The notes beneath the pieces were generated by a model. That model was not told the origin of the DNA, did not search any database, and saw nothing but the letters and a program-made list of their open reading frames with translations. A stretch of DNA of 64,000 bases from Streptomyces gelaticus. Its GTDB lineage: Bacteria; Actinomycetota; Actinomycetes; Streptomycetales; Streptomycetaceae. The translations under genes were made by a program, and so were the position numbers. Shown here piece after piece: positions 1 through 64,000 of this stretch. Numbering within the stretch: position 1 is the first letter of the stretch; every line of letters begins with the position of its first letter. The DNA is taken from assembly GCF_014649535.1 (NCBI RefSeq), contig NZ_BMTF01000020.1, positions 62,001 to 126,000 of the forward strand, given 5' to 3'.

Positions 1-690
1 GATGTCGGACGGGGTGCCCTCCTGGACGACCTCGCCGTGCTCGACGACGACCAGACGGTCGGCGAGGACCATTGCGTCCAGCGGGTCGTGCGTGACGAGT
101 ACGGCCACTGCCTCGAACTCGGCCAGGTGACGCCGGAGTTGGGTCCGTACCTCCAGGCGGGTACGGGCGTCCAGTGCGGCGAGGGGCTCGTCGAGGAGGA
201 GCAGCCGGGGGCGGGTGGCGAGGGCGCGGGCGAGCGCGACGCGCTGCGCCTGGCCGCCGGAGAGCCGCCGAGGCTTGGCGCCGGAGTGATCCGCGAGACC
301 CAGGCGGTCGAGCCACTGCGCGGCCTGCGCCCGTGCCTCCGCCTTGGCCGCCCCCTGACAGCGGGGTCCGAACGCCACATTGTCCAGGGCGGTCAGGTGG
401 GGGAAGAGAAGGTAGTCCTGGAAGACGACACCGACGGGGCGGGACTCCGGCGGCGTACGCTCCAGTGCCGCGCCGTCCAGCCTCAAGTGGCCGCCGGTGA
501 GCGGTGTCAGGCCTGCGAGCGCGCGCAGGGCCGTGGTCTTGCCGGCGCCGTTCGGACCGAGCAGGGCGACCACCTCGCCGGGCGCGACGGTCAGCGTCAC
601 GTCGAGGCGGAAGGCTCCGCGGTCCACCACGAGTCGGGCATCGAGCCCGTCCGGGGCAGTGCGGGCAGCGAGGCCGTGGGTCTCGGTCAT
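1..690 (-). CDS. modC: molybdate ABC transporter ATP-binding protein ModC, 3' end outside window
   Basis: ATPase that powers molybdate import with ModA and ModB at the inner face of the membrane. The 230 visible codons contain Walker A GPNGAGKT (residues 45-52), the signature LSGGQ (about 143-147), Walker B LLLLDEP (about 163-169) and the H-loop VTHD (about 199-202). ModC proteins are usually about 350 residues with a C-terminal TOBE domain, so roughly the last third lies beyond the left edge. The ATG at 690 follows modB after 31 bases on the same strand, and the partner genes support molybdate rather than another oxyanion as substrate. The ATPase family is read from the sequence; the substrate is inferred from context. 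Confidence 0.9.
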   Translation of the reverse strand, partial: MTETHGLAARTAPDGLDARLVVDRGAFRLDVTLTVAPGEVVALLGPNGAGKTTALRALAGLTPLTGGHLRLDGAALERTPPESRPVGVVFQDYLLFPHLTALDNVAFGPRCQGAAKAEARAQAAQWLDRLGLADHSGAKPRRLSGGQAQRVALARALATRPRLLLLDEPLAALDARTRLEVRTQLRRHLAEFEAVAVLVTHDPLDAMVLADRLVVVEHGEVVQEGTPSDI

Positions 691-721
691 GCGGCGGTCG
701 TCCAGCTGTCGTGGGCCCCGG

Positions 722-1582
722 TCATCCGGCGGTCATCCAACGGTCGCGCAGCCCGGCCAGCACCGCGACGGACACGGCCAGCAGCACCAGGCTGAGGGCG
801 ATGGCAGCCTCCGGATCGCTCTGCAGGGCGAGGTAGACGGCGAGCGGCATGGTCTGCGTACGGCCGGGGAAGTTGCCGGCGAAGGTGATGGTCGCGCCGA
901 ACTCGCCGAGCGCGCGGGCCCACGCCAGCACCGCACCGGCCGCGATGCCCGGTGCGATCAGCGGGAGCGTGACCCGGCGGAACGCGGTGAAGCGGGACGC
1001 GCCCAGGGTGGTCGCCGCCTCCTCGTACCGCGGGTCGGCGGCCCGCAGGGTGCCCTCGACGCTGATGACGAGGAACGGCATCGCCACGAAGGCCTCCGCT
1101 ACCACCACCCCAGCCGTCGTGAACGGCAAGGTGATGCCGAACCAGGAGTCCAGCCACTGCCCGACGATGCCGTTGCGGCCCAGCGCCGTCAGCAGCGCCA
1201 CACCGCCCACGACCGGCGGCAGGACGAGCGGGAGCGTGACGAGCGCGCGCACGATGCCGCGTCCGCGGAACTCGACCCGGGCCAGCAGCCAGGCCAGCGG
1301 CACCCCGATGACCAGGCTCACGGCGGTGGCGGCAGTGGCGCAGATCAGGGACAGCCGGAGCGCCTGCCACACCTCCGCGCCGGTCAGCTGCTCGGGCATG
1401 CTGCGCCACGGGGCCCGTACGAGCAGGGCGATCAGCGGCACGACCAGGAACGCCAGGCCGATCAGGGCGGGTACGAGCAGCGGCAGCGGTGCGCCGCGGC
1501 CGCCACCCTCCCGGACACGCCGACGCCGCGGCCCACCCCGGAGGGTGCCGGACGCGGCGTCGGACTTCGCGGTCGTGGTCAA
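722..1582 (-). CDS. modB: molybdate ABC transporter permease ModB
   Basis: Inner-membrane permease of the molybdate importer, 286 aa. A basic, Arg-rich N terminus is followed by several hydrophobic segments, starting near residue 33 (LPLLVPALIGLAFLVV). The cytoplasmic EAA loop that docks to ModC is visible as YEEAATTLGASRFTAFRRVT in the second half. The start appears to be a TTG at 1582 that overlaps the modA stop in a TTGA arrangement, which points to translational coupling with modA. Length and topology fit ModB/CysW-type permeases; the assignment to molybdate depends on the ModA neighbour. Confidence 0.9.
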   Translation of the reverse strand: MTTTAKSDAASGTLRGGPRRRRVREGGGRGAPLPLLVPALIGLAFLVVPLIALLVRAPWRSMPEQLTGAEVWQALRLSLICATAATAVSLVIGVPLAWLLARVEFRGRGIVRALVTLPLVLPPVVGGVALLTALGRNGIVGQWLDSWFGITLPFTTAGVVVAEAFVAMPFLVISVEGTLRAADPRYEEAATTLGASRFTAFRRVTLPLIAPGIAAGAVLAWARALGEFGATITFAGNFPGRTQTMPLAVYLALQSDPEAAIALSLVLLAVSVAVLAGLRDRWMTAG

Positions 1583-2409
1583 GGCTTCAGGAACCCGGCC
1601 CCGGTCAGGACCTTCTGGCCCTCGGCGGACTGCACCAGCGCGATGAACGCCTTGGAGGCGTCCGCGTTGGGGGCGTCCTTGAGCAGGGCGATCGGATAGT
1701 CGTTGACGGCCTTCGCCGATTCGGGGAACTCCACACCCTCCACCTTGTCACCGGCCGCCTTCACATCGGTCCTGTACACGACCGCCGCGTCGGCCTCCTT
1801 CAGCTCGACCTTGGTCAGGGCGCCCTTGACGTCCTGCTCGTACGAGATCGGGGTGAGCCCGAGACCGACGGCGTCCAGGGCCTTCTGCGTGGCGGCGCCG
1901 CAGGGCACCTCCTTGTCGCAGAGCACGACCTTCAGGCCCGGCCCGGTGAGGTCCTCGAGGGAGGAGATCTTGTCGGGGTTGCCCGGCAGCGTGGCGATCT
2001 CCAGCTGGTTGCGCACGAAGGTGGCGGGTGTGCCGGAGGCGTCGCCCGCATCGGTGACGATCTTCATCGTCCTGGGGCTGGCCGCGGCGAACACATCGGC
2101 CGGCGCGCCACCGGTGATGCTCGCGGCGAGGGAGTCGCTGCCGCCGAAGCTGAAGGTCACCTTCGTACCCGGGTGCTGCTTCTCGAACTCCTTGCCCAGA
2201 GTCGTGAAGCTCTCCTTCAACGAGGCCGCGGCGAACACGGTCACCGTGCCGGACAGCTTGTCCGACGAGGAGCCCGGGGCGGAGGAACCCGACTTCACCG
2301 ACGAGGAGTCGTCGGACGCGGAACAGGCGCTCAGGGTCAGCAGCGCGGCGGTGCCTGCACCGGCCACCTGCAGGGTCCGGCGGTTCCGGCGCGCGGTACG
2401 GGTTGTCAC
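1579..2409 (-). CDS. modA: molybdate-binding lipoprotein ModA
   Basis: Extracytoplasmic molybdate-binding protein, 276 aa, anchored as a lipoprotein: an Arg-rich n-region, hydrophobic stretch and lipobox LLTLSAC lead to the lipidated Cys near residue 27. The mature part begins with the typical ModA pattern GTVTVFAAASLKESF and contains FAAASPRTMK and AAVVYRTDVKAA. The GTG at 2409 is preferred because AGGGAG lies a few bases upstream; a longer reading frame exists but lacks this site and would put the signal peptide internally. First gene of modABC; its stop overlaps the modB start. Expression probably responds to the nearby TOBE regulator. Confidence 0.92.
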   Translation of the reverse strand: MTTRTARRNRRTLQVAGAGTAALLTLSACSASDDSSSVKSGSSAPGSSSDKLSGTVTVFAAASLKESFTTLGKEFEKQHPGTKVTFSFGGSDSLAASITGGAPADVFAAASPRTMKIVTDAGDASGTPATFVRNQLEIATLPGNPDKISSLEDLTGPGLKVVLCDKEVPCGAATQKALDAVGLGLTPISYEQDVKGALTKVELKEADAAVVYRTDVKAAGDKVEGVEFPESAKAVNDYPIALLKDAPNADASKAFIALVQSAEGQKVLTGAGFLKP

Positions 2410-2468
2410 GGGTCCACTCCCTCTGGTCCTGACGGACACATGTGCATGCGCTGATGATACTGCCGCAG

Positions 2469-2500
2469 ATGCAAGCTGAAAGTCCTCTGTTGCTTTGCAT
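2469..2500. promoter_or_regulatory. candidate operator upstream of modABC
   Basis: An imperfect inverted repeat, ATGCAAGC at 2469-2476 and GCTTTGCAT at 2492-2500, lies 60 to 90 bases upstream of the modA start in a locally AT-richer stretch. Further TGCAT words occur at about 2445 and 2527. On the minus strand TATCAT (2454-2459) could serve as a -10 box. This could bind the HTH-TOBE protein encoded at 2975-3370, but no ModE-type consensus was recognised, so it is only a candidate. Confidence 0.3.
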
Positions 2501-2575
2501 GAGCCGGACCACTGATCATTCGGGATTGCATGTGCGTTTCTACGGGACAGGTGCCCGGGTGGGATCCTCGGGGAG

Positions 2576-2974
2576 GTGGTGACCCGTGAGCCGGTCCCCG
2601 CGGCGGCGGACGAGCCCATGCGACACGCCCCCGCCGGTGATCTGTCCCGTCCGGTCCGCCCGACCGTGTCCGATCTGCTCATCCGGCCGGAGCACGAGGC
2701 CGACGTCAGCTTCGAGTGCGCCACCAGCGGCTTTCAGTGCCACCGCTTCACCGGGCCGCTCCTGCAACGCGATTCGCGTGGACGGCGGTTACACCTTCGG
2801 GGCGCGAGGAGCCCGGCCACGCCCGCCGACCCGTGGCCGCGGCCCCCGCGCCGTCGGGCCCGTTGCCGATGGCGATGCGGATGGCTGCGGTCGGCGCCGC
2901 GGCGGATGGCGAATCCACATGCGCCGCACGGCTGTTGGACGTCCAGGCGAAGGCGCGCCGGCCCGCTCAGCGGC
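2576..2974 (+). other. gene-poor stretch with a possible broken coding remnant
   Basis: The interval between modA and its regulator (2410-2974) has no recognised gene. On the plus strand, codons from GTGs at about 2576-2581 (after GGGGAGG) to about 2775 show the strong G/C third-position bias of real Streptomyces genes. After about 2790 the bias switches to a different plus-strand frame, up to about 2985. That pattern would fit a frameshifted gene fragment running into the 3' end of the regulator gene. The predicted peptide (starting VTREPVPAAADEP) matches no family I recognise. It may equally be chance in GC-rich DNA. Confidence 0.3.
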
Positions 2975-3370
2975 TCAGAAGCGGTCGATGTGCACGTTCG
3001 TCGACTTCACCCGGGCGGTGGCCTCCATCCCGACCTCCAGCCCCAGCTCCTCCACGGCCTCCCGCGTCAGCAGTGACACCAGCCGGTGCGGGCCGGCCTG
3101 GATTTCCACCTGGGCGGCGACGTCACCGAGCTTCACCGCGGTGACGATCCCGGGGAAGGCGTTGCGGACCGAGGTGTACGAGGTGTCCTCCTCGCCGCCA
3201 CCGCCCTTGGCCAGTTCCACGGAGAACTCGGCGAGGTCCTTCCCCTCGATGAGCCGCCGCCCGCCCTCGTCCCGATGGGTGGCCACCCGGCCCGCGTCGG
3301 CCCAGCGACGCGCGGTGTCGGGGCTCACACCGAGGAGCCGGGCGGCCTGGCCGATTGTGTAGAACTGCAT
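2975..3370 (-). CDS. HTH-TOBE molybdate-responsive regulator
   Basis: Small regulator, 131 aa. Residues 1-55 form a MerR/excisionase-type helix-turn-helix (YTIGQAARLLGVSPDTARRW, then a wing ending GGRRLI). Residues about 65-131 form a single TOBE/MOP-type domain (SVRNAFPGIVTAVKLGDVAA through VKSTNVHIDRF) that binds molybdate in ModE, Mop and ModC. A role as molybdate-sensing regulator of the adjacent modABC operon is inferred from this fusion and position. It lies upstream of modA on the same strand, separated by about 565 bases. The ATG at 3370 is chosen because the HTH begins at once; in-frame upstream codons would add a low-complexity peptide from a hexanucleotide repeat. Confidence 0.85.
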   Translation of the reverse strand: MQFYTIGQAARLLGVSPDTARRWADAGRVATHRDEGGRRLIEGKDLAEFSVELAKGGGGEEDTSYTSVRNAFPGIVTAVKLGDVAAQVEIQAGPHRLVSLLTREAVEELGLEVGMEATARVKSTNVHIDRF

Positions 3371-3396
3371 ACCAGCCAAGATAGGCCCATCCATGG

Positions 3397-3420
3397 ATGC
3401 CCATGCCCATGCCCATGCCC
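3397..3420. repeat. hexanucleotide tandem repeat (ATGCCC)x4
   Basis: Four perfect copies of ATGCCC (3397-3402, 3403-3408, 3409-3414, 3415-3420), with a degenerate ATGG unit just before. The repeat lies 27 to 50 bases upstream of the ATG of the HTH-TOBE regulator, in the position expected for promoter or leader. Copy-number slippage here would change spacing by multiples of six. Confidence 0.85.
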
Positions 3421-3510
3421 ACCGCACCACCGGCGCCAGTGCTGCCACCAGCATCACCGGCACCATTGGCGCCACCTCATCGCCGTCGGCCTGCCGGATA
3501 CAATCCGACA

Positions 3511-4293
3511 ATGTTCACACTTCGCGCCCGCACACTGGTTTTTGACATCGACGGCACGCTCTGCTTCGACGGACGAACGATCGATGACCGTATTTTCGCC
3601 GCGATCGGCGAGTGCGAGCGCGCCGGCCACCATGTGGTCTTCGCCTCCGCCCGGCCTGTCCGAGACCTGTTGCCCGTCCTCGACGGTGCCTTCCCGGCCG
3701 CCACGTTGATCGGCGGGAACGGGAGCCTCGTCTCGGTCGACAGCCAGGTCCGGGCCCGGGCCGCTTTCGATTCCGCCGGGCTCGGCGCGCTGATGGACGC
3801 GGTCGGGCAGTACGAGGCGACGTATCTCGCCGACGGGCTCTGGGACTACGCCTATACCGGACCTGCGGGCCATCCGATCCGGGGCCGCGTCGACCAGGGC
3901 GGTCTCGCGAAAATGGTGGACATCGCCGAGCTTCCCGAGGTCGTGAAGTTCCTTGTCGTCGGTGCGTCGGACATGGCGGCACTCGCCGACATCGGCCGCC
4001 GGCTGGGGCTGACGGTCAACCACCACCTCGACGAGGCGATCGTCGACTTCGCACCGGGCTCGACGACGAAGTGGGAAGCCCTGAGCTCGCTGGGGGTCGG
4101 CGAGTACGTCGCATTCGGCAACGACATCAACGACTTCGATCTCCTGCGGAACGCCGAGCGGGCGGTGCGCGTCGGCTCGCACCCGGGTCTGCACGACGTC
4201 GCCCAGGTCACCGTCGCCGCCGACCCGGAAGCAGTCGCGGCCGAGATCTCACTGCTGGCCGAGGCGGCCCGGGCCGTCGTCCGGGTGGTGTGA
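3511..4293 (+). CDS. HAD-superfamily hydrolase, Cof/IIB-type
   Basis: Cytosolic phosphatase of the haloacid dehalogenase superfamily, 260 aa. Motif I DIDGT gives the nucleophile Asp12 and acid/base Asp14; the middle of the protein is a C2-type cap; motif IV appears as VAFGNDINDFDLL near residue 210, with the expected Asp residues. The preceding STTKWEALSSLGV supplies the motif III lysine. Such enzymes dephosphorylate small metabolites such as sugar phosphates or flavin intermediates; the substrate cannot be read from sequence. The ATG at 3511 lies just before the first beta strand; no clear ribosome site was seen. It stands apart from its neighbours with no obvious operon. Confidence 0.85.
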   Translation: MFTLRARTLVFDIDGTLCFDGRTIDDRIFAAIGECERAGHHVVFASARPVRDLLPVLDGAFPAATLIGGNGSLVSVDSQVRARAAFDSAGLGALMDAVGQYEATYLADGLWDYAYTGPAGHPIRGRVDQGGLAKMVDIAELPEVVKFLVVGASDMAALADIGRRLGLTVNHHLDEAIVDFAPGSTTKWEALSSLGVGEYVAFGNDINDFDLLRNAERAVRVGSHPGLHDVAQVTVAADPEAVAAEISLLAEAARAVVRVV

Positions 4294-4358
4294 AGCCCTC
4301 GCCGGTCGCCGAACGGAGGATCGTCGAGTGGGCGCGGCTGCCGGCCGCGGGCAGCAGT

Positions 4359-5180
4359 GTGGCCGAGCACCTCCTGCGCAGCAGATGTCGCGACGACCTC
4401 CGGCGTGCGCAGGTCCGGTCCTGCAGGGACAGAACTTCTACGGCCCGGCCTTCGAGCGTCAAGGCGCGTGTCCGACGAGCAGGGACCGGGGACATCGCCC
4501 GCGAGGTGGCCCGCCAGTTCCACGCGGCCGGCGCCAACCTGGTCCTCGGTGACCTGAACGCCGGGGCGCTGGAGGAGTTCGCCGCGACGCTCGACCCCAC
4601 GGGCGCGACCGTGACCACCCGCACCCTGGACGCGGCCTCGCCGGAGAGCAACAACGCGTTCGTCGCCGCGGCGGTCGAGACGTACGGCTCGGTCGACTTC
4701 CTCGTCCCGGCCGCCGGGATCTACCCGGAGCAGGCCGTCGCCGAGATGACCGACGAGCAGTGGAACACCGTCATCTCGGTCAACCTCAACGGTGTCTTCT
4801 ACCTCACCCGCGCCGTCCTGCCCCACCTCAACGAGGGCGGCAGCATCGTCAACCTGACCTCCATGGCCGGTCACCGCGGCAGCATCCGGCACGCGCACTA
4901 CGCTGCGACGAAGGGGGCGCTGCTCGCCTTCTCCCGCAGCCTCGCCTGGGAGCTCGGCTCCAGGGCGCGGATCAACATGGTCTCGCCCGGCATCATCGAG
5001 ACCTCCATGACCCGCGACTACGTCGCCGCCCGCGGCGACACCGCGCTCGCCACGACGCCCCTCGGCCGCCTGGGCAGGCCGGAGGAGGTGGCCTCCGTCG
5101 TCACCTTCCTGTGCTCGCCCGCGGCGAGTTTCGTGCAGGGCGAGGTCATCCATGTGAACGGCGGAATGCACATGATCTGA
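4359..5180 (+). CDS. SDR family oxidoreductase with disrupted N terminus (possible pseudogene)
   Basis: From about 4490 to the stop this is a classical short-chain dehydrogenase: REVARQFHAAGANLVLGD, an NAG-like PAAGIYPE, NLTSMAG, the catalytic YAATKGA (Tyr-x3-Lys), PGIIETSMTRD and a C-terminal GEVIHVNGGMHM. The first Rossmann strand and TGxxxGxG nucleotide loop are damaged: in frame one reads RVRRAGTGDIARE where VTGAGTGIG would be expected. Codons from about 4395 to 4480 lose the G/C third-position bias in this frame, while a different frame looks better there. The GTG at 4359 is only the nearest in-frame start. A frameshift or rearrangement at the 5' end is likely; activity is doubtful. A second intact SDR follows after 59 bases. 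Confidence 0.6.
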   Translation: MAEHLLRSRCRDDLRRAQVRSCRDRTSTARPSSVKARVRRAGTGDIAREVARQFHAAGANLVLGDLNAGALEEFAATLDPTGATVTTRTLDAASPESNNAFVAAAVETYGSVDFLVPAAGIYPEQAVAEMTDEQWNTVISVNLNGVFYLTRAVLPHLNEGGSIVNLTSMAGHRGSIRHAHYAATKGALLAFSRSLAWELGSRARINMVSPGIIETSMTRDYVAARGDTALATTPLGRLGRPEEVASVVTFLCSPAASFVQGEVIHVNGGMHMI

Positions 5181-5239
5181 GCAGGACCGAGAACACCGGT
5201 GGGAAGAGCGGCAGTGTGCGAGCGGGAACGGAACGGAAC

Positions 5240-6055
5240 ATGACGACGGAAGCGGCGATCTACCCCGACCTCGGCGGCAGGTCCGTATGCGTCACCGGCG
5301 CCGCGCGCGGCCTGGGGCTGGCGATGGCCGACGCGTACGTACGTGCCGGGTGCCATGTGCTGCTGCTCGACATCGACGGCGAGGAACTGGACCGGGTGCG
5401 GCCCGCACTGGCAGCGGGCCGCACCGGCCAGGTGATCGCGACGGCCACCGCCCCGGTCGGCGACCAGGACGCGGTGACGGCGGCGCTCACCTCGTTCACC
5501 GCCGCAACGGGAGAGCTCTCCGTCATGGTCGCCAATGCCGGTGTGTCCGCCAACGCGCCCTCCCTCGATCTCGAACTGGACCGCTGGAACACTGCGTTGG
5601 ACGTCAATCTCACCGGAGCCTTCGTCTGCGCACGCGCCGCCGCCCGCATCATGCGCGAGGGCGACGGAGGCGTTGTCCTCACCACCTCGTCGATGTACGG
5701 AGTGACCGCCGGGCCCGAACGCGCGGCGTACTGCGCGACGAAGGCCGCCGTCGCCGCCCTCACCAAGGTCCTGGCCGTCGAGTGGGCCCCCTTCGGAATC
5801 CGGGTCAACGCGCTCGCGCCCGGGTACGTCGAGACCGACCTGCTGACCCGGCTCTCCGACGCCGGGCGGCTCGACACCCGGGCGCTGCGCCGCCGGACCC
5901 CGCGCGGCCGTCTGGGCAGCCCGCAGGACATCGCGCATCTCGCCCTCTTCCTGTCCTCCGGGGTGTCCGCGAACATCACGGGCCAGGTGATGGTCAGCGA
6001 CGGCGGCTGGACGGCCGACGGTTACGCGGTGGCGCCTGCAGACCCGAGGCCGTAG
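5240..6055 (+). CDS. SDR family NAD(P)-dependent oxidoreductase
   Basis: Complete classical short-chain dehydrogenase, 271 aa. The cofactor loop VTGAARGLGLAMA is near residues 18-30; DIDGEEL at the end of the second strand carries Asp residues that would favour NAD over NADP. NAGVS is at about 102, the catalytic Ser in TTSSMYG, and the active-site YCATKAA (Tyr-x3-Lys) near 172. The C-terminal NALAPGYVETDLL and GQVMVSDGGWTADG are typical of sugar, polyol or 3-oxoacyl reductases of the FabG/glucose-dehydrogenase group. The ATG at 5240 begins 59 bases after the preceding SDR on the same strand, so the two may form one transcript. The substrate is unknown. Confidence 0.88.
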   Translation: MTTEAAIYPDLGGRSVCVTGAARGLGLAMADAYVRAGCHVLLLDIDGEELDRVRPALAAGRTGQVIATATAPVGDQDAVTAALTSFTAATGELSVMVANAGVSANAPSLDLELDRWNTALDVNLTGAFVCARAAARIMREGDGGVVLTTSSMYGVTAGPERAAYCATKAAVAALTKVLAVEWAPFGIRVNALAPGYVETDLLTRLSDAGRLDTRALRRRTPRGRLGSPQDIAHLALFLSSGVSANITGQVMVSDGGWTADGYAVAPADPRP

Positions 6056-6142
6056 AAGGGCGGCGCCGCCCCGACGGGTCCGGCTGATCTAGAGTTCTCA
6101 GGCCCGATCCCAGACCGCGGACCTGAGAAGGAATCACGGATT

Positions 6143-8065
6143 ATGCCCACTGAGACGTTCGAGTTTCAGGTGGAAGCGCGACAGCTTCTGCAGATGATGA
6201 TCCACTCGATCTACTCGAACAAGGACGTGTTCCTGCGCGAACTCGTCTCCAACGCCTCCGACGCGCTCGACAAGCTGCGGCTCGAAGCACTGCGCGACGA
6301 CTCGCTCGACGCGGACGTGTCCGACCTCCACATCGACATCGAGACCGACCGGCAGACCCGCACACTGACTGTGCGGGACAACGGCATCGGAATGTCTCAT
6401 GACGAAGTGGTCCAGCTCATCGGGACCATCGCCAACTCGGGCACCGCGAAGTTCCTGCGGGAACTCAAGGAGGCCGAGGGAACCACCGCGGCCGAAGGGC
6501 TGATCGGTCAGTTCGGCGTCGGTTTCTACTCCAGCTTCATGGTGGCCGACGAAGTCACGCTGCTGACCCGCCGCGCGGGCGAGAGCCAGGGCACCCGGTG
6601 GACGTCCTCCGGCGAGGGCACGTACACGATCGAGACCGTCGACAGCGCTCCCCAGGGGACCGCGGTCACGCTCCGGCTCAAGCCGGAGGACGTCGACGAC
6701 CAGCTCCACGACTACGTCTCCCCGTGGAAGATCAGGGAGATCGTCAAGCGATACTCGGACTTCATCACCTGGCCCGTCCGGATGGTCCCCGAGGCAGCCG
6801 ACGGTGCCGAAGGGGCCGACGACGCCCCGCGCGAGCCCGAGACGCTCAACTCGATGAAGGCCCTTTGGGCGCGTTCGCGCGACGAGGTCACCGACGACGA
6901 GTACCACGAGCTGTACAAGCACATCAGCCACGACTGGAGTGCCCCGCTGGAGACCATCCGCCTCCAGGCGGAAGGCACCTTCGAGTACCAGGCGCTGCTC
7001 TTCATCCCGTCGCACGCGCCTCAGGACCTGTTCATGCAGGGGTACCAGCGCGGTGTCCAGCTCTATGTGAAGCGCGTCTTCATCATGGACGACTGCGAAG
7101 CGCTGATGCCGCCGTACCTGCGCTTCGTCAAGGGCGTCGTCGACGCGCAGGACCTGTCGCTCAACGTGTCGCGCGAGATCCTCCAGCAGGACCGCCAGAT
7201 CCAGCTGATGCACCGGCGGCTGGCGAAGAAGGTGCTGTCGACGGTCAAGGACATGATGTCCGCCGAACCGGAGCGGTACGCCACGTTCTGGCGGGAGTTC
7301 GGCCGTGTTCTCAAGGAAGGGCTGCTGAGCGACTTCGAGAACCGTGAGGCGATCCTCGGTGTGTCGTCCTTCGCCACGACCCATGACAAGGACGAACCGA
7401 CCACGCTGCGGCAGTACGTGGAGCGGATGAAGGACGGCCAGGAGCACATCTTCTACCTGACGGGCGAGTCCCGGCAGGCCATCGAGAACTCCCCGCACAT
7501 GGAGGCGTTCCGCGCCAAGGGCGTCGAGGTGCTGCTGCTCACCGACCCCGTCGACGAGGTGTGGGTCGAGGCGGAACCCGCCTTCGACGGCAAGCAACTG
7601 CGGTCCGTCGCCAAGGGCGAGGTCGACTTCGGCACCGAGGAGGAGAAGAAGGAGGCCGCGACCGAGCGCGAGGGCCGGCAGCAGGAGTACGCGGGTCTGC
7701 TCGGCTGGATGACGGAGCGGCTGAGCGGGACCGTCAAGGAGGTGCGGCTCTCCTCGCGCCTCACCGTCTCGCCCGCCTGCATCGTCTCGGACACGCACGA
7801 CGTGACGCCGGCCCTGCAGAACATGTACCGCGCCATGGGCCAGGACATTCCCCAGGTCAAGCGCATCCTCGAACTCAATCCGGAGCACTCGCTGGTCAGC
7901 GGCCTCAACCGGGCGCACGCCGAGCGCGGTGAGGAGGACGGCGCCGGTCTCCAGGAGACGGCCGAGCTCCTCCACGATCTGGCGCTGCTCGCCGAGGGCG
8001 GCGAACTGGGCGACCCCTCGCGCTTCGTCAGGCTGATGGCCGACCGCCTCGAACGCACCCTGTGA
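6143..8065 (+). CDS. htpG: molecular chaperone HtpG (bacterial Hsp90)
   Basis: ATP-dependent cytosolic chaperone, 640 aa, full length for HtpG. The N-terminal GHKL ATPase shows [20 protein letters not shown] near residues 28-47, [10 protein letters not shown] near 85 and the lid motif [17 protein letters not shown] near 118-134. The middle domain contains the conserved [14 protein letters not shown] segment used for client and gamma-phosphate contact, and the C-terminal dimerisation domain is present. AAGGA stands 10 bases before the ATG. No CIRCE or HAIR heat-shock operator was seen upstream. The gene is monocistronic by layout, with a strong hairpin 66 bases after the stop. Confidence 0.96.
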
Positions 8066-8130
8066 ACGCGACCGCTCCCGCACGCCCCGGAGCGGCGCAC
8101 CGGAGTTGACGGCTCCGATCGCTGTCGGCG

Positions 8131-8164
8131 CAAGGGCGCCGGCAGCGGCAGGCCGGCGCCCTTG
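8131..8164 (+). terminator. htpG transcription terminator hairpin
   Basis: Perfect 13-bp inverted repeat (CAAGGGCGCCGGC at 8131-8143 and its complement at 8152-8164) with an 8-base loop, starting 66 bases after the htpG stop. There is no long U-tract, as is usual for Streptomyces terminators. Confidence 0.7.
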
Positions 8165-8340
8165 CCGGCCGGGCGTCACGGGGGCGAGCCGGAGCCCGGT
8201 GATCGCGTCCGCCGGCCCGGTGCCGTACGCGGGCCGGCCGAAGTGAGTGGCTGCCCGGACGCGGTACCTCCGCCCCTGCTGAGGCCCGGCCCGCGCCGGA
8301 GGCAGCCCCCCGCCTCCGGAACCGCCGGGAGCTGATCCGG

Positions 8341-8388
8341 CGCCGGCACGGTCCCGCCGTCACACGGTGCGGCGGGACCGTGCCGGCG
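8341..8388. terminator. perfect 19-bp inverted repeat, second hairpin
   Basis: CGCCGGCACGGTCCCGCCG at 8341-8359 is exactly complementary to 8370-8388, with a 10-base loop. It would form an unusually stable RNA hairpin, or a DNA cruciform. It lies 277 bases after htpG and 234 bases before the next gene. It may be a backup terminator, a barrier protecting the downstream promoter, or a protein-binding site. Confidence 0.6.
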
Positions 8389-8622
8389 GTGGCGCCGGGC
8401 CGATCAGGATGCGAACCGCGCGGTCCGGAGCGAGGATCGAGGTACGGGCAGTGGCCCGGCTGCGCCCCGACTCCCTGAGGGTCGGCCCCTTCCCCGGCGC
8501 TCCGGTCCGCTTCCCGGCCGGCCGGGCCCGACAGCCGCACGGCGCACAGACACCAGAAACGCGCCGTAATCAGGCGGAAAGCGGCCCTACAGGCAGAGGG
8601 CGGAGATCTCTAGGCTCGGCCC

Positions 8623-9768
8623 ATGCGTGTACTTTTCGCCTCGACCCGCGGCGCGGGCCACTTCCACCCACTCGTTCCTCTCATCGACGCGTGCACGGCG
8701 CGGGGCGACGACGTCCTCGTCGTCGCCCCACCGGCACTCGAAGCGTTACTGGCGTCCCGGAAACAGCCGTACCGCATCGGCGGGGAGCCGCCCAAGGAGG
8801 AAATCGCGCGGGTCATGGCGCCCGTGCTGGAGCTGCCCCCGGACGACGGCGCCTCCATGATGGTCAAGGAAGTGTTCGGCCGGCTCGGCACCGCCGCGAT
8901 GCTTCCCGCACTGGAGGAGGCCTGTCGCGACTGGCGCCCCGACCTCGTCCTGCACGAGACGTTCGAGTTCGCTTCGGTGGTGGCCGCCGAGCGCCACGGA
9001 ATCCCGCATGCCCGGGTCGCGGTCTCCGCCGCGCAGTTCACCGCCGCCACCGACCCGCTTCTGGGCCCCGTGCTCGACGCGTACGGTCCCGGCATCGCCG
9101 AGCGGCTCCTCGCCGCCCCGTATCTGACCCGGCTGCCGGCCTCCCTGGACCCGTCTCCGTACGCCGCGACCCACCGCTACCACGAAGACCTCCGGCAGGA
9201 CGTGCTGCCGGACTGGTGGGGCGGGGCGCGGGATCCGCTGGTCCATGTCACCCTCGGTACCGAGGCGGGCGCCCTGCCGACCGCGATCGGCCTGTACCGA
9301 GCGGTTCTGGCGGCGGTGAGCGCGCTGCCGGTGCGCGTACTGCTCACGACCGGGCACCACGTCGACGCGACGGACCTCGGACCGCTCCCGCCCCATGTCC
9401 ACGTGGAGCAGTGGGTCCCGCAGGCGGACGTCCTGCGCAGTGCTTCGCTCGTGGTCTGCCACGGCGGCTCGGGGACGGTCTTCGGCGCCCTCGCGGTCGG
9501 TGTCCCCGTGGTCTGCGTCCCCCTCTTCGCCGACCAGCCGGAGAACGCCCGGCTGGTGGCCGAGGCAGGGGCGGGGAAGGTCGTCACCCCGGCCGGCGCC
9601 CCGGCGAACGAGCCGCCGGTGCTGGGCCCCGACGACGTACGGAGCATCCGCGCCGCCGCCGAACTGCTCCTCGAGGAGCCGTCGTACGGTGCGCGGGCCC
9701 GGTCCCTGGCCGACGAGGTGCGGACCACCGCCACGGCGGCGGAACTGCTCGCCACCCTCGCACCGTGA
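8623..9768 (+). CDS. GT1-family (MGT/UGT-like) glycosyltransferase
   Basis: GT-B fold glycosyltransferase, 381 aa, related to macrolide and natural-product glycosyltransferases. The N-terminal acceptor domain begins MRVLFASTRGAGHFHPLVPL with the catalytic His-type GHFHP motif (residues 12-16). The C-terminal donor domain shows EQWVPQADVL, then the nucleotide-sugar signature CHGGSGTVFGALAVGVPVV and FADQPENA near residues 285-312. Such enzymes transfer sugars from UDP- or TDP-sugars to small hydrophobic acceptors in the cytosol, often for resistance or detoxification. No biosynthetic cluster surrounds it, so a self-protective role is plausible but unproven. The ATG at 8623 fits the first beta strand. 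Confidence 0.88.
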   Translation: MRVLFASTRGAGHFHPLVPLIDACTARGDDVLVVAPPALEALLASRKQPYRIGGEPPKEEIARVMAPVLELPPDDGASMMVKEVFGRLGTAAMLPALEEACRDWRPDLVLHETFEFASVVAAERHGIPHARVAVSAAQFTAATDPLLGPVLDAYGPGIAERLLAAPYLTRLPASLDPSPYAATHRYHEDLRQDVLPDWWGGARDPLVHVTLGTEAGALPTAIGLYRAVLAAVSALPVRVLLTTGHHVDATDLGPLPPHVHVEQWVPQADVLRSASLVVCHGGSGTVFGALAVGVPVVCVPLFADQPENARLVAEAGAGKVVTPAGAPANEPPVLGPDDVRSIRAAAELLLEEPSYGARARSLADEVRTTATAAELLATLAP

Positions 9769-9865
9769 CCCCGGGCCGCGGCCCGGCCGCCGGCCCGCAC
9801 GGCCGTACGGTGGGTGTCGCCGTGCCGAGGTGCTTCCATGGAGCGCGGGCGGGCATGGGAAGAAG

Positions 9866-11071
9866 ATGGCCCGAGTATCCGCACCCGTGATCGAGCTCGT
9901 CCGGCGTACGACCGAGCCCGCCGGAGCGCAGACCCTGCGCTCCACGGCGGCCGCGGTCATCGCCTACGTCGTGGCGGTGTGGACCCTGCCGCATCCCGCA
10001 CCGCTCACGGCCCCTCTCACCGCGCTCCTCGTCGTACAGGTCACCCTGTACGCGACCCTCACCACCGGCATCCGCCGGGTGAACTCGGTCGTGGTCGGGG
10101 TGCTCATCGCCACCGTGTTCAGCGCGCTGGTGGGCCTCAACTGGTGGAGCCTCGGGCTGACGATCTTCGCCTCGCTGATCATCGGGCGGCTGGTGCGCGT
10201 CGGGGAGTTCGTACCCGAGGTGGCGATCAGCGCGATGCTCGTCCTGGGCGTCTCGCAGGTCGCGTCCACCGCCTGGGACCGGGTGCTGGAGACCCTGATC
10301 GGCGCCGGAGTGGGGCTGCTGTTCAACCTCCTTCTCGCCCCTCCCGTGTGGGTGCAGCCCGCGGGTGCTTCCATCGACGGCCTGGCCCGCGAGATGGGAC
10401 GGATGCTCCGCGCGATGGGCCAGGATGTCAGCGGTCACATCACCGTCGAGCAGGCGGCCGGCCGGCTCCACGCCGCCCGTCGCCTCGACCACGACATCGT
10501 GGAGGTCGACGCCTCGCTGCGGCAGGCCGAGGACAGCCTCACACTCAATCCGCGCGTCCGGCAGGGCCTGCTGTACCGGGTCGTGCTGCGCACCGGTCTG
10601 GACACCCTGGAGATCTGCGCCGTGGTGCTGCGGGTGCTCTCGCGCACCCTGACCGACCTGGCCAAGGCCCGTACCGACGAGACGCTGTTCCCACCGGACG
10701 TGGCCGAGTCGCTGATGGAGCTCTTCGGGCAGATGGCCGGTGCCGTCGAGAGCTTCTCGGAACTGATCACCACCCCGCTCGCGGAGAACGCCGAGGAGGC
10801 GGAGGACCGCCTGGCACAGGCACTCGCCGTCAGCCGCGCGGCCAGGGACCGGGTAGCCGATCTGCTCCTCGAGGACATCCAGGAACACCCCGGGCAGTGG
10901 CAGTTGCACGGCGCGCTGCTCGCCGAGGTCGACCGGATCCTGGACGAGCTCGACATCGACAAGCGCACAGAACGCCTGGGCAAGGAGCTGGACCGGCGCT
11001 CCGCGCAACTCCACGAACGCCATCCCTGGCTGCGCGCCGCGTCACGCCGGCTCGGCACCGAGCAGAGCTGA
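9866..11071 (+). CDS. FUSC-family (aromatic acid exporter-like) membrane protein
   Basis: Predicted membrane protein, 401 aa. About six hydrophobic segments occupy residues 25-165 (AAVIAYVVAVWTL, ALLVVQVTLYATL, VVVGVLIATVFSAL, LGLTIFASLIIG, AISAMLVLGV, LIGAGVGLLFNLLLAP), followed by a long charged, helical cytosolic domain rich in Glu, Asp, Arg and Leu. This half-size layout matches ArAE/FUSC proteins found widely in Streptomyces, thought to export aromatic or small organic compounds, but the substrate is unknown. The ATG at 9866 follows AAGAAG; it is about 100 bases downstream of the glycosyltransferase on the same strand. The gene is convergent with the enzyme gene at 11235. Confidence 0.82.
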   Translation: MARVSAPVIELVRRTTEPAGAQTLRSTAAAVIAYVVAVWTLPHPAPLTAPLTALLVVQVTLYATLTTGIRRVNSVVVGVLIATVFSALVGLNWWSLGLTIFASLIIGRLVRVGEFVPEVAISAMLVLGVSQVASTAWDRVLETLIGAGVGLLFNLLLAPPVWVQPAGASIDGLAREMGRMLRAMGQDVSGHITVEQAAGRLHAARRLDHDIVEVDASLRQAEDSLTLNPRVRQGLLYRVVLRTGLDTLEICAVVLRVLSRTLTDLAKARTDETLFPPDVAESLMELFGQMAGAVESFSELITTPLAENAEEAEDRLAQALAVSRAARDRVADLLLEDIQEHPGQWQLHGALLAEVDRILDELDIDKRTERLGKELDRRSAQLHERHPWLRAASRRLGTEQS

Positions 11072-11234
11072 CGACGGGGCAGGGGCAGAGCCGGCGAAGG
11101 CGCGGGCTTCAGCCGGAGTCCGGCAGGCGCTCGACGGCGACCGCTACGGCATCGTCCCCAGGCCGCCGGCGCCCGTATCCGTAGCGCGGACGCAGCCGGC
11201 CGCGTGCTGCCCGCGGCCGACTGCGATCGGTGTC

Positions 11235-13046
11235 CTACGGAACCAGCAGGGAATCCGACAGGCGGGGCGACGGCGGCTCGGCGCCGTCCAGAGTCGCGGA
11301 GTGCAGTGCGGCGTGCGCCTCGCGGGAGACGACCGACCGGCCGCCGCACACCGTGAGCCGGTTCCCCCGCGGGGTCGTCCACCGCACCTCGGCGCGGTCG
11401 CCGGCCACGTTCACCTCCACGTCCGGTGCGGGCCGCGCACCCTGCTCCGTACCGGACGGCACGAGGGACAGGGTCCCCGCGGCAAAGGTGTCGCCGAGCT
11501 CCGCCCAGTCCAGCTCGGCCGGGGTCGCGCTCTCGAAGAGCACCACTTCGATCCGCACCCCGTCGGCGTGCGGCACCAGCCGGGCGGTCGGTGTACGGCC
11601 GCCGAACGCACCGCCGGCCAGGTGGAAGTCCAGCCGCGCCGTCCCCAGGTCGACTTCGATGCCGCCGTCGACCGCGGATGCCTCCGCCACGGGCGGCGCA
11701 CCGATCAGGTCCACCACCAGACGCAGCGACCGTGCCCGGAACCGGTCGCCCGGCTCGATCATGTCGAGGTGATGGTGCCGGTCGCCCGCCGGGCAGGCGA
11801 AGCCCGTCAGCCAGGCCACGTGCGGACCGCTCTGCACCGTGGAGAGCACACCCGAGGCGAAGTCGAAGTCCTCCGCCCCGTCGTCCTTCATCAGATGGAC
11901 GTGCAGATGTCCGGAGGTCCCGTCCGGGCGTACCCAGTGGCCGAACAGAGCCCGACGCTGGAGCCAGGTGTCCTGGTGGTTCACGCTGCCCAGGGTGGTG
12001 ACCGGATCCAGCCAGGTGGTGCCGGTCTCCGGGGCCGGGCTCCCGGTGAACAGCTCCCGGTGCTCGTGCGCGCCCTCCAGCTCCAGCAGCCGGGGACGGA
12101 CCCAGTCGGGCATCCGGTAGTCCACGCAGGATTCCACCCCGGTCGCCATCTCGCCCCGGACCGGGCGGGGTTCCGGCGCGCCGAGCAGCCCCCCGACCGC
12201 TTTCGCCAGGAACGGCGGCACACCCAGGTCGTTGCTGTAGCAGCGGGCCATCGGGCCGGAGAGCTGGTGGGTCGGCGGGTGCCAGCGGGCCAGGAAGTGC
12301 AGCCAGAGCCGGTCGTGGAGCCGGTCGTTGAGCTCCAGTGTGTCCTCGTCGGTGACGTGCTGCCTGATCAGGGTCAGGGTCTGGAGCACGACGCCCCAGT
12401 AGGACGGGCTGTTGAACTCGGTGAAGCTGCCGGTGCTGTCGATGGCCTGCGAGAGCCGCACCATGCGGTCCTTGCCGTACGCGAACAGCTCCTCGTCGTC
12501 GAGGAGTTTTCCGGCGGCGAGCGTCACGAACGTGCCCATGACGGCGACGTTCGTGTACGTCAGGTGCACATTCCTGCGGACGATCGACGCGGCCGCGTGC
12601 CGCAGCGACTCCCGCAGTTCGTGCCGCACGCCGGCCGGCAGACGGTCGCCGTGGCGGGCGTCCACCAGCAGCAGGGCGATGCCGAGGAAGTCCGCCCAGT
12701 TCCAGTCGGCCGGCTCCATCTCCGCCGCCGGTTCCTCGGCGTAGTAGCCCCAGATTCCGTAGGTGGCGTTCTCCGGCGACCGGTCCTGGAGCCCGGCGAT
12801 CCGCCGGATCACGGCGTGGGCGCGCTCGGCATCGCCCTCGCCGCCGCGTTCGAGCAGCAGAAGGGCGTAGTGCAGGGAGTTGCGCGTGGGGTGTGCGAGA
12901 CCGCCCTTGATGCGGGTGTGGATGGGGTTGTACGGGGCTTCGACCTGCAACAGGTTCGCCTCGGCGTCCCAGCAGCGATCGCCCTCGGCGAGGGCCGCTC
13001 GCAGCAGGGTTCGGTCGTACTCGGCGGCCGACCAGGCAGGGTGCAC
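11235..13046 (-). CDS. predicted alpha/alpha-toroid polysaccharide enzyme, family not firmly recognised
   Basis: Cytosolic protein of 603 aa without a signal peptide. The first about 350 residues are Trp/His/Tyr-rich helices (IHTRIKGGLAHPTRNSLHYA, YGIWGYYAEE, WNWADFLGIALLL, LTYTNVAVMGTFVTLAAG, SFTEFNSPSYWGV) like the toroid of heparinase/alginate-lyase-type lyases and unsaturated glycosidases. The remainder is beta-rich (HVHLMKDDGAEDFDF, HHHLDMIEPGDRFRAR, RLTVCGG) like their C-terminal sandwich. GTG at 13046 has GGAGGA upstream; longer in-frame extensions run across the operator and are rejected. It is divergent from the sugar ABC importer with two LacI-type operators between them, so it probably acts on the imported oligosaccharide. 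The exact reaction is unknown. Confidence 0.65.
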   Translation of the reverse strand: MHPAWSAAEYDRTLLRAALAEGDRCWDAEANLLQVEAPYNPIHTRIKGGLAHPTRNSLHYALLLLERGGEGDAERAHAVIRRIAGLQDRSPENATYGIWGYYAEEPAAEMEPADWNWADFLGIALLLVDARHGDRLPAGVRHELRESLRHAAASIVRRNVHLTYTNVAVMGTFVTLAAGKLLDDEELFAYGKDRMVRLSQAIDSTGSFTEFNSPSYWGVVLQTLTLIRQHVTDEDTLELNDRLHDRLWLHFLARWHPPTHQLSGPMARCYSNDLGVPPFLAKAVGGLLGAPEPRPVRGEMATGVESCVDYRMPDWVRPRLLELEGAHEHRELFTGSPAPETGTTWLDPVTTLGSVNHQDTWLQRRALFGHWVRPDGTSGHLHVHLMKDDGAEDFDFASGVLSTVQSGPHVAWLTGFACPAGDRHHHLDMIEPGDRFRARSLRLVVDLIGAPPVAEASAVDGGIEVDLGTARLDFHLAGGAFGGRTPTARLVPHADGVRIEVVLFESATPAELDWAELGDTFAAGTLSLVPSGTEQGARPAPDVEVNVAGDRAEVRWTTPRGNRLTVCGGRSVVSREAHAALHSATLDGAEPPSPRLSDSLLVP

Positions 13047-13086
13047 GGGATGTCCTCCAGCTCGCGATCGTCGGGCCGACGATCTC

Positions 13087-13113
13087 CGGAAAGCGCTTGG
13101 GAAACGTTTTCCA
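13087..13113. promoter_or_regulatory. double LacI-type operator upstream of the 13046 gene
   Basis: Two overlapping CG-centred palindromes: CGGAAAGCGCTTGGGA (13087-13102) and TGGGAAACGTTTTCCA (13098-13113). Their centres are 11 bases, about one helical turn, apart. They match the consensus found at four other places in the window and lie 41 to 67 bases upstream of the GTG at 13046. Confidence 0.75.
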
Positions 13114-13223
13114 GAGGCTAAGCCGACGTGTGCGCTGCGGCAAGGGGCATTCGTTGGGCTCCGGGGCAGATGCCCGCACCGAACCCATTGACGCGGCGAT
13201 ATCGGGCGGTGCAAGGTGACCCC

Positions 13224-13245
13224 GGCTGGAAAACGCTTTCCAGCC
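13224..13245. promoter_or_regulatory. LacI-type operator upstream of the sugar ABC importer
   Basis: Core TGGAAAACGCTTTCCA at 13227-13242, extended by GGC and GCC to a 22-base near-palindrome. It is the best-conserved copy of the operator in the window and ends 32 bases before the ATG of the binding-protein gene. Likely bound by the LacI repressor encoded at 32074-33144. Confidence 0.82.
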
Positions 13246-13277
13246 AGTTCCCGGTCTGCCCTTGAATGGAGTCCCCG

Positions 13278-14660
13278 ATGAGACCCTCCCTGCGCATCGC
13301 CCTGACGGGCGTCACCGCGGGTGCGCTCGTCTGCGTGCTTGCCTCGTGTTCCGGTTCCGGCAGTGATGCCGCCGGGGACGGTACGGTGACCATCACGGTC
13401 TCCGGGCGCCCGCCGGCGACCAACGCGGCAGCGCTCAAGGTCTTCAACGCGCGGGTGGCGGAGTTCGAGAAGGCCAATCCCAAGATCAAGGTCAAGACGA
13501 ACGAGTACCAGTACGACCAGCAGAGCTTCCAGACCAAGGTGGGCGGCGGCAGCCTGGAGACGGTCGTACGGGTGCCGCTGACCGAGATGTCGGGCCTGAT
13601 CAAGCGCAGGCAGATCGCCGACCTCACCTCGGACTTCAAGTCGCTGAAGCACAGCGAGGACTTCAACGAGGTCGCGCTCGGGGCAGCGAAGGGCGTGGAC
13701 GGCAAGCTCTACGGCATCCCCACCGAGGAGTACGCCCTCGGCCTGGTCTACAACCGCGACCTGTTCGAGAAGGCCGGACTCGACCCGGACAAGCCGCCGG
13801 CCACCTGGTCCGAGGTCCGTTCGGCGGCCAAGGCGATCTCCGAGAAGACCGAGGCCACCGGATACGCGCAGATGACCAAGGAGAACACGGGCGGCTGGAT
13901 GCTGACCGCGATGGCGTACTCCTTCGGCGACAGCATGCAGGAGGAGTCCGGAGGCAAGTGGGCCAACACCTTCGACCGGGCCGGCAGCGGCGCGGAGAAG
14001 TCCCTGAAGGTGCTCAAGGACATGCGCTGGTCCGACGACTCGATGGGCAAGAACCAGCTGCGCAACATCACCGACATGGAGAAGGACTTCTCCGCCGGGA
14101 AGATCGGCATGACCATCGCCGGCCCGAGCATGGTCGGCCACTACGTCCAGCAGTACAAGGGCGACCCGAAGACCATCGGCCTCGGCGCCATGCCCGTCGG
14201 CGGCGGCAGCAAGCGGACCCTGGCCGGCGGCACCATCGCGGTGATCAGCCCCAGGGCCACCGCGCAGCAGCGCGAGGCCGCGACGAAGTTCATCGACTTC
14301 TACTACCTCTCCACCAAGTACGACGCAGCGCTCGCCGAGAAGGACGCGGTGTCCAAGAAGAAGGACGGCGCCGTCATCGGCGTGCCGAGCGTCCCGTTCT
14401 ACAAGCCGACCATCGCGGGCCCGGTCGATGCCGCGGTCAACAAGCAGGCCAATGTGCCGGTCGGGAACTTCGCCCCGTACAGCGGCACGCTCGGCGACTA
14501 CGAACTGGCCATCGAGCCGCCCGTCGAGGCGCAGAACGTCTACAAGGCCCTCGACAGCGCCGTGCAGGCCGTACTGACCCGCCAGGACGCCGACCCCGCT
14601 GAGCAGCTGAAGAAGGCCGCCGCACAGGTCGAGTCCCAGGTGGAGCGGGCGCAGAACTAG
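13278..14660 (+). CDS. sugar ABC transporter substrate-binding lipoprotein
   Basis: Extracellular binding protein of a CUT1-type carbohydrate importer, 460 aa. The signal peptide runs RIALTGVTAGALVCVLASC with a lipobox LASC, so it is a lipoprotein. The fold is that of solute-binding family 1: VFNARVAEFEKANPKIKVK near residue 55, YGIPTEEYALGLVYNRDLFEKAGL near 140 and a C-terminal ATKFIDFYYLS. The second ATG (13278) is preferred over 13266 because GGAG is 7 bases upstream and the basic signal-peptide start follows. The gene begins a five-gene plus-strand run: binding protein, two permeases, glycosidase, esterase. A LacI-type operator stands just upstream. No ATPase is encoded here, so a shared MsiK-type ATPase elsewhere is probable, as is usual in Streptomyces. 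Confidence 0.9.
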   Translation: MRPSLRIALTGVTAGALVCVLASCSGSGSDAAGDGTVTITVSGRPPATNAAALKVFNARVAEFEKANPKIKVKTNEYQYDQQSFQTKVGGGSLETVVRVPLTEMSGLIKRRQIADLTSDFKSLKHSEDFNEVALGAAKGVDGKLYGIPTEEYALGLVYNRDLFEKAGLDPDKPPATWSEVRSAAKAISEKTEATGYAQMTKENTGGWMLTAMAYSFGDSMQEESGGKWANTFDRAGSGAEKSLKVLKDMRWSDDSMGKNQLRNITDMEKDFSAGKIGMTIAGPSMVGHYVQQYKGDPKTIGLGAMPVGGGSKRTLAGGTIAVISPRATAQQREAATKFIDFYYLSTKYDAALAEKDAVSKKKDGAVIGVPSVPFYKPTIAGPVDAAVNKQANVPVGNFAPYSGTLGDYELAIEPPVEAQNVYKALDSAVQAVLTRQDADPAEQLKKAAAQVESQVERAQN

Positions 14661-14665
14661 GGCGT

Positions 14666-14705
14666 GTCCGGTGCCGGGGCCCGCGAGCCCCGGCGCGGTC
14701 CGGAC
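14666..14705 (+). terminator. stem-loop after the binding-protein gene
   Basis: GCCGGGGC (14673-14680) pairs with GCCCCGGC (14687-14694) around a 6-base loop, with outer GTCCG/CGGAC arms at 14666-14670 and 14701-14705. It begins 5 bases after the stop. Such elements between binding-protein and permease genes often attenuate transcription or protect the upstream mRNA so that binding protein is made in excess. Confidence 0.6.
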
Positions 14706-14791
14706 GAAAGAGCCCAGGACCCTTCCGGCAGGCCGGAGCGTCCGGCACATCAGGCAGTGAGCACAGCACGAGGAGAGGCGAGGAGACGTCG

Positions 14792-15826
14792 ATGAGCAGG
14801 TCGCAAGCGCCTGCGGCGCCCGGCGGGAACCGCACCCGGAAGGACCGGACGAGGAAACCACGTTCCGCCGACCCGTCCGCGGCCCGGCCGCGTACCCCCG
14901 ACGGGCCGCCGCACAACGCCTCCCCGCATCGCGGCGGCGGCCCGGCGGAACGCCTCGTCCGCTGGGTCAGGCGAGGAGGTGTCACCACCATCCTGTTCGG
15001 CCTGCCGATGGTGCTGTGCTTCGCCTACTTCTCGTGGTGGCCGATCGTCCAGAGCGTGCAGCTCAGCTTCCAGCAGACCAATCTGGTGGACCCCGCCACC
15101 TGGGTGGGCCTGGACAACTTCCGCCATGTGCTGGACGACCCGCTGCTGTGGAAGGCCGTCAAGAACACCGCGCTGTTCGCCGTGCTCGCCCTGGCGATCG
15201 GCTTTCCGGTGCCGCTCTTCCTCGCGGTGCTCATCGCCGAACTGCGGCGCGGCGGAACGCTGTTCCGTATCCTCGCCTACCTCCCGGTGGCGATCCCGCC
15301 GGTCGTCTCCGTCCTGTTGTGGAAGGTGTTCTACGACCCGGACGCCGGCCTGTTCAACCAGCTGCTGGCCCATGTGGGCCTCGGCCCCTACCCCTGGTTG
15401 CAGTCCACCGACACCGCGATGCTGTCGATCGTTCTGGAAGCCACCTGGGCCGGCTTCGGATCCACCGTGATCATCTACCTGGCGGCGCTCGGCTCCGTAC
15501 CGGGCGAGCTGTACGAGGCCGCCGAGATCGACGCCGCGGGCATCTGGCGCCGGGTCTGGCACATCACTCTGCCGTCACTGCGCGGGGTCGTCCTGATCAT
15601 GCTGCTGCTCCAGATCATCGGCACCCTGCAGGTCTTCACCGAACCCTTCGTGATGACGGACGGCGGCCCGGAGGACTCCACACTCACCGTCCTGATGCTG
15701 ATCTACAACTACGCCTTCCAGAACGGCGACTTCGGAGCCGCGACAGCACTCAGCGTCATGCTGGCCCTCGTGCTCGGCGTGCTCTCGGCGATCTATCTGA
15801 GGGCGACGAGGAGCTGGAGCAACTGA
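14792..15826 (+). CDS. sugar ABC transporter permease (MalF/UgpA type)
   Basis: First integral membrane subunit of the CUT1 importer, 344 aa. A Pro/Arg-rich cytosolic leader of about 60 residues precedes six hydrophobic segments beginning TTILFGLPMVLCFAYF. The EAA loop that contacts the ATPase is near residues 235-255 (ELYEAAEIDAAGIWRRVWHI). The ATG at 14792 has a strong GAGGAGAG/GAGGAGA ribosome region. The stop overlaps the next permease start by one base (TGATG), so the two are translationally coupled. Substrate is inferred to be the oligosaccharide released by the neighbouring glycosidases. Confidence 0.9.
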   Translation: MSRSQAPAAPGGNRTRKDRTRKPRSADPSAARPRTPDGPPHNASPHRGGGPAERLVRWVRRGGVTTILFGLPMVLCFAYFSWWPIVQSVQLSFQQTNLVDPATWVGLDNFRHVLDDPLLWKAVKNTALFAVLALAIGFPVPLFLAVLIAELRRGGTLFRILAYLPVAIPPVVSVLLWKVFYDPDAGLFNQLLAHVGLGPYPWLQSTDTAMLSIVLEATWAGFGSTVIIYLAALGSVPGELYEAAEIDAAGIWRRVWHITLPSLRGVVLIMLLLQIIGTLQVFTEPFVMTDGGPEDSTLTVLMLIYNYAFQNGDFGAATALSVMLALVLGVLSAIYLRATRSWSN

Positions 15827-16749
15827 TGGCCGTACAGACCCCCCTTCGCAGCCGCAGGAACCGCCCCGAGCAGAGCGGACGCGGTCTCATATCCAGCGCC
15901 GACCGGCGACGCACCTCCGTACGCCTCTCGCTCCGTTCCGTGCAGACCCTCTCGCTCCTGCTGCTGCTCGCCTTCGGAGCGGCGCCCCTCTACTGGACCT
16001 TCAAGGGCGCCGTCTCACCGACCCAGGAGCTGCTGCGCGACCCGCTGGCGCTCTGGCCCGGTCACGCGCAGTGGGACAACCTCTCCCGTGCCTGGAGCGA
16101 ACTCCAGGTCGGCCAGTACCTCTGGAACACCGTGGTCCTGGTCACCGGCTCGGTCGTCGCCCACCTCGTGGTCGCCACCACCGGCGGCTACGTCCTGTCC
16201 GTGCTGCGCCCCAAGTGGGCGGCGCCCGTGCGGTGGATGGTGCTCGCCACCCTCTTCATCCCCGGCTCCATCTCCCTGGTGGCGCTCTACCTCACCGTGC
16301 TCGACCTGCCCGGCCTCGGCATCTCGCTCGCCAACAGCCCGTGGGGCGTCTGGCTGCCGCACGCGGCCAGCGCCTTCACCGTACTGATCGTGATGAAGTT
16401 CTTCGACGGCATTCCGCGCGAACTCTTCGAGGCCGCCAAGGTCGACGGCGCGGGTCCGTTCGTCATCTTCCGCCGGATCGTGCTGCCCATGTCACGGCCG
16501 ATCCTCGCGGTGGTGACCCTGCTGACGGTCATGAACTCCTGGAAGGACTTCCTCTGGCCACTGATCGTCATCCCGGACACCGAGAAGCAGCCCATCTCCG
16601 CCGCACTGCCGCGCCTCGCGGAAACGGCGGAACAGTCGCTGCTCATCGCCGGGATGCTGCTCGCCATCCTGCCCCCGGTCGTGCTGTTCCTGATCTTCCA
16701 GCGGCAGATCGTGCGCGGCGGGGGAGGCTTCACCGGCCTCAAGGGATGA
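15826..16749 (+). CDS. sugar ABC transporter permease (MalG/UgpE type)
   Basis: Second permease of the importer, 307 aa. After a basic N terminus, hydrophobic segments start at LSLLLLLAFGAAPLYW; the typical MalG-type periplasmic FKGAVSPTQELL follows, and the EAA loop is ELFEAAKVDGAGPFVIFRRI near residues 200-220. The C terminus ends in the common FxRxxVxGxxxGxxKG pattern (FQRQIVRGGGGFTGLKG), diagnostic for CarbH-type permeases. The ATG overlaps the stop of the first permease. It is followed after 172 bases by the secreted glycosidase gene. Confidence 0.9.
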   Translation: MAVQTPLRSRRNRPEQSGRGLISSADRRRTSVRLSLRSVQTLSLLLLLAFGAAPLYWTFKGAVSPTQELLRDPLALWPGHAQWDNLSRAWSELQVGQYLWNTVVLVTGSVVAHLVVATTGGYVLSVLRPKWAAPVRWMVLATLFIPGSISLVALYLTVLDLPGLGISLANSPWGVWLPHAASAFTVLIVMKFFDGIPRELFEAAKVDGAGPFVIFRRIVLPMSRPILAVVTLLTVMNSWKDFLWPLIVIPDTEKQPISAALPRLAETAEQSLLIAGMLLAILPPVVLFLIFQRQIVRGGGGFTGLKG

Positions 16750-16921
16750 GGACCACCCGGGCAGCGGCGCGGAACCCCCGTCCGCGCCGGCCGACGGCGG
16801 CAGCGGTGCGCGCCGACGGCACACGGGCCGGTGTGCTCCGCCGGGGTACAGCCGACGGAGCACACCCCCACCCGGGAACCACCGAAACGCACCGCGCCGA
16901 TCCGATCGAGAGGAAGCCTCG

Positions 16922-19714
16922 ATGGAACAGAACGGCAAGATCCGGCCAGGTCCTCTGGCTCCGGCCAGAGTAATGGGTCGCCCGGGACGGTCCGCCGCAT
17001 GGGGCGGCGCGGCCGCCCTGCTCGGCTGCCTGCTGGTGGCGGCGCCGTTGCCCGGCACGGCCCCGGCCGCCCACGCGGCCGGCACCCTCACCGTCACCTC
17101 GCCCGACCTGATCTTCGTCAAGGGCCAGGCGAAGGTCACCCTCACCTCCGACCAGGCCTCGGTGGCCTGGAAGGCCGTGGACGACCAGGGCCTGACCGTC
17201 GCATCGGGCACCGCCCCGGTCTCGGGCGGCACGGCCACCGTCGACGCCACCGGGCTCGGCAGCGGCTACTACACGCTCACGGCGACCGCCGGCACCACCA
17301 CCCGTAGCGTCAACTTCGGCGTACTGACCGCGCTGACCGGCAAGGAACAGCAGGACACGCGCTTCGGCACCGGCATCCACTACGGATGGAACGGCGGCGA
17401 CGACCAGAAGCTGCTGCGCTCGGTCAAGCTGATGGGCATGCACGGGATCCGCTCCGACATCAACTGGGGCGCCATCGAGAAGACTGCCGGCGAGTACACC
17501 TGGAGCAACTACTCCACCGACCAGCACATCCCGTACGCCAAGTCGCAGGGGCTGACCGCCCTGCCCATCTCCGGGTACCGGAACCCCCTGTACGACAGCA
17601 ACCGGACCCCGGCCTCCGACGAGGCACTGGAGGCGTACGGGAAGTTCACCGCCGCCGCCGTGGAGAAGTACCAGCGGTCCTCGAAGGAAATCGAGATCTA
17701 CAACGAGTACAACTCGACCGGCTTCAACAACGGCACCTGCGGCATCAGTGCCGACTGCTACCTCAAGCTGCTCAAGGCGAGCTACGGCAAGGTGCATGCC
17801 AAGGTCCCGGACGCCACCGTCGTCGGCGGCGGCCTGGCCGGCCTGCAGACGGACTGGCTGAAGCGGCTGTACGCGATCGGTGGCCTGAACTACATGAACG
17901 CGCTCAGCGTTCACCACTACGGCTACCCTCTCCCGCCCGAGACCGCGCTGGAGAAGCTGCCGCAGGTACGCGCCGACCTCGACGCGGCCGGCGGCAAGAA
18001 CTTCCCGCTCTGGATCACCGAGAACGGCTACCCGACCCACAGCGACGGCGTCACCCCCGCCCAGCAGGCCGCGTACGTGCCGCGCGCCCAGATCTTCTCC
18101 TTCGCCTCGGGCGTCAACCGCTACTACTGGTACGACCTCACCAACGACGGCACCGACGCCACCAACAAGGAACACAACTTCGGCGCCTTCAAGCGTCCCA
18201 CCGCCGAGGTCAAGGCCTGGCAGCCCAAGCCGTCCGTGGTCACCGAGGGCGTGCTGATCCGGCAGCTCGCGGGCCGCGTCTACGCGGGCCGTGACGACGC
18301 GGGTTCCGCCGACGTCCGCTCATACCGCTTCGGCACCGGGACCGACACCGTCCGGGCGCTGTACACCACGGCCGCGACACCGGGAACGGCGGAGCTGTCG
18401 GCGACCGGCCCGGTCACCGTCACCGACCAGATGGGCCACGACAAGACCTACCTCCCGGTCGGCGGCAAGGTGCAGCTCGGCATCGACGGCAAGGTGCTGT
18501 ACGTCAAGGGCGCGGTGACCGCGGTCAAGACCGTGAGCGGCCCCGTGTTCTCCCTGCGGCTGCCCCAGCACTCCAACACCGAGGAGACCGTCGACGCGGT
18601 GCTCCAGGTGGACGGCACCAAGGGCCGGACGCTGCCGCTGCGCTACGACTTCCGGATCGCCGGCGAGAAGTACCGGGTGACCGCGCAGCCCGGCAAGGTC
18701 GTCCGGCAGAACGTGGAACTGCCCACCTCGGCCCTCACCGGCCCGCGCACGGTCAGCGGCACGGTCGGACTCGGGCCGGTGAACCTCGCCCGCCTCACCA
18801 CCGACACCGAGGTGGTGCCCCCGACCGAGGTCACCTTCGACCCCGTGGTGAAAAAGGCGGCGCCGTTCGCGGCCGGGCTCAAGGTCACCGTCACCAACAA
18901 CCGCGTCCGCGGCCCGCTCGAACTCACCAGGCTGGACTGGCAGGTGAACGAGGGCACCAGCTACCTGGACCGGGGCACCATCGACGGACCGATCGAGGTC
19001 GGCGCCGGTTCCAGCGCCTCGTACACGGTGGACGCGCGCAACATCAAGCAGTGGAAGCGTTACTGGACGGCCGCCTACATCAACACCCCCGACGGAACCA
19101 GGACCGCCGTGGGCGCCTGGAACGGCTGGGGTTCCGTCCAGCCGGCCGGCACCGACACCACCACCCCCATCGACGTCATCGCCGACGGCTCCGTCAGCTA
19201 CAAGGGCGGCTACAACGGCGCCGCCGACCTGTCCGGCGCCGTCCGGCCCCAGTACACCGACGCCGGACTCGTGCTGAAGGGCGAGATCACCGACAACGTC
19301 CTGGCCCAGCCCGCCACCACCGCCGAGAACATGTGGCAGGGCGACAGCATCCAGTTCGCCGTCACCCCCGAGCTGCCCGGCCGCAGCCGGCAGTACGTCG
19401 AGGTCGGCGCCTCGCTGGTGGGCGGCAAGCCGCAGGTCCACACCTGGCGGGCACCGGCCGGCCAGAGCGCCGGGCCGACCCCGGGGGCCACCGCCCGGAT
19501 CACCCGGGACGGCACCACCACCAGCTACACGGTGACGGTGCCCTGGGCGTCGCTCGGCCTCAGCGGCAAGCCGACCGCGTCCATCGGACTCGGCATCGCC
19601 GTCAATGACATCGACAACGACGGCCGGGCGCGCGGCTGGTCCGAGTGGGGTTCGGGCATCACCAACAACTCCAAGAGCTCCACCGGACTGCGGGCCGTCC
19701 AGCTGACCGACTGA
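16922..19714 (+). CDS. secreted clan GH-A (GH39/GH5-like) glycosidase with C-terminal CBM9-like domain
   Basis: Exported enzyme of 930 aa. A signal peptide (GGAAALLGCLLVAAPLPG, likely cut after AHA near residue 52) is followed by a short beta domain (about 55-140). A TIM-barrel comes next: GIHYGWNGGD near 150, the putative acid/base Glu in IEIYNEYN near 260 and the putative nucleophile in LWITENGYPT near 365. Beta-sandwich regions fill 440-740. The last about 180 residues resemble CBM9/DOMON-type carbohydrate-binding domains (NMWQGDSIQFAVTPE, VTVPWASLGL, GIAVNDIDNDG, WSEWGSGI). It would cleave extracellular polysaccharide for the importer encoded upstream. Family placement by eye is approximate. 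Start at ATG 16922 follows GAGAGGAAG. Confidence 0.82.
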   Translation: MEQNGKIRPGPLAPARVMGRPGRSAAWGGAAALLGCLLVAAPLPGTAPAAHAAGTLTVTSPDLIFVKGQAKVTLTSDQASVAWKAVDDQGLTVASGTAPVSGGTATVDATGLGSGYYTLTATAGTTTRSVNFGVLTALTGKEQQDTRFGTGIHYGWNGGDDQKLLRSVKLMGMHGIRSDINWGAIEKTAGEYTWSNYSTDQHIPYAKSQGLTALPISGYRNPLYDSNRTPASDEALEAYGKFTAAAVEKYQRSSKEIEIYNEYNSTGFNNGTCGISADCYLKLLKASYGKVHAKVPDATVVGGGLAGLQTDWLKRLYAIGGLNYMNALSVHHYGYPLPPETALEKLPQVRADLDAAGGKNFPLWITENGYPTHSDGVTPAQQAAYVPRAQIFSFASGVNRYYWYDLTNDGTDATNKEHNFGAFKRPTAEVKAWQPKPSVVTEGVLIRQLAGRVYAGRDDAGSADVRSYRFGTGTDTVRALYTTAATPGTAELSATGPVTVTDQMGHDKTYLPVGGKVQLGIDGKVLYVKGAVTAVKTVSGPVFSLRLPQHSNTEETVDAVLQVDGTKGRTLPLRYDFRIAGEKYRVTAQPGKVVRQNVELPTSALTGPRTVSGTVGLGPVNLARLTTDTEVVPPTEVTFDPVVKKAAPFAAGLKVTVTNNRVRGPLELTRLDWQVNEGTSYLDRGTIDGPIEVGAGSSASYTVDARNIKQWKRYWTAAYINTPDGTRTAVGAWNGWGSVQPAGTDTTTPIDVIADGSVSYKGGYNGAADLSGAVRPQYTDAGLVLKGEITDNVLAQPATTAENMWQGDSIQFAVTPELPGRSRQYVEVGASLVGGKPQVHTWRAPAGQSAGPTPGATARITRDGTTTSYTVTVPWASLGLSGKPTASIGLGIAVNDIDNDGRARGWSEWGSGITNNSKSSTGLRAVQLTD

Positions 19715-19728
19715 ACCACCCCCCGACA

Positions 19729-19766
19729 GGCGGGGCCGGGTGCACCTGACAGCAACCGGCCCCGCC
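19729..19766 (+). terminator. stem-loop between glycosidase and esterase genes
   Basis: GGCGGGGCCGG (19729-19739) is complementary to CCGGCCCCGCC (19756-19766) with a 16-base loop, beginning 14 bases after the glycosidase stop. It could terminate or attenuate transcription before the esterase gene. Confidence 0.6.
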
Positions 19767-19828
19767 GCTCCATGCCGTACCACCGCACGGCAGACTGTCC
19801 GGAATACCACCGTGAGGAGACCAGCTCC

Positions 19829-20803
19829 ATGGCCCTGTTCGACATGCCGCTGCCCGAACTCCGCGCCTACCGGCCGAAGATCGACGAACCGGACGACTTC
19901 GACGCCTTCTGGGCGAAGACCCTCGCCGAGACCCGCGCCCACGACCCCGCGGTCTCCTTCGAACCCGTCGAGACCGGGCTGACCGGCCTGCGCACCTGGG
20001 ACGTCACGTTCGCCGGCTTCGGCGGCCACCCGATCAAGGGCTGGTTCAGTGCACCCGCCCATGCCGAGGGCCCGCTCCCGCTCGTCGTCCAGTTCCACGG
20101 CTACAACGGCGGCCGCAGCCTCCCGCACTGCTGGGGCATGTGGCCGCTGGCCGGCTTCGCCCACTTCATCATGGACGTACGCGGCCAGGGCAGCGGCGGC
20201 AACGTCGGTGACACCCCCGACCCGGTCGGCTCCGGCCCCTCCCACGCGGGCTTCATGACCCGGGGCATCGACGACCCGGAGAGCTACTACTACCGCCGGG
20301 TCCACGCCGATGCCGTACGAGCCGTCGAAGCCGCCCGGTCCCATCCGCTCGCCGACCCCGCCCGCACCGTCGCCCTCGGCGGCAGCCAGGGCGGCGGCAT
20401 CGCCCTCGCGGTCGGCGCACTCGTCCCCGACCTGGCCGCGATCGCCGCCGACGTCCCGTTCCTCTGCCACTTCGGACGGGCCGTCACGCTCACCGACTCC
20501 AACCCGTACGCGGAGATAGCCGGCTACCTCAAGATGCACCGTGGCAAGGAGGAGACCGTCCTGCGCACCCTGTCGTACTTCGACGGGGTGTCCTTCGCCG
20601 CCCGGGGAAGTGCCCCCGCGCTCTTCTCCGTCGCGCTGATGGACCAGGTCTGCCCGCCGTCCACGGTCTTCGCCGCCCACAACGCGTACCCGGGCGAGAA
20701 GGAGATCGAGGTCTACCCGTTCAACGGACACGAGGGCGGAGCCATGTTCCAGGAGGCCGCCCAGCTCCGCTGGGTACCCAAGGCGCTGAACAGCGTCGTC
20801 TGA
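19829..20803 (+). CDS. acetylxylan esterase / cephalosporin-C deacetylase family protein
   Basis: Cytosolic alpha/beta hydrolase of the AXE1 (CE7) family, 324 aa. The N terminus shows the family pattern MPLPELRAYRPKIDEPDDFDAFW. The oxyanion-side motif is VVQFHGYNGGRS, the nucleophile is Ser186 in GGSQGGG, and the Asp and His of the triad are likely in MDQVCPPST and FNGHEGG. CE7 enzymes remove acetyl groups from short xylo-oligosaccharides inside the cell, so this gene probably deacetylates the imported sugar. GTGAGGAG lies 9 bases before the ATG. No signal peptide is present. It is the last gene of the importer run. Confidence 0.9.
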   Translation: MALFDMPLPELRAYRPKIDEPDDFDAFWAKTLAETRAHDPAVSFEPVETGLTGLRTWDVTFAGFGGHPIKGWFSAPAHAEGPLPLVVQFHGYNGGRSLPHCWGMWPLAGFAHFIMDVRGQGSGGNVGDTPDPVGSGPSHAGFMTRGIDDPESYYYRRVHADAVRAVEAARSHPLADPARTVALGGSQGGGIALAVGALVPDLAAIAADVPFLCHFGRAVTLTDSNPYAEIAGYLKMHRGKEETVLRTLSYFDGVSFAARGSAPALFSVALMDQVCPPSTVFAAHNAYPGEKEIEVYPFNGHEGGAMFQEAAQLRWVPKALNSVV

Positions 20804-20918
20804 GCCCTGCCGTGCCGCGGGCGGCGTGGGCTGGGTCACGGACAAGGTGTGGACAGCACGTATATCGTCCACCGGGGCACGTCGATGCCCCGTCACATGG
20901 CAAGGACTAGGGCGGACA

Positions 20919-21629
20919 GTGCGGCAGAAAGCCTATGCGCAGGCGATGCGTGCCATCGCCTGCGCGCTGATGGTGTGGCAGGTCTGGATGATGTGGTACA
21001 TCGCCAGCCACGAGGCGGTGGGGGTGAAATGGTCCTGCGACCTGGCCGGGGGCTGTGCCAGTGACCAACTCGCGTCGACGTCCCCGATGCTCGGAATCGC
21101 CTTCGCCGTCGTCCTCGGCCTGCTCTGTGCCCGGTACCTGCACCGGGCGGCACCGGGCGCGGTGATCGCACTCTCCGCCGTCGCGGCCGCGGCCGGCTGG
21201 TACGACGCGCTGGCGGAGGGCCAGGTCGAGCGGAACACCGTCACCAGCTTCCACATCCTCCTTCCGCTCGGAGACTTCTCCGTCTCCCAGTGGCTCACCT
21301 TCCTGTGGTCCGTCGCAGGCGTGGGCTGCCTCGCCGCATGGTGGGGCGCGGCGGTCAGCATGCGGCGCGCCGGGGGGCTGCGCAGGCTCAACCGCCGCTA
21401 CACCACGGCCGACGCCGTGATCGAGGGCTGGCGGTCGGTGGGCCGCAGGTACGGCGAGGTCACCGTGGTGTTCGACGACACGGCCGGGGTGCGCCACGAG
21501 GTCCCGGCCGTCGTGGAACGCATCGCCCTCAAGCGGGACCTCCTCGCCCTCTACGACGCCGACCGCCCCGACGACCCGGCACACACCAGGGTCGTCATCC
21601 CCCGCCGGAAGGTGCTGCGCCTCTCATGA
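20919..21629 (+). CDS. membrane protein of unknown function (DUF3592-like)
   Basis: Hypothetical protein, 236 aa from GTG 20919 (AGGGCGG upstream); an ATG at 20946 is an alternative. Four hydrophobic segments lie in the first about 145 residues (ACALMVWQVWMMWYI, GIAFAVVLGLLCARYL, AVIALSAVAAAAGW, FLWSVAGVGCLAAWW), with two Cys residues between the first two. The rest is a small cytosolic beta-rich domain (VIEGWRSVGRRYGEVTVVFD through LALYDADRPDDP) resembling the DUF3592 fold. An inverted repeat GTGGAC (20849-20854)/GTCCAC (20867-20872) lies upstream. Its stop overlaps the next gene by 4 bases, so the two are coupled. Function unknown. Confidence 0.7.
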   Translation: MRQKAYAQAMRAIACALMVWQVWMMWYIASHEAVGVKWSCDLAGGCASDQLASTSPMLGIAFAVVLGLLCARYLHRAAPGAVIALSAVAAAAGWYDALAEGQVERNTVTSFHILLPLGDFSVSQWLTFLWSVAGVGCLAAWWGAAVSMRRAGGLRRLNRRYTTADAVIEGWRSVGRRYGEVTVVFDDTAGVRHEVPAVVERIALKRDLLALYDADRPDDPAHTRVVIPRRKVLRLS

Positions 21630-22267
21630 CCGCATCGACCCCCTCCGCGTCCTCCCTGCGCGGCTTCGTCAGGCTGCTCACCGTGGTGTCCGCGCTCGGC
21701 ACGGGCCTCGCGCTGGCCGCGCTGGTCCAGGGCGCCACGGACGGCCCCCGCTGGCTGCTGGTGCTCGCGCTCCCCGTGACGGCCCTGGCACTGACGGCGT
21801 ACGGCAAGGCGGCCGAGGACATGAAGTCGGGCGTCGCCGCCCCCGGGCTCCGCTCCGGCGGCCCGCGCGCCTTCGCACCCGCCGTGGTCAACGGGGTGAA
21901 GGCGGTGAACAAGGAGAACGGCCGGACGTCCGTTGACGGGCAGGCCGTGAAGTCCGTGTTCGCCTTCGACCTGACCGTGGTGACCGACGAACTGCCCCCT
22001 TACCGGATCGAAGTCCGTCACCCCCTCGACCTGCAGGGGCTGCTGCACCGGTCCAGGGCGGTCGTCGAGTACGACCCCGAGCAGCCCTGGCGGGTCGTCG
22101 TCCCCGCCAGCCCGCCGCGCGAGTGGCTGGCCCGCGCGGAGCGCCTCGTCCCGCCGGCGGGCGAGGTGAAGCGCCGGGCCGGCGGTGTTCCGGCCGGGTT
22201 CCACTCGCTGGTGTCGGGTGTGGTGATCGCGGCCGTGCTGCTGGTGCTGGTACGGGTGCTGGGCTGA
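21626..22267 (+). CDS. membrane protein of unknown function (DUF3592-like)
   Basis: Hypothetical protein, 213 aa, starting at an ATG that overlaps the previous stop (ATGA). Two N-terminal hydrophobic helices (residues about 13-60) are followed by a soluble beta domain (VFAFDLTVVTDELPPYRIEVRH, VVEYDPEQPWRVVV) similar in pattern to that of the preceding protein, then a C-terminal membrane helix (LVSGVVIAAVLLVLVRVLG). The pair looks like a membrane module of related subunits. It ends 19 bases from the convergent kinase gene. No function can be assigned. Confidence 0.68.
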   Translation: MTASTPSASSLRGFVRLLTVVSALGTGLALAALVQGATDGPRWLLVLALPVTALALTAYGKAAEDMKSGVAAPGLRSGGPRAFAPAVVNGVKAVNKENGRTSVDGQAVKSVFAFDLTVVTDELPPYRIEVRHPLDLQGLLHRSRAVVEYDPEQPWRVVVPASPPREWLARAERLVPPAGEVKRRAGGVPAGFHSLVSGVVIAAVLLVLVRVLG

Positions 22268-22286
22268 GAGGCTGCCGGGCGACCGC

Positions 22287-24014
22287 TCAGCCGTTGCGTG
22301 GGTACTTCTTGAGCACCTTGCCGTTGATGTCGGCCCGGAGGTAGGCGCCGCCGTACTCGTCCGAGACGTAGACGCTGAGCGTCGGCTGGTAGCCGTCGAA
22401 CGGGGAAGCCGGGTCGATGTCCACGTAGTGGCTGGTGGGCTCGGCGACACCGAGCTCCTTGTCCGCCCGGCGGATCAGCCCCGGCAGGGCGTCCCAGTCG
22501 AACTTCTCCAGGTCCACGGACTTGGCGTCCGACATGAGGGTGCCGCCCGCCCGGTCCCGGGCGGCCTTGCCGTCCCGGTAGCTGAAGACGTCGTACAGGC
22601 TCTTGTTCTTCGCGACCGGGGCCTCGGCGCTCGCGTGCACGTCGTACAGCGTGAACGATGTGACCCTGGTGCCGCCCATCACCGGCTTGAGCGCCGCGAT
22701 GACGGACCGTGCGGCGGAGGGCGTCAGCAGATCCCCGGTCGGCGCCGCGGCCTGCTGCGAACTGTCCTTCTTCTTTTTCTGTGCGGGCGAGGGAGCGCCC
22801 GGAGTCCGGTCCGGGGCGGACGAGGCGCTGCCGGAGTCCTTCGCCTCCGAGTCGGGCACCAGCGACCAGACCAGGGCGCCGGTCAGGGCGGTCCCGGCGA
22901 GCGCGGTGGTGATCGCGACGGCACGGCCCCGCCGGACCCGGCGACGGGCCTCCTGGGTGCCCAGCGTCACGGGCGGGTGGGGCGGGGGAGCGGTGACGGG
23001 CGGCCGACCGGGCCCGTACGAGACGGACGGGTGCCGCACGGGGGCGGTGGGCAGGGCGGTGGTCGGGCCGGCCTGGCCGTAGCCGGGCGGCACCACGTCC
23101 TGCCGGGTGGGCGGGTCCTGGCGAGGAGGTACGGCGTCCCGCGGCTCCGCCCGGCCCGGTCCGGGCGTCGAGGCCGGCTCGCCCACCGACGCCAGCATCC
23201 GATCGAGCTCCTCGGGACCGGGCCGCGCGGCCGTGTCCCGGGTCAGCAGGGCGTTCAGCACCCCGGTCAGCGGACCGGCCTGCCGGGGCGGCGGTATCTC
23301 CTCGTCCAGCACGGCCGCCAGCGTCGCCAGCGTGGTGGCCTTGCGCAGCGGATGCCGGCCCTCCACGGCTACGTACAGCATCATGCCGAGCGACCACAGG
23401 TCCGAGGAGGGGTCGCCCTCCTCGCCGCGGATGCGCTCGGGCGCCATGTAGTCCGGGGAGCCGATGATCGAGCCGGTCGCCGTCAGACTGGTGGACTCGC
23501 GGATCGCCGCGATGCCGAAGTCGGTGAGCACCGGGCTTCCGTCGGCCCGCAGCAGTACGTTGGCGGGCTTGACGTCGCGATGCAGGATTCCGGCGGCATG
23601 GGCGGCGCGCAGCGCGGACAGCACCCCGCGGCCCAGCCCGGCGGCCTCGACCGGGGTGAGCGTCCCCTCCGCCAGGCGCTCCGCGAGGGAGGCGCCGGGC
23701 ACCAGCTCCATCACGATCCACGGGTACGTACCCTCGCCGCCGTCCACGATGTGATGGACCGTGACGACACCCGGGTGGTCGAGCCGGGCCAGCGCACGGG
23801 CCTCACGCAGCACCCGCTCGCGCAGCAGCCTGGCCGACTCCGGGTCGTTCTCGGCGAGCGCCGGATCCGGGGGCCGGACCTCCTTGAGCGCCACATCGCG
23901 GTGCAGGGCCAGGTCGTGGGCCCGCCACACCATGCCCATACCGCCACTGCCGAGCCTGTTCACCAGCTCGAAACGGTCGTCGATCACACGGCGCACAGGC
24001 CCCCCAGCGGTCAT
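22287..24014 (-). CDS. serine/threonine protein kinase, PknB type, with extracellular domain
   Basis: Hanks-type receptor kinase, 575 aa. The kinase domain fills residues about 14-270: glycine loop GSGGMG (22-27), Lys44 in VALKEV, catalytic loop HRDVKPAN with Asp147, DFG Asp165 and the activation-segment DYMAPERI. A Pro-rich linker (about 275-350) leads to one membrane helix (AITTALAGTALTGALVWSLV). The outside domain of about 190 residues contains Ser/Lys-rich sequence and then a compact fold (SFTLYDVHASAEAP, LPGLIRRADKELG) that is not PASTA. The extracellular domain probably senses an unknown signal. Same strand and 54 bases below the alpha-mannosidase, so read-through is possible. Confidence 0.9.
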   Translation of the reverse strand: MTAGGPVRRVIDDRFELVNRLGSGGMGMVWRAHDLALHRDVALKEVRPPDPALAENDPESARLLRERVLREARALARLDHPGVVTVHHIVDGGEGTYPWIVMELVPGASLAERLAEGTLTPVEAAGLGRGVLSALRAAHAAGILHRDVKPANVLLRADGSPVLTDFGIAAIRESTSLTATGSIIGSPDYMAPERIRGEEGDPSSDLWSLGMMLYVAVEGRHPLRKATTLATLAAVLDEEIPPPRQAGPLTGVLNALLTRDTAARPGPEELDRMLASVGEPASTPGPGRAEPRDAVPPRQDPPTRQDVVPPGYGQAGPTTALPTAPVRHPSVSYGPGRPPVTAPPPHPPVTLGTQEARRRVRRGRAVAITTALAGTALTGALVWSLVPDSEAKDSGSASSAPDRTPGAPSPAQKKKKDSSQQAAAPTGDLLTPSAARSVIAALKPVMGGTRVTSFTLYDVHASAEAPVAKNKSLYDVFSYRDGKAARDRAGGTLMSDAKSVDLEKFDWDALPGLIRRADKELGVAEPTSHYVDIDPASPFDGYQPTLSVYVSDEYGGAYLRADINGKVLKKYPRNG

Positions 24015-24068
24015 GGAAAAAGAGAGTACGGGGCAGGTCCGCGGCAGTGCGCACCCACCCCGTACGCC

Positions 24069-27000
24069 TCACACGTCGTTGTTCGGTATGAGCCTGAGCG
24101 TCACGATCTGGAAGGGCCGCAGCACCAGCCGCACCGCATCGCCGTCCACCTCGGCGCTCCCTTCGGCGAGTGGACGCTCCAGCAGATCGGTGACGCTCGC
24201 CCCGGCCAGCGCGAAGCCCGCCGTCAGACGCGCCGAGACCCGCCCGCCGTGCGCCTCGTGGAGCCGGACCACCACGTCGCCGCTGCCGTCGTCGGCGAGC
24301 TTCACGGCGGTCACCACCACCGCGTCGTCGTCCACCGAGACCAGCGGCGCCACCGCGGCAATGCCCGGCACCCGGCGCTCGGGAAGACTGAAGCGCCAGC
24401 CCTCGCGCACCGCGTCAGCGATCGTCGCCCCGGGCAGCAGCGCGTACCGCAGCCGGTGCACCCCTTGGTCGGTCGCCGGGTCGGGATAGCGGGGCGCCCG
24501 CAGCAGCGACAGCCGCACCGTGGTCGTGGTCGAGCCGTCCTCGCGGACCGTACGGGTCACGTCGTGCCCGTACGTCGAATCGTTGATCAGCGCCGCACCC
24601 CAGTCCGGCTCGCCGACATGCAGGAAGCGGTGGGCACAGATCTCGAACTTGGCCGCCTCCCAGCTGGTGTTGGTGTGTGTCGGGCGCTGGACGTGCCCGA
24701 ACTGGGTCTCCGCCGTGGAGTGATCGGCGCGCACATCGATCGGGAACGCCGCCTTGAGGAACTTCTCCTGCTCGTGCCAGTCGACCTCGGTGTCGATGTC
24801 CAGGCGCCGGGCACCGGGCCGCAGCGTCAGCAGCTGGGTGACGCGGGACGAACCGAAGGTACGCACCACCTCGACGCCGTCACCGCTGCGGCGCACGACG
24901 TCCGCCTCGGTCAGATCGGTCACCGTGTTGCGGTAGAAGGCATCGACGTCCCACGCGTCCCAGCGGTTGGGCAGATCCGGGTGGACCTGGAGCAGATTCG
25001 CCGTGCAGCCCGGGGCGACGGTCTCGCGCCCCGCCACCAGGTCGAGGACGGAGACCACGAGCCCCCGCGCGTCCACGGTCACCCGCAGCACACCGTTGTC
25101 CAGCCGGAAGCCGGAGCCGAGCTCCTCGACCTCCACCGCCGGCTGCGCATCCCGCGGCGCGAGCGCGGCGCCGCCCGCAGCGATGCCGGCCCGGTCGTGC
25201 GGAGCGGCGTTGAACACCACCGCGCAGTCCCCTTCCGGAGAGCCGGCCAGCGCCCGCTGCGCCGCCCCGATCACCGCTTCGAGCTCCGCGGCGATCCGGG
25301 CGTACGTCGCCTCCGCCTCCCGGTGCACCCACGCGATCGACGAGCCCGGCAGGATGTCGTGGAACTGGTGCAGCAGCACGCTCTTCCAGATCCGGTCCAA
25401 CTCCTCGTACGGATAAGGGAATCCGGTCCGCACCGCGGCGGTCGCCGCCCACAGCTCCGCCTCCCGCAGCAGATGCTCGCTGCGCCGGTTGCCCTGCTTG
25501 GTCCGCGCCTGCGAGGTGTACGTCCCGCGGTGCAGCTCCAGATACAGCTCGCCCAGCCACACCGGCGGCCGGTCGTACTCCGCCTCGGCGGCGGCGAAGA
25601 ACTCCGCGGGCCGCTCGATCGTCACCCTGGGCGAACCCTCCAGATCCGCGAGCCGCTCGGCGCGCGCCAGCATCTCGCGGGTGGGGCCGCCACCGCCGTC
25701 GCCCCAGCCGAACGGCACCAGTGAGCGGGTGGCATGGCCCTTGTCCCGGAAGTTCGCCTCGGCGTGTGCGAGCTCCGCACCGGACAGCTCGGCCACATAG
25801 GTGTCCACCGGCGGGAAGTGCGTGAACACCCGGGTGCCGTCCAGCCCCTCCCACAGGAACGAATGGTGCGGAAACGGGTTCGTCGTGTTCCACGAGATCT
25901 TCTGAGTGAGGAACCAGCGAGAACCGGAGAGCTTCACCAGCTGCGGCAGCGCCGCCGAGTAGCCGAAGGAGTCGGGCAGCCAGACCTCCTCGGTCTCGAC
26001 CCCGAACTCCTCCAGGAAGAACCGCTTGCCGTACACGAACTGCCGGGCCAGTGCCTCCGACCCGGGCATGTTGGTGTCCGACTCCACCCACATCCCGCCC
26101 ACCGGCACGAACTGCCCGGCGGCGGCCTTCTCCTTCACCCGGGCGTACAGCGCGGGCTGGTGCTCGCGCAGCCAGTCCAGCTGCTGCGCCTGCGACATCG
26201 CGAAGACGAACTCCGGGCAGTCGTCCATCAGCGCCACCACGTTGGAGGTGGTGCGGGCGACCTTGCGTACCGTCTCCCGCAACGGCCACAGCCACGCCGA
26301 GTCGATGTGCGCGTGACCCACGGCCGAAAGCCGGTGGGCGGAGGCGTGCGCGGGGGAGGAGAGCACGGCGCGCAGCCGCTCCCGGGCGGCGGGCGCGCTC
26401 GCCCCCACTGCGTCCAGGTCCAGGGCGTCCAGGCAGCGTTCGACCGCGCGCAGGATCTCCCAGCGTCGTGCCGAGCCGAGCGGCAGCTGCCGCATCAGCT
26501 GGTCGAGCACCTCCAGGTCCTGGACCAGCTCCCACACCTGCCGGTCGAAGACCGCGAGGTCCATTCGCTCGACGCGGTACATCGGCTCGCTGCCCGCGGT
26601 CTCCCGGTCGCCCAGCGCACTGACACCGTCCAGGATCTCCGGATTGGCGGCGGCCTCCAGGAGGTACGTGAACTCCTCGCCGCCCCCCACCGGTTCGCCC
26701 ACCCGCAGCCAGGTGTTGCGCGGGTTGAGCGCCTTGACGACGCTGCCGTCCGGCCGGTGGGCCAGCGCCTCCGCGGAGAACCCGGGCCGGTCCTTGGCGA
26801 AACCGAGGTCGATCACCGCTTCGACGGTCTCACCGGCCCACTCCGTCGGGACGCGGCCGGTCACCCGGAACCAGCTGGTGCCCCAGGCCGGCCCCCAGTC
26901 GTCCCCGACGGCACCGGGCTTGAAGGGCGCGGCCACCGCCTCGGCGAAGGGCACCGGTTCGCCGGGAGCGTGCCAGACCTCGAATTCCAGGGGCGCCGTC

Positions 27001-27080
27001 CGTGGATGGACGGCGGGGCGGATGCGCTCGCGCAGGGCGCGGTCAAGGCGCTCCTCGGTCAGTGTGCGGTCGTCATGCAT
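24069..27080 (-). CDS. GH38-family alpha-mannosidase
   Basis: Large cytosolic glycoside hydrolase, 1003 aa. The GH38 catalytic domain shows the zinc-site motif [20 protein letters not shown] near residues 250-270, the nucleophile Asp in [10 protein letters not shown] near 328, and [11 protein letters not shown] near 365. The C-terminal half is beta-rich as in mannosidases ([21 protein letters not shown]). GH38 enzymes release alpha-linked mannose from oligosaccharides using Zn or similar metals. No signal peptide, so it acts on imported sugar. It follows the NodB deacetylase gene by 46 bases on the same strand, and probably belongs to the operon starting at 28970. Start ATG 27080; a recognisable GGGGCCC region precedes it. 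Confidence 0.92.
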   Translation of the reverse strand: [1003 protein letters not shown]

Positions 27081-27126
27081 GGGTGAAGGGCCCCTCTGAA
27101 TGAAGTGTGTGCGAAGCGGTGGTGGT

Positions 27127-27864
27127 TCACGAGAGCTCGTCGAAGCCCACGCAGGGCAGTGACATCCCGTCGGCCACGGCCAGCAGCTTCTCCAGCCGGG
27201 CCGGGGTCACGTGGTTGGCCTCGTGGGCGTCGGCGACGCAGTGGGCGTAGAGCGTGGTGGCACCGCCGTGCTCGGCGGTCCGGCGCAGCGCCGCCTCGAC
27301 GCCGGTCAGATCGTCCCCGTACGCGACGGTCCCGCGCCCGGAGTCCACCGAGCAGCCCAGCAGGACCCGTCGGGAGGAGATGTCGCAGGCCGGGACGTGC
27401 AGTTCGGCTGCGAGAGCCGGATCGGCCCGGCGGTCGGCGGGCACTCCGCCGCGCAGCCGCTCGAAGAGCGTGAGGAGCAGCCGGTCGGTGCCCTCGTCGC
27501 GGGCGCTGCACGGATACGCGAAGCTGCGCGACGGAAAGCCGTGGCGGCGCAGCCCGTCGAGGGCGGGCACCACCTCACGGTCGAGATAGGCACCCGCGCC
27601 GTGCGCGGCGACGAAGTCGGTCGCGCGCTCGTGCCGCAGGCCGTGGCAGCCGATGGTGTGGCCGTCGTCCGCGAGCCGGCGCAGCAAGCGCACCTCGTCC
27701 CGGTCGAGCCGGTCCGGCTCGCAGACGAAGAACGTGACACGCGCGCCGTACGAGGTGAACAGCGGTGCGGCCGCGGCCCATTCGCGCACATGCCGGTCGT
27801 CGAAGGTGAGCAGCAGGGCACGGTCGGCACCCTTGTCCGGGCTGGCCCCGGGGCGGTCGGTCAT
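27127..27864 (-). CDS. NodB-type polysaccharide deacetylase family protein
   Basis: Predicted metal-dependent deacetylase of carbohydrate esterase family 4 type, 245 aa, cytosolic by lack of a signal peptide. Motif 1 is LLTFDDRHV near residue 18 with the catalytic base and metal Asp; motif 2 is the metal-binding pair in IGCHGLRHE near 72; FAYPCSARDEG near 115 corresponds to motif 3. The C-terminal motif (TLYAHCVADAHEANHV) is compatible with motifs 4 and 5. The ATG at 27864 overlaps the stop of the Gfo/Idh gene by 4 bases, showing an operon. It may remove N- or O-acetyl groups from imported sugars; the substrate is not known. Confidence 0.82.
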   Translation of the reverse strand: MTDRPGASPDKGADRALLLTFDDRHVREWAAAAPLFTSYGARVTFFVCEPDRLDRDEVRLLRRLADDGHTIGCHGLRHERATDFVAAHGAGAYLDREVVPALDGLRRHGFPSRSFAYPCSARDEGTDRLLLTLFERLRGGVPADRRADPALAAELHVPACDISSRRVLLGCSVDSGRGTVAYGDDLTGVEAALRRTAEHGGATTLYAHCVADAHEANHVTPARLEKLLAVADGMSLPCVGFDELS

Positions 27865-28970
27865 CGCCCGGACTCCTGTGGCGCCCAGCCGGGGACGGAG
27901 CCGTGCAGTGCCGTGTAGAAGGGGTCGCCCGGGACGATCTCGCCGGCCCCGACCGGGAGGCCGGTGAGCGCTGCCTTGTACATCGCGGTGATCAGTTCCA
28001 GGGAGCGGCGGCCGTCCCCGGCGCTCGCCCTGGGCCGCCGGCCCGCCCGCATGTCGGCCAGCAGGGAGCGGAGCTGGGCGCTGTGCGAGCTCGGGACGTC
28101 CTCGGCCGGGGAGTTCCAGCCGTCTGCCCGGCCGGGGTCGACACCGGGTGCCGGGGTGTAGGTCCAGTCGCCGTTGCCGTATCCGTAGAGATGGTTCAGC
28201 TCGATCGTGGCGTCCCGCAGATCGATCCGCAGATGGCTCAGCTGGCGCGGCGAGAGGGCGCTGTTGACCACGGTGGCCAGCGCGCCCGAGGCGAAGCGCA
28301 CGGTGGCGGTGGTGACGTCGTCGGTCTCGACGTCACGGGCCAGCCGGCCCGCCATGGCCCTGATCTCCGTCCAGTCACCGAGCAGTTCGAGCAACAGGTC
28401 GATCTGGTGGATGCCGAGCCCCATGGCGGGGCCCGCACCCTCGGTGGCCCACCTCCCGCGCCAGGGAACCGCGTAGTAGGCGTCGTCGCGGTACCAGGTG
28501 GTCTGGCAGTGGGCGACCAGCGGCGCCCCCAGCTCACCGGAGGCGATGAGCGCCCTGGCGTGCTCGGCCCCCGAGCCGAACCGGTGCTGGAAGACGATCG
28601 GGGCGTACGGGCCGTGCTCGCCCTCGGCGGCGGTCATGGCGTCGTACTCCGCCAGACTGAGCGCGGGCGGCTTCTCGCACCACACCCAGGCCCCCGCCGC
28701 GAGCGCCGCGACGACCTGTTCCCGGTGGGCGACGGGCGGCGAGGCGATGACGACGAGATCGGGACGGACCTCGCCCAGTGAGGCGGCGAGATCGGTGGAG
28801 TGGTGGGGGAGCGCGAAGTCGGTGGCGAAGGAGCGGGCGACTGCGGGATCGGCATCGACGGCGCCCACCACGGTGAAGTCCGCGGGCAGTTCGAGGAACG
28901 CCGGCATATGGACGGCGCGGGCGATGTTGCCCGCGCCGACGAGCAGTACACGATAAGGAATCACAGTCAC
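27861..28970 (-). CDS. Gfo/Idh/MocA family oxidoreductase
   Basis: NAD(P)-dependent sugar oxidoreductase, 369 aa from GTG 28970 (GTG 28964 is a close alternative). The Rossmann motif is YRVLLVGAGNIARAVHMPA near residues 6-24. The catalytic Lys sits in WCEKPPALSLAEYD near 98. The C-terminal alpha/beta domain contains GAGPAMGLGIHQIDLLLELLGDW with the substrate-binding His. Members oxidise sugars, inositols or their derivatives. A LacI-type operator at 29008-29023, 38 bases upstream, shows it starts its own transcript. The stop overlaps the deacetylase start, and the alpha-mannosidase follows. Confidence 0.9.
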   Translation of the reverse strand: MTVIPYRVLLVGAGNIARAVHMPAFLELPADFTVVGAVDADPAVARSFATDFALPHHSTDLAASLGEVRPDLVVIASPPVAHREQVVAALAAGAWVWCEKPPALSLAEYDAMTAAEGEHGPYAPIVFQHRFGSGAEHARALIASGELGAPLVAHCQTTWYRDDAYYAVPWRGRWATEGAGPAMGLGIHQIDLLLELLGDWTEIRAMAGRLARDVETDDVTTATVRFASGALATVVNSALSPRQLSHLRIDLRDATIELNHLYGYGNGDWTYTPAPGVDPGRADGWNSPAEDVPSSHSAQLRSLLADMRAGRRPRASAGDGRRSLELITAMYKAALTGLPVGAGEIVPGDPFYTALHGSVPGWAPQESGR

Positions 28971-29007
28971 AGGGGGCCGTCCAGGCTGAGGGCGTGAGCG
29001 CCGGTAT

Positions 29008-29023
29008 TGGTAAGCGTTTTCCA
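29008..29023. promoter_or_regulatory. LacI-type operator upstream of the oxidoreductase operon
   Basis: TGGTAAGCGTTTTCCA, a 16-base CG-centred near-palindrome matching the consensus seen at 13227 and 33163. It lies 38 bases upstream of the GTG at 28970 and after the stop of the FAD oxidoreductase, so it should control the oxidoreductase-deacetylase-mannosidase operon separately. Confidence 0.78.
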
Positions 29024-29067
29024 GCAGGTCGGAAAGGTGCCCTCCCGAAGGGAGGGCAAGGGGTGGG

Positions 29068-30702
29068 TCAGAGGGTGGCGTACAGCGCCCCGGCACTGGT
29101 CACGGGTCCGGTGCGGAGCCGGTCCGGCCAGTCGAGGGTGAGGCCCAGAGAGGTGCTCAACCGGTCCTGGAAGGAGGCGAGCCGGTACTCGCTCCCGCGG
29201 ACCGCACGCGGCGGCAGCCGGTGTTCCAGGCAGTACGAGACCAGCGCGCCGACGGCCTCACCGATGCTCCACTGGCCCGCGTGCCCGCCGAGCGCGGGTG
29301 CGCTGAGATGTGTGGCACCGATGTTCCGCCCGGCCGGGAGCAGATTCTCCACCCGCACGGGCAGCAGCGCGCCCAACGGCAGCTGGAACGGCAGGCACTC
29401 CAGATCCAGCCCCGCCCCACCGCGCGTCCCGGGGTGCAGGGTGATCCGGGACCGCAGGGTGCCCACACTGTCGGTGAAGGTCTCGGCACCCGGCGCCCCG
29501 CCCCGTGCCGCGACGGTCAGATGGTGCTCCAGCAGGGTGAACTCGGCCCGGATGCGCCGTGATTCGCGTACGTGAGCCGCCTTGGCGAAGCCGTCGTCCG
29601 TGCCCGTGACATCGGGCCGCAGCCGCAGCTCCGGATAGCCCTGGCCGCCGTCGTGCCGGGGCGCGCTCGTCTGCATCCAGTACAGGAACGACAGGGCCTG
29701 CTCGCGTGCCTCCCGCTCGGCCCCGGCACGTACCTCCTCGCCGCAACCGGTGAGCGGCAGCCGCGCGTAGGCGGTCTGCTCCCAGTCGACCAGGGTGATG
29801 TCGCTGTCGAACGTACCGGGCAGACAGCGGCTCCGGGCGAGCGCACGCAGCTGGTGCCAGCGGTCGTTGGGCGGTGCGGCCCAGTGCGGGGCGTCGTCCG
29901 GCTCGTGCAGGAACAGCGGCACGGAGCGGGCGGGGCCGCCGCCCGGTTCCGCGGTGTCCCAGGAGAAACCCCCGGACCACCGGGCATAGCCGGTCGGCCG
30001 GTCGATGGTGTGGTCCTCGCCGGGGCGGTGGTCCAGGGCGAAGACCCAGGAGACCGGCTGCTGGTCCAGCGGATCGGCGACGGCGGGCGCATGCGGCTCG
30101 CCGGTCTCCTCACGGGACTCGGCGCCGATGACGTGCTCGACGCCCGCGAGGTCGAGCAGTTCGCCCAGATCCGTCGCGTCGACGACGTAGGAGGCGCTGA
30201 CCGTCAGCGGCTCGCCGTCCGCCGCCTCCAGGGCGACCGAGGTCACCCGGTCGCCGTCCGTCCCGGCCGCGACCGGGCGGTGGCCGAGCAGCAGGGTGAG
30301 CCTGCCGGAGGCGAGGTGCGGGGTGAGGAGTTCCTGGACGACCGCGAGCGCGGCGCGCGGCTCGTGGCTGAGATGGCCGGTGGTACTGAGGCCGGGGTCG
30401 AGCAGCGCATCGGCGAACGGCTCGGGGCACAGCGGGTAGTTGCGTCGGTAGAAGTCACGTATCCGCTCACGCAGATCGCGGTAGCCGGGGGAGACGGGGT
30501 CCAGTTCGATCCGGTGGCCGTCGGCGAGCGGTACGGCCTGCGCGGTGAACAGGCCACCGGGCCAGTCGGCCGCCTCGGTGAGCACGACGCGGTGTCCGAA
30601 CCGGACGGCGGTCAGCGCGGTGGCGAGACCACCGAGACCGGCACCGACCACCAGCACATCGGTCCCGAGTTCGCGGGTACGGGGGGTGGGGGCGGCGAAC
30701 AC
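29068..30702 (-). CDS. FAD-dependent oxidoreductase
   Basis: Flavoprotein of 544 aa. The N-terminal dinucleotide fold is VLVVGAGLGGLATALTAVRF near residues 16-35 followed by Glu at the end of the second strand (LTEAADWPGGLF). YVVDATDLGELLDLAG near 185 and the C-terminal LLPAGRNIGATHLSAPALGG near 465 are typical of FAD-dependent oxidoreductases of the FAD_oxidored group, a fold also common beside sugar-catabolic genes. The substrate is unknown. It starts 14 bases after the stop of the GntR/LacI-type regulator on the same strand, so the pair forms an operon under the GntR operator array. Confidence 0.85.
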   Translation of the reverse strand: MFAAPTPRTRELGTDVLVVGAGLGGLATALTAVRFGHRVVLTEAADWPGGLFTAQAVPLADGHRIELDPVSPGYRDLRERIRDFYRRNYPLCPEPFADALLDPGLSTTGHLSHEPRAALAVVQELLTPHLASGRLTLLLGHRPVAAGTDGDRVTSVALEAADGEPLTVSASYVVDATDLGELLDLAGVEHVIGAESREETGEPHAPAVADPLDQQPVSWVFALDHRPGEDHTIDRPTGYARWSGGFSWDTAEPGGGPARSVPLFLHEPDDAPHWAAPPNDRWHQLRALARSRCLPGTFDSDITLVDWEQTAYARLPLTGCGEEVRAGAEREAREQALSFLYWMQTSAPRHDGGQGYPELRLRPDVTGTDDGFAKAAHVRESRRIRAEFTLLEHHLTVAARGGAPGAETFTDSVGTLRSRITLHPGTRGGAGLDLECLPFQLPLGALLPVRVENLLPAGRNIGATHLSAPALGGHAGQWSIGEAVGALVSYCLEHRLPPRAVRGSEYRLASFQDRLSTSLGLTLDWPDRLRTGPVTSAGALYATL

Positions 30703-30716
30703 AGGAGTCTCCTCCC

Positions 30717-31889
30717 TCAGGGCCGGCGGGCGGCGACGGTACGGAGCCTGACCGGCACGGACTCGCTCGTCCGGATCCGGACGGGAAGCACGATCTGCTC
30801 GGCGCTGCGGTACGGGTCCTCGCCCGCCGCGCGCTCCGCGATCCGGGTGACCAGCTGCTCGACCGCCCGGCCGCCGATCTCCCTGGCGGGCAGCCGGGCG
30901 GCGAAGCTGGTGAGCGGCAGCAGATCGTAGGGGCCGGCGTCGTCCATGCCGGCCAGCACGATCTCATCGGGTACGGCGATGCCGAGCGAGGCCAGATCGG
31001 CGGCGGCGGTGGCGACCGCGAAACCGTGCGCGCACAGCAGGGCGGTCGGCGGCTCGGTCGAGCCGAGCAGCTCGGTCAGCAGCTGCTTGCGCTCGTCCTC
31101 GGGCAGTGCGGTGTACGAGCGCAGCGCGGTCAACTGGGGGAGCAGGGGCCGGTCATGGGCGCGCAGCGCCTGCTTGTGCCCGGTCATCCGGTCGTGGACG
31201 CTGGTGCACCGCGTCTCGCCCCAGAGCGTCGCGATCCGCTCGTGGCCGTCGGCCAGCAGATGCTCGGTGAGGCGGTAGCCGACGTCGTAGTTGTCGGCGG
31301 TGACCGAGTCGATGGCGTGGTCCGGGAAATACCGGTCGACCAGGACCATCGGGATGCGCAGGCGCCGGATCTCGTCGAGGAGGCCGGCGTCGGGTGCGCT
31401 CTCGACGGGGTACAGGATGATGCCCTCGACCCGGTCCTCGACGGCCTGGCGCAGCGCCTGGTCCTGGCGGGCCAGCGACGCGCCGTGATCGGCGTGCCCG
31501 GTGTCGGTCATGTGGACGGCGGAGTCCGAGAAGAACAGCCGCAGCCCGCGCTCCGAGCAGCCGGACTCGATCCCGCGCAGCACCTGGGACTGGTACGGTC
31601 CCTGACCGCTGATGATGCAGGCGATCACACCGGACCGGTGAGTCGCGACCGGCTCGGCGGTCCGGTCCCCGTGGTCGGCGACAAAGGTCCCCCGGCCCCG
31701 GCGGCGTACCAACAGCCCTTCGGTGACAAGGTCGTTGAGGGCCCGGACGGCAGTGGTGGAGCTGACCCCGAACCGCTCGCGCAGCTGGTTCTGCGTGATG
31801 AACGGGGCGCCGGCCTCGTACTCGTCACGCGCCACCTCGGCCCGCAACTCGTCCTTGATGCGCTGGTACTTGGGCTCGGACGTACCCAT
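30717..31889 (-). CDS. GntR/LacI hybrid transcriptional regulator
   Basis: Regulator of 390 aa. Residues about 6-75 are a GntR winged helix (YQRIKDELRAEV, LRERFGVSSTTAVRALNDLV, RGRGTFVADH). The remaining about 300 residues are a periplasmic-binding-like sugar sensor as in LacI (GVIACIISGQGPYQSQVLRGIE, VDSV-type hinge, DAGPYDLLPLTSFAA). This AraR/FadR-type arrangement usually gives a repressor released by a sugar. The ATG at 31889 has GAGAGGG upstream. Four near-identical palindromes occupy 31911-32035 just upstream, predicting autoregulation together with the downstream FAD oxidoreductase. Confidence 0.88.
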   Translation of the reverse strand: MGTSEPKYQRIKDELRAEVARDEYEAGAPFITQNQLRERFGVSSTTAVRALNDLVTEGLLVRRRGRGTFVADHGDRTAEPVATHRSGVIACIISGQGPYQSQVLRGIESGCSERGLRLFFSDSAVHMTDTGHADHGASLARQDQALRQAVEDRVEGIILYPVESAPDAGLLDEIRRLRIPMVLVDRYFPDHAIDSVTADNYDVGYRLTEHLLADGHERIATLWGETRCTSVHDRMTGHKQALRAHDRPLLPQLTALRSYTALPEDERKQLLTELLGSTEPPTALLCAHGFAVATAAADLASLGIAVPDEIVLAGMDDAGPYDLLPLTSFAARLPAREIGGRAVEQLVTRIAERAAGEDPYRSAEQIVLPVRIRTSESVPVRLRTVAARRP

Positions 31890-31910
31890 CCAGCCACCAC
31901 CCTCTCGGAT

Positions 31911-32035
31911 TTGACGCGTCAATCGGCGTTGATCTCAGTGTGGTGGTGGTTAACGCGTTATTTCAAGGGGGTTGCAGCGAAAAGACTCCGTGAATTGGCG
32001 CGTCAAGCCAGGGTCGTGTCGCTTTAACGCGTCAA
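31911..32035. promoter_or_regulatory. array of four GntR-type palindromic operators
   Basis: Four related 10- to 12-base palindromes: TTGACGCGTCAA (31911-31922, perfect), TAACGCGTTA (31951-31960, perfect), TTGGCGCGTCAA (31995-32006, one mismatch) and TTAACGCGTCAA (32024-32035, one mismatch). Centres are 39, 45 and 29 bases apart. They fill the 184 bases between the GntR/LacI-type regulator and the end of the LacI gene, with the first copy 22 bases before the regulator's ATG. The consensus TTrACGCGTyAA fits a GntR-type dimer site. Confidence 0.82.
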
Positions 32036-32073
32036 TTCGGTGCGCCGGGCGGCCTTCCCGGCCCGGCCGGAAC

Positions 32074-33144
32074 TCAGCCGGTCACGCGGGGTGGCGGTGT
32101 CGTGCTGGCCCGGACCACCAGGCGCGAAGGCACGTCGAGGGTGCGCGGCGAAGCCGTGGCGTCACCGAGGGCCAGCAGCAGCGCCCGGCGGCCGATCTCC
32201 TCCAGCGGCAGCCGTACGGTGGTCAGTGCGGGCGTGACGTCGCAGGCCACCGGCAGATCGTCGAAACCTACGACGGAGACGTCGGAGGGGACGCCCCTGC
32301 CGAGGTCGTCCCGGAGCGCCGCGAGGGCACCCAGCGCCATGGCGTCGTTGAGCGCGAACAGCGCGGTGATCCCCGGCGACCTGCGGAACAGCCGCACCGC
32401 TGCGGCCCGCCCGCCGTCCCGGGTGAAGTCGGCCTCGACCCGGTGGTGTTCCGTCACCACGACCCCCAGCTCGGCGGCCCGCTCCAGGAAGCCGTGCAGC
32501 CGGTCCTGTACGGAGACCAGTGCCAGCGGTCCGCAGATGACGCCGATCTCGGTGTGCCCCAGCCCGGCCAGGTGCTCGGCGACGGCCCGGCCGCCTTCGC
32601 GGTTGCCCGGCACGATGGTGTCCACGGCGAGGCCCTGGTGCGCGACCGCGGCGACCCGGCCGCCCTGTGCCGTGAAGGCATCGAGCTCCTGGGTGAGCGC
32701 GGGGCTCCCGCCGGTGAAACCCGATCCCGCGAGGATCACGGCGCGGGCCCGCTGCGCCCGAAGCCGGGCCACGTACTCCACCTGGAGCCCGGGTTCGTGG
32801 AAGGTTCCGGCCAGCATCACCAGAAGCTTGTGGTCGCGGGCCACCTCCATGACACCGGCCGCGATGGCGGAGTAGTAGGCGTCGTTCACATCGTGCACGA
32901 CCAGGCCGACGATCGAGGTCGTGGACTGCACGAGCGCGCGGGCCGGCGCGTTGGACACGTAGCGGAGCCGGGCGGCCGCCTCCAGGACACGTTCCTGGAG
33001 CTCCTGGGTGACGTTGCGGTCGCTGTCGCTGAGGACGCGCGAAGCCGTGGCGAGAGAGACCCCGGCGTCCTGCGCGACCTGCTGGAGCGTCACGGCGGAC
33101 GACGGGCGGGGACGGGCGGAACGTCGATTGACCTGGCTCTGCAT
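32074..33144 (-). CDS. LacI-family transcriptional repressor
   Basis: Repressor of 356 aa. The DNA-binding domain is at residues about 18-65 (VTLQQVAQDAGVSLATASRVLSD, then LRYVSNAPARAL as the hinge helix). The effector domain follows (SIVGLVVHDVNDAYYSAIAAGVMEVA, GVICGPLALVSVQDRLHGF, VSVVGFDDLPVACDVTPALTTV). It would bind CG-centred palindromes such as those at 13087, 13227, 29008, 33163 and 36429; the site at 33163-33178, 19 bases upstream of its ATG, predicts negative autoregulation. The ATG at 33144 is used because an upstream in-frame ATG (33180) would place the operator inside the coding region. The inducing sugar is unknown. Confidence 0.92.
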   Translation of the reverse strand: MQSQVNRRSARPRPSSAVTLQQVAQDAGVSLATASRVLSDSDRNVTQELQERVLEAAARLRYVSNAPARALVQSTTSIVGLVVHDVNDAYYSAIAAGVMEVARDHKLLVMLAGTFHEPGLQVEYVARLRAQRARAVILAGSGFTGGSPALTQELDAFTAQGGRVAAVAHQGLAVDTIVPGNREGGRAVAEHLAGLGHTEIGVICGPLALVSVQDRLHGFLERAAELGVVVTEHHRVEADFTRDGGRAAAVRLFRRSPGITALFALNDAMALGALAALRDDLGRGVPSDVSVVGFDDLPVACDVTPALTTVRLPLEEIGRRALLLALGDATASPRTLDVPSRLVVRASTTPPPRVTG

Positions 33145-33162
33145 AGGGCTACGATAGCCGCA

Positions 33163-33178
33163 CTGAAAGCGTTTTCCC
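33163..33178. promoter_or_regulatory. LacI-type operator upstream of the lacI-family gene
   Basis: CTGAAAGCGTTTTCCC, CG-centred, matches the window-wide consensus. It lies 19 bases upstream of the repressor ATG and after the end of the racemase-family gene, so it would give autoregulation of the repressor. Confidence 0.75.
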
Positions 33179-33229
33179 ATTGCGCAAGCCATTAGGAAAC
33201 CAGCCACCGGCACCCGCCCGTCCATGAGA

Positions 33230-34471
33230 TCAGCCCGTGCGCCACCGGCCCGGGACGGCCGGCGGCATCGGGGTCGCACAGCGGTAGACGGCGTCGTCCC
33301 GGAAGGCGTACCGACGCTCGGTCTCCGCAGTGAGCCGGATGCCGAGCCCCGGGGCCTGCGGGGGGAGCAGCCGTCCTTCCGCCAGGCGGAACGGCTCGAC
33401 CAGCAGCTCCGACCGCAGCGGATAGCAGGGCATCGGCCACTCGGCCAGGCGGCCGCCGCCGGCGAAGGCGGCGTGGTAGTTGGCCGCCTGGCACACGGCG
33501 CTGCCCCAGCAGTGCACCACCGCGTCGACCCCGTGCTCCGCGGCGCCCGCGAAGACGGCCAGTGTCTGGTGCAGACCTCCGACGACCGTGGCGTCCGGCT
33601 GCACCAGGTCGTAGTACCCCGACGCCATGCGCTCCAGCAGCTCCTGTGCGGTGGTGACGGTCTCCCCGCCCGCCACCGGACAGCCAGCCGCCCGTCGCAG
33701 GGCGGGGTACTCGGCGGTCCGGGCAGGCCCCAGCGGCTCTTCGAGAAAGCGCACCGGCCACCGGGTAGCGGCCCCGACCGCGCCGAGGAACGCCAGCGTG
33801 TCCGCTGCCGACTGGCCCGGATCCGCCAGATTCTGCGCCATGTCGACGGCGATGCCGATGCCCTGCGCAGCCGCGTGCTCCAGCGTCCACGCCGCCTTGT
33901 CCGCCTCGTGTCCCCGCGCCCTGATCTTGAAGGTGCCGATGCCGAGGGCCGCCACGTCTGCGATCTCGGCGGCCATCGCCGAGGGGGAGGTCGAGTCGCC
34001 CCCGCTGGCGTAGAGCCGGATCGCGTCCGTGCGACGGCCGCCCAGCACCTCGTACGCGGGCACGCCGGCCCGCTTTCCGAGGGCGTCGACCAGGGCCGTC
34101 TCCACGGCGGAGACGACATGGCGGGCCGCTCCCCGGAGACTCCAGTAACCCGTCACGAGCACCATGTCCCGGTACCGCTCCGCCAGGTCCCCGGCGGAGC
34201 GGCCGACCAGGTAGGGAGCGATCAGATCGACCGTCGACACGAAGACCTGCGGCGCGAAGACGGCGAGATAGCCCTCGCCGAGACCGGTCGTGCCGTCCTC
34301 CAGGGTGACCTCGACCAGACCGGTCGTGCGCCACCCCGTGGGCAGCGCCAGGCGCACCTCCAGATTCTCCGGATCCGCGTAGGGGGCGCTGAGCAGCACC
34401 GGCCGGATCGCCGCGATGCGCACTCCGTCGCCGGTCGGCGCATCGTTGTGCGGGGAAGGGGGTTCGGACAT
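33230..34471 (-). CDS. enolase-superfamily enzyme (mandelate racemase/muconate lactonizing family)
   Basis: Predicted sugar-acid dehydratase or racemase, 413 aa. The capping domain is N-terminal. The barrel carries the general-base lysine region GTFKIRARGHE near residue 178 (KxR rather than KxK), three metal ligands in DMAQN near 207, LEEP near 238 and GGETVT near 264, and a His in VHCWG near 319 that could act as the second base, as in mandelate-racemase-type enzymes. Such enzymes abstract the proton alpha to a carboxylate, suggesting the pathway passes through an aldonic acid. It is the third gene of the operon that begins at 36405, starting 12 bases after the dehydrogenase stop. Confidence 0.88.
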   Translation of the reverse strand: MSEPPSPHNDAPTGDGVRIAAIRPVLLSAPYADPENLEVRLALPTGWRTTGLVEVTLEDGTTGLGEGYLAVFAPQVFVSTVDLIAPYLVGRSAGDLAERYRDMVLVTGYWSLRGAARHVVSAVETALVDALGKRAGVPAYEVLGGRRTDAIRLYASGGDSTSPSAMAAEIADVAALGIGTFKIRARGHEADKAAWTLEHAAAQGIGIAVDMAQNLADPGQSAADTLAFLGAVGAATRWPVRFLEEPLGPARTAEYPALRRAAGCPVAGGETVTTAQELLERMASGYYDLVQPDATVVGGLHQTLAVFAGAAEHGVDAVVHCWGSAVCQAANYHAAFAGGGRLAEWPMPCYPLRSELLVEPFRLAEGRLLPPQAPGLGIRLTAETERRYAFRDDAVYRCATPMPPAVPGRWRTG

Positions 34472-34483
34472 GATGTCTCGTCC

Positions 34484-35446
34484 TCAGAATCCTCTGGACC
34501 ACTGCACGGGGTTGCGCAGCGGTGAACCGTCATGGAAGCGACGCCAGTTGTCAGCGAAGAGGTCGACGACCCGGGCGCTCTCGCCGGTGGAACCACCCGC
34601 GGTGTGCTGGGTGAGGACGACACCGGGGCAGGTCCACAGCGGGTGACCGGCGGGCAGCGGTTCCTCCCCGGTGACGTCCAGCACCGCTCCGCCGAGCCGC
34701 CCGGAGGCCAGCTCGGACACCAGGGCCTTCTCGTCCACCAGCGATCCCCGCCCGGCGTTCACCACAACGGCCCCCGGCCGAAGCAGGCGCAGACGCCGTG
34801 CGTCGAGCAGTCCGCTCGTCTCGGGCGTCCCGGGCAGCAGCCCCACCACCACGTCGAATCGGGGGAGTCGCTCATCGAGCTCGGCCAGGGTACGGATGTC
34901 GCCGGATCCGCGTGCGAAGTGCACGACGGGGCAGCCGAACGGGCCGAGCAGCTCGGCGAACCGCCGCGCGATGGACCCCCGGCCCAGCACGAGCACCCGG
35001 GCCCCGGTCAGCAGACGAAGCCGGGGCCGCACGGCGGACTTCGCCCAACTGCCTTCGGCGCGCAGCCCGGAGAGCCGGTCGATGCCGCGATGGAGCGCCA
35101 GGATTCCCGCCAGGCAGGACTGCGCCACCGGGTCGGCGAAGACATCACCCAGGTTGGTCACGGTCAGCCGGCGGCCGAGGACGGGCCAGTCGAGCCCGAG
35201 ATATTCGTCGATCCCGACCGAGGCGAGCTGCAGCCACCTCAGCCGGGACGCTCTCGCCACCCAGTCCGCGCGGGGATTGCCCAGCGCCGTACCGGCCTGG
35301 GCGAGGGCGCGGGCATCCGTCTGCGAAGCGGTTCCCGGTTCGGCGAACCACACGGGCCCGGGGCCGAGTTCATTCAGCCGGTCGCGCTCGGCATCGGCGA
35401 GCGGCAGCTCCACGTACAGGCCGTCACTGTCCTTGTCCGGGGTCAC
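34484..35446 (-). CDS. D-2-hydroxyacid dehydrogenase family protein
   Basis: NAD-dependent dehydrogenase, 320 aa. The NAD-binding fold shows VLVLGRGSIARRFAELL near residue 146. The catalytic residues of the family are visible: Arg in VNAGRGSLVDE near 228, Glu in LDVTGEEPLP near 255, and His in VLTQHTAGGS near 276. These enzymes interconvert D-2-hydroxy acids and 2-keto acids. The GTG at 35446 overlaps the stop of the preceding PmoA-like gene (GTGA), so the two are co-translated. Together with the racemase-family enzyme downstream it points to catabolism of a hydroxy- or sugar acid. Confidence 0.9.
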   Translation of the reverse strand: MTPDKDSDGLYVELPLADAERDRLNELGPGPVWFAEPGTASQTDARALAQAGTALGNPRADWVARASRLRWLQLASVGIDEYLGLDWPVLGRRLTVTNLGDVFADPVAQSCLAGILALHRGIDRLSGLRAEGSWAKSAVRPRLRLLTGARVLVLGRGSIARRFAELLGPFGCPVVHFARGSGDIRTLAELDERLPRFDVVVGLLPGTPETSGLLDARRLRLLRPGAVVVNAGRGSLVDEKALVSELASGRLGGAVLDVTGEEPLPAGHPLWTCPGVVLTQHTAGGSTGESARVVDLFADNWRRFHDGSPLRNPVQWSRGF

Positions 35447-36405
35447 CACGGGTGCTCCGCGAGGTACTCGGTGATCCGCTCCCGGTCCCACTCCCCGTCC
35501 GCGACGGTGACCCGGTAGCGGCGGGCGAGGGTGTCGCCCGGGGCGAGCTCCAGCTCCTCGTGGAACGCGTAGGAGGGGGCGACCGCGGCGAAGGGTTCGT
35601 TGCGGACGAACCAGTGCGCCGGGTGGGTGCCGCCCGCTCCCGTGTGATCGTTCTCCGGTGCGTGCCGGAAGATCAGTGTGGCGTGCCCGTCGGCGCCGTC
35701 GTGCTCGCCGCTGTAGGCCAGCCAGGGTGACTGCGTTCCCATCAGCTCCGGGCCTTCCCCGTCCGGGCCGAGGATCCGGCCACCGCGGAAGGCGCGCGGC
35801 CCGCGCCAGAAGAGGCCGGTATAGCCGGCCGCCTCCCGGCCGTGGGTCGTCGGGCTGCCGAAGAGCAGCGGTTCTCCGCGCCGGTTGGTGATCGCGCTGG
35901 ACCAGGTCAGCGTCCAGCTGCCGCCGTTGTCCGTGCCTGTGGCGGCGGGGCCGGTTCCGGTGTGCTCGACGTCGTGCAGCTCGACGCGGCGCAGCTCGTC
36001 CGCCCAGTGCGTGCCGTCGTGGTGGCGCCAGCTCAGCCGCTCCGCGATGACCGCGCGCCCGGCGTCCGCCGCGACCTCGTCGAATGCGATGTGCGCCATC
36101 GAGCCGACCCGCTCGGGCAACGGCTGGTAGTCCTGGCCGTGCACATAGGTGTTGCCTCCCCACAGGTTCTGCCCGGAGAGGTGGGAGGCCGTCATCTGGA
36201 GTCCCTTGTGCCAGCGGTGATCATTGGGCCGATAGTCTGTGACAACGTTGTCGGTGAGGGTGCGCATGGGGTGGATGTACGGCTTGGGGGCTTCCCAGGC
36301 CGCTTCCGGGCGGTAGACGTAGCTGATCAGGTCGATGCCGCCGCGCTCCTCCGTGACCGTGATCCGGTCCCCGTGGGCGTGCGTGATGCGCAGTGGGCTG
36401 CTCAT
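35443..36405 (-). CDS. PmoA/DUF6807-family protein
   Basis: Protein of 320 aa matching the family annotated as PmoA, a name taken from methane-monooxygenase-related annotation but found in sugar-use operons of actinobacteria. It is beta-rich with conserved His/Trp clusters: YIHPMRTLTDNVVTDYRPNDHRWHKGLQM near residues 43-72, HGREAAGYTGLFWRGPRAF near 190, and HPAHWFVRNEPFA near 265. No signal peptide, so cytosolic. The biochemical role of the family is not established; a sugar-binding or mutarotase-like role is my guess from the His-rich beta fold. First gene of the 36405-33230 operon, with a LacI-type operator 24 bases upstream. Confidence 0.8.
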   Translation of the reverse strand: MSSPLRITHAHGDRITVTEERGGIDLISYVYRPEAAWEAPKPYIHPMRTLTDNVVTDYRPNDHRWHKGLQMTASHLSGQNLWGGNTYVHGQDYQPLPERVGSMAHIAFDEVAADAGRAVIAERLSWRHHDGTHWADELRRVELHDVEHTGTGPAATGTDNGGSWTLTWSSAITNRRGEPLLFGSPTTHGREAAGYTGLFWRGPRAFRGGRILGPDGEGPELMGTQSPWLAYSGEHDGADGHATLIFRHAPENDHTGAGGTHPAHWFVRNEPFAAVAPSYAFHEELELAPGDTLARRYRVTVADGEWDRERITEYLAEHPW

Positions 36406-36428
36406 GTCCCGAGTCTCCTGAGTGGGGC

Positions 36429-36444
36429 TGGAAAGCGCTTACCG
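36429..36444. promoter_or_regulatory. LacI-type operator upstream of the PmoA operon
   Basis: TGGAAAGCGCTTACCG, a CG-centred near-palindrome matching the consensus seen at four other sites, ending 24 bases before the ATG at 36405. It should place the PmoA, dehydrogenase and racemase-family genes under the LacI repressor. Confidence 0.78.
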
Positions 36445-36522
36445 CAACCTAGGGCCTTCGCCGGAGCCGAGTCAACAAGGACTCTCGGGCGTCCGCGGGG
36501 CCGGTGGGTGCGTGCGCCGGAA

Positions 36523-37488
36523 TCAACCGGTGGTCAGGCCGAAGACCGTGATGATCGCCAGGTAGCACACCGCCACGACAGCGGCCCCGGCCACATGGAC
36601 ACGGACGGACCGCGCGCGGCCGGGCAGCAGCCAGAATGCGAGTGCCCGATTGACCAGCGGCATCAGCAGCCAGGTCAGGATGCTGACACTCAGTACGTTG
36701 CTGAGGAACAGTGCGATGTATCCCGGCACCCCGAGATCCTTGAACCAGTCGCCGGCCGTCAGCTCCAGAATCATCACCGTCGGATACAGCGCCAGCACCA
36801 CGGACATGGCCTGTTTCCAGTTGGGCGGCACGCCCTCCTGCGGGCCCGCACCGAAGCGGAACCAGCCGCCGAACGCCGAGCCGATCTTGCGTACGTCGTA
36901 GGAGTCGAAATGGCCGCGCCCCTCCTCGATGAGCCGTCGGCGGGCATCGGAGTCGAGCCATTCGTCCAGGTGTTGCCGGGTGTCGAAGCGGAAGGCCACC
37001 ACCCAGCGGTCCTGGATGCCCTTCACCGGCCTGAACAGCTCGGACCCCATGAAGCCCGGCTGCTTCTCCTGCTCCTTGAGAATCTTGTCCTGCCAGTGCA
37101 GGAAGTCCCGCTCGTGCCCCGGCCGTACATCGTGCGAAACGACTGCCGTGACGACGTCGTCGGCCGGCGTCCCGCCGGAAAGCACTTCCTGCGTGGCGGG
37201 CCCGTCGAACAACGGACCGCCCTCTTCGAGGAGTTGCCGACGTTCCGCCGATTCCAGCCAGTGCCTGAGTTGCTCGACACGGGAGAAACGGAAGATGACG
37301 ACCCACTCGTTCTCGGCGCCGGAGGCCGGTGAGTGCATCTCCGTCCCCTGGAACCCCTCGAAGTCCCGCACGACTTCGTTGGTCTTCTCCTGCCAACGTC
37401 TGTAGTCGTCGTTCCGGCCGGCCCGGACTCTCTGGGAGATGACGACGGTGGCGCTGCCACCGGGGTCGGGGCTTGCACGGGTACTCAT
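36523..37488 (-). CDS. tandem antibiotic-biosynthesis-monooxygenase (ABM) domain membrane protein
   Basis: Protein of 321 aa with two consecutive ABM-type ferredoxin-like domains: residues about 14-105 (VVISQRVRAGRNDDYRRWQEKT, WVVIFRFSRVEQLRHWLES) and about 112-205 (AVVSHDVRPGHERDFLHWQDKI, WVVAFRFDTRQHLDEWLDS). Three hydrophobic helices follow (VVLALYPTVMILELT, YIALFLSNVLSVSILTWLLM, VHVAGAAVVAVCYLAIITV). ABM domains usually act as small cofactor-free oxygenases or heme-degrading enzymes, and a membrane-tethered tandem form is known from annotation of actinobacteria but is poorly understood. The ATG at 37488 faces the divergent nucleoside deaminase across 109 bases. No quinone genes lie nearby. 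Confidence 0.85.
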   Translation of the reverse strand: MSTRASPDPGGSATVVISQRVRAGRNDDYRRWQEKTNEVVRDFEGFQGTEMHSPASGAENEWVVIFRFSRVEQLRHWLESAERRQLLEEGGPLFDGPATQEVLSGGTPADDVVTAVVSHDVRPGHERDFLHWQDKILKEQEKQPGFMGSELFRPVKGIQDRWVVAFRFDTRQHLDEWLDSDARRRLIEEGRGHFDSYDVRKIGSAFGGWFRFGAGPQEGVPPNWKQAMSVVLALYPTVMILELTAGDWFKDLGVPGYIALFLSNVLSVSILTWLLMPLVNRALAFWLLPGRARSVRVHVAGAAVVAVCYLAIITVFGLTTG

Positions 37489-37597
37489 ACGGAGTAGTCT
37501 AGTTCTAAAGGGAGTTATCGGACAAACAGGGACATTTTTGTCACTGAAAGGTGGTTGTGCCAGGAGGGCGAGCGCCGGACGAAGAAGGGGTTCTGCG

Positions 37598-38164
37598 ATG
37601 GGGCACAAGGAATTCATGGCCGAAGCCGTGCGGCTGGCCACCGAGTCCGTCGAGGAGGGCTGGGGCGGGCCGTTCGGCGCGGTGATCACCAAGGAAAACG
37701 AGATCGTCGCTCGCGGGCAGAATCGTGTGCTTCTCACCGCCGATCCGACCGCTCACGGCGAGGTCGAAGCCATCCGCAAGGCCGTTCAGCTCTTCAACCC
37801 CGAGGCGCCCAGCATCTCCGAAGCGTACCGTGACTGGTACACGCTCAAACTGGTGCCGCGCCCCGAGGGCTCGCACGATGTCGAGCCGGAGCGTGCCCGG
37901 ATGCTGCAGGGATGCACGATCTACACGAGCGGGGCCCCGTGCCCGATGTGCATGAGCGCCATCTACTGGGCCCGCATCGGCACCGTCTACTACAGCTGTG
38001 ACTGGAAGGCGACTCAGGAGATCGGTTTCGACGACGCCTTCCAGTACGAGGACTTCGCCAGGCCGCCGGACCGGCGCAGCATCACGCTCGAACAGATCCA
38101 TCCCGAGCTGGGCACCACGTCCTACCGGGCCTGGGCGGACAGGGCGAACAAGCACCCCTACTGA
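37598..38164 (+). CDS. nucleoside deaminase (CDA/guanine deaminase-like)
   Basis: Zinc-dependent deaminase, 188 aa. The first zinc motif reads THGEVEAI near residues 51-58 (His ligand and catalytic Glu) and the second is GAPCPMCMSAIYW near 109-121 with two Cys ligands. The spacing with an insertion between motifs and the C-terminal tail ending NKHPY resemble guanine-deaminase-type or tRNA-adenosine-deaminase-like nucleoside deaminases. It would hydrolyse an amino group on a purine or related base in the cytosol. GAAGAAGGGG precedes the ATG at 37598. A strong hairpin lies 36 bases after the stop. Confidence 0.88.
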   Translation: MGHKEFMAEAVRLATESVEEGWGGPFGAVITKENEIVARGQNRVLLTADPTAHGEVEAIRKAVQLFNPEAPSISEAYRDWYTLKLVPRPEGSHDVEPERARMLQGCTIYTSGAPCPMCMSAIYWARIGTVYYSCDWKATQEIGFDDAFQYEDFARPPDRRSITLEQIHPELGTTSYRAWADRANKHPY

Positions 38165-38181
38165 AGCAGTGACCGAGGACC

Positions 38182-38207
38182 GGGGGCCGGGGGCCGGGGG
38201 TGCGGGG
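38182..38207 (+). other. G-quadruplex-capable G-tract cluster
   Basis: Three GGGGG runs (38182-38186, 38189-38193, 38196-38200) separated by CC, then GGGG at 38204-38207 after TGC. This meets the four-run rule for an intramolecular G-quadruplex with 2- to 3-base loops. It overlaps the left arm of the downstream hairpin, so the two structures would compete. Confidence 0.6.
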
Positions 38208-38230
38208 TCGGCTGGGGAGCCGGCCCCGCA
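38201..38230. terminator. bidirectional terminator between convergent genes
   Basis: Arms 38201-38213 (TGCGGGGTCGGCT) and 38218-38230 (AGCCGGCCCCGCA) form a 13-bp stem with one G-U pair and a GGGG loop. It lies between the deaminase stop at 38164 and the convergent small gene's stop at 38302. Confidence 0.7.
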
Positions 38231-38301
38231 CGGCGGCCGACGGCTTGCCGCACACTCATGGAAGAGCGGCAAGACGTCGGCCGTCGGCGTGAGCCGGGGT
38301 G

Positions 38302-38493
38302 CTACTTGGGCGGGCGGATGTTTCCGCCGCCCGTGGTGCCCATCTGGTCGCACTGCTCCTGAAGCTTCCGGGCCTTCTCCTGGAGCCGCTGGCGCTGCTC
38401 AGGGTCGGTGGTTCGCTCGGCGGCCTCGGTCATGTGCCGGGCCTTGTCGCGCAGCTGCTGCGCACGGTCACCGGATTCACGTGCAACGCTCAT
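38302..38493 (-). CDS. DUF6381-family small protein
   Basis: Small hydrophilic protein of 63 aa (64 from the adjacent upstream ATG at 38496). The second ATG is preferred because AAGGAG then lies 5 bases upstream. It is predicted to be almost all helical and coiled (REKA-like pattern: DRAQQLRDKARHM, DPEQRQRLQEKARKLQEQ) with a Gly-rich tail. This matches the pattern of small Streptomyces proteins placed in DUF6381, whose function is unknown. It stands alone, convergent with the deaminase gene. Confidence 0.75.
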   Translation of the reverse strand: MSVARESGDRAQQLRDKARHMTEAAERTTDPEQRQRLQEKARKLQEQCDQMGTTGGGNIRPPK

Positions 38494-38624
38494 CATCGCT
38501 CCTTGTGCGGTTGGGAAGAGCGGGCCCCATCAGAGAACCAGCGCCGTCGGGCCGCCGCACCTCGAATCGTCACTCAGAGTAATGGCCTCCAGGGAGGTGC
38601 TGCGACGCTGGCATGATCGGGGGC

Positions 38625-39344
38625 ATGAACGAAAGCATCATCGCCGCGTGTGACGGGGCATCCAAGGGCAATCCGGGACCTGCGGCCTGGGCATGGGTCG
38701 TGGCCGACGCGCAGGGGCGGCCCGAGCGCTGGGAGGCGGGACCGCTGGGGACCGCCACCAACAATGTCGCCGAACTCACCGCGCTGCGTGAGCTGTTGGA
38801 GTCAACGGACCCGTCCGTTCCGATCGAGGTGCGGATGGACTCGCAGTACGCGATGAACGCGGTCACCAAGTGGCTGCCGGGGTGGAAGCGCAACGGCTGG
38901 AAGACCTCGGCCGGAAAGCCGGTGGCCAACCGCGAGCTCGTGGTCGACATCGATGCCCGGCTGACCGGCCGGAGCGTGCGCTTCACCTACGTTCCCGCCC
39001 ACCAGGTGGACGGCGACCCGCTCAACGCGCTCGCCGACCAGGCGGCCAGCGAGGCCGCGGTGGCCCAGCGTCCGGCCGGAACCGTGCACGGTGCCACGCA
39101 GTTGCCGACGCCCGCGCCGGCCCGCGCGACCGAGGGCCGGCGGGCCGGCGCGGTGACGAAGAAGGCCGGTGGCACGGCGACGCAGAAATCCGGGGGCGCG
39201 TCACGCCCCGCCCGCTCCGGTGGGACCATCCGGGCCAGGTTCGCCGGCCGCTGCCACTGCGGAAAGCCCTATGCGGCCCAGGACATGATCGCCAAGAACC
39301 CCAACGGCTGGGGCCACCCGGAGTGCCGCACCGCACCCGCCTGA
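38625..39344 (+). CDS. ribonuclease HI with Cys-containing C-terminal extension
   Basis: RNase H-fold nuclease, 239 aa from ATG 38625 (GGGGG upstream; ATG 38613 also possible). The catalytic acids are visible: Asp in AACDGASKGNPG near residue 9, Glu in NVAELTALRE near 47 and Asp in RMDSQYAMN near 69, with the final acidic residue in LNALADQAA. It cleaves RNA in RNA/DNA hybrids. After residue about 140 a Thr/Ala-rich linker leads to a tail with GRCHCGKPYAAQDMI and PECRTAPA, a possible small metal-binding knuckle. RNases HI of about 150 residues normally lack this, though similar tails occur in actinobacteria. No operon partners are evident. Confidence 0.85.
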   Translation: MNESIIAACDGASKGNPGPAAWAWVVADAQGRPERWEAGPLGTATNNVAELTALRELLESTDPSVPIEVRMDSQYAMNAVTKWLPGWKRNGWKTSAGKPVANRELVVDIDARLTGRSVRFTYVPAHQVDGDPLNALADQAASEAAVAQRPAGTVHGATQLPTPAPARATEGRRAGAVTKKAGGTATQKSGGASRPARSGGTIRARFAGRCHCGKPYAAQDMIAKNPNGWGHPECRTAPA

Positions 39345-39471
39345 TACGCACCGTCACGGCCGTCGCCGTCGCGATCGCCCTCGCCGACCGGAGCGGCCGA
39401 GTGGCCGCGCGGGACCGGGCCCGCGTGCCATGATGCGGCTCCGACGGCAACGGCGGCACGCTGGGGGGCGG

Positions 39472-40203
39472 ATGGGAAGCAGGGGCACGGTTCTGCGTGA
39501 GCTGCGCGACGCGCAGAAGACGGCCAAGGGGGTGTCGCTGTACTCGCGGTACGTGAACCGGCCGGCGGGCCGGGTGTTCGCGGCCGGTGCGCACCGGATC
39601 GGGCTGACGCCCAATCAAGTAACCTTGATCAGCGCAGCGTTCACCTTTGCTGCCATCGCCTCGGTGGCCCTCGTCCGGCCGTCCTCCGGGCTCGCGGTCG
39701 CGGTGTACGCCGGTCTCGCCATCGGCTTCGCCCTCGACTCGGCCGACGGGCAGCTGGCGCGGCTCACCGGCCGCGGCGGTCCGGACGGGGAGTGGCTGGA
39801 CCATGTCGTGGACTGCGCCAAGATGATCCTCGTGCACACGGCCGTGCTGATCTCGTTCCGGCGGTTCTCCGCACTGCCCGGCGAGGGCTGGCTGCTCCTG
39901 CCGCTGGGCTTCCTGTTCACGGCCGTGCTGACCTTCTGCGCGGGGCTGCTGCGCGAACAGCTGGGAAGGGCGGCCGCCCGTACCGCGACGGACACCGGCG
40001 CCGCCGCCCCGGTCTCGCGGCTGCGGGCCCTCGCCCTGCTGCCCGCCGATTACGGAGTGTTCTGCCTGGTGTTCCTGCTCCTCGGCGACCGCACCGCGTT
40101 CCGCACCGGCTACGCGGCGCTCGCGCTGGTGCACGCGGTGTTCCTGGTGATGTTTCTCGCCAAATGGTTCAGGGAGCTCCGAGCGCTCCGGACCGCGGAG
40201 TGA
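39472..40203 (+). CDS. CDP-alcohol phosphatidyltransferase family protein
   Basis: Membrane enzyme, 243 aa, that joins a CDP-activated alcohol or lipid with a second alcohol. The full signature D-x2-DG-x2-AR-x8-G-x3-D-x3-D is visible as DSADGQLARL followed by GEWLDHVVD near residues 84-108. About six hydrophobic segments surround it (VTLISAAFTFAAIASVAL, LAVAVYAGLAIGFAL, LLPLGFLFTAVLTFCAGLL, VFCLVFLLLGD, ALVHAVFLVMFLAKWF). ATG at 39472 follows a GGGGGGCGG stretch. The convergent TagD-like cytidylyltransferase overlaps its 3' end by 35 bases; the two could supply a CDP-alcohol and use it, perhaps modifying the neighbouring polysaccharide or its lipid, but this is inference. Confidence 0.88.
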   Translation: MGSRGTVLRELRDAQKTAKGVSLYSRYVNRPAGRVFAAGAHRIGLTPNQVTLISAAFTFAAIASVALVRPSSGLAVAVYAGLAIGFALDSADGQLARLTGRGGPDGEWLDHVVDCAKMILVHTAVLISFRRFSALPGEGWLLLPLGFLFTAVLTFCAGLLREQLGRAAARTATDTGAAAPVSRLRALALLPADYGVFCLVFLLLGDRTAFRTGYAALALVHAVFLVMFLAKWFRELRALRTAE

Positions 40204-40618
40204 CGAGTGTCTCCAGCGCCCGGCGGAGCTGGGTGCTGGACGTGTGCACGGTGTACGGGAAGTAGACGACTTCCACGCCGACCTCGGCGAAGTCGCGTTC
40301 CAGCCGTTTTCCCCGCTCCGTGTCCCGCCAGTCGTCCCCCTTGAAGATCACGTCGAACCGGACCTGCTGCCAGGTCTCGACCTTGTCGGGCACCGTCTCG
40401 ACGAACGCCGCGTCCACGTAGCGCACGCTGCGCACGATCTCCAGCCGCTCCGGCAGCGGAATCACCGGCCGGTGGCCCTTGGCGAGCGCGGCCATCTCGT
40501 CCGAGACAACCCCGGCGACGAGGTAGTCGCACTGACTGCGGGCATGCCGCAGGATGTTGAGGTGCCCCACATGGAACAGGTCGTAGACCCCCGGCGCGTA
40601 GCCGACCCTGTGTGCCAT
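40169..40618 (-). CDS. glycerol-3-phosphate cytidylyltransferase-like (TagD-type) nucleotidyltransferase
   Basis: Cytidylyltransferase-like protein, 149 aa. The nucleotide-binding HxGH motif is HVGHLNILRHA near residues 16-26; the ERLEIVRSVRYVD segment near 57-70, FKGDDWRDTERG near 93 and HTSSTQLRR near 127 (ISTTxxR-type) complete the family pattern of TagD and related enzymes, which make CDP-glycerol, CDP-ethanolamine or similar CDP-alcohols. ATG at 40618 has GGGGGAGAG upstream. Its 3' end runs 35 bases into the convergent CDP-alcohol phosphatidyltransferase gene, which makes a functional link attractive but not proven. Confidence 0.87.
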   Translation of the reverse strand: MAHRVGYAPGVYDLFHVGHLNILRHARSQCDYLVAGVVSDEMAALAKGHRPVIPLPERLEIVRSVRYVDAAFVETVPDKVETWQQVRFDVIFKGDDWRDTERGKRLERDFAEVGVEVVYFPYTVHTSSTQLRRALETLVTPRSGALGAP

Positions 40619-40825
40619 CCGTTCTCTCCCCCACGGTGAACGCGATGCCGGTCTCCCATGGAAGTTGTCCGGACATGGCATCCGGTGCGGTGGGATATCG
40701 GTATCGGTACTGATGGTGCAACGACCTTACTGTGAAGGCCACTTGCGCATCACGTGAACGGATAAGCTCGCTTTTGGGGCTGCTCCTTGGGGGAGGCAGA
40801 TTGTTCCGGGGGAAGGCGAGCGTCC

Positions 40826-42088
40826 ATGTCCGATGCCGAGTGTCACAAGCCGTTCGAGGACCGCACCCTGCTGCTGGTCTCGACGAACTACGCACCGGAG
40901 CTGACGGGCATCGGCCCGTACGCGGCGCAGCTCGCCGAGCACTGGGCCGCGGCCGGGGCCGATACGCACGTACTGACCGGAATGCCGCACTACCCCTCCT
41001 GGCGGACGGACCCGGAGTACCGGGGGGTGTGGCGGGTCACCGAGAAGCGGGCCGGGGTCACCGTGCACCGCCGAAGACACTATGTGCCGCCCCGTCAGAC
41101 CGCCCTGCGCAGAGCCGCGTTCGAGGCGACGGTGCTCGCGCATGGTCTGCTGTCGCCGCCCGCCTCGCGCCCGGACACGGTGGTCTCCCAGATTCCCAGC
41201 CTCGCCGGTGGTGTCATCGGTGCCAGGCTCGCCGCCCGCCACCGTGCCCCGTACATACCGGTGGTGCAGGACCTGATGGGTGCTGCCGCCGCGCAGAGCG
41301 GCATCCGGGGCGGAGGCAGGGCGGCGGCCGCAGCGTCGGCCGCCGAACGGTACGCGCTGCGTTCCGCGGCCCTCGTCGGTGTCATCCACGAGAGCTTCGT
41401 GCCCCGCGTCATCGCGTACGGAGTGGACCCGGCACGCATTCGCACCGTGCCCAACTGGTCGCATGTGCGGGCGCCTTCCGCCGACCGGGCCGGTACCCGA
41501 GCGCGCATGGGCTGGAGCGAGGGCACCCCGGTCGTCCTGCACTCCGGGAACATGGGACTCAAGCAGGGGCTGGAGGTCCTCGTCGACGCGGCCCGGCTCG
41601 CTCCGGACGTACGCGTGGTGCTCATGGGGGACGGGAATCAGCGCGAGGCGCTGCTGGGGCGCGCCGCGGGCCTGCGCAACCTCGACATCCTGCCGCCGGC
41701 CGACGCGGGCGAGTTCACGGACATCCTCGCCGCCGCCGACGTACTCGCGGTGACACAGCGGGCGTCCGTCCTCGACATGAGCGTCCCGTCCAAGCTCACG
41801 TCCTACTTCGTCTCGGGCCGGCCCGTCGTCGCCTCGGTCGCCGGTGCGGGAGGCACCGCACAGGAGGTCCAGCGGTCCGGTGCCGGGCTGCTCGTCGCCC
41901 CGGAGGACCCCGCGGCCCTGCTGTCGGCCGTACGCAAGCTCATCGAGGCACCGGCCGAAGCGGACGCGCTCGGGGCCAACGGGCCGCAGTACGCCGCACG
42001 TCACCTGAGCCGCGAGGCGGGCCTGGCCCGCTTCGACGCCCTGCTCACCGAGGTCCTCGCGGACACACAAGGGAGACCACGTCGATGA
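40826..42088 (+). CDS. WcaI-like family 4 glycosyltransferase
   Basis: GT-B glycosyltransferase, 420 aa. The N-terminal domain begins LLLVSTNYAPELTGIGPYAAQLAEH near residue 14, the signature of WcaI/colanic-acid-type fucosyl- or mannosyltransferases. The donor domain shows VVLHSGNMGLKQGLEVLVDAARL near 235, VVLMGDGNQREAL near 258 and the E-x7-E-like region VPSKLTSYFVSGRPVVASV near 315. It adds a sugar to the lipid-linked repeat unit at the inner membrane face. Its stop overlaps the start of the chain-length gene (ATGA), beginning a coupled three-gene run. GDP-fucose genes at 53-55 kb fit a WcaI-like activity. Confidence 0.88.
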   Translation: MSDAECHKPFEDRTLLLVSTNYAPELTGIGPYAAQLAEHWAAAGADTHVLTGMPHYPSWRTDPEYRGVWRVTEKRAGVTVHRRRHYVPPRQTALRRAAFEATVLAHGLLSPPASRPDTVVSQIPSLAGGVIGARLAARHRAPYIPVVQDLMGAAAAQSGIRGGGRAAAAASAAERYALRSAALVGVIHESFVPRVIAYGVDPARIRTVPNWSHVRAPSADRAGTRARMGWSEGTPVVLHSGNMGLKQGLEVLVDAARLAPDVRVVLMGDGNQREALLGRAAGLRNLDILPPADAGEFTDILAAADVLAVTQRASVLDMSVPSKLTSYFVSGRPVVASVAGAGGTAQEVQRSGAGLLVAPEDPAALLSAVRKLIEAPAEADALGANGPQYAARHLSREAGLARFDALLTEVLADTQGRPRR

Positions 42089-43758
42089 ACCAGCCGATCC
42101 GCGCCCTGGAGGACCAGGACGAACCCGCGCTGCTGAGGGACCAGTTCCGTCAGCTCCTGCGCTACCGGGCCCTGCTCGCCTCCGGCGTGGTCGTCGGGCT
42201 CCTCGGCGGCGGCTGGCTCGCCCTGAGCGGCGAGGAGAGCTACACCTCGACGGGCGAGGTCGTCGTACGCTCCGCCGCCTCGGACCCCTTCGCCGCAGGC
42301 GCCTCCGCAGACAAGGGCATCAACATCGGCTCGGAGCGGCAGACCGCCGTCAGCGACTCCGTGGGCACCGTGGCCGTCGCCACCCTGGCCAGGCAGGGGG
42401 ACCGGGTGGAGGTCGGACCGCTGCTGTCCGGTCTCCAGGTCACCAACCCGCCCAACACCCTTGTGCTCCGCTTCTCCTACACCGGCCGCACCCCCGTCCT
42501 CGCGAAGGAGCGGGCCCAGGCGCTGGCCGACGCCTATTTGGAGATACGCAAACAGCGCACCGAGAACAGCATCGCCAACATGGTCGAGGGCTACCGAGCC
42601 CAGCTGAGCCCGCTCACCGCACAGCGCGACCAGCTGACCGAGCAGGCCACCGGCAGCGACGACGTGGCCGGAGCACGGGCCAACCTCGTGGTCGCGATCT
42701 CCGAACTCAGCCGGAAGATCTCCGAGTTGCGCGCCCTGGACACCACGCCCGGATACCTGACGAAGAAACCCGCCGAACCGACCGGGCCCACCGGCGCCGG
42801 GCTGCCCCTGCTGCTGGGGCTCGGCGGCGGCATCGGCCTCGCCCTGGGGCTGCTCCTGTCGTGGGTACGCCTGGTCTTCGACCCGGCCGTGCGCTCGACC
42901 CGGGAACTGGTCCGTTCGCTCGGCGCACCCCTGCTCGGCACCCTGCCCAGGGAACGGGCGTCCGCCGGAACGCTGCTGGCCATCGGGCGCAGCGGCAGCC
43001 GGCTGGCCGAGGAGTACCGCGCGGTGGCCTTCCGGCTCGCCTACGATCCCTCGTTCGCCCAGCGCCGCCGGCTACTGGTCACGGCCCCGCGCGGGGACGG
43101 CACGGGGGCGGCTGCCGCCGCGGCCAACCTGGCGGCGGCCTTCGCCGAGATGGGACGTGACGTCATCCTGGTCGAGGCCGATCTGCGGACCCCCGCCCTG
43201 GCCAGGGACCTGGGCCCGGCGGTGCAGGCTGCCCCGCCCCGCTGGGTGAACCGGGGTGAACTGGCCTGGCCGTCGGAGAGCCGGAAGAATGTCGACGTAC
43301 CCGGATCGGGTGCCTTCACCCTGATCGCGGGCCGGCGTACGGACAATGTGGCGCGCGCCCTGACCTCGGCACCCGTCGGGGTGATCCTCGCCGCGGGCGA
43401 CCGGCCCGGTGCCGTCGTCATCGTGCTCGCCCCGCCCGTGCTGTCGTACGCCGACGCCGTCGCGCTGTTCGACCGGGTGGAGGACGTCGTGGTGGTCTGC
43501 GACCCGCGCGAGGTCCACCGCAGTGACCTGGAGCGGATCCGGGAGATCATCCAGGCGGCGGGTGGCTCCGTGCTCGGCGCTCTTCTGCACCCCGGCCGCA
43601 GCCGTCACGAGCGCCGCGCCCTCAAGAAGGCGGCCAAGCGCCGCACGGGCGGTGGACGGCCGCGCCGGGGGAGTGCGGACGGAGGTTTGGAGTACGCCGA
43701 TGACCCCGCCGAGACGCTGGGGCTGCGCCCCTTCGACTCCGCCGCCGGACACAGATGA
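42085..43758 (+). CDS. Wzz/BY-kinase-like polysaccharide co-polymerase with degenerate P-loop
   Basis: Protein of 557 aa. The N-terminal Wzz domain has two hydrophobic helices (LLASGVVVGLLGGGWLAL near residue 33; AGLPLLLGLGGGIGLALGLLLSW near 235) flanking an extracellular coiled region. The C-terminal half resembles bacterial tyrosine kinases (EYRAVAFRLAYDPSF, LLVTAPRGDGTGAAAAAANLAAAFAE, ILVEADLRTP). The Walker A loop lacks the Lys-Ser/Thr of GKST (GDGTGAAA instead), and the Asp of Walker A' is shifted into VEADLR. No C-terminal tyrosine cluster is seen. It probably controls chain length or export without active kinase activity. It overlaps both neighbours by 4 bases in ATGA junctions. Confidence 0.85.
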   Translation: MNQPIRALEDQDEPALLRDQFRQLLRYRALLASGVVVGLLGGGWLALSGEESYTSTGEVVVRSAASDPFAAGASADKGINIGSERQTAVSDSVGTVAVATLARQGDRVEVGPLLSGLQVTNPPNTLVLRFSYTGRTPVLAKERAQALADAYLEIRKQRTENSIANMVEGYRAQLSPLTAQRDQLTEQATGSDDVAGARANLVVAISELSRKISELRALDTTPGYLTKKPAEPTGPTGAGLPLLLGLGGGIGLALGLLLSWVRLVFDPAVRSTRELVRSLGAPLLGTLPRERASAGTLLAIGRSGSRLAEEYRAVAFRLAYDPSFAQRRRLLVTAPRGDGTGAAAAAANLAAAFAEMGRDVILVEADLRTPALARDLGPAVQAAPPRWVNRGELAWPSESRKNVDVPGSGAFTLIAGRRTDNVARALTSAPVGVILAAGDRPGAVVIVLAPPVLSYADAVALFDRVEDVVVVCDPREVHRSDLERIREIIQAAGGSVLGALLHPGRSRHERRALKKAAKRRTGGGRPRRGSADGGLEYADDPAETLGLRPFDSAAGHR

Positions 43759-45008
43759 GGGCACGGACCGCGATCGTCTGCTCGGTCGCGGACCAGGGCG
43801 TGGCCGCGCTCACCAACATCCTGGTGCTGGTGACGGCCGCCAGGCTCTCCACGGTGGCCGGCTTCGCCCGTTTCTCCGCGGTCTACCTCGTCTTCACCGT
43901 GCTGCTGGGCGTGTCCGGCGCCTACACCGGGCAGCCGCTCGTGCTGCGGCGCGGCGGGAGCGAGGAGGTACGCGGCGCCTGCCGGTCGGCGGTCGCCTTC
44001 ACCCTGCTCGCGGCGACGGTGCTCGGAGCCCTGCTGGCCGGAGTCTGTCTCATGCTGCCGGGAGGTACCGCGCAGGCCCTGATGGCGCTGGGACTCGTCC
44101 TTCCGGTCGTCCTGGGCCAGGACACCATGCGGTACGCCTTCTCCACACTGCACCTGCCACACCTGGCGCTGGCAGGCGACACGCTGCGACTGGTCTGCGT
44201 GCTGGGCGCGCTGGCCGCGCAGCCGCACGGTGCCCCGGCCGCCCGGCTGGTCACCGTCTGGGGGCTGTCCGCACTGCCGGCCCTGCTGCTCTCGGCCGCC
44301 CTGCTGCACCGACGGGCCGCCGGTACGCCCCTGAGACCGAAGGAGTTGCTGCGGCGAGGCCATCTGGGGCGGCGCTTCGTGGTGGAGTTCGCGGTGGGCA
44401 ATGCCACCGGCCAGCTCTCCGTGCTCGGACTCGGCGCGGTCGCGGGCCCCTTGGTGGTCGGCGCCCTGCGCGGCGCGACCACCCTCTTCGGACCGCTGAA
44501 CGTGCTGTTCACCTCGGCCACCGGCTTCGGCCCGCCTCTGCTGGGAAGACTCGACGGCGAACGGCGCAGGGTACGGACCGCCGCGACGCTCGCCGCCGTC
44601 CTGGCAGCCACCGCGGCCGCCTGGGCCACCGTACTGGCCCTGCTGCCCGGCCCGGTCGGACGCCATCTGCTCGGCGACACCTGGCCCACGGCGGCCGCCC
44701 TGCTCCCGGCGACCGGCAGTCAGTACGCGGCGATGGCCGTCGGCACCTGCGGACTGCTGGCCCTGCGCATCCTCGACCCGCGGACCACCCTCGGCATCCA
44801 GGTGGTCTTCTCGTTCGCAGCCGTCGCCTTCCTGACCGGCGGCTACCTGCTCGGAGGGATTCCGGGCGCCGCCTGGGGCCTGTGCCTGGGATCCGTGTGC
44901 AAGGCGGTGGCCACCTGGACCAGGGTGGCCGGACTGTTGCGCCGCCCCGCCGCCGAACGTCCGGCGTTCAGCGCGGACGCCGCCCGGCCTGGACCCGGAA
45001 GCTTGTGA
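43755..45008 (+). CDS. polysaccharide flippase (Wzx-like)
   Basis: Integral membrane protein, 417 aa, about 12 to 14 hydrophobic segments throughout (IVCSVADQGVAALTNILVLV at the start, then repeated Leu/Val/Ala stretches), matching polysaccharide-type transporters of the MVF superfamily. The N-terminal VADQGVAALTNILV pattern is typical. It would flip the lipid-linked repeat unit across the cytoplasmic membrane. Third gene of a translationally coupled run with the WcaI-like transferase and Wzz-like protein. Its last 41 bases overlap the 3' end of the convergent polymerase gene. Confidence 0.85.
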   Translation: MRARTAIVCSVADQGVAALTNILVLVTAARLSTVAGFARFSAVYLVFTVLLGVSGAYTGQPLVLRRGGSEEVRGACRSAVAFTLLAATVLGALLAGVCLMLPGGTAQALMALGLVLPVVLGQDTMRYAFSTLHLPHLALAGDTLRLVCVLGALAAQPHGAPAARLVTVWGLSALPALLLSAALLHRRAAGTPLRPKELLRRGHLGRRFVVEFAVGNATGQLSVLGLGAVAGPLVVGALRGATTLFGPLNVLFTSATGFGPPLLGRLDGERRRVRTAATLAAVLAATAAAWATVLALLPGPVGRHLLGDTWPTAAALLPATGSQYAAMAVGTCGLLALRILDPRTTLGIQVVFSFAAVAFLTGGYLLGGIPGAAWGLCLGSVCKAVATWTRVAGLLRRPAAERPAFSADAARPGPGSL

Positions 45009-46437
45009 CCAGCAGCAGGCAGAGCGCCGCGACGGCCGGCTTCCCCGCCGCCTGCAAAAGCGGCCCACGAAGCAGAATGAAGGTGTACCCGGCGATCAGC
45101 GGCACGGTGACGGCCAGCACACTGCCGGGGCCCGGCCCCTCCCGCGAGACGGCCCGTGCGTACCGCCGGTCGGTACGGGCAGCCACGTACCCGATCAGCG
45201 CGAAGGCACCGGCCATGCCCGGCGCGCCGAAGTCCACCCAGAGCTCCGTCCACAACGGCGCCGACAGGTTGGTCATGCTCATCCCCATCCACTGGCCGAC
45301 GCGCACCCCGGTGTCCTCCGGCTTGCCGTTCCACACCGCCCGGGGCACGAAGAAGAGTGCGGAGCCCGCCAGTTGACGGCCGTAGGTGTGACCGCGGGTG
45401 TCGACCCAGGTGATGGTGTTGGCGAACATCACCGTCTGGTCGTAGTCCTTGGTGGCCAGCGGCTCGAACACCGAGGAGGACTCCACCGGCCGGTACCCGG
45501 AGCTGTCGTAGCGGAACCGGTCCGCGTACGGGAACAGCACCAGCGCCCCGACCACCCCCGCGGCCAGTACCGAGCGGTACATCGCCGCGCTGCTCGGGAA
45601 CGCGGTGAACAGCAGCGAGACCAGTACCGTCAGGAACCAGTAACGGGCATTGGAGACGGGGTTGTTGACGATCGCGTTGAGGCCGGCCAGCCCGAGCCAG
45701 ACCAGCACCGTCGACGGGGAACGCCGGGCCCTGCGCGAGGTCACGAGACGGCGGGTGTACAGGAGTAGCGCGAGCAGCGCGGGCACCGTCCCGAAGCCCT
45801 TGAGGAAGGCCGAACCCACCTGGGACCCGCCCGAACCCACCCCGCTGGCCGCGACCGAGGCGCTGATCTCCTGACGGCTGGTGAAGAAGACGGCGGGCCC
45901 CCCGAGCTTCAGGATGTAGTAGCCGCTCGCCGCGAAGGCCAGCAGCACCAGCAGCCTGAGCCGTACCCGGTGGGCCACGGCCGGACCGGCCCCGGAGCGC
46001 ACGGCGGTCCGCCGCCGCAGCGGCCGCCGGGACGCCAGCAGAGCCCCCAGGTCGAACGCGGCACAGCCCACCAGGATCAGCACGACGGCCGTCACCAGAT
46101 CCGACCGCGGCCCGACCAGCGGCGTGGGTGTCTGCCCGATCACGGCCTGGGCGAACGGCGCCACTCCCATCGCGATGTACACGAACATCCAGAAGACGCC
46201 CTGGAGCAGCCGCCGTCGGGTGGAGAGGATCACGGTCGCCAGCCGGGTCCCCGCATAACAGGTCAGCACCAGCTGGAGCCAGTGGGCGGTGTCCCGGACG
46301 CCGGTCCCCGGCTGCGCGGCGATCACCGCGGGCAGGAAGCAGACCAGGGCGAGGATCAGGGGTACGGCCAGGGCGCGCGAGAGCATCGCCCACGACATGG
46401 GCTTCGCCGGCGGCGCCGCCTCGCGCACGGACGTCAT
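44968..46437 (-). CDS. O-antigen polymerase/Wzy-like membrane protein
   Basis: Membrane protein of 489 aa with about 11 to 12 hydrophobic segments (VPLILALVCFLPAVIAA, AVVLILVGCAAFDLGALL, LLVLLAFAASGYYILKL, WFLTVLVSLLFTAF and others). A large loop near residues 300-400 (YADRFRYDSSGYRP, TWVDTRGHTYGRQLAGS, APLWTELWVDFG) is placed as the periplasmic catalytic loop of Wzy/O-antigen ligase-type proteins. It probably polymerises flipped repeat units. GGGGAG is 5 bases before the ATG at 46437. Overlaps the convergent flippase gene by 41 bases. Its promoter side was invaded by the IS982 element. Confidence 0.85.
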   Translation of the reverse strand: MTSVREAAPPAKPMSWAMLSRALAVPLILALVCFLPAVIAAQPGTGVRDTAHWLQLVLTCYAGTRLATVILSTRRRLLQGVFWMFVYIAMGVAPFAQAVIGQTPTPLVGPRSDLVTAVVLILVGCAAFDLGALLASRRPLRRRTAVRSGAGPAVAHRVRLRLLVLLAFAASGYYILKLGGPAVFFTSRQEISASVAASGVGSGGSQVGSAFLKGFGTVPALLALLLYTRRLVTSRRARRSPSTVLVWLGLAGLNAIVNNPVSNARYWFLTVLVSLLFTAFPSSAAMYRSVLAAGVVGALVLFPYADRFRYDSSGYRPVESSSVFEPLATKDYDQTVMFANTITWVDTRGHTYGRQLAGSALFFVPRAVWNGKPEDTGVRVGQWMGMSMTNLSAPLWTELWVDFGAPGMAGAFALIGYVAARTDRRYARAVSREGPGPGSVLAVTVPLIAGYTFILLRGPLLQAAGKPAVAALCLLLVTSFRVQAGRRPR

Positions 46438-46504
46438 GTGCTCCCCGTTCCCGTGGACCGGTGAACACTCTAACGAATCAGCCCACTTGGGGGGTTTGGA
46501 TGAC

Positions 46505-46525
46505 TAGATGATCGATTCCAAGGAT
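46505..46525 (+). repeat. outer left IS982-type inverted repeat
   Basis: TAGATGATCGATTCCAAGG and two further bases. It matches the reverse complement of the right end in 18 of the first 19 positions, so it is the best partner of that end. Confidence 0.8.
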
Positions 46526-46618
46526 CGCCTGCGCGTACGAGCGCTCGTCGTTGCCGCAACGCAGCACCAGGCCGCGGCCGGCGAAGCAATTTGGCGTTAC
46601 AGGCCTCCGGGTGGCCGG

Positions 46619-47269
46619 TCAAGATGCGTCGCTGGAGATGCCTGGCCGCAGGATCGACCGTCCGGCCGCCAACGCCGCACGGATCGCCGCGAAGTTGGCG
46701 CCGTCGTGGTCGAGAAGGTCGGTGGCCAAGACGTCTTCGAGCTCCAGCTCGTCGTCGATATCGCTCGCGAAGTTCTGGCGGTTCGGATGACCCATGACGA
46801 ACGCCTGGGGATCTTCGGCGAACACCATGTTGAAGCCGGAGGTGTTGATGACTATGCGGGCGGTGGTGCGTCCGCAGACGACCAGGATGCCGTAGTTGTC
46901 GTGACCAAAGACGCCGTTCGACGCGGTCAGGTCACCGCGCACCACCACGTTCGGCTCTCCGGCGACGAAGATATTACGTGCCCGCAGGTCTCCAGTCACC
47001 AGCAGAAAGCAGCCGCCACCATAGGACGACCACGACAGGTCCCCACCGACGGTCAGGTCCCCCGCCACGATCACGTTGCAGGGATTCCAGTCACCGGGTG
47101 GTTGTGAGACAAGGTCGCCGTCAACGGTCAGACCGGTAGCGTACAGGCGAATCTCCTGCTCGCGAGCGAAATCCCGGTACGGATACCCGACGTCGGCCGA
47201 TACCGCGAACATCCTTTCGGCCTGTTCAGCGTCGAGGATTCGATGTTGTGGCAACAGACTCGCGGACAT
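46619..47269 (-). CDS. bactofilin/polymer-forming-like passenger protein, function unknown
   Basis: Protein of 216 aa with short beta repeats typical of right-handed beta-helix or bactofilin-type folds: LTVDGDLVSQ, NVIVAGDLTVGGDLSW, LLVTGDLRARNIFVAG, VVVRGDLTASNGVFG, ILVVCGRTTARIVINTSG. An acidic, helical tail (DIDDELELEDVLATDLLDHDG) follows. No signal peptide or membrane helix. Base composition is visibly less GC-rich than flanking Streptomyces genes. The ATG at 47269 is 11 bases from the inner IS end (a TTG at 47278 is in frame) with no good ribosome site, so the insertion may have cut its own promoter. It lies between two IS ends and could move with them. Confidence 0.65.
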   Translation of the reverse strand: MSASLLPQHRILDAEQAERMFAVSADVGYPYRDFAREQEIRLYATGLTVDGDLVSQPPGDWNPCNVIVAGDLTVGGDLSWSSYGGGCFLLVTGDLRARNIFVAGEPNVVVRGDLTASNGVFGHDNYGILVVCGRTTARIVINTSGFNMVFAEDPQAFVMGHPNRQNFASDIDDELELEDVLATDLLDHDGANFAAIRAALAAGRSILRPGISSDAS

Positions 47270-47280
47270 GCTGCCCAATG

Positions 47281-47301
47281 TAGGTGATCAATCCCGAGGG
47301 G
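47281..47301 (+). repeat. inner left IS982-type inverted repeat
   Basis: TAGGTGATCAATCCCGAGGG plus G. It matches the right end's reverse complement at 17 of 21 positions and starts 41 bases before the transposase GTG. Confidence 0.7.
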
Positions 47302-47341
47302 CGCCTGCGGAGACGAGAACGAGGGCGTCCAAAATTGCTTT

Positions 47342-48241
47342 GTGACGAACAACCTGGACACCCTCGCGACGGCACTCTATGCGACGGCCGACGACCTGCT
47401 GAAGGAGCATCCGGACTTGGCACCGTGGCGACCACCGGTCGGCATCGCACCGCGCCTGAGCGATGCCGAACTGGTCACCCTCGCCACGATGCAGGCCATA
47501 ATCGGCTACACCTCCGAGGCCAAATGGCTCCGCCATGCCCGTGCCCACCTGCGCCACCTCTTCCCCTACCTGCCCCAGCAGCCCGGCTACAACAAGCGGC
47601 TGCGCAAGGCCGCCGGTCTGATGCGAAGCGTCAACCGGATCCTGGCCACCACCACCTCGGTGTGGAGGGACGACGTATGGGTCGTGGACTCCACCCCGGT
47701 GGAATGCGGCCGCTCCCGCGAGGACCTGGCAGGTTGGGCCGAATACGGCTACTGCGCCAGCCACAGCCGCTTCTTCTGGGGCCTGCGCCTGCACCTGGTC
47801 TGCACCCTTCAGGGCCTGCCCATCGCCTTCGCCCTGACCGGGGCCAAGGCCGACGAACGCGAGACCCTCCTTGACCTCCTGGCCGCCGAATGCGAGCTTC
47901 TGCGAGAGCGCCCCCGACAGACTCTCATCAGCGACAAGAACTACTTCGGCCGTGGTTTCGAACGCGAACTGTCCGAGCATGGAGTCCAGTTGCTGCGGCC
48001 TGCCCGTAAAGGTGAACGGGAACGGCCTGGCGCAGCCTTGTTCAAGCCGCTGCGACAGGTCATCGAATCGATCAACGAGACCTTCAAGGGACAGCTTGAC
48101 CTCGAACAGCACCGAGGGCGCACACCCGGAGGTGTCATAGCCCGCGTCATGCAACGCATCCTCGCGCTGACCGCCGCGATCTGGCACAACGACGCCACCG
48201 GACAAACCGTCCTACGCTCACTGATCGCCTACGATCACTGA
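47342..48241 (+). CDS. IS982-family transposase
   Basis: DDE transposase of 299 aa, near full length for IS982. The family pattern LSDAELVTLATMQAIIGY near residue 40 and FPYLPQQPGYNKRLRKA near 75 is clear. Catalytic acids are probably Asp in WVVDSTPVECG near 118, Asp in LISDKNYFGRGF near 195 and Glu in QVIESINETFK near 240. From memory of related Streptomyces copies, a few residues may be missing after the first motif (GRSREDLAGW); alignment is needed. GTG start at 47342; the stop abuts the right inverted repeat. The reading frame is open, so the element may still be active. Confidence 0.88.
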   Translation: MTNNLDTLATALYATADDLLKEHPDLAPWRPPVGIAPRLSDAELVTLATMQAIIGYTSEAKWLRHARAHLRHLFPYLPQQPGYNKRLRKAAGLMRSVNRILATTTSVWRDDVWVVDSTPVECGRSREDLAGWAEYGYCASHSRFFWGLRLHLVCTLQGLPIAFALTGAKADERETLLDLLAAECELLRERPRQTLISDKNYFGRGFERELSEHGVQLLRPARKGERERPGAALFKPLRQVIESINETFKGQLDLEQHRGRTPGGVIARVMQRILALTAAIWHNDATGQTVLRSLIAYDH

Positions 48242-48262
48242 CCCCTTGGAATAGATCATCTA
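48242..48262 (-). repeat. right IS982-type inverted repeat
   Basis: Reverse complement reads TAGATGATCTATTCCAAGGG plus G. It begins directly after the transposase stop codon and pairs with both left ends. Confidence 0.82.
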
Positions 48263-48299
48263 GTCTGCACAAGGCCGGCCGAGTTCGAGGGGAACCCTG

Positions 48300-49490
48300 G
48301 TGAAGATCCTGCACATCGTCACACTGCACACCCCGGACCATGCGTTCGGCGGCCCCACCAGGGTGGCGCTCAATCTGTCGAAGATCCAGCGGGCCGCCGG
48401 CGACGACGCCAGGATCATGGCGCTCGGCGACGGCTTCGAGGGCCTCCTCCCGCGCGAGGTGGAGGGAGTGCCGGCGCATCTCTTCCGGGCACGCCATCTC
48501 CTCCCCGCGTTCGAGGTCAGCGGAATCACCTCCGGCGCGCTCCTGCACGCCGCGCGCCGCATGATGCGCGGCGCCGACATCGTCCACATCCACCTGATGC
48601 GCGACCTGGTGACACTCCCCGCCGCGCTGCTCGCACTGGCCTGCGGCACACCTCTGGTCGTCCAGACCCACGGCATGGTGGACCCCACCGAGAACCGGGT
48701 CGCCCGGCTGACCGACCTGCTGGGGGTACGCAAGGTGCTGCGCGGGGCCGACGCCGTACTGCACCTCACCGAGGCCGAGCGCCTCGATGTGAACGCGGTC
48801 GCCGCGCCGGTCCCGCTGACCCGCACCGTACGGCTCGTCAACGGCGTACGCCCGCAGGAGTTCAAGCCCGCCCGGTCCCCGGGGCGGCCGCCGACGGTCC
48901 TCTTCCTCGCCCGGATCCAGGAGCGCAAGCGCCCGCAGGACTTCGTCGCCGCGATGCCGACGGTCCTGGCCGAGCACCCGGACGCCCGCTTCGTGCTGGC
49001 CGGCCCCGACACCGGTGCCCTGCCCGCGACGCTCGAACTCGCCCGCGAGCTGGGGGTGACGGGCTCGCTCGACCATGTCGGCCCGCTCGGGCACGAAGAG
49101 GTCCTGGCGGCGGGGCGGCAGGCCGATGTGTACGTACTGCCGTCGATCGAGGAGCCCCTGGGCGTGTCCGTCCTCGAAGCGATGTCGGTCGGCACCCCCG
49201 TGGTCATCACCCGTACCTGCGGACTCGGCCCCGATGTGGCGCGCGCGGGCGCGGGCCGGGTGATCGACAGCCGCGTCGGTGAGGACGGGAAGAACGCGCA
49301 CAAGGTCGCCACGGCAGTTCTGGAACTTCTCGAACCGGACGCCAACTCCAGGGCAGGCAGGGCTGCTTGGGGCCTGGTCAATGATGACTTCACCATCGAG
49401 GCCGTGACCGCGGCCCTCCGGCGGACCTACGAGGACGTGGTCCGCCGCAGAGCCCGCCGGTTCACCTCGTCCTGCCCTCACGGGACTTGA
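48300..49490 (+). CDS. family 4 glycosyltransferase
   Basis: GT-B glycosyltransferase, 396 aa from GTG 48300 with GAGGGGA upstream. N-terminal MKILHIVTLHTPDHAFGGPTRVALNL-type start (Val-coded here), HIHLMRDLVTLPAALLALAC near 98, TVLFLARIQERKRPQDFVAAM near 200 and the donor-binding EEPLGVSVLEAMSVGTPVV near 284 identify GT4. It adds one sugar of the exopolysaccharide repeat. Its 3' end overlaps the convergent GT2 gene by 29 bases. The IS982 element ends 36 bases upstream of its start, so its native promoter may have been displaced. Confidence 0.88.
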   Translation: MKILHIVTLHTPDHAFGGPTRVALNLSKIQRAAGDDARIMALGDGFEGLLPREVEGVPAHLFRARHLLPAFEVSGITSGALLHAARRMMRGADIVHIHLMRDLVTLPAALLALACGTPLVVQTHGMVDPTENRVARLTDLLGVRKVLRGADAVLHLTEAERLDVNAVAAPVPLTRTVRLVNGVRPQEFKPARSPGRPPTVLFLARIQERKRPQDFVAAMPTVLAEHPDARFVLAGPDTGALPATLELARELGVTGSLDHVGPLGHEEVLAAGRQADVYVLPSIEEPLGVSVLEAMSVGTPVVITRTCGLGPDVARAGAGRVIDSRVGEDGKNAHKVATAVLELLEPDANSRAGRAAWGLVNDDFTIEAVTAALRRTYEDVVRRRARRFTSSCPHGT

Positions 49491-50289
49491 GCGCGATCTG
49501 CCAGCGGTAGAAGCTCATCGCCAGCGCGAAGTCGAATCCGGCCCGCCCGTCGAGGAACCCCCGCCGGTACACATACATGTAGGCGAACGACACCAGCGGC
49601 TTGAACGGTGCTTTGTGGAACAGCTGCCCCTGGCGCGACTTCACCCTCCGCACCTGCTCCTTGACCTCGGGGTGGTGCTCCAGCCACGCCTCCCAGTCCG
49701 AGTAGCGGTTGTGCCGATCGAACCAGGCGGCGACCGGGTCGAGATCCTGGTGCTCGATCGGATTGCGGAGGGAGCGGACCGAATCGGCGACCGGCTGATA
49801 GTGGCCCTCGACCTCACCGATTCCCGGCGCGTCGAGATCCCCCACCTCCGGGTACCGGCAGCGGGTCCGGTCGGTCAGCGAACGCTTGCGGATGGTGTAC
49901 CCGTGCCGCAGCCGCTTCCCGGAGAACCAGTAGCCGAGCGGAATGTCGTACGCGGCGGGTTTCGGTGCGGCGGGGTCGGCGAAGACCTGCCGCAGCTCGG
50001 CCAGCAGACCGGGGCCGATCCGCTCGTCCCCGTCGAGCAGCAGGATCCAGTCCAGGTCCGTGCGGACGTGGTCCAGACACCACTGCTTCTTGCGCGGATG
50101 ACCGCCGTCCCAGGTGTACGTGATCACCTCGGCCCCGCAGTCCTCGGCGATCTTCGCCGTGTCGTCCGTGCTGTGCGAGTCGACGACGACGACCGCCTCG
50201 AAGTGGCCGCGTACCGACTTCACCGCCTCGGCGATGTTGAGCCCCTCGTTCTTCGTGGGGATCACCACGGCTATCGGCAGCTTGCTCAT
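49462..50289 (-). CDS. family 2 glycosyltransferase
   Basis: GT-A glycosyltransferase, 275 aa. The N terminus is IAVVIPTKNEGLNIAEAVKSV near residue 6; VVVVDSHSTDDT near 33 and the metal-binding DxD region ILLLDGDERIGP near 80 are typical of GT2 transferases related to WaaE/KdtX-type enzymes. KKQWCLDHV and the C-terminal GRAGFDFALAMSFYRWQIALKS also match that group. It probably adds a sugar to the exopolysaccharide lipid intermediate. The ATG at 50289 overlaps the lipoprotein gene stop (ATGA). Last gene of the minus-strand operon gmd-LamG-lipoprotein-GT2. Confidence 0.88.
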   Translation of the reverse strand: MSKLPIAVVIPTKNEGLNIAEAVKSVRGHFEAVVVVDSHSTDDTAKIAEDCGAEVITYTWDGGHPRKKQWCLDHVRTDLDWILLLDGDERIGPGLLAELRQVFADPAAPKPAAYDIPLGYWFSGKRLRHGYTIRKRSLTDRTRCRYPEVGDLDAPGIGEVEGHYQPVADSVRSLRNPIEHQDLDPVAAWFDRHNRYSDWEAWLEHHPEVKEQVRRVKSRQGQLFHKAPFKPLVSFAYMYVYRRGFLDGRAGFDFALAMSFYRWQIALKSREGRTR

Positions 50290-50981
50290 CCGAGGTCTCC
50301 TTCGGGCAGCCAGGCGTAGCAGCCTGTGGAGGTGAAGGCGCGGGCCTTCCGGGGGACGGTGACCGAGTCCCGCTTCCCGGCGGTGACGGAGCCGGAGGCC
50401 AGGGACCTGCCGTCCGCCCCGGTGATCCGCCAGGCGCAGTTTCCGGTGGGGGAGACGACGCGGTAACGGCCCGGCCGGAGCCGCTCGCCCCGGTACGTGC
50501 CGTCCGCGTAGCCCCGGCCGGCCTCCCGCAGCAGGTCCCGGTGCTGGGTGCAGAGGTGCTCGACGGCGGGTTCCGCATCGGCGATCTCGCCGGTCACGAT
50601 CGCGCCGACCGCCACGTCCCGGTCGGCCTTCACCAGGAATCCCAGCCGGTCGCAGGTCTCCTGACCGGTCTGGAGGACAGCCGCCGGGTCCATGCCCCTG
50701 GGCACCCGGTCGACCAGGTAGTCCTTCTGCTTCCGGGTGAACGATCCGGTGGCCGGGGTGAGTTGGTCGGAGGGGAGCTTCGGCGGCTCGCTCGTGTGCG
50801 GAGTCGGGGAGCCATCGGGCGTGGCGGTGCCGGGCCCGGCCGACGGGGCGGTGAGCGGCGTTCGCGCCGCCGACGGTCCGGCGCTGCCCGCCCCCTTGTC
50901 CCCGTCGGAGGGCGAGCCGCAGGCGGCCAGCGCCGCCGTCAGTGCGACGACGGCGGCACCGGCCCGGAACGGATGCCTCAT
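50286..50981 (-). CDS. lipoprotein of unknown function in the exopolysaccharide operon
   Basis: Secreted lipoprotein, 231 aa: signal peptide RAGAAVVALTAALAACG with lipobox LAAC near residue 21, a Pro/Ser/Thr-rich linker (about 22-75), then a helical part (FTRKQKDYLVDRVPRGM, HLCTQHRDLLREAG) and a beta part (RPGRYRVVSPTGNCAWRITGADG) with three Cys residues in the mature protein. The last segment resembles small wall-associated beta domains seen with cell-surface sugar proteins. It overlaps both neighbours (LamG protein upstream, GT2 downstream) in ATGA junctions. No function can be assigned; a surface-polysaccharide role is inferred from location. Confidence 0.72.
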   Translation of the reverse strand: MRHPFRAGAAVVALTAALAACGSPSDGDKGAGSAGPSAARTPLTAPSAGPGTATPDGSPTPHTSEPPKLPSDQLTPATGSFTRKQKDYLVDRVPRGMDPAAVLQTGQETCDRLGFLVKADRDVAVGAIVTGEIADAEPAVEHLCTQHRDLLREAGRGYADGTYRGERLRPGRYRVVSPTGNCAWRITGADGRSLASGSVTAGKRDSVTVPRKARAFTSTGCYAWLPEGDLG

Positions 50982-53236
50982 CCGGCTGTCCTCAGCGCGT
51001 AGTGGGCACTGACCTGCGAACTGCTCAGCGCGGTCGGGTAGACGGCGGTCTCGTCGATCTGCCCGGCGAAGAAGTTGCTCGTCGGCTTGTTCGGCCAGCC
51101 ATTCAGGTTGTCCCCGCCCACCCGCCAGTAGCCGTCGTACTTCTCGTTGCCGGTGTACAGGGCGGTCGAGGCGCTGAGCTTCCCGTCGACGTACAGCGCC
51201 ATGCCACCGGGGCCCTGTGTGGCCACGACGTGATGCCAGGCACCGTTGTTGTAGGCGGTGGGTGTGGTGATGGTCCGGGTGCTGCCGCTCTTCACCCCGA
51301 AGACCAGTCGGCCGTCGTCGCGCATGTACACGTGCTTGTCGTACTGGGTGCTGTTCTGCATGGTCAGACTGCCGAAGCCGACGATCTTCCCTCCCTTGGC
51401 GGTCGTCGTCCTGATCCAGGTCTCCACCGAGAACCTGGTCGGCTGCGGATGGCGCTTGTTGCTGTAGACGTACTGGTTCGAGCCGTTGAGCCCGATCGCG
51501 GTCGACGGACCCGCCACGGCGGCCGGAGTCAGCAGCCGGGTGGGGGAGTTGCGCACGAAGCCGTTGTCCCGCCCGCCGCCGGTGTCACCCGCGAAGGTCG
51601 AGGTGTCGTCGTAGCGCCAGTAGAGAGAGGCGCCGTCCGCGAGCACCTTGGCGGGATACTTCTCGGCCGCGGATGCCACGGTCGCGGAGACGGCGGGCGA
51701 CTTGGCGCTGGTGTTGGTGCCGTCGCTCGCACTGATCCGGTACGAGTGGGTCTCGCCCGCGGCCACGTCCGTGTCGGTCCACCTCAGCTGCGGCCGGTCC
51801 CAGAACACTGAGCGGCCTGTCGTGGTGTGTACCGGGGTGCTCGCGCCGTCCCGGTAGATTCGGTAGGTGAGTTCGCCGTCGTCGGTGTCGAAGCTCGCCT
51901 GCCAGTTGACCTCCACCTTGCCCGCGGCGACCGTGGACAGGCTGACGTTGGGAACCCACGGAGCCCCGGTGTCGGGGCCGTCGGCGAACCGGGTCAGGCC
52001 CTGCTGGGCAGCGCCGTTGACGGTGGTGAACTCGCCGCCGACCCACAGATAGTGATGCCCGTCCTTGTCGGCCTGGGCCATCACTCGGGGCCCGACCGGC
52101 TCCCCGATTCCGTCGTTGGTGTCCGGGAACCAGGGGAGCAGTTTCGGATCGTCGACGGACTGGGCCAGCAGATGCTTGCGTGGCTGGTTCGGGAATTCTC
52201 CCATGGTGGCGCAGTCATGGGCGTGACTCCCGCTGTACAGCACGCCCTGGTGCACGAGGACGGCCTGGGTGGCACCGAGGCAGGTGTCCCGCCAGCGCTG
52301 CTCGAAGGTGCTCAGGTTCAGCGCGATCCGGCCGTCGAAGACGCCCCCTCCGGTGCCCTCGTTGGCGGTGTAGAAGCCGGTGGCGTCCGTGGTCAGGTCC
52401 TGCACCGTGGAGGTGTCGGGAATGAATCCGGCCGGATAACTCTTGGTCACGGCGCCGGTAGTGGCGTCCACCACCGCCAGCGCATGCGACGTCTTGCCGT
52501 TGACGGTGAAGAAATTGCCGCCGAGCAGTACGTGCTTGCCATCGGGCGTCAGCTCGACGGCCCGGCCCACTTCGTCGGCGTCGGCCTTCCACGCCTTGAG
52601 GGCGGCACCGGTGGTGACCGCGGCGAACTTGTTCCTGGTCTGTCCTGCCACCGAGTTGAAGTCACCGCCCAGGTACACGGTATCGGCGGTGACGGCGAGG
52701 GCCCGCACCGTCGCGGAGACGGCGACCTTGAAGTCCTGCCGCGGGGTGCAGGTGGCGGTGTCGATCGCGGCGATGTTGCTCACCCCGACACCGCTCACCG
52801 AGCCGAACCGCCCACCCACGTAAAGGGTCTTCTGGTCCGGCGAGAGCGCCAGGGCCCGTACGGTCGCCGTGCCGGAGGAGAGTGTGAACGAGAGGCTGCA
52901 ATCGGTCGGAGTACCGGTCGCGGCGTCGAAGGCGGCGAAGTTCACCGCGGGCCGCTCCGAGGTGCCGGGTGCCGCCTTCGGCGGCCGGACGGTGGAGAAG
53001 GTACCGCCGGTATAGACGACTCCGGCGTCCGACCCGGCCATCGACCAGACGATGCCGTTGGTCTGCCAGGTGGTGAGGTCGTCCGCGGTCAGGGAGACCG
53101 GCGGGGTGAGGGCCTCGGCCGGGGTGCCCCCGGATGCGGCGGCGGTCAGCGCTCCGGCGAGCAGGCAGAGCGCGGCGGCGGCGGCACGTACCCGGCCGCG
53201 TCCGGGGCGTCGGCGCCCCGTGGTTGCGTTCATCAT
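50978..53236 (-). CDS. secreted propeller-like, fibronectin-III and LamG-domain protein
   Basis: Exported protein of 752 aa from the first of two adjacent ATGs (53236), with GGAG upstream. Signal peptide AAAALCLLAGALTAAASG near residue 18. Residues about 45-440 contain repeated YVGGxFxxVxG-type blades (LYVGGRFGSVSGVGV, VYLGGDFNSVAGQTR, VLLGGNFFTVNGKT, LWVGGEFTTVNGAAQ), like a beta-propeller. Residues about 455-540 are fibronectin-III-like, and the last about 190 residues a laminin-G/concanavalin-type domain (FSVETWIRTTTAKGGKIVGFGS, AWHHVVATQGPGGMALYVDGKLSAS). It probably binds carbohydrate or surface material. Start 102 bases after the gmd stop; its stop overlaps the lipoprotein start (ATGA). 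Confidence 0.85.
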   Translation of the reverse strand: MMNATTGRRRPGRGRVRAAAAALCLLAGALTAAASGGTPAEALTPPVSLTADDLTTWQTNGIVWSMAGSDAGVVYTGGTFSTVRPPKAAPGTSERPAVNFAAFDAATGTPTDCSLSFTLSSGTATVRALALSPDQKTLYVGGRFGSVSGVGVSNIAAIDTATCTPRQDFKVAVSATVRALAVTADTVYLGGDFNSVAGQTRNKFAAVTTGAALKAWKADADEVGRAVELTPDGKHVLLGGNFFTVNGKTSHALAVVDATTGAVTKSYPAGFIPDTSTVQDLTTDATGFYTANEGTGGGVFDGRIALNLSTFEQRWRDTCLGATQAVLVHQGVLYSGSHAHDCATMGEFPNQPRKHLLAQSVDDPKLLPWFPDTNDGIGEPVGPRVMAQADKDGHHYLWVGGEFTTVNGAAQQGLTRFADGPDTGAPWVPNVSLSTVAAGKVEVNWQASFDTDDGELTYRIYRDGASTPVHTTTGRSVFWDRPQLRWTDTDVAAGETHSYRISASDGTNTSAKSPAVSATVASAAEKYPAKVLADGASLYWRYDDTSTFAGDTGGGRDNGFVRNSPTRLLTPAAVAGPSTAIGLNGSNQYVYSNKRHPQPTRFSVETWIRTTTAKGGKIVGFGSLTMQNSTQYDKHVYMRDDGRLVFGVKSGSTRTITTPTAYNNGAWHHVVATQGPGGMALYVDGKLSASTALYTGNEKYDGYWRVGGDNLNGWPNKPTSNFFAGQIDETAVYPTALSSSQVSAHYALRTAG

Positions 53237-53337
53237 TCGGCTCCGAAGGTGTGAACGAGCCGCGGCCGGGCCGGTCGCGGCGCCCGGCTCCACCGGGAGT
53301 GCGGTGGAGCCTTGTGTCGTGTTGGTGCCGGGCGATC

Positions 53338-54351
53338 TCATCGGTCCACCCGCACGGCCGCACCGGCGAGCTGGTCGGACAGCTGGCGGATGTCCGCATC
53401 GACCATGATCCCGGCGAGCTCCCGTGATCTCACCACCGGTTTCCAGCCGAGGAGTTCCTCGGCCTTGGTGGCATCCCCGATCAACGCGTCGACCTCGCTG
53501 GGGCGTTCGTACTTGGCGTCGTAGCGGACATGCTCGCGCCAGTCCAGTCCCGCGTGCGCGAAGGAGTACTCCAGGAACTGCCGGACGCTGACCCCCTCGC
53601 CGGTGGCGACCACGTAGTCGTCCGGGGCGTCGCACTGGAGCATCCGCCACATCGCCTCGACGTACTCGGGGGCATAGCCCCAGTCGCGTACGGCATCGAG
53701 GTTTCCCAGATGGAGATGTGTCTGCAGACCCGCCTTGATCCTGGCCACCCCACGAGTGATCTTCCTGGTCACGAAGGTCTCGCCGCGGCGCGGGGACTCG
53801 TGGTTGAAGAGAATCCCGTTGACCGCGAACATGCCATACGCTTCACGGTAGTTGACGGTTGACCAGTACGAGTAGACCTTGGCGACGCTGTACGGGCTCC
53901 GCGGATGGAACGGGGTCCGTTCGTTCTGCGGCGGCGGGTTCGCGCCGAACATCTCCGAGGACGACGCCTGATAGACACGCGTGTCGATCCCGCTCGCGCG
54001 GACCGCCTCCAGCAGTCGGACGGTGCCGAGCCCGGTGATGTCGCCCGTGTACAGCGGAGCGTCGAACGAGACGCGGACATGGGACTGTGCTCCCAGGTTG
54101 TAGACCTCGTCCGGCCGGATGTCGCGCAGCAGATTCACCAGCGCGACACCGTCGGCGAGGTCGGCGTGGTGCAGCAGAAACGAACGGTTCTCCTCCTCCG
54201 GTCCCTGGTAAATGTGGTCGATGCGCTCGGTGTTGAAGCTCGACGAGCGCCGTATCAGCCCATGGACCGTGTACCCCTTGTCGAGCAGCAGCTCGGACAG
54301 ATAGGAACCGTCCTGTCCGGTCACACCGGTGATGAGCGCGGTCTTCGCCAC
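53338..54351 (-). CDS. gmd: GDP-mannose 4,6-dehydratase
   Basis: Extended short-chain dehydrogenase, 337 aa, that converts GDP-D-mannose to GDP-4-keto-6-deoxy-D-mannose, the first step to GDP-L-fucose and related sugars. The NADP loop [19 protein letters not shown] is near residues 5-23; [15 protein letters not shown] near 35, the catalytic [12 protein letters not shown] (Tyr-x3-Lys) near 150, and [20 protein letters not shown] near 205 are diagnostic. Cytosolic. It is divergent from the GDP-fucose synthase gene with a 129-base shared promoter region. The gene leads the minus-strand operon that also encodes the LamG protein, lipoprotein and GT2. Confidence 0.95.
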
Positions 54352-54480
54352 GGCGTCCCCCTTCTCTGGTCGTCTGAGTGGCTGTTGTTCCGCACCGAAT
54401 ACTCCCCGCCGACATACCTGAATCGAGCCGTTCGCGGCAGACCATCACCACGGGCTGCGGCTGCTGGCAGAATCCGGCCC

Positions 54481-55464
54481 ATGACGACTGATCTCCCCGG
54501 CCCGCCCCAGGAATCCGTCCGCCCTCTTCTGCGATCCGGTGCCCGTGTCTTCGTCGCGGGCCACCGCGGCCTGGTCGGCTCGGCGCTGGTGCGTCGTCTC
54601 GCCGCCGAGGAGTACGAGGTGATCACCCGCGATCGCGCAGACCTCGATCTCCGCGACGCCGCGCGGACCGAGGCGTTTCTCCGCGAGATCCGACCGGACG
54701 CCGTGGTGCTGGCCGCCGCCAAGGTCGGCGGGATCATGGCCAACAGCACCCACCCGGTGCAGTTCCTCGAGGACAATCTGCGCATCCAGCTGAGCGTCGT
54801 CGCCGGGGCGCACGCGGCCGGGGTCGAGCGGCTGCTCTTCCTCGGCTCGTCCTGCATCTACCCCCGGCTCGCCCCGCAGCCGATCCCCGAAAGCGCCCTG
54901 TTCACCGGCGCGTTGGAGCCGACCAATGAGGCGTACGCGCTGGCCAAGATCGCCGGGATCGTGCAGACCCGGTCGTATCGCCGGCAGTACGGAGCCTCGT
55001 ACATCAGCGCCATGCCCACCAACCTCTACGGTCCGGGCGACAACTTCGACCTGGAGACCTCGCACGTGCTGCCCGCGCTGATCCGCCGCTTCCACGAGGC
55101 ACGCCGGGACGGCTCGTCCGCGGTGACGCTCTGGGGCTCCGGGAGCCCGCGCCGGGAATTCCTGCACGTCGACGATCTGGCCGCGGCGTGCCTCCTGCTG
55201 CTGGAGCGCTACGACGGTGACGATCCGGTCAACATCGGCTGCGGCTCCGACCTGGCGATCAGTGAACTTGCCGAGATCGTGCGGAATGTGACGGGGTTTC
55301 GAGGAGCGATCCAGTGGGACACGACGAAGCCGGACGGCACCCCTCGCAAGCTGCTCGACGTCTCCCGGCTCACCGCGCTCGGCTTCGCGCCGCGGATCGC
55401 GCTGCGTGACGGGATCGCCCAGACCTACGCATGGTGGCTGGAGCGGCGGACCGCACCGCTCTGA
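54481..55464 (+). CDS. fcl: GDP-L-fucose synthase
   Basis: NADPH-dependent epimerase-reductase, 327 aa, that makes GDP-L-fucose from GDP-4-keto-6-deoxymannose. The cofactor loop is VFVAGHRGLVGSALVRRL near residues 23-40. AAKVGGIMANSTHPVQFLEDN near 84, FLGSSCIYPRLAPQPIPE near 120 (Ser and Cys used by the family), the catalytic NEAYALAKIAG (Tyr-x3-Lys) near 148 and TNLYGPGDNFD near 180 are diagnostic. Cytosolic. Together with gmd on the divergent strand it gives the GDP-fucose pathway needed by the exopolysaccharide locus. Start ATG 54481; about 20 Pro-rich residues precede the fold. Confidence 0.93.
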   Translation: MTTDLPGPPQESVRPLLRSGARVFVAGHRGLVGSALVRRLAAEEYEVITRDRADLDLRDAARTEAFLREIRPDAVVLAAAKVGGIMANSTHPVQFLEDNLRIQLSVVAGAHAAGVERLLFLGSSCIYPRLAPQPIPESALFTGALEPTNEAYALAKIAGIVQTRSYRRQYGASYISAMPTNLYGPGDNFDLETSHVLPALIRRFHEARRDGSSAVTLWGSGSPRREFLHVDDLAAACLLLLERYDGDDPVNIGCGSDLAISELAEIVRNVTGFRGAIQWDTTKPDGTPRKLLDVSRLTALGFAPRIALRDGIAQTYAWWLERRTAPL

Positions 55465-55479
55465 GCGGGCTCGGTGGAC

Positions 55480-55499
55480 CGGCCGGCACGGCCCGGCCG
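55480..55499. terminator. hairpin between convergent fcl and sugar-transferase genes
   Basis: CGGCCGG (55480-55486) and CCGGCCG (55493-55499) form a 7-bp GC stem with a 6-base loop, in the 81 bases between the two convergent stop codons. Short but GC-only, so a weak bidirectional terminator is plausible. Confidence 0.45.
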
Positions 55500-55545
55500 C
55501 ACAGGGCGGGAGCCTCGGCACTCCTCGCATCGACGGCCGCCGCTC

Positions 55546-57087
55546 TCAGTACGCCCCACGGCCGTCGGCGACGGCACGCAGCGTACGGGCCATGAGCCCC
55601 ATGTCCGTGGCCACCGACCAGTTGTCGACGTACCACAGATCCAGCGAGACCGTCTCCTGCCAGGTGAGGTCCGAGCGGCCGCTGACCTGCCACAGGCCGG
55701 TCAGTCCCGGTTTCACCGCGAGCCGCCGGAGCTCGCGCTCGTCGTAGCGGGACACCTCCTCCGGCAGCGGAGGGCGTGGACCGACCAGTGACATCTCGCC
55801 ACGGAGAACATTGAGCAGCTGCGGGAGCTCGTCCAGGGAGGTCCGGCGCAGCAGCCGGCCGATCGCGGTGACCCGGGGATCGCGGCGCATCTTGAACATC
55901 GGGCCGTCGGTCTCGTTCGCGGCGAGGAGCCGTTCCTTGCGGCTCTCGGCGTCGGCCACCATGGTGCGGAACTTCCACATCGTGAATGGCCGGTTGTGCT
56001 GCCCGTGGCGGGTCTGGCGGTGGAACACCGGCCCGCCCGAGCCGAGCCGCACCGCCGCCCCGATCAGGAGCAGCAGGGGTGCCAGGGTCAGCAGGCCGAG
56101 AGCGGCGCCGGCGCGGTCCACGACGGCCTTCAGGGCCGGCTGCGGCCCCCGGCGCAGCGGTGGCGCGATATGGAGCAGGGTGAGACCGGCCGCGGCGGTG
56201 GGGCGTACCCGGCGGGCCGCGATGCCCGAGAGCTCCGACAGCACGGACAGCGGGAGCCCGCCCTCGTGCAGGCCCCAGGAGAGCCGGTGCAGCCGTTCCC
56301 CGGAGAGCCGAGGCCCGGGAACCACCAGCGCCAGGTCCGCGTCCTGGGCGAAGGCCCCGCCCAGTACGGTCGACACGTCGTCGGCGGGCGCCGGTGCGAG
56401 CCGGCCCGGCACCGGAACCCCGCACTCCAGCGGCCTCGTCCCCACCGGGACGGCGGCCACGACAGCGTAGGGATGGTCCGTACGGGACGCGAGCAACCGC
56501 ACGGCGCGCTCCACTCCGGGAGCCTCGCCCACCACCAGCACCCGCCGGACCGCCCGCCGCCGGTACCCCCGCCACAGCGCCTGTGCCGCGATCCCCGCGG
56601 GCAGGCCGGGCAACAGTGCCGTGACCGCCGTCGCGGGACCGGTCGAATCGCCGGTCACGGTGCACAGCACGGCGAGCACACCCATGAGCAGCAGCCAGTC
56701 GGCGATGGTGCTCAGCACCCCCGGCGGTCCGCCCGGACGGCGGTCCGAGTACCGGCCGCGCACGGCCCGCAGGCCGGACCACACCAGTGCGGCCAGGACG
56801 ACCGCCGCGGCCACCGAGGTCCGGGGCTGTCCGCCGGTGCGCAGCAGGAGCCAGGCCGGAACGCCGAGGCCGAGGAATTCGGCGCCGACGACCACCGGTA
56901 TGCACCGGGGGGCCGTCCTTCTCTTCGCGGCGGCCGGTCCGCAGCGATCGCGCCGGGCGCTCGGCGTCCTCCACGGTTCGCCGAGTTCGTTGCCGCGAGG
57001 CCGGTTCGAGACAGACCGTGGCCGTGGCGCGCCCGCCAGCCCCACGAGCGCTGATGTGTCCGAATCGGGTAGCTCGACATGCCCCAT
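55546..57087 (-). CDS. polyprenyl glycosylphosphotransferase (WcaJ-like initiating sugar transferase)
   Basis: Membrane enzyme of 513 aa that starts repeat-unit synthesis by moving a sugar-1-phosphate to undecaprenyl phosphate. The N-terminal half has several hydrophobic segments (VVVGAEFLGLGVPAWLLL, SVAAAVVLAALVWSG, LLLMGVLAVLCTV) and a CoA-binding-like fold (RRVLVVGEAPGVERAVRLLA). The C-terminal catalytic domain begins KAVVDRAGAALGLLTLAPLL near residue 315 and shows FHRQTRHGQHNRPFTMWKFRTM, RRTSLDELPQLLNVLRGEMS, VGPRPPLPEE and GLTGLWQVSGRSDLTWQE. The ATG at 57087 has GGGGGG 4 to 9 bases upstream; a longer frame reaches 57129 but lacks a good site. Likely starts the exopolysaccharide made by this locus. 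Confidence 0.92.
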   Translation of the reverse strand: MGHVELPDSDTSALVGLAGAPRPRSVSNRPRGNELGEPWRTPSARRDRCGPAAAKRRTAPRCIPVVVGAEFLGLGVPAWLLLRTGGQPRTSVAAAVVLAALVWSGLRAVRGRYSDRRPGGPPGVLSTIADWLLLMGVLAVLCTVTGDSTGPATAVTALLPGLPAGIAAQALWRGYRRRAVRRVLVVGEAPGVERAVRLLASRTDHPYAVVAAVPVGTRPLECGVPVPGRLAPAPADDVSTVLGGAFAQDADLALVVPGPRLSGERLHRLSWGLHEGGLPLSVLSELSGIAARRVRPTAAAGLTLLHIAPPLRRGPQPALKAVVDRAGAALGLLTLAPLLLLIGAAVRLGSGGPVFHRQTRHGQHNRPFTMWKFRTMVADAESRKERLLAANETDGPMFKMRRDPRVTAIGRLLRRTSLDELPQLLNVLRGEMSLVGPRPPLPEEVSRYDERELRRLAVKPGLTGLWQVSGRSDLTWQETVSLDLWYVDNWSVATDMGLMARTLRAVADGRGAY

Positions 57088-57573
57088 GAACCCCCCAGTC
57101 ACAGTTGCATCGTCATAAACGGGGCGCATCCGTCGATCCCATGGACCGACGGATGCGCCCTCGCTCGGTGCACGATATCCACACACGTGCCATTTCGCTG
57201 GAGTTCTCGTGAAGTTCAGACATGCACACTGACTCAGATCTCGTCCCGTTCCGTGCCGGATCTCTGCGTCTGTGGGTAAGTGTTGGCATTTGGAATGCAC
57301 CTGAATCGGGTTGTGTGCGGACATGTACGCCAGCAACTGCTCGGCCCGTCCACCAGGTTCATCCGCGACGGCACGCTGTCGGGAGACCTTCCCCGGCCAA
57401 CAAACGAGCGAGCGGACGAACGGTGACGGCCGGTGGCCGGATCGTTTCGGTGTGATCTGCCGACGCGGAGAGTCGACGAGCGGTGACGGTGGCGGGACGC
57501 ATGAGGCTCAGCGGCTGCCGAACCCGTTCCCGGGCCGGGTTCAGCGGCGGTCGCAATCGTCCCCGGCCGGGGC
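57088..57573. other. gene-free upstream region of the sugar-transferase gene
   Basis: About 490 bases without a supportable gene. The segment at about 57170-57310 is clearly less GC-rich than its surroundings and is the probable promoter or leader region of the sugar-transferase gene on the minus strand. Near 57561-57572 the self-complementary CCCCGGCCGGGG lies directly behind the MASE1 gene stop. No known riboswitch or operator was recognised. Confidence 0.5.
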
Positions 57574-58578
57574 TCAGTGGCCGTCCGGTTCGTCCTCGGG
57601 CCGGGACGGCCACGCGGTCGCGGCCCTGCCAGGCGCCAGATGGTCCACCACCTCGGCCAGTTCCTCGCAGGCGCGCTCGATCCTCTGCCGGATATTGCTC
57701 TGCTCGGTCACGACCGCCGCGAGCAGCAGCGCGGTCAGGGCCACGCAGCCGTTGAACACGGCGAGGTGGACCATCACATGCAGGATGCTCTGGTCCTCGA
57801 ACGGCCCCACGCCCTGCGTTCCCGCGACCGCGGCCAGGACCGAGACCAGGAGCGCGCAGGGCGCGCTCCCCGCCAGCTGGAAGCGCAGCGCCGCCCAGAT
57901 GAGCAGCGGAAACGCCAGGTGGATCATCGTCAGTGAGCTCCGGGTGGCCACCAGCGAGACCAGGACGGAGACGATCAGCAGCATGCTCGCCTCGATCCAC
58001 CGGTCGGTGGCCCGCGGCATCCGCAGCCTGCGCAGCACCAGCAGCAGGGGAGTGACCACGAGCACCCCCATCGCATCCCCCGACCACCATGCCGCCCAGA
58101 CCGGCCAGAACCCGCTCAGGGGAAGCTTGCCGTCCAACAGCAGCATGCCCGTGCCCACGGTCGCGCTGATGGACATGCCGGCCAGCGCACCGAGGAAGAC
58201 CAGCAGGACCCCGTCGCGCAGCCGGTCCAGCTCGCTGCGGAACCCGGCCCTGCGGAGTATGAGGTACGCGCAGACGGGGGCCGCTGTGTTGCCCGCCACG
58301 ACGGCGAAGGTGGAGGGCGAGACCGAACCGCTGAGCGTGGCGACGACGAGCAGGGAGCCCAGCGCGATGCCGGGCCAGGCGGTCAGGCCGAGGTAGATCA
58401 GGGCGCCCAGTGCGATGCCCGTCGGCGGCCAGAGCGGTGTGACGACCGCACCGTGGACGGACACCTCCCGGATGAGGCCGAGCCCTCCGGCCGCGTAGTA
58501 GGCAGCGGCGACGGCCAGGGCGCGCAGTACGGTCGAGGCCGTACGTCTGGTTCTCTCGCTGCGGATCACACATCTCAT
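57574..58578 (-). CDS. MASE1-domain integral membrane protein
   Basis: Membrane protein of 334 aa, made almost only of a MASE1 sensor domain with about eight hydrophobic segments: ALAVAAAYYAAGGLGLI, VVTPLWPPTGIALGALIYLGL (the MASE1 LWPPTGIALA-type signature near residue 48), GIALGSLLVVATLSG, VVAGNTAAPVCAYLILRR, FPVWAAWWSGDAMGVLVVTPLLLVL and others. The C-terminal about 40 residues are a charged cytosolic helix (NIRQRIERACEELAEVVDHLAPG). MASE1 is normally the input part of histidine kinases, cyclic-di-GMP enzymes or phosphatases; here no output domain follows. It lies 58 bases after a SpoIIE-type phosphatase gene on the same strand, suggesting the two act together. Confidence 0.87.
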   Translation of the reverse strand: MRCVIRSERTRRTASTVLRALAVAAAYYAAGGLGLIREVSVHGAVVTPLWPPTGIALGALIYLGLTAWPGIALGSLLVVATLSGSVSPSTFAVVAGNTAAPVCAYLILRRAGFRSELDRLRDGVLLVFLGALAGMSISATVGTGMLLLDGKLPLSGFWPVWAAWWSGDAMGVLVVTPLLLVLRRLRMPRATDRWIEASMLLIVSVLVSLVATRSSLTMIHLAFPLLIWAALRFQLAGSAPCALLVSVLAAVAGTQGVGPFEDQSILHVMVHLAVFNGCVALTALLLAAVVTEQSNIRQRIERACEELAEVVDHLAPGRAATAWPSRPEDEPDGH

Positions 58579-58636
58579 CAGACACCGCCCCGGACGGGTG
58601 GCGGCTGTTTGACACGCTCGGCACCCGTCCGGCCGG

Positions 58637-59467
58637 TCAGAAGTGGCCGGCGCCGGTTCCGTGGCGTATCACGAGGACGGCGGCGTCGTCCTGGTGCCCG
58701 GTCTGCTCCGCCGCCCGCAGCACCGCGTCGGCCAGCTCGCCCGCGTCGGCACCGACTCGTGCGCGCACCAGTCGGGTCACCGTCTCCAGACCTCGGTCGA
58801 TCGGGAACGAGGGGCCCTCGACCACCCCGTCCGTGACCAGTACGAACGCCCCCGGGTCCGTCAGCCGCCGCCGGGTGACCGGATACTCCTCGCCCGCCTG
58901 GATCCCCAGGGGCAGCCCGCCCTCGTCGCTGGTCACCCCGCAACGCCCGTCGGCCGTGGCCCACACCGCGGCGACGTGCCCGGCGCGGGCACTGTGCAGT
59001 TCCCGGGACTCCGGGTCGAGGCGGACGAACGTACAGGTCGCGAAGAGGCCGGAGCCCGCCGAGACCAGCAGGTCGTTGGTACGTCCCACGACCTCGCCGG
59101 GGTCCGTGGCGGTGGCGGCGATCGCCCGCATGGCGATGCGGACCTGGCCCATGAACGCGGCGGCCTCGACGTCATGGCCCTGTACGTCCCCGATGGCGAA
59201 GGCCAGCGCGCCGTCCGGCAGCACGAATCCGTCGTACCAGTCGCCGCCGATGTCCAGCCCGCTGCGGGCCGGTGTGTACCGGGCGGCGGTCTGGAGCCCG
59301 GGGCGGGCGGGCAGCGCCGCGGGGAGCATCTCGCGCTGGATCACCTCGGCCAGTTCCACCCGGGCCTGATGGAGCTCCACCTGGCGGCGGGCCCGGGAGG
59401 TGAGCTGCTGCAAGGTGGTCAGCAGCTCCTCGGCGCTCGCCGAACGGGGAGGACGACGCCGGTTCAT
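58637..59467 (-). CDS. SpoIIE-type PP2C protein phosphatase
   Basis: Cytosolic serine/threonine phosphatase, 276 aa. A helical N-terminal segment (residues about 10-50: LTTLQQLTSRARRQVELHQARVELAEV) precedes the catalytic domain: LQTAARYTPARSGLDIGGDWYDGF near 65-85 with the metal-binding Asp, AFAIGDVQGHDVEAAAFMGQVR near 95, FVLVTDGVVEG near 215 and GHQDDAAVLVIR near the end. Such enzymes control anti-sigma-factor antagonists or stress regulators. The ATG at 59467 has GGAG 8 bases upstream; longer frames exist without a site. It precedes the MASE1 gene in the same direction. Confidence 0.87.
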   Translation of the reverse strand: MNRRRPPRSASAEELLTTLQQLTSRARRQVELHQARVELAEVIQREMLPAALPARPGLQTAARYTPARSGLDIGGDWYDGFVLPDGALAFAIGDVQGHDVEAAAFMGQVRIAMRAIAATATDPGEVVGRTNDLLVSAGSGLFATCTFVRLDPESRELHSARAGHVAAVWATADGRCGVTSDEGGLPLGIQAGEEYPVTRRRLTDPGAFVLVTDGVVEGPSFPIDRGLETVTRLVRARVGADAGELADAVLRAAEQTGHQDDAAVLVIRHGTGAGHF

Positions 59468-59734
59468 GGGCCGCTCCGCACTGCGTTCGTCCGAGCGGCG
59501 CACCACGGGGCCTGCCGCGGCGGCGCCGGCCGGGGCGCCGACGGACCGGATCCCGGTGCGGCGGCCGGCTGCCGCCCGTCTTCGGTGGAATTCGACACCC
59601 CGCATCCTATTTCGGCCGTGTGATCTCCGCAGGACGAGCCGGAGCGCGCGAACCCACGCGGGCGGGTGGATGCTGGTGACAGGACCGCGTCGAAGCGGCG
59701 CATCCCGGCCGGACGCGGTCGCAGGAGGTGCGCG

Positions 59735-60034
59735 ATGACCCGCACGCTGGAGTGGAGACTCCGCCTCGGTCTGACCGAGGACGACGGGACGACCAGGGCT
59801 GAGGCGGTGCTGGACACCGGCACCGGGCAGCTCACCGGACACGGGATCGCCCGCTGCAACCCGCAGGACGTGGACGTACCGCTCATCGGCGACGAGCTCG
59901 CGGCGAGCCGTGCCATGAAGGACATCGCAGCACAGCTGATGAAGGCCGCCGACGAGGAACTGGAGACCGTGGGCGCCGGACCCGCGAGTGGACCCGTGGC
60001 CCCGCCCTACGCATGGTCCGACACTACGGCCTGA
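59735..60034 (+). CDS. DUF1876-family protein
   Basis: Small protein of 99 aa, hydrophilic and acidic at the C terminus. The pattern LEWRLRLGLTEDDGTTRAEAVL, LTGHGIARCNPQDVDVPLIGDELAASRAMKDIA matches DUF1876, a family of double-stranded-RNA-binding-like fold widespread in actinobacteria but without a defined role. GCAGGAGG is 7 bases before the ATG at 59735, a strong site. It is divergent from the phosphatase gene and upstream of the XdhC-type gene. Confidence 0.8.
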   Translation: MTRTLEWRLRLGLTEDDGTTRAEAVLDTGTGQLTGHGIARCNPQDVDVPLIGDELAASRAMKDIAAQLMKAADEELETVGAGPASGPVAPPYAWSDTTA

Positions 60035-60297
60035 CTTCCCGGGAGCACCTATGACCCGCGTCTCGATGACGGCGGACGGCACGGCGCGCCGACCCCGCAC
60101 CGCGCGCCACCCAGATGTGCCGGCTGCACCGACTGGCGCACCGCGTGGTCCGGGCCGGCCCCCGCAGGGCGCAGCCCGGTTACGCGCCGCTCGCGGCGGG
60201 CATGGCGGCGCTGCCGCATGTGGACGCGTACGTCGAGGGGCACGGCCTGGCAGCCTGGAGCAGCCGGGCGCAGCGGTGCGGGGAGTGGTGGTGTCCG

Positions 60298-61410
60298 ATG
60301 CGTGAGATCCTGCCGGTGCTCGACCGCTGGTACGCCGCGGGGGAGCCGTTCGGGCTCGCCACCGTCGTCGCGGTCAGCCGCAGCGCGCCGCGTGGCCCCG
60401 GTGCGGCGATGGCGGTGGGACCGGACGACGAGGTCGTGGGCAGCGTCTCCGGCGGCTGCGTCGAGGGTGCGGTCTTCGAACTGGCCAAGGAGGTCGTGGA
60501 GACCGGCCGGGCCCGGCTGGAGACCTTCGGATACAGCGACGAGGACGCCTTCGCCGTCGGACTGACCTGCGGCGGCGAGATCACCCTCCTCGTGCGCCGG
60601 GTGACGGCGGCGGACGACACCGCCTTCGGCGAGGTCGCCGCGGCGGTCGCCGGGCACCGCCCGGTGGTGGTCGCCACCGTGGCCGACGGCCCCGCCCCGC
60701 GCGGCGCCGCCCTCGTGGTCCGGCCGGACACCGTTGCGGGGTCACTGGGCGCGAGCGGCCTCGACGCCGCCGTGACCGCCGATGCGCGCGGGGAACTCGC
60801 CCAGGGGGCAACGGGGTTGCGGCACTACGGCCCGAACGGCGAACGGCGCGAGGACGATGTCGCCGTGTTCCTCCAGTCGTTCGCCCCGCCGCCCCGGATG
60901 CTGGTCTTCGGCGCGATCGACTTCGCGGCGGCGGTGGCCCGGATCGGCGCGTTCCTCGGATACCGGGTGACCGTCTGCGACGCCCGCCCCGCCTTCGCCG
61001 ACCCCCGTCGCTTCCCCGACGGAGCGGAGGTCGTCGTCGACTGGCCGCACCGGTACCTGCGCGGCACGGAGACCGACGGGCGGACCGTGATGTGCGTACT
61101 CACCCACGACCCCAAGTTCGACGTCCCGCTGCTGGAAGTGGCTTTGCGGACCCCGGCCGCGTACATCGGTGTGATGGGCAGCCGCCGGACCCACGAGGAC
61201 CGCATGGCCCGGCTGCGCGGGACGGGGCTCGGCGAAGCGGAACTGGCCCGGCTGCGATCCCCCATCGGCCTCGACATCGGGGCGCGCACCCCCGAGGAGG
61301 TGGCCGTGTCCATCGCCGCGGAGATCGTGGCGCTGCGCTGGGGCGGCACGGGCAGCCCCCTGACGGACACGGCCGGGGCGATCCACCGCCCGCGGCCCGG
61401 AGCCGGGTGA
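60298..61410 (+). CDS. XdhC-family molybdenum-cofactor insertion/sulfuration protein
   Basis: Protein of 370 aa of the XdhC/CoxI family, which sulfurates and delivers Mo cofactor to xanthine dehydrogenase-type enzymes. The N-terminal domain shows FGLATVVAVSRSAPRGPGAAM and SVSGGCVEGAVFELA near residues 18-65 and LTCGGEI near 95. The C-terminal Rossmann fold is MLVFGAIDFAAAVARIGAFLGYRVTVCDAR near 200, then CVLTHDPKFDVPLLEVAL and YIGVMGSRRTHEDR near 300. ATG at 60298 has GGGGAG about 12 bases upstream. The same frame stays open with strong G/C third-position bias back to an ATG at 60115, so a 61-residue N-terminal extension is possible. The molybdoenzyme partner is not in this window. Confidence 0.85.
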   Translation: MREILPVLDRWYAAGEPFGLATVVAVSRSAPRGPGAAMAVGPDDEVVGSVSGGCVEGAVFELAKEVVETGRARLETFGYSDEDAFAVGLTCGGEITLLVRRVTAADDTAFGEVAAAVAGHRPVVVATVADGPAPRGAALVVRPDTVAGSLGASGLDAAVTADARGELAQGATGLRHYGPNGERREDDVAVFLQSFAPPPRMLVFGAIDFAAAVARIGAFLGYRVTVCDARPAFADPRRFPDGAEVVVDWPHRYLRGTETDGRTVMCVLTHDPKFDVPLLEVALRTPAAYIGVMGSRRTHEDRMARLRGTGLGEAELARLRSPIGLDIGARTPEEVAVSIAAEIVALRWGGTGSPLTDTAGAIHRPRPGAG

Positions 61411-61463
61411 CCGCGCCGGCGCCCGTGCTCCCGCGGTCCGGACCCTGCGGCGCGGGACAGCAC

Positions 61464-61757
61464 TCAGGACCGGGGCGGGCCGATCGGGCTGGGGAACGGC
61501 AGCGGCTCCGCCCCCAGCACCTGCCGGGCCGGCAGCTCAGGGGCGGCGAGGAGTTCGTCCGCGGCGTTCTCGGCGAGGGGGCGCAGCAGCCGGGCGGCCG
61601 GCCGGTCGGTGGTGTCCTCGACGAGCTCCCGCTCCCGGTGACCGATTGGGGTGACACCAGACTCCGCGTCGAGCAGGCCGCGGGAGCGAAGCCGTTCCTC
61701 GGCGTCCGCCCATTCCGTCTCGGTCCATCCGCGGCGGCGGCGACGGGCGGACACGAG
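61464..61757 (-). pseudogene. C-terminal remnant of a SCO6745-like protein
   Basis: About 98 codons that look like the end of the SCO6745-like family: LVSARRRRRGWTETEWADAEERL near the left side, SRGLLDAESGVTPIGHRERELVEDTTDRPAARL, and a plain C terminus ending LPFPSPIGPP. The usual N-terminal two-thirds of such proteins (about 270 to 300 residues) is missing: upstream, the frame runs into the antisense of the acyl-CoA dehydrogenase gene and no start with a ribosome site is seen. This is a truncated, probably non-functional gene. Confidence 0.6.
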
Positions 61758-61816
61758 CCGCCGCGCGACCCGAGCCCGCCCGCACGCCTCACCGACCGGG
61801 GAGCGGTGGTGACGGC

Positions 61817-63520
61817 TCAGCCGCCGGTGCCGAAGTGCCGCTCCACGATCGCCGCGGCGTCGGTGCCGCGCGGCAGGACGCCGTACTGGTGACCGCGGGC
61901 CTCGCCGAGCCGGGCGGCCACGAACGCCTCGGCCGAGGCCGCCGGAGCATGACGGAGCATCAGCGAGGCCTGCAGGGCCAGCGCCATGCCCTCGACCGTT
62001 GCGCGGGCGCGGGTCTGTGCCGCGAGCGGGTCGCGCAGGTCCTCGGTGAGCTCCCGGCGCACCCGGCGGACATGTGCGTCCAGTACGGAACTGGCACCGG
62101 CCGTGGTCTCCAGCTCCGCCCAGAACGCGTCCAGCGACTGCGGTGTCCTTCCGATGGCGCGCAGCACATCGAGGGCGATGACATTGCCGGACCCCTCCCA
62201 CACCGCCATCACCGGCTGCTCGCGGTAGCGCCGGGCCAGCGGCCAGTCCTCGGTGTAGCCGTTGCCGCCCAGGCACTCCAGCGCCTCGTAGGCGTGGTGC
62301 GGGCCGCGCTTGCAGATCCAGTACTTGGACACCGCGGTGGCCAGCCGACGGAACGACCTCTCCGATTCGCCGCTGCCGCTCTCGTACGCGTGGGCCAGAC
62401 GTAGCGAGGTCCAGGTCGCGGCCTCCGTCTCCAGCGCCAGATCGGCGAGGACCGCCGTCATGGCCGGCTGGTCGGACAGGCGGGCGCCGAAGGCGCTGCG
62501 GTGCCGTGCGTGCCAGATCGCCTCCGAGACCGACTGGCGCATGCCGGCGGTGGTGCCGAGCGCACAGTCGAGCCGGGTGTGGTCGACCATCTCGATGATG
62601 GTCGGGACGCCCCGGCCGGGTTCGCCGATCCGGACCGCCCAGGTGCCGTCGAACTCCACCTCGGAGGAGGCGTTCGACTTGTTGCCGAGCTTGTTCTTCA
62701 GCCGCTGGATGCGGATGGTGTTGCGGGTGCCGTCGGCCAGGACCCGCGGTACCAGGAAACAGGTGAGTCCGGCCTCGGCCTGGGCCAGCACCAGGAAGGC
62801 GTCCGACTGCGGGGCGGAGAAGAACCACTTGTGCCCGGTCAGCAGATGGGCCCGGCCCCCTGGGCCGGAGGCCAGCGGGACGGCCCGCGTGGTGTTGGCG
62901 CGTACGTCGGAGCCGCCCTGCTTCTCCGTCATCCCCATGCCGAAGGTCAGCCCGGACTTGCTGCCCGGAGCGATCGGGCGGGGGTCGTACGCGCGGCTGA
63001 GCAGGCCAGGAAGCCAGTCCTGTCCCACCTCCGGATCGCGCTGCAGGACCGGGACCACGGCATGCGACATGGACATCGGGCAGGCGTGGCCGGCCTCGAT
63101 CTGGGTGAACAGCATGAACGACGCCGCCCGCGCCACCGCCGCTCCGGGCTTCGGGTCGGCCCAGCCCGCGGTGTGCGTGCCGTGGTGCACGGCCGCACCG
63201 ATGACCTCGTGGTACGCGGGGTGGAATTCGATCTCGTCGATGCGGTTGCCGTACCGGTCGTGGGTGCGCAGGACGGGAGGCGAGGCGTGGGCGAGCTCCG
63301 TGGAGGTCTGGAAGCGCTCGGAGCCGACCAGCGTGCCGATCTCGTGCAGCTCCGGTTCGTGCCAGTCCGCGCCGAAGGCGCGTACGGCCTCGGCGAGCGG
63401 CAGGTTGGTGCCGTACTCGTCGAGGTCCTGCCGGGGCGGTGCCTGGTTGGTGACCTCGTGGGTGGGATGCGGTGCGGGGGCCCCGGCCGGCAGGCCGGTT
63501 TGGTGCTGAGCGACGGTCAT
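61817..63520 (-). CDS. AidB-like acyl-CoA dehydrogenase family protein
   Basis: Flavoprotein of 567 aa in the AidB branch of the acyl-CoA dehydrogenase family. Diagnostic segments are YGTNLPLAEAVRAFGADWHE near residue 36, GTHTAGWADP near 113, the FAD-site LTFGMGMTEKQGGSDVRANTT near 192, LTGHKWFFSAPQSDAFLVLAQ near 225, and YEALECLGGNGYTEDWPLARRYRE near 410. AidB-type enzymes bind DNA and are linked to alkylation damage; others act as fatty acyl-CoA dehydrogenases. The ATG at 63520 follows CAGGACAGGACC. A TetR regulator gene lies 65 bases upstream on the same strand, probably controlling it. Confidence 0.9.
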   Translation of the reverse strand: MTVAQHQTGLPAGAPAPHPTHEVTNQAPPRQDLDEYGTNLPLAEAVRAFGADWHEPELHEIGTLVGSERFQTSTELAHASPPVLRTHDRYGNRIDEIEFHPAYHEVIGAAVHHGTHTAGWADPKPGAAVARAASFMLFTQIEAGHACPMSMSHAVVPVLQRDPEVGQDWLPGLLSRAYDPRPIAPGSKSGLTFGMGMTEKQGGSDVRANTTRAVPLASGPGGRAHLLTGHKWFFSAPQSDAFLVLAQAEAGLTCFLVPRVLADGTRNTIRIQRLKNKLGNKSNASSEVEFDGTWAVRIGEPGRGVPTIIEMVDHTRLDCALGTTAGMRQSVSEAIWHARHRSAFGARLSDQPAMTAVLADLALETEAATWTSLRLAHAYESGSGESERSFRRLATAVSKYWICKRGPHHAYEALECLGGNGYTEDWPLARRYREQPVMAVWEGSGNVIALDVLRAIGRTPQSLDAFWAELETTAGASSVLDAHVRRVRRELTEDLRDPLAAQTRARATVEGMALALQASLMLRHAPAASAEAFVAARLGEARGHQYGVLPRGTDAAAIVERHFGTGG

Positions 63521-63585
63521 GGCGGGTGGTCCTGTCCTGGTCGGCGGTCGCGGCGGTGGGGGGAATCGGGGCGGACGGCTCGTGT

Positions 63586-64000
63586 TCAGGCGCTCTTGGC
63601 TCCGACTGCTCTGAGGCACAGCTCGGTGATGCTTTCCACGACCGGTTCCGGATCGGTCCGCGCACCGACCGGCGAGAGCGGGCCGAGCAGTGCCTCGCCG
63701 ACTGCCCCGATCACGGCGGCAGCCGACAACTGGGCGTTCTGCGGGGGCAGTTCACCTGAGGTGATCCCGGCGACGATGACCGTCTCGGCGAGCAGGTGAT
63801 AGCCGCGCCGGTAGGTGAGCCTTTCCTCCTCGACGAGCGGATCGACCGGTTCGGCCAGCAGCGCCCAGGCCGTACGGGGACTGTGCAGCGCGCGGTACGA
63901 GAAGACCTCGACGAGGGCCCGCAGCTGTTCGCCGGCGCTGCTGCGTGCCCGCACCGCCTCCCGCACCGCGTCGAGCTCATGGCCCGCCACATGCCGGAAG
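63586..64000 (-). CDS. TetR-family regulator, N-terminal part outside window
   Basis: The 138 visible codons are the C-terminal ligand-binding part of a TetR repressor: helical, acidic and Ala/Leu-rich (FRHVAGHELDAVREAVRARS at the visible start, YRRGYHLLAETVIVAGITSGEL, AAVIGAVGEALLGPLSP). The opening FRHVAGHEL is where the HTH's last helix (YRYFPSKEALFRHV-type) ends, so the DNA-binding domain lies to the right of the window edge. Same strand as the AidB-like gene and only 65 bases upstream, which suggests local control, possibly by acyl-CoA. Confidence 0.8.
   Translation of the reverse strand, partial: FRHVAGHELDAVREAVRARSSAGEQLRALVEVFSYRALHSPRTAWALLAEPVDPLVEEERLTYRRGYHLLAETVIVAGITSGELPPQNAQLSAAAVIGAVGEALLGPLSPVGARTDPEPVVESITELCLRAVGAKSA

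Follow-up and report, generated by a model that had tools for sequence, protein, structure and literature searches.

Insertion sequences (IS) are usually treated as carriers of a transposase gene only. Transporter IS (tIS) additionally carry passenger genes unrelated to transposition, according to the accessible text of three papers (PMC3129680, PMC10132070, PMC9330008), and in transposable modules and ISEcp1-like capture, as outlined in the accessible part of one of them, a host gene is mobilized by one IS lying next to it (PMC9330008). For the IS982 family, the accessible text of a review lists 69 members of 845-1282 bp, whose ends begin with AC in 57 and with CC in 5 of the 69 members, and whose direct repeats, when present, have 2-10 bp (PMC7335449). 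The terms 'passenger', 'accessory gene' and 'MITE' have no occurrence in that text, and no IS982 passenger gene is described in the accessible portions of PMC3129680, PMC10132070, PMC9330008, PMC6542083, PMC11092175, PMC9208149 and PMC7335449, which is no proof of absence from print.

Here, we describe a locus of Streptomyces gelaticus located in a 64,000-nucleotide stretch of contig NZ_BMTF01000020.1 (positions 62,001 to 126,000), the whole of which is referred to as the window. With high probability, it is best explained as an insertion sequence of the IS982 family that carries a passenger ('transporter IS'); its outer left and right ends would be the boundaries that moved, its inner left end would be a relic of the transposase's own IS, and its passenger arm appears to have been recombined. 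Like a tIS, it has a 219-aa passenger unrelated to transposition between its terminal ends, and the passenger seems to travel with the IS as one unit, judging from empty sites and homology boundaries. Mobile insertion cassettes (MIC) also have IS-type ends around a passenger gene, whereas the unit in the window has its own transposase gene. A possible MIC is present in a related genome (L125:2076-3184), where a SAM-dependent methyltransferase gene lies between two inverted 116-bp IS982-type repeats or miniature elements with no transposase match. Passenger-carrying IS are already known; the locus differs from the tIS described, and is new as far as our searches show, in the IS982 family, in the range of cargo (17 left-arm classes in one genus, with cargo in the left or the right arm), in the relic inner end, and in the joining of a passenger arm to the transposase of another element.

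Layout of the element

The element sits between two divergent genes (44968-46437, minus strand, and 48300-49490, plus strand), which we take to encode a polysaccharide polymerase and a glycosyltransferase. From 46504 to 48263 it comprises a CTAG (46504-46507, no strand), the outer left end (46508-46544, plus strand), a passenger gene of 219 aa without internal stop (46619-47278, minus strand), the inner left end (47280-47341, plus strand), a 299-aa IS982-family transposase gene (47342-48241, plus strand), the right inverted repeat (48244-48259, minus strand) and a second CTAG (48260-48263, no strand). Both CTAG are regarded as putative target-site copies from the sequence and the empty sites. 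The mobile unit between them has 1,752 bp (46508-48259), which is beyond the listed 845-1282 bp of IS982 members, whereas the 976-bp core from the inner left to the right end would fit; this range is not a family criterion. The transposase matches the profile NF033520 (transpos_IS982) with 160.4 bits against a cutoff of 130, and the core of approximately 1 kb and the ends of approximately 20 bp are likewise those of the family.

The outer left end reads ATGATCGATTCCAAGG from 46508, and the inner left end GTGATCAATCCCGAGGGG from 47284, preceded by GTAG (at 47280) in place of CTAG. The right end, read reversed, ends at 48259 and forms with the outer left end an inverted repeat of 22 nt with 95% identity (46502-46523 and 48244-48265). 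Compared with an 18-base motif from the right end, the outer left end has 3 mismatches (with a one-base gap) and the inner left end 4. For the outer end, the best match, over approximately 38 bp, is the left end of L094-type elements, which form a different IS982 subfamily, and the inner end aligns with the left ends of the minimal IS L064 and L065 at positions 2-62 of 62. The original prediction of an IS982 element with three ends, a complete gene between the two left ends, CTAG flanking the outer unit and an outer left end matching the right end better than the inner one is in agreement with these data, although the positions it gave for the ends were off by a few bases.

The location of the ends on CTAG is a difference from the described IS982 elements. 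The ends begin with ATGATC after CTAG, or with CTAGATG if CTAG counts as part of the end. As a direct repeat, CTAG is found on both sides of the unit, with a single CTAG in five of seven empty sites; it is palindromic, so that a target duplication is indistinguishable from a part of the end. The full unit is present as a single copy in its own 7.75-Mb genome, and the search for further genomic copies proposed with the original prediction yielded, besides this copy, three weaker pieces (66-85% identical) at one other place (C13). No structured RNA reached the gathering score in 46400-48400.

Boundaries of the moved unit

The right flank of the element was searched in 100 related genomes, with a match at E ≤ 0.001 in 74 and 20 loci listed including the window. 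Of the 19 other loci, the best 7 (L101-L107, with 81-87% identity) were aligned with the two flanks joined together, and the remaining 12 were left out. At the corresponding chromosomal site, passenger, transposase and ends are missing from all seven aligned relatives, and the junction reads CTAG in five and CTAT or CTAC in two. Thus, 1,752 bp plus one CTAG were gained together; the passenger came with the transposase on the outer end, and the boundary of the inserted DNA is the outer left end and not the inner one. The original prediction had proposed an IS982 element with a captured passenger, and had named passenger and outer end as normal chromosomal sequence in relatives lacking the transposase as the contrary case. 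Its proposal is borne out: the seven relatives lack both as well as the transposase, and empty sites and homology boundaries point to the outer left and right ends as those that moved.

Parts of the element are found in other contexts. Streptomyces atratus JCM 3386 (L022) matches the window at 46505-47322 with 95.6% identity, S. atratus OK807 (L023) at 46503-47587 with 95.0%, and the linear plasmids of strains NBC_01590, NBC_00046 and NBC_00012 at 46504-48080 with 90%. The three plasmids represent one locus (99.6-99.9% identical including flanks) and the two S. atratus copies have a common left flank; therefore, there are three contexts including the window rather than six. In each of them, homology begins no more than 1-2 bases from the outer CTAG. 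A full-length transposase match was found in none of the five other copies of the passenger. Next to the S. atratus copies lies a stretch that we read as the 3' end of a further transposase gene, and the truncated element of L022 is followed by a near copy of this left flank (CTAAATCACCGGTATTG). Empty-site searches were also made for L062, where homology ends short of the junction, L148, where the matches are copies of a repeated sequence, and L070, where the left flank is unconserved.

Cargo classes of Streptomyces IS982 elements

A search of 392 Streptomyces genomes with the transposase gave a match at E ≤ 1e-40 in 95 of them, and 40 regions, mainly from the top of the match list, were fetched with up to 5 kb upstream. 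A left end was located 0.58-2.9 kb upstream of the transposase in 19 regions and approximately 60 bp upstream or closer, as in a plain IS, in 14; none was found within up to 5 kb upstream in the other 7. Together with further loci, the left arms carry 17 mutually unrelated cargo classes (A-Q), and the 17 cargo segments without ends showed no mutual blastn match at E ≤ 1e-3. Nine classes (A-I) were found at two or more loci: the window protein (A), a 129-159-aa protein with no Pfam hit (B), an alpha/beta hydrolase (C), a DNA polymerase III beta clamp (D; TIGR00663, 213 bits), a quinone reductase with a TetR protein (E), a mycothiol S-transferase (F), a SnoaL/DUF4440 protein (G), a lipoprotein-like protein with no Pfam hit (H), and an AlkD-like protein with a 97-aa protein and an ABATE/CGNR protein (I). 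The other classes are an Imm5-like protein (J, L088), an M15 D-Ala-D-Ala dipeptidase family protein (K), an MBL-fold hydrolase with an AraC protein (L), a pentapeptide repeat protein (M), a GNAT protein on pCLA1 of S. clavuligerus ATCC 27064 (N, L140), NUDIX (O) and MOSC (P) proteins, and a 320-aa protein with no Pfam hit (Q). The right end is absent from the stretch fetched for class J (L088) and for the class I copy L077, and present in the class I copy L143. Outside the 17 classes are L145, L121, L146, L061 and L076, of which L145 (S. akebiae) has a GNAT gene next to a truncated transposase, as well as two elements with right-side cargo, L072 (a polyketide-cyclase-like SRPBCC protein) and L151.

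The class D passenger is a complete DnaN paralogue in two genomes (L066:3747-4901 and L147:1539-2693). Some transposases have been reported to bind the beta clamp, and this cargo may therefore be non-neutral.

Pairs of elements of the same class (L062/L087, L062/L098, L068/L071 and L063/L081) are homologous from the outer left to the right CTAG and for at most 7 bases beyond. L150 matches both L069 and L070 with 98.6% identity and exactly at the outer left and right ends. L069 and L070 are identical elements of one genome with 78 bp in common beyond the outer left end, and were rejected as a clean element pair for that reason; since L150 lacks these 78 bp, they lie outside the unit. Repeated plain elements without cargo were also found (L082/L083 in one genome, G296, and L084/L085 in another, G055), and the minimal IS from inner left to right end exists alone in L057, L064 and L065.

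Independently of the transposase, we surveyed ends with the pattern CTAGATGATCNATTCCAAGGG (at most one mismatch), the results of which apply to this end type only, since IS982 subfamilies with other ends fall outside. The pattern is present in 30 of 121 genomes of the genus and in 44 of 245 of the order (the samples overlap), while a control with the reversed pattern had no match in any row shown for the 121 or the 245 genomes, and hence the ends are not due to chance. There are 119 distinct end sites in 69 genomes, 69 of them without a partner within 3.5 kb, and 24 loci with convergent ends less than 3.5 kb apart. Only three of these 24 end pairs are a plain IS of 999 bp (G055 twice, G448), and 21 contain extra DNA. 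The original prediction had considered IS982 elements with a passenger to be unusual; in the end pairs of this survey, elements with extra genes outnumber the plain IS. Seventeen of the 21 cargo loci have 1.36-2.88 kb, including L146 without a transposase match and L121 with only a transposase fragment. The other four have right-side cargo (G064), a mostly deleted transposase (G065, G013) or a cassette without transposase (G033:C120). The transposase is broken or missing in several of the 21 loci (L120, L121, L124, L127, L146 and L153), and many related elements are decayed.

Mosaic structure and state of the transposase

In 80-bp steps, the identity of the window to L054 and L023 is 90-99% until approximately 47463 and at most 90% thereafter. 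From 47464 onward, its identity to L062, a class B element, is 92-99%, and that to L090 and L025 is 95-100%; these two have the class B sequence in front of their transposase and no outer end in the stretch fetched. The element is thus a mosaic with a breakpoint at approximately 47464, combining the passenger arm of class A with a transposase of the class B type, in line with the transposase tree. Both the tree and the identity steps show closely related transposases carrying different cargo.

The transposase of the window lacks five residues (TVKRS) next to the STP..ECG motif owing to an in-frame deletion. The same or a similar form of TVKRS is present in the 59 other matched transposase rows, some of which repeat fetches of one place and from which transposases not fitting the motif were left out. 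Given this loss, the copy in the window may be inactive and perhaps immobile now.

Origin of the cargo arms and alternative explanations

Outer ends resemble IS982 left ends clearly more than right ends in the window as well as in L054 and L077 (36-39 bp). The opposite holds for L068, L071, L073 and L088 (27-33 bp), and in the other classes the left- and right-end scores are close. All these matches to known IS ends stop after 20-39 bp. The match of the inner end lacks the first 13 bp in class B and the first 25-26 bp in class C. Longer pieces of a second IS are retained in L061 (88 bp of a second right end) and in L076 (right end plus an inverted piece of the transposase 3' part, approximately 178 bp). 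In L076 (2114-5932, transposase on the plus strand), a gene that we take to have a NACHT-like NTPase motif lies between the inverted transposase 3' fragment and a full IS982, and this locus is a possible intermediate between a composite transposon and a passenger IS. Class B relatives were found in 83 of 199 genomes. Among 12 such loci examined, seven have an IS982-type end and five have none; four of these five extend at least 9 bp into the remnant of the inner end and resemble decayed elements. In L187 (G179), the class B relative stops at the inner-end remnant, and its match spans the DNA between the outer-end and inner-end remnants. L187 thus marks the captured segment and is compatible both with a donor and with later loss.

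These observations are consistent with the following scenario. A second IS982 end, from an eroded neighbouring copy or a solitary end, would have come to lie beyond a host gene, and the transposase would have paired it with its right end. The inner left end would later have decayed, fixing the larger unit as the mobile one. We infer this origin by a second end and subsequent inner-end decay as the most likely one; none of the loci examined had two intact flanking copies. The mosaic indicates that recombination within the transposase gene later linked the passenger arm to a transposase from an element carrying a different passenger. As the empty sites show, the whole 1.75-kb unit, passenger included, was inserted into CTAG between the divergent genes, with CTAG left on each side. 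The same design, with other and unrelated cargoes, occurs in many Streptomyces genomes.

The normal IS982 size of the segment from the inner left to the right end, and the presence of such minimal elements alone elsewhere, would also fit a minimal 0.98-kb IS982 inserted beside a passenger and outer end that are ordinary chromosome. Against it, neither passenger nor outer end is present at this site in the seven aligned relatives, homology in the other contexts begins at the outer end, and the CTAG of the outer ends is replaced by GTAG at the inner end; the empty sites lead us to reject this explanation, and we give it a negligible probability. Almost as improbable is a classical composite transposon, in which two IS982 copies would still flank and mobilize the gene. 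Such a transposon also has a gene between two IS ends, and the longer second ends of L076 and L061 agree with it, but the window has approximately 40 bp of a second IS, with no second transposase and thus without two complete copies. A composite transposon is plausible as the ancestor and not as the present state.

A one-sided capture resembling that of ISEcp1, in which a solitary or look-alike end beyond the gene is used sporadically and no second IS copy is needed, deserves more weight, although we still consider it unlikely. It draws on the abundance of solitary IS982-type ends (69 of 119 unpaired), on the short outer-end matches, and on transposable modules described for other IS in the accessible text of PMC9330008. 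However, the outer ends, which carry CTAG, are almost perfect copies of IS982 ends and not loose look-alikes, with matches over 25-39 bp in several cases, and units with the same cargo recur with fixed boundaries, which indicates that the large unit is now the one that transposes. The passenger could also be a selected, co-evolved part of the element that aids transposition or the host rather than arbitrary cargo. The recurrence of nine classes at two or more loci and the nature of some cargo, DNA-related (DnaN in two genomes, AlkD-like) or immunity-like (Imm5), are in its favor, whereas different classes have no related cargo in common, closely similar transposases occur with different cargo, and the window passenger and four other cargo proteins have no PADLOC match. 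We find this improbable, and less credible than one-sided capture. Our preferred reading of the locus is the passenger-carrying IS982 with moved outer ends.

Passenger protein

Searches of the passenger against Pfam and NCBIfam at E ≤ 1 returned only PF20597 and TIGR04215, both under cutoff. A structure model (mean pLDDT 80.3, pTM 0.84, based on 9 sequences) shows a run of short strands with helices at the termini, and its comparison with PDB folds gave no significant match (best E 0.29). Thus, of the beta-helix or bactofilin-like passenger suggested by the original prediction, the strand-rich, beta-helix-like character is reproduced by the model, and bactofilin was rejected, there being no bactofilin match in Pfam or NCBIfam at E ≤ 1 and no significant PDB fold match.

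Passenger homologues with approximately 49-54% identity have long open frames at four of five loci (L006-L010). In L058, the passenger corresponds to the N-terminal part of a leucine-rich-repeat (LRR) protein of 780 aa, encoded next to an ankyrin-repeat protein. The passenger is probably a stand-alone binding or scaffold domain, which is a guess. A distant homologue (35% identity) is located on another contig of the same genome (L016, G000:C16:84216-84719). A defence gene was also considered and rejected, with no PADLOC match for the passenger of the window or for the cargo of L062, L088, L123 or L077; the weak PADLOC matches are those of the LRR homologue in L058 and of the proteins encoded beside it.

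Implications

Since related Streptomyces elements carry other single genes in the same way, the arrangement looks more like a gene-shuttling design than a one-off accident. Tentatively, and as a possibility that we rate below even, Streptomyces IS982 elements might form a general system of single-gene capture and exchange, in which an IS end of approximately 20-40 bp would mark nearly any gene as a mobile arm, and recombination within the 5' part of the transposase gene would pass such arms from one transposase to another. The outcome would be a common pool of single-gene modules, similar to that of integrons but lacking an integrase. With second-end remnants of approximately 178 bp, 88 bp and 20-40 bp and a gene copy without IS ends at hand, the question of how an IS becomes a transposon becomes directly testable. 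If an IS lineage often carries single unrelated genes, it would provide a concrete vehicle for some of the 'isolated' accessory genes of antibiotic producers, a vehicle that would be overlooked by an annotation ending at a plain IS.
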